A stretch of DNA of 23,795 nt, from IMG/VR virus record IMGVR_UViG_3300028045_000100, positions 1 through 23,795 of that record; one strand, written 5' to 3'. This document shows, in pieces, positions 1 through 23,795 of this stretch. Source of the stretch: a virus. Each line of letters begins with the position of its first letter. The stretch's first letter is position 1. The position numbers were made by a program, and so were the translations under genes. The notes below the pieces were generated by a model that saw nothing but the letters and a program-made list of their open reading frames with translations, did no database searches and was not told the DNA's origin.

Positions 1-979
1 TTGTTCCTATATCAATTGTGGGAATTTTGATTTTTTTAATCTCTTCCTCTATGGGCGTATTAAATTTGTATCTGGTTTCAGTGTGTCCTTTACCTATATC
101 TAAAACCCCTATATCTGGAAATAAATTAACTGCTAATACTATTATTACATCATTGTCTTTTAATTGGTAACCGAAGTCTATAAGTAAATCTAAATATTTA
201 TATTTTGTACTAAGTTTAATGGATTTTATTTTAATATCCAAATAACTACCACTATTAATATTAATTTTTAATACTACATTTCCATATAAACCAAATTTTA
301 TTCCACCAACATTAACTTTTCCCCATACAGTACCAGCAGCTTCGTCATTACCCATATCCAATACTGGGTTAAATGGGTTATTATGTTTTTTAAACCCACC
401 ATGTTTATTTTTCCAACCCAAATCATAATCTTTTAATTCGATACCCTCTATTGTATATGAAACATCAACATTTTTAATTATATCTGGCATTTTAGAGTTT
501 GTGTCTATTTCTTTAATCTTGAATTTTTCTCCGTAAGGTAATTTTAATGTTACTGCATCATTTATTAATTTTAAGATAATTGATTTTGTACTTTTATTAG
601 ATAATAATTTACTTACATCCATAGAATTTGTCTCTACTTTACGTATGATATCTGAAACTGATTGTGCGTAATTTTCACCAAAATCAGATCCTTCTGTATT
701 AAACCCTAAACCATTTAGTTCCTGTGATAGATCTTCTTTATTTTTAATGGTATTATTATCACCAAATAAATAAATCCCTAATACTTCTGCAGTTTTATTA
801 CCAAATCCAGGTTCACCAGTATCCATACCAGTTTTTTTCTCTAAAAACGATTGTATTTCATAATAATTTGGTCCAGGTAATTTTGTTTTTGACCCTTGTT
901 CAACCAATAAGGTATCACCTTTCTTAAAAGTATAAAGTCTTTTGATTTTATGAATTTCCTCTGTTAGAGATATTTTCAT
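1..979 (-). CDS. Leader-bearing putative virion cargo protein, 3' end beyond the window
   Basis: The reading frame starts at ATG 979 and stays open for 326 codons to the left edge, so the C-terminus is missing. I do not recognise the protein. Residues 5-16 (LTEEIHKIKRLY) match the leader of the proteins starting at 23374, 21848, 18607 and 18032. The leader is followed by LLVE at residues 24-27, an L-x-E site of the T4 gp21 protease type. After it comes a Gly-rich segment (GFGNKTAEVLGIYLFG), then a probably beta-rich part with alternating hydrophobic residues (KFGLYGNVVLKININSGSY and onward). It starts five bases after the stop of the acidic 263-residue gene, so the two are probably co-transcribed. 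By analogy with T4 internal proteins it may be packaged in the capsid; the function of the mature part is unknown. Confidence 0.85.
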   Translation of the reverse strand, partial: MKISLTEEIHKIKRLYTFKKGDTLLVEQGSKTKLPGPNYYEIQSFLEKKTGMDTGEPGFGNKTAEVLGIYLFGDNNTIKNKEDLSQELNGLGFNTEGSDFGENYAQSVSDIIRKVETNSMDVSKLLSNKSTKSIILKLINDAVTLKLPYGEKFKIKEIDTNSKMPDIIKNVDVSYTIEGIELKDYDLGWKNKHGGFKKHNNPFNPVLDMGNDEAAGTVWGKVNVGGIKFGLYGNVVLKININSGSYLDIKIKSIKLSTKYKYLDLLIDFGYQLKDNDVIIVLAVNLFPDIGVLDIGKGHTETRYKFNTPIEEEIKKIKIPTIDIGT

Positions 980-984
980 AATTA

Positions 985-1776
985 CTATTCGTTATCTTCA
1001 TCGTTATCAGAATTAAAAGAATTTCTTATTTCTTTTTCATCGTAATTATCGACATCACTTTGGGTTAAAGTATATTCTTCTTCCCCTTCTGTTGCATCAT
1101 AACCTTCTTTATCTGCCCAAAAATCAGTTAATTTAACACTGTATGGAAATGAATCCATCGATCTCATTTCTAATTTCTCAACTGGAGTAGGATTTCTTTT
1201 TTCGATTTCTTTTTCTAAATCGTCAATTTTTCCTATTACTTGATCCATACCACCGATTTGAGATTCTAAATCTGATAGTTTACCTAATAAATCGTCCATT
1301 TTGGTACTCATCCCCTCTACAGAAGATTTAGTTTCTTCAGCTTTATCTACAATATCAGTTACATCAACCTCAACGGTTTCTTCATCAGCGAATTCATCTG
1401 TAACCTCAGCACCCTCTCCTGCATCAGCAAATGGGTCAGTATCTCCTCCCGTATCAGCTGCGAATGGATCTTCAGTACCAGCATCACCTTCTGGTGTTGC
1501 CGTATCAGCTGCGAATGGATCTTCAGTACCAGCATCACCTTCTGGTGTTTCTCCACCAGCATCAGCTGCGAATGGATCTTCAGCAACATCCTCACCACCT
1601 TCAACCTCATCACCAACAGGGTCTTGTTCCGTTAAATACGTCTCACCACCTAATAATAAATCATCCAAATTTACATCTGCATTTCTATCATTAGTTTCTT
1701 CAGGAACATAAAAGGTATATTCTAATAATTGTAGGTGTCTTTTTAATTCTTCCGCTAATAATTTTTTCTTATCCAT
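985..1776 (-). CDS. Very acidic repeat-containing protein, possible prohead core/scaffold or structural protein
   Basis: The product has 263 residues. Residues 1-30 form an amphipathic Lys/Leu/Glu helix (KKLLAEELKRHLQLLEY). Residues ~50-130 are low-complexity and acidic, with tandem copies of a 17-residue unit containing EDPFAAD and TPEGDAGT. Residues ~135-195 look like a coiled coil (VDKAEETKSSVEGMSTKMDD and onward). A more ordered segment around LEMRSMDSFPYSVKLTDFW is followed by another acidic tail. Extreme acidity plus coiled coil resembles phage prohead core or scaffolding proteins, but I cannot match it to a named family with certainty. It follows the 62-residue gene by five bases and precedes the leader-bearing gene by five bases. 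The alternative is a virion structural protein outside the core. Confidence 0.85.
   Translation of the reverse strand: MDKKKLLAEELKRHLQLLEYTFYVPEETNDRNADVNLDDLLLGGETYLTEQDPVGDEVEGGEDVAEDPFAADAGGETPEGDAGTEDPFAADTATPEGDAGTEDPFAADTGGDTDPFADAGEGAEVTDEFADEETVEVDVTDIVDKAEETKSSVEGMSTKMDDLLGKLSDLESQIGGMDQVIGKIDDLEKEIEKRNPTPVEKLEMRSMDSFPYSVKLTDFWADKEGYDATEGEEEYTLTQSDVDNYDEKEIRNSFNSDNDEDNE
1451..1583 (-). repeat. In-gene tandem repeat, 51-nt unit
   Basis: Two 51-base copies (1451-1501 and 1502-1552) agree over about the first 48 bases. A partial third copy (1561-1583) is displaced by six extra bases, so the spacing is 51 then 57 and the reading frame is kept. It encodes the EDPFAAD/TPEGDAGT units of the acidic protein. 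The near-perfect DNA identity points to recent slippage or unequal recombination. Confidence 0.9.
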
Positions 1777-1781
1777 TTCTA

Positions 1782-1970
1782 TTACATTAATAATTGTCTA
1801 CCGTCATTGGTTTTGTAAACTTTATTTACTCTTTCAACAATTTCTTTTCCATCATTGATTAGACATTCTTCTCCTACACACTCTTTTTCTTCTGTTTCAT
1901 TGACATCCAAAAAACTGTCTAGTTTTTTCTTAAGAACATCTTTTTCTTTTGTGTCGTCTATATTATCCAT
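1782..1970 (-). CDS. Small hypothetical phage protein ending in DGRQLL
   Basis: The product has 62 residues. The N-terminal half is charged and helical (KEKDVLKKKLDSFLD), the middle holds two cysteines in ECVGEEC, and the end reads IVERVNKVYKTNDGRQLLM. From memory, a C-terminal (V/I).DGRQLL tail occurs in small proteins of several large phages, but I know of no assigned function. The two cysteines five residues apart could be a half-site for metal binding, which is a guess. The start has a weak purine-rich stretch (AAAGAAG) and a copy of the recurrent ATATTTATAAT motif 12 bases upstream. It is followed after five bases by the acidic 263-residue gene, suggesting joint expression. Confidence 0.75.
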   Translation of the reverse strand: MDNIDDTKEKDVLKKKLDSFLDVNETEEKECVGEECLINDGKEIVERVNKVYKTNDGRQLLM

Positions 1971-1982
1971 AATACTTCTTTA

Positions 1983-1993
1983 ATTATAAATAT
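1983..1993. promoter_or_regulatory. Recurrent intergenic motif, copy 1
   Basis: An exact ATATTTATAAT on the minus strand, 12 bases upstream of the start at 1970. The same 11-mer occurs exactly at 16073, 18610 and 23398, always between genes. It includes a TATAAT-like -10 box in the gene direction and, read on the plus strand, TATAAATA, the T4 late promoter core. Function and orientation are unproven. Confidence 0.4.
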
Positions 1994-1997
1994 AAAA

Positions 1998-2411
1998 TTA
2001 TTCAGAAAAATCACGTTTTATGTCCATTATTTTTAATTCCTTATGTTTAACAATAATTATTTTATTTTGATAGTTATCCCAATTAATTTTAAAATCTTTA
2101 TAATTAATATTACCTGATTCATAATCACTAAGACTTTCAATTAATAAGTTTAGCGCGTTTATAGTATAAAAACACTCTCCTTTTTTATGTACGATTATTG
2201 TTGTTGGGAAAAATGAGTTAATATTAACCTTTTCTCCTTCTCTAACATAAATCCTATAAGTTAATATTTTTTTATTCTTTTCATCACAAATATACTGAAA
2301 TATACTGTCTTCTCCTATACCAAACCTATTGAAAAGATATTTTTTAAAGCTATCGATTTTATCTAAATAAACAAAAGATGCTAGTGTTATACTCTTACCC
2401 GAATTCTCCAT
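1998..2411 (-). CDS. Hypothetical phage protein
   Basis: The product has 137 residues and no domain that I recognise. It looks like a compact alpha/beta protein: the N-terminal half has hydrophobic and charged alternation (SFKKYLFNRFGIGEDSIFQY), and the middle reads FFPTTIIVHKKGECFYTINALN, followed by a helical stretch and strands (NKIIIVKHKELKIMD). There is no signal peptide or membrane segment. The start at 2411 lies 17 bases inside the end of the upstream 200-residue gene, so translation is probably coupled. Its place after the hub gene suggests a role in baseplate or tail assembly, but this rests on position alone. Confidence 0.8.
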   Translation of the reverse strand: MENSGKSITLASFVYLDKIDSFKKYLFNRFGIGEDSIFQYICDEKNKKILTYRIYVREGEKVNINSFFPTTIIVHKKGECFYTINALNLLIESLSDYESGNINYKDFKINWDNYQNKIIIVKHKELKIMDIKRDFSE

Positions 2412-2997
2412 TTTTATAAATGTAAGGTATCAATTTGTTCTTATATTTTATTTTATATAACAAATCCTTACATTTATTAAATATCTCATCAGTTACCAAA
2501 ACATTATTATTTAAATTTTTTATTCTGTTTAGTATTTTTTCTTTTTTTATGGAACTATATTCTATTATGTTTAAATCTATACCAAAAATAATGTTTTCAC
2601 CATAGATATACACCATTTTTTTGTCACTAATATAAATAACTGGGTCACCCAGCGAAAGAATTTTTTTAATTATTTTTTTATTTATTTTACTTTTTCCATG
2701 TAAAATATCCAAATAAACATATGGAATATTATCCCCAAAAGTATTAAAACATACCTCTTTAAACTTCTCAAAGTCAACTTCGAAATCTACTTTTCTCTCC
2801 TTTTCATTAAATGTCCAATATAATTTTTGATTTATTTTTTTATGGAGTATAGAAATATTCTCACCAACAAACTCTTTTGCGTTATCCCAACCTATTATTA
2901 GTGTAGGTAAATCATTATCAATAGTGTCTAAATCACTACAAACATTAAAGTTTTCTTCTTGTATTTTTAAACTTGATACTATATTTCCAACATACAT
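2395..2997 (-). CDS. Hypothetical phage protein beginning MYVGNI
   Basis: I chose ATG 2997, which gives 200 residues. The frame can be extended to a TTG at 3033, but the extra residues (MINNHIFIIFVI) are AT-rich translation with no support, whereas MYVGNIVSSLKIQEENFNV looks like a proper N-terminus. The protein is rich in Lys, Ile and Asn. It carries PTLIIGWDNAKEF near residue 32 and a strand-rich centre (DPVIYISDKKMVYIYGENI). I know no family name. It lies 39 bases after the stop of the giant hub gene and overlaps the next gene by 17 bases, so it belongs to the tail/baseplate transcription unit. A chaperone or small tail-assembly role is possible but not shown. Confidence 0.8.
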   Translation of the reverse strand: MYVGNIVSSLKIQEENFNVCSDLDTIDNDLPTLIIGWDNAKEFVGENISILHKKINQKLYWTFNEKERKVDFEVDFEKFKEVCFNTFGDNIPYVYLDILHGKSKINKKIIKKILSLGDPVIYISDKKMVYIYGENIIFGIDLNIIEYSSIKKEKILNRIKNLNNNVLVTDEIFNKCKDLLYKIKYKNKLIPYIYKNGEFG

Positions 2998-3036
2998 AAT
3001 TACAAATATAATGAAAATATGATTATTAATCAATTA

Positions 3037-6000
3037 TTATTTAAGAAAATCATCTTTTAAATTAAATGCTAATAAAACACTTTCAAATTTATTAAAGGAT
3101 TTGGCGATTTTACTTTGTCCATCCACAATTTCTACTGTAGCAGTATAAACATTCGCACCACCCGTACCTTCTTCAACCAATTCAAAAGAGGTTTTTTCTG
3201 TGGTTATACCTTTTTTGTTTTTCCAAACTTTGACGGCAACATCAAAAGCACCTTTAGGTGTTGTTGCAATTTCAAACGGTTTTTTCCATTTTTCATTAAA
3301 TAAATCAAAATATTCTTTTCTACCTTTTATCTGTAGGTATCCTCGACCCCTAAAGAAATATTCGTCTGACAAATATAAATTACCTTCACTTTCTATTTTA
3401 TCTTGTGTTTTTGTACCATTTATGTAGAATACTTCATAATTTGAAGTAACAGTAGAGAACGTTGGGGTTAGTGCGGAGATACTATTACTATCAGCGCTCT
3501 TAAATTCTTCGTAAAATGGTGAACTTGATGGTGGTGGATTAACTCCATAATATTTAAACGTTCCTGAATATGTCGTAGAATCATCAAATACTTCCTGATC
3601 TTCAGGCTTTGATATTGTACTCCCTATATTAGTCATATTGTTGGATACATTTAAAATATTACCCATTATCATACAAACTTGTTTATTAGTTACTAACCCA
3701 GAATTTTTTAAACTATCTGCGAATCCAGATATAGTACTTTCTGGATCCCCCCCCAAATTTTCTATATTTACACCCATTTTTTTGAAATTTTTTACTCCTT
3801 CTTCGCCAGTAAATTTGTTAAAATCAAACGTATCGGTTGGGTTCAGAACCCCTATAACAAACTTATCTGTAACATCTGTATTTAAATTTTGATATTCAAA
3901 TATTGGTATGTCTATTGCGGTGTCTAAATCTAGATTTAAATCAGTTGTGATTTCAGTGGGAGGAGGGGCAATGAATTTAGATTGTCGGACACCCTGAAAA
4001 TTTGTAGTCATATGATTTGGGGTGATATTATGGTTTACACTGGTTATTAAATACGCACCCTTAAAAAAGGGTACATTTTGTAAATCAAAATACATTAGTG
4101 GTTGTATGTTCATACACCCTAAAGCGTCTACTTTACACGTATATGATCTAGTGTCAAATAACTTATATAAATCCGTACCCTGATAAGTTTTTTGAGTGCC
4201 ACCTCTTTTATCTACTAAATCAGATAACGCCTTAAAATATTCCCCAGTTTCTTTATGTTCTTGTTGGTTTAAAGAAACATTTTTAAATATTGATTGATTT
4301 TCGGCACCGAATGCAACCCTAAACGCAACTTGAGAAAATTCACCTTCTTTTGCGAACCCCACTGGTAGGTTACCATTATCGTTTTCTATACTTGGGTTAG
4401 GAAATGAAAAGGAATCATTTTTAAAATAATAATTATTTCTTTCTTGTATATCTAATACTTTTGATGCGCCACCTATATAGATACAAGCGTAAATTGGTCC
4501 ACTACTTTTATTATTTTCTATAGTGGTTATTGGTTGAAATATTTTAGCAACCTCTTTAGAATCTTTAAAATCTACGTAGGTTGGTAATATCTGAAATAAG
4601 AAATTACTATCTCTTAATAGTTTAGACATAAAGAAATACATACTAGTTTTAAAATTATTACTTAGATTTAAAAAACTATTTAAATTAAATACCGCTTTTT
4701 GACCAATATCCGCCCAACCCCTATCAATAAATTTAAAATAATCAATTAAATTTTTCTGAGAATCTGAAGAATTTCCACCACAAACGCTAAATGATTTTTC
4801 TGTATCTGATACCCATTTATCGTTAATGTTCTTAAAGTATTTATATATTGCTAATTTTATATCGTATACTCTTTTTTCTTCTGCTATTTTATCAGTTTCA
4901 TTATCTGACTTATCATTTGTATTTTTTTCATTTACAGATGTAAATTTTTTACTAAATAAATTAACATACTCCCTAATATCGGCACTACTTACCCTCAAAT
5001 TTTCTTCTAACTTATCTGTTGTATCAAATATTTTTGGTGCGAAAACAATCATATTAGTTGTTAGAGAAAATTGTTTCTTTAAATAGATTGAAGCTGATGT
5101 TATAAGGGGTTCTGCAACTTCATTTGGGTTTCTATAATCTATAACCTCATTTTCAAACTTATCATTAATGGTTTGTTTTTCTACCCACCTTTTAAATTTT
5201 TTAATAAATAGTTGTATTGTGTTATCAGGCAAATTTAATAATTCTGGCTCAATATCAATATCTTTACCTTTATCTTCAGTTGTGGCTAAATAACCTAATT
5301 TCGTAAAATATTGTGACTTTGAACTTTTAAAAACATTATATGAACAAGATGTATTTCCACTGAAATTAATATCCCATTTTATACCATCATTTTTATAATT
5401 CCATAAATAACCACCAATTAAATATATATAGTATTTTGGTAGGTTTATAATCCTAGCACCATTGTATTTACTATCAAAAACAACATCTAAAACCGCTTCT
5501 TTGAATTTTTTAAAAGGTAATGTAGATAATAATAATAATCCCCTTGCATAACTATTGGGTTGGTTTTTATATAAATCACTAAATACCATAAATTTTTCAT
5601 AATTACAATCACCATATGAAGAAGGTATAACAAAATTAGTCCTGTTAATGTATTTACCTTTTTGATCTGAAGTATCACCTGAAATATCAATATCAGACAA
5701 ATCCCCTACTGTATAGTTATTTAAATCTTCATTTGTTGACTTATATAAGTTAGTAGATACTGCGTTATCCCAAACATTATAACTTATTTTAGATGTTAAA
5801 TTATAATTATTAGGGTCTATATTTTGTTTGATAAATTTAGGACCATTTTCAGTTTTATTAATTTTATTTACTGTTTCAGTACTTACAAGTTTACTATATG
5901 GTGGATAATCCCGTATTTCCTTCCATAATGATTCACCATTATTGGTTATGTTATCGTTATCAAATTCAATAAAATTAACACCACTATCTCTACCACCTAT

Positions 6001-8361
6001 CTTTTCTAACCCTATTTTTACATTGGGACCATCATTTTTTATAATATAATTACTGATCCCAATTTTTTCTACATTTTCTTTAAAAAATTCTGTATTTTCT
6101 AAAATACTTATATCCTCTTTAAGTAAATCTAAAAGTTCTTTTAAAGTAGATCTACTTTTACTAGAATAAACACTTAAGTTGGTGTTTATTGCGTCCATTT
6201 CCACATAATTTTGAAATTTCGCACCAGTTGTTGTGTCAAATAATGAATAATTTTTTAAAATTGCTGACCTTAAAAAAATCCTATTAGCTAAGATATTTTT
6301 CATTTCTTCATAAGTTTCAGCACCATATGAATTAAGTGACCTAAATGGATTTTCACTATAGTCTATTGGGTTTATGGGAAACCAGTTATTTGTATCTTGA
6401 CCATCTGACGTGGCGCTTGCCCTTGTCACTTGTTTTAGAACTTTTTCTCTAGCAACTAACGCATTAAAAATAGAATCTATATATTTTTTCTCTGGAAAAT
6501 AACTATCAACAGGTTGGTTTACTATTTGACCTAAATATATTTCTTCATCAGGATTATTTTCATTAGTTCTATAAACTGAGGGCCAAGCGATACTAGTAGT
6601 AATACTATCTGGTATATCAGTAACATATCTATTTAAAATATTTTTTCTTTTTTTAAATTTAATTGCCGAAGCCTTTTTAGTTATTTCATAAATGGTTGCA
6701 GTTAAAGCTTGTGTATTATTAGATAATATTCTAAAACAGTTTTGTATTGTTGGGTTAAATCCATATTTTGATTTAAAATTTTCTATTATTTTTTCATTTA
6801 TTAATTTATTTACCTCTTCTCTTTTATTTTTTACATCCTTTTCAACAACTTTTATTAAATTTTCTAATGATTCCCTTTGTTCTCTAAAATCTACAATAAA
6901 ACAATTAATATCATTACCAATATCGTTAGTTAAATTTTTTATTTGTTCATTGAAATATTTTAAATCAAAATTAATATTATTACTATTATTAGTATTATAA
7001 TTATTCTGTAAACTTAAACTAATTTTATCAACATCAGGTGGTTTACCCATACTAACCATCACTTCTTTTAATTTTTTTGGTTCTATTGATTTTCCGTTTA
7101 TATTTAATGTTTCAGGAGAAATATAAAATAAAAACGACATATCATCACTATCGATAAAAGAACTTGAAAATTTTGTAGTTGCCGCTTCATTACTATTTTC
7201 TATTTCTTGATCAACAACAAAAGAATTATATTGTCTTATTATATCTGTTAATGTATTAATATAAGATTTATATGCGTTTTCATTAATAGAATTAATTATT
7301 AAATAATCTCTTATCGATAAGTAATTATCATTTTTTATTAAAATTTCATCTTTGATTGAATTGGTTACTATTTGTTCTGTATTATTTTTCTTTTTTAGAT
7401 AATCATTTTCTTTGATGTCATCATCGCTTATTGATTTTTCTATTGGTGACCCAATAAATGTTTTAATTTGTCTTAATAATTTTATTTGACCATTTAAATC
7501 CTTTAATTTATCTAATTCATCTGCATTATCAGATTTTATATCTTCAACGTCAATCTGTAACCTACTTATCGCCAAGAAAAAATCATCTATTTTTCTTATA
7601 TCTTCTTTAATTGTAAATTCATTATCTTCGTCATCTTTATAAGTCCACCCCAATTTATTTAATTCTGTAAGACCCTCCTCAGTATTAACATTGGCAATTA
7701 TATTACCAATATTCATATCGTTTAAAAATGCCTGTTGGAACCCTAAAAAATTTGCAGATATATCAAAATTACCAGTACTACCATCAAAATTAGATGTCCA
7801 GTTTACCATATGTAAACAATATTCAACAGTTTGACCGAAATATCCTTTTACTGAAAGTTTAAATACTGGGTATGGCATTTTAAAAAACAAACTATATGGG
7901 GATAACCTATCATTATCTTTAATAACATCAAATAACCCCGCACCCCTTACATCTGTAAATGTTATATCTACCACAGGAACTAAACTAGCGTTATATTTTA
8001 TATCTATTGATTTTATACCAAATCCCTCTAACATTCCACCACTAGATGATGTACCCAAACCACCAATCCCTGTCCAATTTGTAGTTGCAAAAGATTCTTG
8101 TTTTTCTGGTTCTAATTTACCATCAGAGTTATATTTTATCTCTGTTGCAATAAAATTAACTTCATCTGCAACACCACTATTTATTATTGTTGAGTTTCCT
8201 TTAGAATCTTGTCCTGAAACAATTTGTCTACTTCTAGGGCTGGCGGTAAATTTAACATATATAAATAAATCTTCAGGTGGAATTTGTTCTAATCCTCCAC
8301 CACCAGGTGGATTTGGGTCAACAACAAATAAATTACCTACTGATTTAACATTTTTTTCCAT
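3037..8361 (-). CDS. Giant baseplate hub protein with C-terminal lysozyme/GH19-like domain (gp27/gp5-like role)
   Basis: The product has 1774 residues. Residues ~112-220 form a conserved-looking beta domain (VVDITFTDVRGAGLFDV, PYPVFKLSVKGYFGQTVEY, GNFDISANFLGF) of the kind seen in phage baseplate hub proteins. A long Asn/Lys/Asp-rich middle follows. Around residues 1435-1461 comes a second hub-like segment (FFKGAYLITSVNHNITPNHM, then TTNFQGVRQ). Residues ~1550-1774 resemble a GH19/lysozyme-like domain: FFRGRGYLQIKGRKEYFDLF matches the YRGRG-x-Q-x-TGR-NY signature, and AVKVWKNKKG matches the later Trp helix. Where the family has (H)E(S/T) with the catalytic Glu, this protein reads GNILNVSNN, so the acid appears lost. 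In T4 the hub (gp27) and the cell-wall lysozyme (gp5) are separate proteins; here they seem joined. It sits six bases before the gp53-like gene's stop in a tail operon. The hub role is probable; enzyme activity is doubtful. Confidence 0.85.
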   Translation of the reverse strand: MEKNVKSVGNLFVVDPNPPGGGGLEQIPPEDLFIYVKFTASPRSRQIVSGQDSKGNSTIINSGVADEVNFIATEIKYNSDGKLEPEKQESFATTNWTGIGGLGTSSSGGMLEGFGIKSIDIKYNASLVPVVDITFTDVRGAGLFDVIKDNDRLSPYSLFFKMPYPVFKLSVKGYFGQTVEYCLHMVNWTSNFDGSTGNFDISANFLGFQQAFLNDMNIGNIIANVNTEEGLTELNKLGWTYKDDEDNEFTIKEDIRKIDDFFLAISRLQIDVEDIKSDNADELDKLKDLNGQIKLLRQIKTFIGSPIEKSISDDDIKENDYLKKKNNTEQIVTNSIKDEILIKNDNYLSIRDYLIINSINENAYKSYINTLTDIIRQYNSFVVDQEIENSNEAATTKFSSSFIDSDDMSFLFYISPETLNINGKSIEPKKLKEVMVSMGKPPDVDKISLSLQNNYNTNNSNNINFDLKYFNEQIKNLTNDIGNDINCFIVDFREQRESLENLIKVVEKDVKNKREEVNKLINEKIIENFKSKYGFNPTIQNCFRILSNNTQALTATIYEITKKASAIKFKKRKNILNRYVTDIPDSITTSIAWPSVYRTNENNPDEEIYLGQIVNQPVDSYFPEKKYIDSIFNALVAREKVLKQVTRASATSDGQDTNNWFPINPIDYSENPFRSLNSYGAETYEEMKNILANRIFLRSAILKNYSLFDTTTGAKFQNYVEMDAINTNLSVYSSKSRSTLKELLDLLKEDISILENTEFFKENVEKIGISNYIIKNDGPNVKIGLEKIGGRDSGVNFIEFDNDNITNNGESLWKEIRDYPPYSKLVSTETVNKINKTENGPKFIKQNIDPNNYNLTSKISYNVWDNAVSTNLYKSTNEDLNNYTVGDLSDIDISGDTSDQKGKYINRTNFVIPSSYGDCNYEKFMVFSDLYKNQPNSYARGLLLLSTLPFKKFKEAVLDVVFDSKYNGARIINLPKYYIYLIGGYLWNYKNDGIKWDINFSGNTSCSYNVFKSSKSQYFTKLGYLATTEDKGKDIDIEPELLNLPDNTIQLFIKKFKRWVEKQTINDKFENEVIDYRNPNEVAEPLITSASIYLKKQFSLTTNMIVFAPKIFDTTDKLEENLRVSSADIREYVNLFSKKFTSVNEKNTNDKSDNETDKIAEEKRVYDIKLAIYKYFKNINDKWVSDTEKSFSVCGGNSSDSQKNLIDYFKFIDRGWADIGQKAVFNLNSFLNLSNNFKTSMYFFMSKLLRDSNFLFQILPTYVDFKDSKEVAKIFQPITTIENNKSSGPIYACIYIGGASKVLDIQERNNYYFKNDSFSFPNPSIENDNGNLPVGFAKEGEFSQVAFRVAFGAENQSIFKNVSLNQQEHKETGEYFKALSDLVDKRGGTQKTYQGTDLYKLFDTRSYTCKVDALGCMNIQPLMYFDLQNVPFFKGAYLITSVNHNITPNHMTTNFQGVRQSKFIAPPPTEITTDLNLDLDTAIDIPIFEYQNLNTDVTDKFVIGVLNPTDTFDFNKFTGEEGVKNFKKMGVNIENLGGDPESTISGFADSLKNSGLVTNKQVCMIMGNILNVSNNMTNIGSTISKPEDQEVFDDSTTYSGTFKYYGVNPPPSSSPFYEEFKSADSNSISALTPTFSTVTSNYEVFYINGTKTQDKIESEGNLYLSDEYFFRGRGYLQIKGRKEYFDLFNEKWKKPFEIATTPKGAFDVAVKVWKNKKGITTEKTSFELVEEGTGGANVYTATVEIVDGQSKIAKSFNKFESVLLAFNLKDDFLK

Positions 8362-8367
8362 ACATTA

Positions 8368-8694
8368 TTAATTATTACCGTAAAGAGTTTTATATTTCTC
8401 AACCTCTCCTATATATTGTTGTAAACTATCCTTAAAGGGAAATGGTATTCTAATAATTTCATTATCTGGTATATTTTCCTCTACTCCACCATATCTTGGA
8501 TTAGCCAATAATATTAACCAACCATGATAAGGATTTCCATAATAATTTTGACTTAATTTATCCAACCTTGTCCTTTGTGCAAAATAAACTACTGATTTAT
8601 CAGAGTTTTTTGGTTCTATTTTTATAAAAGGTAATGGTTTATATTTACCATCCACTTTAAAATCTTGATATCTATCGAAATATTGTTTTGACAT
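8368..8694 (-). CDS. 53: Baseplate wedge protein, gp53-like with LysM-type fold
   Basis: The product has 108 residues. The core SVVYFAQRTRLDKLSQNYYG, then GWLILLANPRYGG, then IPDNEIIRIPFPF reproduces the pattern of gp53/LysM-type baseplate proteins: a strand, an R(T)RLD helix, a YYG turn, a W.(I/L)(L/M)..N helix and a closing I..IP strand. T4 gp53 is a baseplate wedge subunit, and LysM-like small proteins also link tube and baseplate in other contractile systems. At 108 residues it is shorter than T4 gp53 and holds little beyond this domain. It lies 14 bases after the 1164-residue baseplate gene and six bases before the hub gene. The family assignment is fairly sure; the exact position in the baseplate is inferred. 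Confidence 0.8.
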   Translation of the reverse strand: MSKQYFDRYQDFKVDGKYKPLPFIKIEPKNSDKSVVYFAQRTRLDKLSQNYYGNPYHGWLILLANPRYGGVEENIPDNEIIRIPFPFKDSLQQYIGEVEKYKTLYGNN

Positions 8695-8708
8695 AATTTT
8701 TTATTTTA

Positions 8709-11700
8709 TTATTTTAACCCATTTTCTGTATAAGTAAACTCTTTAGTTTTTTTACTTCCTGATTCATTATCTAGTAAATATGATATTACTTTAACTTTAT
8801 TATTTTTCTCACTTAACTTTTTAATTTTTTTATCATTTTTTTCAATATCTTTATCATTTTTCTTTATAGTTTTTAAATCATCACTTATATTACTTGAAGT
8901 TCCTCCCGATATTTTACCTTCTAAAACTTGATTATTATTTTTATACTTTTCATTTAATTCTTTTAAATCTTTTAATTCGTTAGCATTTTTTTCAAATGAT
9001 GTAAGATAGGTTTTTAAATTATATTCCTTACTGTCGGGTTCGGCTGGTTTTGTATCATTTATAATATCTTTAAAACCACTGTTATTTTGAATACTTATAA
9101 TAACTTTTGTTTCACCAGTAGAAGTTATTACAATGTTATTTTCACCTTTAATTGCAATTGTTATATCACCATCTTTATTAACATCTGTACTTCCACCTGT
9201 ATTTTTACCGTCCATACCTTGTTTTGTTATCCCTTCAGTTTTTAATGATTCCGTTAATTTATCTATACCATCTTCTCCTAAAAGGGCCTTTTTTAGTTCT
9301 CCTAATTTAACACCATCCACTATTTTACCTTTGGATAAATCTATTTTATCTGCTCTAGGATCATACATTTGTGTGTTGGCGTAATAATTAAATGAAACCG
9401 CGTTTTGTAATCTATTAATTGGACCAACTAAAGAATGCCCACCAATTAAATCCACACTTAATTGAACATTAGCTATCATGGGTTGTACCCCTATACCTTC
9501 TGGATTTAAATCCCATTTTATACCTGACTCATCATAAGTAATACTTAAACTATTAATCACTACTTTTGTATGGAAAAAGTCACCTATTCTTAATATACAA
9601 ACAGGTGGTCTACCAAAAGATAGGTTTTGAGTTTGGACTTTATCTTGATTACTATTTATACTCGGACCTTGTCTCATACATTGATTTAAAAAGGTTAATC
9701 TAGTGTTTAATCCCTCTGGTGTTGTTGAATGATATCCTGGTTGAAAATATTGTATCTTTTGAGATATTGTAGAAAAGTAGTTTGGGTAATTGGCATCAAT
9801 ATAATCAAAATAATTACTTTCATCTATTATTAAATTATCCACTAATTGTGCAAATTCTGGGTAGTACGACAACCCATCTAATGATTGTTCTTTTGGTTCA
9901 GCCCCTGCGGTTGCATCGTTTTCTAAAATAATATCTACCCTTCTATCATTTTTGTTGTCACCAACTGACAACGTATTTCCTTTTCCTTGTATCTTTTTGA
10001 CATATGAACTAGGTTTTATACCTGTTAAGGTATTTATAAATTTATTAAATGCGTCTTCTGCCCTTTCCTTTGATTGTTTTTTCTGTGCCCCTTTGGTGTC
10101 ATCTGATTTTTCTTTTTCACTTAAAAATTTTGTACCTTCTCTTGGAAAATCTTCGTATTTTCCTGCGAATCCAGTGCTACTAATTTTTAATTTACCACCA
10201 TCAGCAATAATTTCATTAGCAATTTTAGTAAGCTCTGAAAAATCTGGATTACCATCGGTGTCAGTAGTACTACCCTCTACATAAAAAACAGTTGTTGTTT
10301 TTTTAACTTTATATGTGTTACTTTTCTTTTGAAGTGCCACCTCTTTTATTTTATTGTTTATTGCATCCCTAGTAACTTGACTAATATCTCCATTTTTATC
10401 CAATAAATCTAAAAAGTCGTTAGGGGTTACGCAACCAGCGAAAAATCTTTCTATTGCATCATTTTGGTTCCCTCTATATCCATTGATTACTTTTGGGTGA
10501 TCAACAATTATTTTAAATGATAGTTGACCACTTCTTTTAGCGTTATTATAAGTATATACTGGTTCACTTCTACCTATAAAATCTGTTGAAGTCCAATTAG
10601 ATGAAGTGTTTTCATCAAAAGTTAAACCATAGGGTGGAAACCACATAATTCTACCTTTATTCCCACTTAATATGTCCCCAGGACCTATTTCACTTAATGG
10701 TAGATCTGGTAAATTATCCGCCCAAGCCAAATTTTCTATTGAAAGCATGTATTTTTTTAGTGTAGTCCTAGAATCTTCTTTTACAGGATGGTATTTTGGT
10801 ATACCATTACCCATTAATACACTTAGGGTTGAATCTCCTTCTGTAACAGAAAACCCTGGTTGGTCAGGTGATGGAGAATAGAATAAACTAGTATTTCTTA
10901 TAGCGTTTAAATAATTATACCTATCATTTACCGTCCAAACTCTACAATAGTTTCCATTGGATTCCGCATCAATTAATGCGTTTGGGCTTATTGCGTTACC
11001 CCTACTGATTAACCTATCTTCTTTTTTATCTTTAAAAAACTTTTTTGTTTGATTTATAAAGACTTCTGTTTCACTATTATTAACTAATTCTTGTGTTTTA
11101 TATAGTAATGTCTTTTCGTTAAAATTACTTTCACCACCAGTCCTCCAAAAGAATTCTTCATTAACATCTGTTCTAGAAGAGTTACCACTTGTGTCTGTAA
11201 CCCCATTAAAATCAGAACTATCAAATGTTTTTGGGGTCAAAGACCCCCTATTAGTATTTTTTTCTGTTCCAATATAATATTTAGGATTAGTACCTTCCTC
11301 AGACGTACCCTGTAACCTCCTGTCTTCGTAGAATGGTTTATATGTGTTTTGACCTAACAAATCGAATAAAAACGTCACCTGTGAAACACTAGTTCTTTCT
11401 AATAAAGTATTAACTCTACCTTCAGTACCAAGAGTTGGTTCAACTCCTTCCTCTTGATCACCAGATTGTCCAGGATTTTTATTATATTCATTCCATCCTA
11501 CAGCACCATTTGGTAATGTATTAAAATATTGTTCTGAACCCCTTAATCTATTAACATAACTATTGACACCTCCATCATTACCTATTGGTGGTGTAATATT
11601 TCCAGTACTGGGTGTTTCAACATTAGCTTCTTCCTGAATTTGAGATATTTTATCAATTATTGTTTTTTCAAGTTCTTGACCTCCGACTAATCCCAAAGAA

Positions 11701-12203
11701 CTTTCTTTTTGAAAATTTAATGATTTATATGTATCAATAACATTAAAAGGAAATCTAACACCCTTTTCATCTCCAGTATTCACAAGTCTAAATTGTTCAA
11801 TATTATAAGATGTTGGATAAAATCCTCTATTTTTATCTCCAAAACCTTCTGGCGTTGGGTATCCTAAATTTGGTGGAATTGTTAACTCATATGTTCTATA
11901 ATCATCATTTTGTGGAATAAATCTATTAAGATTAACGTTTTGAGTGGTTCTATAAAATGTTCCAAGTGGAAACATTCTTTTTTCTTCATCATAATGTATA
12001 GGTATATTCTCATCAGCGTTACCAAAAATAGGTACATTTATAACATTTCCAATATCTTGTAATTTAGATACAAGACCAGATTGAGTTAATGTTTCGTTGA
12101 CAGGGGGTGGTAAATTTCTATCTAGCAATCTATTTCTAAATTCTTCAGTAGAAAGTGGTCCTATTTGATAAAATGATCCTTGATGGTTTAATATTCCTGC
12201 CAT
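8709..12203 (-). CDS. Large baseplate protein with an embedded OmpA-like domain
   Basis: The product has 1164 residues. Residues ~520-570 (IMWFPPYGLTF, DFIGRSEPVYTYNNAKRSG, LSFKIIVDHP) and ~861-952 (ILRIGDFFHTKVVINSLSIT, KWDLNPEGIGVQPMIANVQL, LIGGHSLVGPINRLQNAVSF) resemble baseplate and tube-initiator proteins of myophages (gp48/gp54 type), which form beta barrels continuing the tail tube. Between them, residues ~634-757 look like an OmpA-C peptidoglycan-binding domain: TTVFYVEGS strand, a central ISSTGFAG turn, an SKERAEDAFNKFINTL helix, VKKIQGKGNT and the closing NDRRVDIIL with the typical Arg pair. Residues ~1060-1140 are a Lys/Asn-rich coiled coil. It follows the tape measure gene, as 48 and 54 follow 29 in T4. 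The fold assignment comes from pattern recognition; the baseplate role is likely, and wall binding by the OmpA-like part is inferred. Confidence 0.8.
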   Translation of the reverse strand: MAGILNHQGSFYQIGPLSTEEFRNRLLDRNLPPPVNETLTQSGLVSKLQDIGNVINVPIFGNADENIPIHYDEEKRMFPLGTFYRTTQNVNLNRFIPQNDDYRTYELTIPPNLGYPTPEGFGDKNRGFYPTSYNIEQFRLVNTGDEKGVRFPFNVIDTYKSLNFQKESSLGLVGGQELEKTIIDKISQIQEEANVETPSTGNITPPIGNDGGVNSYVNRLRGSEQYFNTLPNGAVGWNEYNKNPGQSGDQEEGVEPTLGTEGRVNTLLERTSVSQVTFLFDLLGQNTYKPFYEDRRLQGTSEEGTNPKYYIGTEKNTNRGSLTPKTFDSSDFNGVTDTSGNSSRTDVNEEFFWRTGGESNFNEKTLLYKTQELVNNSETEVFINQTKKFFKDKKEDRLISRGNAISPNALIDAESNGNYCRVWTVNDRYNYLNAIRNTSLFYSPSPDQPGFSVTEGDSTLSVLMGNGIPKYHPVKEDSRTTLKKYMLSIENLAWADNLPDLPLSEIGPGDILSGNKGRIMWFPPYGLTFDENTSSNWTSTDFIGRSEPVYTYNNAKRSGQLSFKIIVDHPKVINGYRGNQNDAIERFFAGCVTPNDFLDLLDKNGDISQVTRDAINNKIKEVALQKKSNTYKVKKTTTVFYVEGSTTDTDGNPDFSELTKIANEIIADGGKLKISSTGFAGKYEDFPREGTKFLSEKEKSDDTKGAQKKQSKERAEDAFNKFINTLTGIKPSSYVKKIQGKGNTLSVGDNKNDRRVDIILENDATAGAEPKEQSLDGLSYYPEFAQLVDNLIIDESNYFDYIDANYPNYFSTISQKIQYFQPGYHSTTPEGLNTRLTFLNQCMRQGPSINSNQDKVQTQNLSFGRPPVCILRIGDFFHTKVVINSLSITYDESGIKWDLNPEGIGVQPMIANVQLSVDLIGGHSLVGPINRLQNAVSFNYYANTQMYDPRADKIDLSKGKIVDGVKLGELKKALLGEDGIDKLTESLKTEGITKQGMDGKNTGGSTDVNKDGDITIAIKGENNIVITSTGETKVIISIQNNSGFKDIINDTKPAEPDSKEYNLKTYLTSFEKNANELKDLKELNEKYKNNNQVLEGKISGGTSSNISDDLKTIKKNDKDIEKNDKKIKKLSEKNNKVKVISYLLDNESGSKKTKEFTYTENGLK

Positions 12204-12386
12204 ATATAATAATTTCTTATTATATAAATATTAGATAGTAAATTTTCAGGTAAATATAATTTTATTTATTATATTTGTTATAGAATTTTTTAATTCTTGT
12301 TTTTCTTTTTTTAAGTATTTAAGCTGGTCCTTGTAATAATAGGAATTTTTTATTTATTAGTCAATACTTTTAATGAATTTTTTTTA
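12204..12386 (-). other. 183-base gap between tape measure and baseplate genes, with a 35-codon frame lacking ATG
   Basis: This is the longest gap in the window. The frame 12353-12246 reads 35 codons to TGA with a coiled-coil-like content (KDQLKYLKKEKQELKNSITN). It contains no ATG, GTG or TTG, only ATA, directly after two stops. It may be a decayed small gene, a peptide with a non-standard start, or chance in lysine-biased AT-rich DNA. No convincing hairpin terminator is visible. Confidence 0.35.
12219..12232. promoter_or_regulatory. Variant of the recurrent intergenic motif
   Basis: AATATTTATATAAT on the minus strand, 15 bases before the start at 12203. It differs from the exact 11-mer by two extra bases (TA) in the middle. 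It lies in the longest gap of the window, so a promoter for the baseplate genes is plausible. Confidence 0.3.
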
Positions 12387-14423
12387 TTATCGACTTTGTA
12401 AAGCGTTAACTCCTCCTTCTTGTGGTAGTTTATTTCCATCTGCAATCATATTATTACTACCAAACTTAACTAATTCTTTAGCTATTAAATCCCTATTTTC
12501 TTTAGTATTCATACCATCTGGTATATTACCACTAAAAACAACATTTAATGTTGCATTACCACCTAATTTCATTTCTGAAGATGTATTATTATTTACTGTT
12601 TGGGCACCACCTTTTGTAACTTTGTCTTTTTGAATAAAAAAAGTGATGTCATTTTCATCTGGTTGTACAATTGCGCTCATACTACCTTTTGGTTTCGAAA
12701 GTACACCACTAAAATTACTTGGACCCGCTATACCATCTTTAATTGGAAATGGTGTCCATCCATCCCAAAATTCTGTCCATTTATTAGTAATTGTATTAAA
12801 AAGATCTTCTATCATTTCCCCAGTACCTGTCATCAAAGTAGTGCCACCTTCTGATAACATTAATAAAGCGTCATTTAACACTTCACCAGCCTTTTCTCCA
12901 GCATCTTCGGGTTTTTCAAAAAATTCGCCGACTGGTCCTGGTAGAGCTTTTAATAAGTCCCCACTCTTCTTAATAAACTCTCCCATAATAACCCCCATAG
13001 TCTCTTGTGGTTTTAGTAACCCCTTTTCCATTGTTGTATAAAAATCCATTTGTTTATTAGCGTTAGCCTTCATTTCTTCATATATATTTTTAGTTATCTC
13101 TGAAGTGGTTAGTGTTGCTTTAGCTGTGGATTTAATAGGGTCTTCATCTGGTTGTGTTGTTAACATACCATCTTGAATAGCATTTTGTATTGCACCCGTA
13201 TCTTCAATTGGTATGGACTTACCTTGAAAATCTACCTGCCATTTACCATCTTTAAATTTAGCCATAGATGCGATAGCAGATTGTTCATCTTCATCAAACA
13301 TATTAGACCCATCAAACGCCTCTTTTATATCTTTAAGTTTTGACGTATGGAATGCCATATCAATAACATTATCTTTAGATAAACCAAGCTTATCTGCCAT
13401 AAAAGTTAATTGTTGTCTAGCCTCAGCTGGTAAATCATATTCACCAGTTTTTTCGTTAAAGGTGACCATATTTTCGGTCATATCAGCCACTTTTTGAGCC
13501 AATTCTTCTGGTTTGTTACGAGCTAAATACATCACTTCAAATGGGTCTCCAAACGCTGCCGCAATATCACCACCCATAAGTTGTAATTCAGCCGCAGCTT
13601 CTATAGCAGCTTCAGGGTTATAGAATTTATCTGCCATACCCAACATATCACTGACATCCATTCTCATTTCAACCGCCAATTTAGCCATTTGTGTCATAGC
13701 TTTAGTTCCACCCTTAAAGGACATTCTTTGCATAGCTGCAAAGTTATTTTCCATCACATCCATTACTTTTTTAGCGTTCAATCCTAATTTTTGTGCATCT
13801 CCATAGACATTACTAAGATTATCATACATCCTCTCAACACTAACCCCCATTAAATCGAATCTTTCAGCTAATTTACCAACAGAGCTTTCTGTCATACCTA
13901 TTCCAACAACCAGATCCACCATATTTTCTATCTCCTCTGGTGAAAATAATTTAATACGACCACTATCATCAGCAAATGCACTTACAATTTCTCTTAAGTC
14001 ACTAGCCTCTAACCCCATTTTTGCAACATATGGCATTGCAGCTTTAAAATTATCCGCCATCATTTTAGATTGTTGGCTTCCCAACCCCATATCTCTTGAT
14101 AGTAATTTAAATTCTTTTGCAATACCTTGACTATATTCCCACTGTTTTCTAGTGTTCATTAAATATGTTGCAGTATCTGCAACTATTTGTTTATGTATAC
14201 CCGCAACATAAACTAAAACATTTTTAGTTTCTTCAGTTGACTTAAAGATTCTCCATTGTGCATCTGATTGACTCCCCTTTTCTCGAGAAATACCCTTTTC
14301 ATATTTTAATAAATCCTTTTTTTGTTTTTCGAACGCATCTTCAATAGTTTTTCTAGCTTCTGCAATTTCACTTGCACTTGCTGTACCCGATTCTAATTTG
14401 TCTAATGCTTGATCTAAAGTCAT
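12387..14423 (-). CDS. Tail tape measure protein
   Basis: The product has 678 residues, largely alpha-helical and Ala/Met/Lys/Glu-rich, with long amphipathic stretches (MGLEASDLREIVSAFADDSG, VMENNFAAMQRMSFKGG). A hydrophobic Gly/Pro-containing part sits around residue 490 (LLKALPGPVGEFF), and a Gly/Asn-rich C-terminal tail ends the protein. This composition and the place between gp26-like and tube-initiator-like genes fit the tape measure role held by gp29 in T4 (order 26-51-27-28-29-48-54). Tape measure proteins span the tail lumen and set its length. With the usual ~0.15 nm per residue, 678 residues predict a tail near 100 nm, close to T4. There is no peptidase or transglycosylase motif that I can see. 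The start ATG lies one base after the upstream gene's stop, so translation is coupled. Confidence 0.75.
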   Translation of the reverse strand: MTLDQALDKLESGTASASEIAEARKTIEDAFEKQKKDLLKYEKGISREKGSQSDAQWRIFKSTEETKNVLVYVAGIHKQIVADTATYLMNTRKQWEYSQGIAKEFKLLSRDMGLGSQQSKMMADNFKAAMPYVAKMGLEASDLREIVSAFADDSGRIKLFSPEEIENMVDLVVGIGMTESSVGKLAERFDLMGVSVERMYDNLSNVYGDAQKLGLNAKKVMDVMENNFAAMQRMSFKGGTKAMTQMAKLAVEMRMDVSDMLGMADKFYNPEAAIEAAAELQLMGGDIAAAFGDPFEVMYLARNKPEELAQKVADMTENMVTFNEKTGEYDLPAEARQQLTFMADKLGLSKDNVIDMAFHTSKLKDIKEAFDGSNMFDEDEQSAIASMAKFKDGKWQVDFQGKSIPIEDTGAIQNAIQDGMLTTQPDEDPIKSTAKATLTTSEITKNIYEEMKANANKQMDFYTTMEKGLLKPQETMGVIMGEFIKKSGDLLKALPGPVGEFFEKPEDAGEKAGEVLNDALLMLSEGGTTLMTGTGEMIEDLFNTITNKWTEFWDGWTPFPIKDGIAGPSNFSGVLSKPKGSMSAIVQPDENDITFFIQKDKVTKGGAQTVNNNTSSEMKLGGNATLNVVFSGNIPDGMNTKENRDLIAKELVKFGSNNMIADGNKLPQEGGVNALQSR

Positions 14424-14424
14424 A

Positions 14425-15120
14425 CTATGATAATTTTATAATTCTAATATCCCCACGATCACGATTACCATTATATCTACCATTTTTATATGATAATTGT
14501 AAATAAACAGATTGACTTCTATCCTTTCTATAACCCTTTAAAAATATCAATAATGAAACATTTTTACGTAAACTATCATTTGTTACATTTAATATGTACC
14601 CCTCATTAGTTTTTTTAGTGGTTAATATATTAAATACATCTCTACCACTAAATACCTTTTCATATTCTTTAGAAGTATCTGCTTTTACAGATAATTTAAA
14701 TTTATCCTCGAACTTTAAACTTATGGTATTATAAGATTCATCACGATCAGCAACCACTGCATTGTCATAGGATGACCTTTTAGATAATTTATCATCAATC
14801 CTAGCCTTAATTTCTTCAAATTCACTACTACTTTTATCTAACGAATATTTCTTTTTTGAATTGGAAAAAATGTTTGGATCTTCAATATAATCATCTATTC
14901 TTTCATCCGCATTTCTTACAGCTTTATTTATCGTATTTCTTAAATACTCTTCACCACCATTTCTTAATAAACTATTTACTATTTTAGGACCAAACAACTG
15001 AATACCCGTCTTTATTATACCAAATACCTCATTGATTTTAGTGGTGTCGTAAATTAAATCATCAATTTCGTTATTTAATGATTCAATAATTAAATTTTGT
15101 TTCTCTAAATTATTTAACAT
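14425..15120 (-). CDS. Hypothetical protein between gp26-like and tape measure genes
   Basis: The product has 231 residues and no family that I recognise. The N-terminal ~110 residues are helical and charged (LNNLEKQNLIIESLNNEIDD, TINKAVRNADERIDDYIED). The C-terminal half is strand-rich and basic (YNTISLKFEDKFKLSVKAD, VSLLIFLKGYRKDRSQSVYL, DRGDIRIIKLS), suggesting a helical arm plus a beta domain. It ends one base before the tape measure start. In T4 the corresponding interval holds 27 and 28, but I see no similarity to either. A small tail or baseplate assembly factor is the reasonable guess from position. LIIE at residues 10-13 resembles a prohead-protease site but lacks the rest of the leader, so I do not count it as cargo. 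Confidence 0.8.
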   Translation of the reverse strand: MLNNLEKQNLIIESLNNEIDDLIYDTTKINEVFGIIKTGIQLFGPKIVNSLLRNGGEEYLRNTINKAVRNADERIDDYIEDPNIFSNSKKKYSLDKSSSEFEEIKARIDDKLSKRSSYDNAVVADRDESYNTISLKFEDKFKLSVKADTSKEYEKVFSGRDVFNILTTKKTNEGYILNVTNDSLRKNVSLLIFLKGYRKDRSQSVYLQLSYKNGRYNGNRDRGDIRIIKLS

Positions 15121-15130
15121 GATTAGTTTT

Positions 15131-15142
15131 ATTAATAAATAT
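15131..15142. promoter_or_regulatory. Variant of the recurrent intergenic motif
   Basis: ATATTTATTAAT on the minus strand, 10 bases before the start at 15120. It has one extra base relative to the exact 11-mer. It lies in the 39-base gap after the small gp51-like frame. Confidence 0.3.
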
Positions 15143-15159
15143 ATTAAAATAGTAAAAAC

Positions 15160-15276
15160 CTAATCTTTTTGTGGATATAATTCGTTAAGAAATATTCTTC
15201 TAGTATATGTGGGCATTATCATAATATCACTATATGAAAAATTACCGTCTTTAGTTAAGTGAAAAATTTCCTTCAT
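15160..15276 (-). CDS. Small gp51-like baseplate hub assembly frame downstream of gp26-like gene
   Basis: ATG 15276 gives 38 residues (KEIFHLTKDGNFSYSDIMIM, then PTYTRRIFLNELYPQ). The pattern E-hydrophobic..L...G.FSY.D...MP...RR.F...L is typical of small tail-assembly or gp51-like proteins and of C-terminal extensions of gp26-like proteins. The same frame is open upstream to ATG 15396, inside the gp26-like gene in the +1 frame, and the part directly upstream (SKYLSSLMKEIF) also looks genuine. It could therefore be a separate protein started 16 bases after the gp26-like stop, or the tail of a gp26 fusion made by +1 frameshifting at CTC-TAA. In T4, gene 51 directly follows gene 26; gp51 is needed for hub assembly. 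The family link is moderate and the true start is uncertain. Confidence 0.55.
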   Translation of the reverse strand: MKEIFHLTKDGNFSYSDIMIMPTYTRRIFLNELYPQKD

Positions 15277-15292
15277 TAAGGAACTTAAATAC

Positions 15293-16060
15293 TTAGAGTT
15301 CAGGCCAGAAAAAAGATTTGTTGAGTCTAAGAAAGGTGTTAACGGATTCCCCCCCTTGAATCCGCGCTTTTGTTTCAAAATCAATACCAGGTTCATTTTC
15401 CCTAATATATTTAGTTAAAGTTCTACTATCTAAAATAGACATAGTTTTAATGAAATTACTTATATAGATTTTATCTCTATTACCATCAAGTTCCATTATA
15501 AGCTTTTCTAATTTTAATGTTAAAGCAAATGATATATCAGTTTCAAAACGCTTTTTCATAAACTCATCCTTTTCATCTATATCTTTTTCATCTTTACCAT
15601 TTAAGAACCTAAATTTTATTTTTTTCTTACTTTTTGGTAATTCAAAGTCAAACTCATTATTTTCATCAGGATTAATAGTTAATTTTTTTTGTTTGAGTTC
15701 ACTTAGATTAATAGTTCCCTCAACAACATCCCCATTTTTATTTAAAACGCCCTGTTTAAATTCTTCACCAAAAGAAGTAGACCTTAGAAATAATAATAAT
15801 GCCACTCTATCCCCATCCAATAGTTCTTCAACAGGAAATCCAAGATCTTTTACTTTTCTTTCCAATAAAACGTCTAAAACTCTTCCAGAATTCATTATAT
15901 TAGGAGATACCAATACATTTTCATCCATAGCGGTTAAATATTCAACCTTTACACTACTTTTTTTATTGGGGTATAATAAACCTTGTGATGGTAATTCTAA
16001 AATATCATAAGGTACTTTGTATTCATCAGGTACAAAATTTGGGTCTAATGCATTTTCCAT
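15293..16060 (-). CDS. 26: Baseplate hub assembly protein, T4 gp26-like
   Basis: The product has 255 residues. The N-terminus ILELPSQGLLYPNKKSSVKV, then YLTAMDENVLVSP, matches the LPS.G.(L/F)YP...V.V..(L/M)T..(D/E)E pattern of the T4_baseplate (gp26) family. A charged middle (~residues 120-180) follows, then IYISNFIKTMSILDSRTLTK, and the protein ends in KSFFWPEL, where family members commonly end in an FFWP-type motif. gp26 helps build the central hub of the baseplate. The zinc-ribbon cysteines that I recall from some homologues near the C-terminus are absent here. The gene follows a 70-base gap carrying an exact recurrent motif 12 bases before the start, so it may open a new transcription unit for tail genes. 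The downstream gp51-like frame overlaps or abuts it. Confidence 0.75.
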   Translation of the reverse strand: MENALDPNFVPDEYKVPYDILELPSQGLLYPNKKSSVKVEYLTAMDENVLVSPNIMNSGRVLDVLLERKVKDLGFPVEELLDGDRVALLLFLRSTSFGEEFKQGVLNKNGDVVEGTINLSELKQKKLTINPDENNEFDFELPKSKKKIKFRFLNGKDEKDIDEKDEFMKKRFETDISFALTLKLEKLIMELDGNRDKIYISNFIKTMSILDSRTLTKYIRENEPGIDFETKARIQGGESVNTFLRLNKSFFWPEL

Positions 16061-16072
16061 ATTAAAACTTTT

Positions 16073-16083
16073 ATTATAAATAT
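16073..16083. promoter_or_regulatory. Recurrent intergenic motif, copy 2
   Basis: An exact ATATTTATAAT on the minus strand, 12 bases before the start at 16060, the same spacing as copy 1. It sits in the gap between the last cargo-type gene and the first baseplate gene, where a promoter would make sense. Confidence 0.4.
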
Positions 16084-16130
16084 AAGGTATTAGAAAATAT
16101 AGTAAATATTATAAAAAATTATCGAACTAC

Positions 16131-18032
16131 TTAGTCCCCTATACCTTGAACCACTTCTACAGCCGTATTATTATTATTGATAATATTATTTTTACTTTTT
16201 ACGGATTGGTCCCTCACCTGTTTTAAAATTTCATTTAATTCCCCTTCCGATAAATTCTCTATCATCTTATCAATTTCTGCTTTATCTTCATCACTAAGTT
16301 TCGTTTTCTCTTTTATTTTACCCGAAATTTCTTCTCCCTTAAGTCCAATATCATTAAATGTTGATTTTGTCGAATCTATCGCCTGATTAGCATTAACAAT
16401 CCATTCATCAGTGTATCTAATAGATTGTTCCTGAATACCCTCATCCACTAAATTCCCACCTGGTTCATATCTAGCACAACTTACACGCACTGGTTCCCCA
16501 TCCTTACATATAAAATAGTCACAAAAATCATCAGGTAACCATTCTCTAACCACTTTACCACTATCATCTACAACAGGCTTATTAGTATCTAAACCTCTCT
16601 GATATTTAATAAAATCCTGGTATTCACCTTTCCCCATACCATTTATTTTCATACTGTCCAGAACATCAAATTCATCATCATTCCATAAATACCCATCTCC
16701 ATTTTCATAAGCCATACTATTTTGTTCTATAGTACTAATATCCTTAGAATATTTTAACTCATAACACTCAGAAACTTTTGTAAACCCATCCAATCTCCAT
16801 ATTAAAACCTTTGGTTTATGTATATTAAATAATAAAGATTGAGCACCTGGTAGTTTTTGAATAATGTATTTTCCCAAATTGAATAACCCATAACCTAATT
16901 TCGTTTCCATAGCAACAACCGAACCCATAATAGTAGTTTTATAAAGTAAAGAAGCCTTATTCCATGGGGTTTTATATTTACTTGATTTAGTAATGACTTT
17001 ATGTAGTGCTCTTCCTGGCCACAACCCAGCAATATCACTCATCGTTCTAATATTTAGGAATGGCATCAACCCATCTGGTGAAGTCATTCTAAATATACGA
17101 TCAGAGTCTATACCATCAATGGCTTTCATTTTTCCCAAAATCCTACATATCTTATTTTTCGAAGTAAAAACATATTTTATACCAACTTTAGCTACTATAG
17201 TAGTGAATGCTTCCGCATATTTCTCCGACCACTCATTTGTTTCTTCCGCAATGTCTCTTATTATCTTTTTCCCTTTCTCTTTCGACTTAATAAGTGACAT
17301 TTTTTCATCCGCAGCTAGTAAATCATCCAATTCTTTAGTGTCTACTCCACGAACAGACTTCATATCATCAACATGTTTTACCACATCATCAACTATATCA
17401 GTTCCATCATCAGCAGTTTTAAATAAAGCTATTTCATCAACATAATTGTCTTTTAAATCTTTAAACGCCTCTTCTACATTTGACCCTTCTTTCCATACCA
17501 CATCACTAGATAACCTCTGGGAAATATTCTCTTGTAAATTATCTAAATTTTGTTTTGTAGATGATGATTTCCAAATATCATCCAAATGTTTATTTAAAGT
17601 TTTTTCTGCACCATCAAAAGTAATTCGAGTATTCAAATTTGCACCATTATTTTTAAGAGTGGATTTAAAAGATTTCCACCACCCATCTGATAACATAGTT
17701 TTAGATGGTAAAGCACCTGTTCCAGTAGATAATATATCATCTGTCATTTTTGTTATAGAAGAACCCCATCCCTTAGTAATAAATTCATCAAATGCTGGAT
17801 CTTTTCTAACCGCTTTAACCAACCCATCGGCATTAGAAATTTCCGATGAGAAATTTTTCCATTTATTACCTTTTATTACATTTTGTGGTGTAGCATCATC
17901 AACCAAAGATAATAAAGCATCTACCCAAGCAAATCTACCACCAGGACCCGCTTCAGTTATTAAATTACCATATAATCTTTCTTCAGTGAATAAAGATTTA
18001 ATTCTTTCTATTTCTTCGCTAATATTTTTCAT
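16131..18032 (-). CDS. Leader-bearing putative virion cargo protein, 633 aa
   Basis: I do not recognise the mature protein. The N-terminus carries the shared leader (ISEEIERIKSLFTEERLYGN) ending in LITE at residues 24-27, followed by Ala, a good [L/I]-x-E prohead-protease site. Residues ~30-290 are mostly helical and charged (DIVDDVVKHVDDMKSVRG, KKIIRDIAEETNEWSEKYAE). Residues ~350-400 hold a moderately hydrophobic stretch (SLLYKTTIMGSVVAMETKLG) that might touch membrane. Residues ~400-530 contain several Cys and Trp (WLPDDFCDYFICKDGEPVRV, then SCARYEPGG), suggesting a folded domain. The tail is helical and ends in a run of Asn and VVQGIGD. It lies 26 bases after the 182-residue leader gene, with the 10-base tandem repeat running into its start codon. 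Capsid-packaged or injected protein is my inference. Confidence 0.85.
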   Translation of the reverse strand: MKNISEEIERIKSLFTEERLYGNLITEAGPGGRFAWVDALLSLVDDATPQNVIKGNKWKNFSSEISNADGLVKAVRKDPAFDEFITKGWGSSITKMTDDILSTGTGALPSKTMLSDGWWKSFKSTLKNNGANLNTRITFDGAEKTLNKHLDDIWKSSSTKQNLDNLQENISQRLSSDVVWKEGSNVEEAFKDLKDNYVDEIALFKTADDGTDIVDDVVKHVDDMKSVRGVDTKELDDLLAADEKMSLIKSKEKGKKIIRDIAEETNEWSEKYAEAFTTIVAKVGIKYVFTSKNKICRILGKMKAIDGIDSDRIFRMTSPDGLMPFLNIRTMSDIAGLWPGRALHKVITKSSKYKTPWNKASLLYKTTIMGSVVAMETKLGYGLFNLGKYIIQKLPGAQSLLFNIHKPKVLIWRLDGFTKVSECYELKYSKDISTIEQNSMAYENGDGYLWNDDEFDVLDSMKINGMGKGEYQDFIKYQRGLDTNKPVVDDSGKVVREWLPDDFCDYFICKDGEPVRVSCARYEPGGNLVDEGIQEQSIRYTDEWIVNANQAIDSTKSTFNDIGLKGEEISGKIKEKTKLSDEDKAEIDKMIENLSEGELNEILKQVRDQSVKSKNNIINNNNTAVEVVQGIGD

Positions 18033-18070
18033 TGTTTTTTATTGTTTTTTATTGTTTTTCATTGTTTTAT
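18031..18070 (-). repeat. 10-base tandem repeat across a gene junction
   Basis: Four copies of a 10-base unit (ATTGTTTTTY on the plus strand; third and fourth copies slightly changed) start at 18031, 18041, 18051 and 18061. They cover the last codons and stop of the 182-residue gene, the gap and the ATG of the 633-residue gene. An extra ATG at 18062 overlaps the stop as ATGA and opens a seven-codon frame (MKNNKKQ). This looks like slippage of a start-codon region. Confidence 0.85.
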
Positions 18071-18607
18071 CCATCTATCCCAATCCAATGTAGGTTTTTG
18101 GTATATTTTTTTACCATTCACCCATGAAGATGAACTATCTATTTTATATCTATCGACTTTTATCTCCATTTGTATTTCTCCACCATTACAAATAAACTCC
18201 CCCCTATATTCTACATATTTTACTTTTTCATCAATACCATAAGCTGCTTTTAGGTCTTTAGGATTCTCATAGTCCACCTTCCATCCAAACTCATTTTTAT
18301 CGTTAACAAACATATATATTTGTTTCCGATTATCATTTGGGTGTCCACCGCGAACTATAATAGTACATTTACCACCATTATCAAATTCTTTATAATTTAA
18401 ACCCTTATCATCAAGAATTTCTTTAACACAAACTAAATTAGTATCTGGATTAGTGCAATTTCCTGGTTTTACTACCTCATAATCCTTACTTCTCAGTAGT
18501 GTTATAGCTTCTGATTCACTATCACAAGTTTCAACAAGATTACCATATAACCTACTTTCATTAAATAATGACTTTATTCGTTCTATTTCCACACTAAATT
18601 CATTCAT
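18059..18607 (-). CDS. Leader-bearing putative virion cargo protein, 182 aa
   Basis: The smallest member of the leader family. Residues 5-26 carry the leader (VEIERIKSLFNESRLYGNLV) ending in LVE at residues 24-26, then Thr-Cys. The mature part begins CDSESEAITLLRSKDYEVVK and includes several cysteines (in CDSE, GNCTN, LVCVKE, GKCTI and FICNGG), unusual for a cytoplasmic phage protein and compatible with disulfides or metal binding. A strand-rich centre (GKCTIIVRGGHPNDNRKQIY, YVEYRGEFICNGGEIQMEIK) is followed by a Trp-containing tail (DWDRWIKQ). I know no family. It lies 47 bases after the 805-residue gene, with the exact recurrent motif only two bases before its ATG, so its mRNA, if started there, would be nearly leaderless. 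Confidence 0.85.
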   Translation of the reverse strand: MNEFSVEIERIKSLFNESRLYGNLVETCDSESEAITLLRSKDYEVVKPGNCTNPDTNLVCVKEILDDKGLNYKEFDNGGKCTIIVRGGHPNDNRKQIYMFVNDKNEFGWKVDYENPKDLKAAYGIDEKVKYVEYRGEFICNGGEIQMEIKVDRYKIDSSSSWVNGKKIYQKPTLDWDRWIKQ

Positions 18608-18609
18608 AT

Positions 18610-18620
18610 ATTATAAATAT
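18610..18620. promoter_or_regulatory. Recurrent intergenic motif, copy 3
   Basis: An exact ATATTTATAAT on the minus strand, ending two bases before the ATG at 18607. This is closer than copies 1 and 2 (12 bases). If it is a promoter here, transcription would have to start at or inside the gene start. Confidence 0.35.
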
Positions 18621-18654
18621 ATTAAATTTCAATAAAATATATTATTATTCATAA

Positions 18655-21072
18655 TTACCAATCTATCATCATATCAACTATACCATCGGATATTTCATCC
18701 ATCTCTTGTACAGTTAGTTTTCCATCATCATCTTTAAGTTTATTAGAAATATATGCAAATATTTTTTCATATTCTTCTCCACCCATTAATTCTAAACAAC
18801 TATTACCCTCAATAGTATCTAAATAGGTGATATTCTTTTTACAATAGGAATTAAATACTTTTTCTGTAGTTTCACAATTACCCTTTCTCCAAGTTTCAAC
18901 ATTTTTCTCTTTAACATACCCCCAAGAATCTTCAGAAGTTAAATCTGGATATATTTTATAATCATAATTTCCACCAGCTTTAACAGAAATCCCACCACTT
19001 GTTATTTCTTGATTTAATTTTTCATCAGTTATATCTTCAAAACCTTGAGTACAATTATCAGTAAAATTATCATATAATGGTAACGTATCTATACCTTCTC
19101 GTAATTCGTATTCTTTAAAATTTGATAGACTAGTGGCGAGCATTTCATCAACCTCTTTATGAGTATCAATATTAAGATCATCAATTAAATCACTAAGAAA
19201 ATTATTTATTTGATCTTCACTTGCCCCTTTTTTTATTAATTCCTTCTTAAATTCTTTATAAGAATACATTTGCATTCCCCCATATAAAAGACCCATTATA
19301 CCTCCCTCTACTTTTGTTGTTGGTGCAACATGTTTCCATAATTTATGGTACATATTTTCCCCAAACGTTCTTTTTAATGATTCCCTAACCGCTCTTCTTT
19401 CATTCATCCCTTGCCTCATCAACCAATCAACCTTTCTCATAAACTCATTATTTTTTTCAGCCCACTTCACCAATTCTTTCTGATTACCTTTTCCAACTTG
19501 TAATGTAATATCATCTAATAATTTTTTACCGCCCGAAGACATAGATTCTCTTTCTAATTGTAATATCTTGGCGATTTCTTTTTCACTCTTACCTCTAGTC
19601 TTACCCAAAACAGTAATTAATTCCTCAGCAGACTCTTTACTGGCTTTATATGTTACACTTAACGCTTTAGACAATAACGCACCACCTAATAAAAATCCAG
19701 CCCTCATAGATGCTTCACCATAATTCCCTTTTGCCAATGATATGCTGACGTTGCCAATTTCCAAAGCCGTTGCCGCTGCCCAAGTAACTGGAGTTGGAAT
19801 TAAATATAATATAATAGATGCAGCATCTATCCAATCTTGAGTCTCCCAGCTATCAATCCATTGTCCAAAAGCATTCAAAGTATCCATAGGTCCCTTTACT
19901 TTTACACCATATTTCTTTCTAAGTTCTAACATCCTATGAGTTGCACCATGTGAAACACAATGAAAATTTGATCTATTAGTTTTAGGGTTTGTCATAGCAT
20001 CTTTACACATAGACTTAATTTTATTAATGTCCTTAGTCCCATACACAAGATCAAACCAATTACCATAATTATGAACCCCAGTTTCTTTCTCAAATGAGGC
20101 GGCACTCCAATTTTGATTAGGTACATTACCACCATGATATACTTGACCCATTGGAAAATAACACATCCATGGTTGTTTTGCTGCACTTGGTAAAAATGTT
20201 CTTTTTTCATTATAACTCTTAAGTGTTCCATATGCATCCATACTTTCAATTAAAACCCTATCTCCACTTCCACTCGAATCATTTCCTAGTGTCCAAAAGT
20301 AAACCATTCTACAACTATCATAACCTCCCAGAAGAAGTGATTTATAGTTTTCAATTTCTCGTAAATATTTATAACCTATTTCATTTATCATGGCTGGTTG
20401 AATATCTTCGTAATTAGTGAAAAATAAATAATAGTCCATATTTTCTTTAGGTACAGTTGGCCAACCCCAAGCCTTTAAAGTTTTATTTCCTTCATTAAAA
20501 CTCATCTCCTTCCACGCTCTTGTTTTTACCTTTTCTTCCCAATATTTTTTTTTATTCCTTTTTTTTTCATAAAAACTTCTTCTATACTTATCTAATTTCG
20601 TATATAATTTAGAATCATTAACCCCTTCATTGTCATCAATAAACCCTGTATAGTTAGGTTCAAACCCATCTGGTATTGGGGCACCTTCTTTTATATACCT
20701 ATAATTATCATCACCACCAATTTCATATTCTTTTCTTATAATACCTTTTCTTCCACCTTTATTAGAGTGGGTTTTCCAACCAGTTTTTAACAAATCCGCA
20801 CCAGAATTATCTGCATAAATCTGCCATTTACCATTTTCTCTATTTTTCACACTTTTTCTTACCCAATGTCTTTCACAATCGGCCCAAACCTTCCATTGAT
20901 AATCATACCCATCTTTAAATGGGTTTTTTATTGTCCAATCAAAAGGTGCATCCCAACCATTCACCCACTTACCTTTTATATTACAATATCCCTTTTTAAC
21001 CACAGGGTCATCTTGTTCACCCAAAAACAATCTATTATATTGAGACTCCGATATTACTATTCTTTGTGCCAT
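18655..21072 (-). CDS. Large leader-bearing putative cargo/effector protein with hydrophobic core, 805 aa
   Basis: The leader differs from its neighbours: RIVISESQYNRLFLGEQ at residues 4-20, with LGE at 17-19 as possible protease site. The N-terminal ~350 residues are Trp/Tyr-rich (KGKWVNGWDAPFDWTIKNPF, NRENGKWQIYAD) with several Lys-rich stretches. Around residues 369-390 comes NFHCVSHGATHRMLELRKKYG in part (Cys, two His four apart), a possible active or metal site. Residues ~414-476 are hydrophobic (IILYLIPTPVTWAAATALEI, AGFLLGGALLSKAL), like the pre-toxin or membrane-insertion segments of secreted toxins. A helical part with another small hydrophobic stretch (GGIMGLLYGGMQMY, ~residue 590) follows, then a Cys-containing C-terminus. 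I cannot name the family. Position and leader suggest a virion-packaged protein delivered to the host; toxin-like activity is speculation. Confidence 0.85.
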   Translation of the reverse strand: MAQRIVISESQYNRLFLGEQDDPVVKKGYCNIKGKWVNGWDAPFDWTIKNPFKDGYDYQWKVWADCERHWVRKSVKNRENGKWQIYADNSGADLLKTGWKTHSNKGGRKGIIRKEYEIGGDDNYRYIKEGAPIPDGFEPNYTGFIDDNEGVNDSKLYTKLDKYRRSFYEKKRNKKKYWEEKVKTRAWKEMSFNEGNKTLKAWGWPTVPKENMDYYLFFTNYEDIQPAMINEIGYKYLREIENYKSLLLGGYDSCRMVYFWTLGNDSSGSGDRVLIESMDAYGTLKSYNEKRTFLPSAAKQPWMCYFPMGQVYHGGNVPNQNWSAASFEKETGVHNYGNWFDLVYGTKDINKIKSMCKDAMTNPKTNRSNFHCVSHGATHRMLELRKKYGVKVKGPMDTLNAFGQWIDSWETQDWIDAASIILYLIPTPVTWAAATALEIGNVSISLAKGNYGEASMRAGFLLGGALLSKALSVTYKASKESAEELITVLGKTRGKSEKEIAKILQLERESMSSGGKKLLDDITLQVGKGNQKELVKWAEKNNEFMRKVDWLMRQGMNERRAVRESLKRTFGENMYHKLWKHVAPTTKVEGGIMGLLYGGMQMYSYKEFKKELIKKGASEDQINNFLSDLIDDLNIDTHKEVDEMLATSLSNFKEYELREGIDTLPLYDNFTDNCTQGFEDITDEKLNQEITSGGISVKAGGNYDYKIYPDLTSEDSWGYVKEKNVETWRKGNCETTEKVFNSYCKKNITYLDTIEGNSCLELMGGEEYEKIFAYISNKLKDDDGKLTVQEMDEISDGIVDMMIDW

Positions 21073-21080
21073 TTATTTAA

Positions 21081-21848
21081 TTAAGTCACTTTAATTTTTA
21101 TTGTTTGTGGACCATCACCCCTTACATTTAATACCTCAATAGTAGGATTAGAAGAAATGCTAGCACTAAGATTATTATCCTTTATAATCTTTTTAATAGA
21201 ATCGGTAATATCCTCTTTATACTCATCCCAAAACATTTTATTATTTTTATTAACCAAAGTATCCTTTGTTTTAATAATAAATTTATCTGTAGTATTCCCA
21301 ACTTTATTTATTCTTCCCCATATTTTATTAGGGTCTTTTACTGAAGATATTTTTATTTCTTTTTTGTTTTCAGCTTTGGCCATCTTTTTAAGTTTTTTAC
21401 TTTTGATATCAAATGGGTCAACTACATCTTCTTTATCCTTTTCTTTACCTAGAGCAACATCTTTAATAGAATAATTTAAATACCCCAACCTCTTTTCATC
21501 TGGTTGGTTTTTGTCGTACATAACTTTTAACATATTTAAAAACTCATCTCTATTCAAACCAGCAAAATTAGGTATTTTTAATGTCTGTTCAAAATTATCT
21601 ACACAATTATTTAAAGTTTCTAATTCTTTAGATAAAAAATCATCAGTAAATATAGATTTGTTTGTTATTTTAGGTCTTTTCTTAGGTTGAAAATTTAAAA
21701 TTTTATTGGAGGCTAACATTAATCTACCATTACAATATTTTAAGGCTTCTTTATCATCTTTTTTCTCAAATTTAGGATCATCTTCCATAATTAACCCCAT
21801 AATAGACTTAATCCTTTTTATTTCTTCATTTAATGTTTCTCTTTCCAT
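21081..21848 (-). CDS. Leader-bearing basic putative cargo protein, 255 aa
   Basis: The leader TLNEEIKRIKSIMGLIMEDD (residues 5-24) matches the shared type in its first half but is shortened: the RLYGN part is missing and LIME at 19-22 supplies the I-x-E site. The mature part is lysine-rich (KKDDKEALKYCNGR, FQPKKRPKITNK, FDIKSKKLKKMAKAENKKEI), which would suit a DNA-contacting internal protein like those of T4. The last ~85 residues (IWGRINKVGNTTDKFIIKTK and onward to TIKIKVT) resemble the C-terminal domain of the upstream 505-residue protein, suggesting a duplicated module. It lies eight bases from both neighbours, so the three genes are co-transcribed. Function unknown. Confidence 0.85.
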   Translation of the reverse strand: MERETLNEEIKRIKSIMGLIMEDDPKFEKKDDKEALKYCNGRLMLASNKILNFQPKKRPKITNKSIFTDDFLSKELETLNNCVDNFEQTLKIPNFAGLNRDEFLNMLKVMYDKNQPDEKRLGYLNYSIKDVALGKEKDKEDVVDPFDIKSKKLKKMAKAENKKEIKISSVKDPNKIWGRINKVGNTTDKFIIKTKDTLVNKNNKMFWDEYKEDITDSIKKIIKDNNLSASISSNPTIEVLNVRGDGPQTIKIKVT

Positions 21849-21856
21849 AATTATTT

Positions 21857-23374
21857 TTATTTAAATTCCACCGTAAATTTATTTTTATTATTAAATACGA
21901 TTTTTGGAGTAATATTTTCTGGGTTATTATAAAATTTATTAACAGCGTTTTCTAATGCGTTTTTAGCTTTATCATGTAACACCCATTTTCCACCAACCTT
22001 ACCCGTCATTTTAAATTTAGTTTTTAATTTAAAAGTATTATTACCTATAGATTTTATGTCACCTATTTTTTTAGTTCTAATGGCACCGTCATACATAACA
22101 TCAACTACCTCACCCTCCATATTATCTTTTTCGGTTACACCTACTTTTGTTTCAGTATCCGTTGTAGTATCATCCGTTGTAGTATCTGACCCGCCTTCCT
22201 CTTCAGCCCCTTCTTTACCTCCCATTACATCTACTTGAGGTAGTTCTTGTACCTTATTTTTTGGGTTTGTTAAAAAAGTAACACCGTCTTCACCTTCTTT
22301 TTCTATCCAACCAAGATCTATTAAATAATTAAAATAATCATCATCATCAAACCCTTTAACTAAATTTACATCTATATTTTCCACATTTTTAGAAACTAAA
22401 GTTTTGTCTTTAATCCAATCATCAAATAAAATGTGTGAAGTATCTTCAGTAACTGCGAATATATTAGTTACAGAAAGATTAGAAAATAACTTAGAATATC
22501 CATCATAATCATAATAAAACTCAAAATCGTCTATAAATAGATCATCAACATTTTTTAAATTAGGTAAAAATTTACCTATATAAAAAGGGTCTGAATCAAA
22601 TACTAATTGTTTAATAGCTGTAACATTAGGAAAATTTTCATTACAAAATTCAATAACACCATTATCCGATTTAAACATAGAAGGATACTCTAATTTTTTA
22701 ATTTCTGTAATAGAACTTAATAATTCTTCAGGTATTTTCATTTTTGGTGTACCACATTTTTGTTCGAATTCACTATTAAACCCAAACAATTTGTAAATAT
22801 CCAACACCCCATCAACCATAGACTCTTCTAATGTTTCTTTAGTAACTACCATACAACCATCATCACCCACAGGTGGACACCCCTCAGTAACCTTAGTTTC
22901 TTCCTCACTATTAACAAAATTATCACATTTCCCTTTAATTTCATTTAAAAGGGTTAATAATTCTTCTAAGTCATCTTTTACTCCAAACTTTTTGGCGTCA
23001 GCACCATCCTTTTCTTCATCTATCACTTCTATTCCCTCATCAATTTTTTTCCTATTTTCTGGATTACATATTACTTCTATCCCTTTTTTACAATCCATTC
23101 CTTCTATTTCTTTTTTACTTTCTTTAAGTACTAATAATAATTCTTGAATCTTTTTCTTTTTCTCTTTATTAAATGTAATCATTTCTCCAGTTTCCGCTAT
23201 TGAGATTAATTTCTCTAAAATTTCTATTGCCCTATTTTGTTTTGGTTTAAACCATTCACACGTATCATCATTCACTACCTCTTGTTCCACCAAATTTCCA
23301 TATAATCTTGATTCACCGAATAATGATTTCATTCGATTAATTTCTTCATTTAATGTGTTATATTTTCTTTTCAT
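21857..23374 (-). CDS. Leader-bearing putative cargo protein with LRR-like segment, 505 aa
   Basis: This is the first gene of the leader cluster. Its leader (LNEEINRMKSLFGESRLYGN, residues 8-27) ends in LVE at 28-30, then Gln. Residues ~40-170 are helical and charged with scattered cysteines. Residues ~215-308 contain LRR-like repeats about 22 residues apart (PNVTAIKQLVFD, PNLKNVDDLFID). Around residue 395 an acidic linker (GSDTTTDDTTTDTETK) is encoded by a perfect-phase 15-base repeat at 22158-22187. The last ~95 residues form a domain (GDIKSIGNNTFKLKTKFKM and onward) that resembles the end of the next protein. It lies 127 bases after the tail tube stop, behind a terminator and a copy of the recurrent motif. 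LRR-type recognition is possible; the function is unknown. Confidence 0.85.
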   Translation of the reverse strand: MKRKYNTLNEEINRMKSLFGESRLYGNLVEQEVVNDDTCEWFKPKQNRAIEILEKLISIAETGEMITFNKEKKKKIQELLLVLKESKKEIEGMDCKKGIEVICNPENRKKIDEGIEVIDEEKDGADAKKFGVKDDLEELLTLLNEIKGKCDNFVNSEEETKVTEGCPPVGDDGCMVVTKETLEESMVDGVLDIYKLFGFNSEFEQKCGTPKMKIPEELLSSITEIKKLEYPSMFKSDNGVIEFCNENFPNVTAIKQLVFDSDPFYIGKFLPNLKNVDDLFIDDFEFYYDYDGYSKLFSNLSVTNIFAVTEDTSHILFDDWIKDKTLVSKNVENIDVNLVKGFDDDDYFNYLIDLGWIEKEGEDGVTFLTNPKNKVQELPQVDVMGGKEGAEEEGGSDTTTDDTTTDTETKVGVTEKDNMEGEVVDVMYDGAIRTKKIGDIKSIGNNTFKLKTKFKMTGKVGGKWVLHDKAKNALENAVNKFYNNPENITPKIVFNNKNKFTVEFK

Positions 23375-23397
23375 ATAATATGGTTTTATACCTTTAT

Positions 23398-23408
23398 ATT
23401 ATAAATAT
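23398..23408. promoter_or_regulatory. Recurrent intergenic motif, copy 4, candidate promoter of the leader-gene cluster
   Basis: An exact ATATTTATAAT on the minus strand, 23 bases before the ATG at 23374 and just downstream of the intrinsic terminator. A new promoter is needed here if the terminator is efficient, which makes this the best-placed of the four copies. Confidence 0.45.
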
Positions 23409-23438
23409 TGAATTATAATAAAAAAACCTTTTAAACAT

Positions 23439-23478
23439 AAAAAATCCCCTTTATAAGTTTAATATATAAAGAGGATTT
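23439..23478 (-). terminator. Intrinsic terminator after the tail tube gene
   Basis: On the minus strand the stem AAATCCTCTTTATA pairs with TATAAAGGGGATTT (one G-T wobble) across a nine-base loop and runs into six T. It lies about 24 bases after the tail tube stop at 23502. It would end the abundant tail-tube transcript and limit read-through into the cargo genes. Confidence 0.85.
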
Positions 23479-23501
23479 ATAAATAATAAATTATTTAAAT
23501 A

Positions 23502-23795
23502 TCAGAATACGTTTATCGCTCTGTCAAATCTAAGTGTACATGTGATATCTGCCAAATCTGAAGAAGAATAATCTAATGATCCGAAATCAGCGTCATTTAA
23601 CTGTGTTCCTTGTAACATCCATTTCTGAACAACAACACCAGTTGGGTCTAACATTTCCAACTCAACATCTTTTTTGTATCCAGCAGCGTAACCTTGTCTT
23701 CCTGTTACTGACTCTGAATGTAATCTAACCCATTCCATTAAAGCTTGTGTAGCTGAAGGACCAATTGGGTCTCTAAAAGTAACTGAGATAGTCTC
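23502..23795 (-). CDS. 19: Tail tube protein, T4 gp19-like, 5' end beyond the window
   Basis: The frame is open to the right edge, giving the last 97 residues (ETISVTFRDPIGPSATQALM onward); the Met 20 codons in is internal, not a start. The segment MEWVRLHSESVTGRQGYAAG, YKKDVELEMLD, then VVQKWMLQGTQLNDADFGSL, DYSSSDLADITCTLRFD lines up with the C-terminal half of T4 gp19 (W..(I)..G....G....YKK...., (K)....(K)G..P......LD..S.....(T)(V)(T)L..D). gp19-type proteins form the hexameric inner tube through which DNA passes. The tail sheath gene would be expected just outside the right edge. A strong terminator follows. The assignment is firm for the family; the rest of the protein is not visible. 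Confidence 0.85.
   Translation of the reverse strand, partial: ETISVTFRDPIGPSATQALMEWVRLHSESVTGRQGYAAGYKKDVELEMLDPTGVVVQKWMLQGTQLNDADFGSLDYSSSDLADITCTLRFDRAINVF

Follow-up and report, generated by a model that had tools for sequence, protein, structure and literature searches.

The question raised by this DNA is whether the N-terminus of a gene at its left edge belongs with the leaders of genes elsewhere in the same stretch and, if so, what such a leader is for. The window, as we call the whole stretch analysed (an IMG/VR viral contig of 23.8 kb), comes, judging from its sequence, from an uncultured T4-like myophage; it carries baseplate-hub matches and a tail-tube-like gene, and its near-identical neighbour, L004, encodes a gp32-like ssDNA-binding protein and a RecA/UvsX-like protein. 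The gene at the edge, hereafter the 979 gene, has the following features.

2..979, minus strand: the 979 gene, leader-bearing; complete at its 5′ end, cut at its 3′ end by the window edge; 367 aa in L004 (4772-5875)
899..979, minus strand: leader of the 979 gene, residues 1-27, MKISLTEEIHKIKRLYTFKKGDTLLVE; predicted propeptide, 9.0 bits to the class A profile
899..907, minus strand: LVE, residues 25-27, then Q28; predicted prohead-protease site
629..892, minus strand: first domain of the predicted mature 979 protein, tandem peptidoglycan-binding-like repeats, from an hhalign alignment to a G003 protein

The 979 protein begins MKISLTEEIHKIKRLYTFKKGDTLLVEQ, and its leader can be written as MKIS-LTEEIHKIKRLYTFKKGDTLLVE, with the cut mark before Q; the LTEEI motif occupies residues 5-16. 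The preliminary description had placed LLVE at residues 24-27, exactly where the translation has it. It had also called the gene truncated, which is true of the 3′ end at the window edge but not of the 5′ end, which is intact, the complete 367-aa gene being present in L004 in a form 99% identical to the window copy. The ATG lies 5 nt past the stop of gene 985-1776, which we call gene D. Because this 5-nt gap between gene D and the 979 gene recurs in most orthologues (L004, L141, L142, L151, L152, L154, L160 and L245), an artefact of annotation at the start is excluded, and the earlier view that no translation-start artefact is involved holds.

Several lines of evidence bear on whether the leader is real. 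The 979 leader aligns with that of the gene starting at 23374 without a gap from the L before EEI, with 10 of 24 residues identical and equal spacing from EEI to LVE. When a profile was built from 16 other leaders of the window and its relatives, with the 979 gene excluded, the 979 N-terminus scored 9.0 bits, a value reached by 8 of 20,000 composition shuffles (15,950 of which scored at all); this is the comparison that had been proposed as able to overturn the assignment, and the assignment survived it. In a ranking of 986 nonredundant N-termini from the phage group, 26 clear class A leaders are followed at once by the 979 family, at 9.0-11.6 bits, and the next ranks below it (L118, gene D family) likewise look like leaders. 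The full-length 979 protein matches the leader profile weakly under default bias correction (E 0.2), partly because of an unrelated EEEIKKIKIP stretch near residue 310; scoring of the N-terminus is the fair test for this leader and was used in its place. The orthologues are 75-93% identical in the leader as against 22-54% in the body, and in the family alignment of 478 columns, 21 of the 28 leader columns are invariant and only 27 in all the remainder. L25, E27 and Q28 do not vary in the eight aligned sequences, with V, L, T or S as the residue between L and E, and a further homologue, in L245, has LLEE at the site. Conservation of the leader at the DNA level was also considered and is weak by codon comparison. 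The evidence of the orthologue family settles the question, and at the level of sequence the 979 gene is confirmed as a true leader carrier.

The window holds seven leader genes in all, namely four of class A (16131, 18059, 21081 and 21857), one of class B (18655-21072), the 979 gene and gene D.

17952..18032, minus strand: class A leader of gene 16131-18032, MKNISEEIERIKSLFTEERLYGNLITE then A; class A profile
18530..18607, minus strand: class A leader of gene 18059-18607, MNEFSVEIERIKSLFNESRLYGNLVE then T; class A profile
21016..21072, minus strand: class B leader of gene 18655-21072, MAQRIVISESQYNRLFLGE then Q; unmatched by the class A profile
21783..21848, minus strand: short class A leader of gene 21081-21848, MERETLNEEIKRIKSIMGLIME then D; class A profile
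23285..23374, minus strand: class A leader of gene 21857-23374, MKRKYNTLNEEINRMKSLFGESRLYGNLVE then Q; class A profile
985..1776, minus strand: gene D, conserved acidic coiled-coil protein with a divergent leader; upstream neighbour of the 979 gene and fixed border of a slot
1627..1776, minus strand: leader of gene D, residues 1-50, ending YLTE then Q; conserved KKxLLSEELKRxxQLLEY plus [LI]xEQ

The 979 gene had been announced as the sixth carrier; a carrier it is, but gene D raises the count to seven. Similarly, the five leaders of the cluster had been taken as one type, which holds for the four of class A but not for 18655-21072, whose leader is of another class (RIVISESQYNRLFLGEQ). The broader claim, that the leader marks a dispersed family rather than a single local duplication, is borne out by its presence on otherwise unrelated proteins in more than one genomic place. 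As expected of a T4-type propeptide, class A leaders stand on unrelated bodies (MORN proteins, P-loop proteins and proteins with no assignment), and further leader copies lie at other loci; L168 and others, for example, have MRNLFEELDRIKNLMVYEKGTPITE, and a P-loop protein is tagged in L101. In this last contig, gene 8641-9396 joins the leader MNLQENIHRIKEMMGLLTE to a kinase-like P-loop domain (SKI, E 4e-5); the class A leader of L005:2860-4155 precedes nine MORN repeats (Pfam, E 5e-70), which are unusual for a phage protein, and that of G006:6162-7154 a MORN-like sequence. G003 and G008 (~129 kb each) have strong class A leaders in a single place, the cluster flanked by the tail-tube and baseplate-hub genes, and in addition the divergent leader of gene D. 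The leftward search that had been suggested, through the 7.4 kb of L004 beyond the window, found no more class A leaders; it did find, at the end of that contig, a leader of class C (INLTESDLKRIVKRVLNEG). Class C leaders ([IV][RK]LTE[SN]D[LI]xRIVK...) are also seen in more distant T4-like phages (L047-L049 of G010, L096, L100, L108 and L111), in some of which they precede a conserved YMFFSNLEQ stretch downstream of gp23. In a cultured relative, the Flavobacterium phage immuto, a check of late genes revealed no leaders of this kind, although gp23 and a protein annotated as prohead core serine protease are encoded there.

Gene D also bears on the statement that the ten genes between the two places lack the leader and so serve as an internal negative control. 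That control fails, as gene D has a divergent leader and an [LI]xEQ end. Its protein starts KKKLLAEELKRHLQLLEY, with YLTEQ further on, and about 75 gene D loci share KKxLLSEELKRYxQLLEYTFYVPEE or a near form, a linker variable in both length and sequence, and then [LI]xEQ (mostly ...EQDP). Gene D orthologues score 7.3-7.4 bits against the class A leader profile, adjoining the 979 family in rank. The orthologues of gene 14425-15120 also have a helical N-terminus, ending in several cases in LLNEQ or IVEQ; the window copy has LIYD. Gene D matches the PHROG 'internal head protein' weakly (E 0.006); from this match, its charge and its coiled coil, one might guess at a role in the prohead core. Searches for gene D in bacterial genome contigs, and tblastn searches with both the 979 protein and gene D against phage records, gave no matches. 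Some other features of these genomes were seen in passing. A 78-aa ORF in another frame (window 15160-15396) shares ~100 nt with the end of the baseplate-hub-like gene 15293-16060, and a similar small ORF lies at the equivalent place in some relatives; the 129-kb relative G003 has a phage tmRNA gene (L022:1540-1879, tag GNAEYAMAA) as well as tRNA-Ala, -Asp and -Glu; and G008 (L029-L035) and G009 (L042-L044), from separate samples, have in common a long gene run with equal predicted starts and lengths, including the same 547-aa ORF inserted between two late genes.

In most relatives, the gap from gene D to the ssDNA-binding-protein gene measures 54-142 bp and usually contains no gene. Where this slot is filled, the gene adjoining gene D always bears a leader, which belongs to one of four classes: A of the 979 type (L004, L141, L142, L151, L152, L154 and L160), B (L140), C (L178) or F, MKTRLDETNKMRKLMGLxLL[TV]E (L166, L176, L188, L202, L204 and L218). 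The gene D protein of L140 is 100% identical to that of the window, and yet different tagged cargo lies behind it, namely a gene with a class B leader and an LEA_2 (WHy-type) domain (L140:4241-4810, E 2e-7) and a 979 homologue that is only 28% identical. In sequence, this looks like an exchange of tagged genes between close relatives. Leaders are exchanged on a single domain as well. Residues 22-126 of the 979 family are homologous to the start of the G003 protein L007:3401-5374 (hhalign 97.5%, E 7e-12), whose leader is of class B, and the alignment runs through LLVEQ/FLSEQ. Since one mature domain thus stands behind class A and class B leaders, the classes can be argued to do the same job. 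The homologous domain of the G003 protein matches PG_binding_2 above the cut-off (E 1.6e-5); the PG_binding profile does not match the 979 protein itself and matches its homologue in L151 below the cut-off (E 0.004). Nothing significant was found for the 979 gene in Pfam or PHROGs, a PDB profile search with its protein gave no matches, and a structure prediction from 8 sequences, with a mean pLDDT of 44, was set aside. The peptidoglycan-binding-like domain invites the guess that the 979 protein has a part to play at the wall of the host cell as the DNA enters.

What all these leaders have in common is their end. In class A, [LI]xE lies within 25 residues past the helix core in 26 of 28 leaders and [LIV]xE in all 28, compared with 20% of windows from the same proteins, and every one of the nine leaders without a site at the usual place has another [LIV]xE[QGSATE] within 16 residues downstream (background 8%); as the leaders are mutually related and the trials not independent, the p-values of these site tests are indicative. 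In the 986 nonredundant proteins of the group, [LI]xEQ is found at residues 16-30 at 7 times and [LI][NTSV]EQ at 15 times background, with no comparable rise for [LI]xDQ or Ex[LI]Q. The T4 prohead protease gp21 has the specificity L/I-X-E (PMC9026906). Relatives encode a Peptidase_S77 of the gp21 family (E 2e-23) and Gp23 (E 4e-72), and the 99.9-kb contig G014, whose gene D is 67% identical to that of the window, brings together gene D, leaders of classes A, B and C, Peptidase_S77 (E 1.6e-25), a T4 portal (E 3e-77) and Gp23. Neither a protease nor a capsid gene lies in the window or in its closest relative, L004, both being fragments, and the link from the window leaders to these genes runs via the relatives' contigs; among the first eight of these, only G011 has Peptidase_S77, the others being, as far as seen, without a head module, and further Peptidase_S77 genes were located through gp23 relatives. 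The N-termini of all gp23-like sequences listed read LYENQ..L[LI][NTS]E, mostly with S, A or T as the next residue and a Ser/Gly-rich stretch thereafter, and L[LI][NTS]E stands where the end of a cleaved propeptide would be expected. A protein encoded soon after gp23 in G020 (L111:10867-11586) has MSIKKLNRELLEWYKEDKLLTEATGTNGSGSF, in which the leader end LLTEA, together with a Ser/Gly linker, resembles the capsid protein's own site.

In our view, the leader is likely to be a T4-type capsid-targeting propeptide, longer than its T4 counterpart and existing in several exchangeable classes. An amphipathic N-terminal helix, which in the 979 protein has one face made up of L5, I9, I12, L15 and Y16, would dock onto the scaffold core of the prohead, so that tagged proteins would be loaded into the head before DNA packaging. 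Once the shell had closed, the gp21-type serine protease (S77) would cut past [LI]-x-E, in the 979 protein between LVE27 and Q28. With the tag removed, the mature protein, its peptidoglycan-binding-like domain foremost, would remain in the head and be ejected with the DNA, and the place behind gene D would act as a slot for the gain, loss and exchange of tagged cargo genes. The sequences themselves show the conservation of the leaders, the conservation and shifting of the site, the protease and the matching capsid site of relatives, the exchange of leaders on one body and the contents of the slot; that the tagged proteins dock to the core, are in fact cleaved, reside in the virion and are ejected is what we infer.

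Set against this reading are the fragmentary state of the window and L004, the unlikeness of the leaders in length to the capsid-targeting sequence (CTS) of T4, the leaderless late genes of immuto and the position of the class A cluster between tail-tube and baseplate-hub genes (in the window, G002, G003 and G008), as its products may be tail proteins. The same position is the main argument for a docking peptide in tail or baseplate assembly, in which [LI]xE would be an uncut helix end-cap. We nevertheless think this explanation unlikely: the motif at the leader end equals the site of the capsid protein, the site shifts along the chain while the helix stays, the enriched Q directly past E is not needed for an end-cap, leader classes without sequence likeness have only the [LI]xE end in common, and the slot of gene D and the 979 gene lies between baseplate-type and replication genes. 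The exchangeability of the leaders and the duplication of adjacent genes would also fit a relic of common ancestry or a recombination joint, with homologous 5′ ends on which bodies are swapped and no function in the protein. So would the codons, which at identical residues agree somewhat more often in the leader than they do in the body. However, codons differ at 16-42% of identical-residue leader positions among 979 orthologues and at one third to more than half of them among window paralogues; it is therefore the amino acids that are kept, not the DNA. Moreover, classes without recognisable common sequence occupy the same slot, and we regard a relic or joint as quite improbable. Scarcely credible, finally, is a signal directed at the host, such as a tag for secretion, for the membrane or for degradation, that works inside the infected cell; PG-binding, LEA_2 and MORN bodies, which elsewhere act on envelopes or cells, speak for it, whereas the leader sequence has no hydrophobic core or lipobox, gp23 of the same genomes has the same terminal motif, and the acidic, conserved gene D bears a leader too.

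The capsid-targeting propeptide has close parallels in known systems. As with IPI, IPII, IPIII and Alt of T4 (CTS), an N-terminal propeptide ending in [LI]xE is carried by differing proteins, whose bodies are accessory and poorly conserved, in a phage group with a gp21-type protease and a gp23 of the cleaved type. The T4 CTS is ~10 residues long, for example in IPIII (PMC9026906), and the leaders here are 19-50, so they represent a variant rather than the T4 CTS itself; unlike the T4 CTS, they also fall into several sequence classes, sit mostly on larger proteins (~120 to 1030 aa) and have a slot behind gene D. The ejection proteins of phiKZ/SPN3US are similar in that many internal proteins bear prohead-protease propeptides and are processed, and identical propeptides have been reported on the diverged paralogues gp53/gp54 (PMC5694885); those phages use an S80-family protease (PMC5694885) and SxE/AxE motifs, in contrast to Peptidase_S77 and [LI]xE here. 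Gene D, acidic, core-like and with an [LI]xE site, is reminiscent of gp67/gp68 of the T4 prohead core, to which no sequence match was found. In the open-access literature, most subscription journals lying outside the scope of the search, we found no description of a leader system of this kind.

On balance, we lean towards the view that this uncultured T4-like group has a modular head-cargo system, with interchangeable leader classes, dozens of tagged proteins and a slot behind gene D for swapping them. If this is true, a short tag would make it possible to tell, with no more than the DNA sequence, which proteins these uncultured phages carry in their heads and probably deliver to the host ahead of others; many hypothetical proteins would become candidate ejected effectors or counter-defence factors, and proteins could be loaded into T4-like capsids by means of naturally occurring tags.
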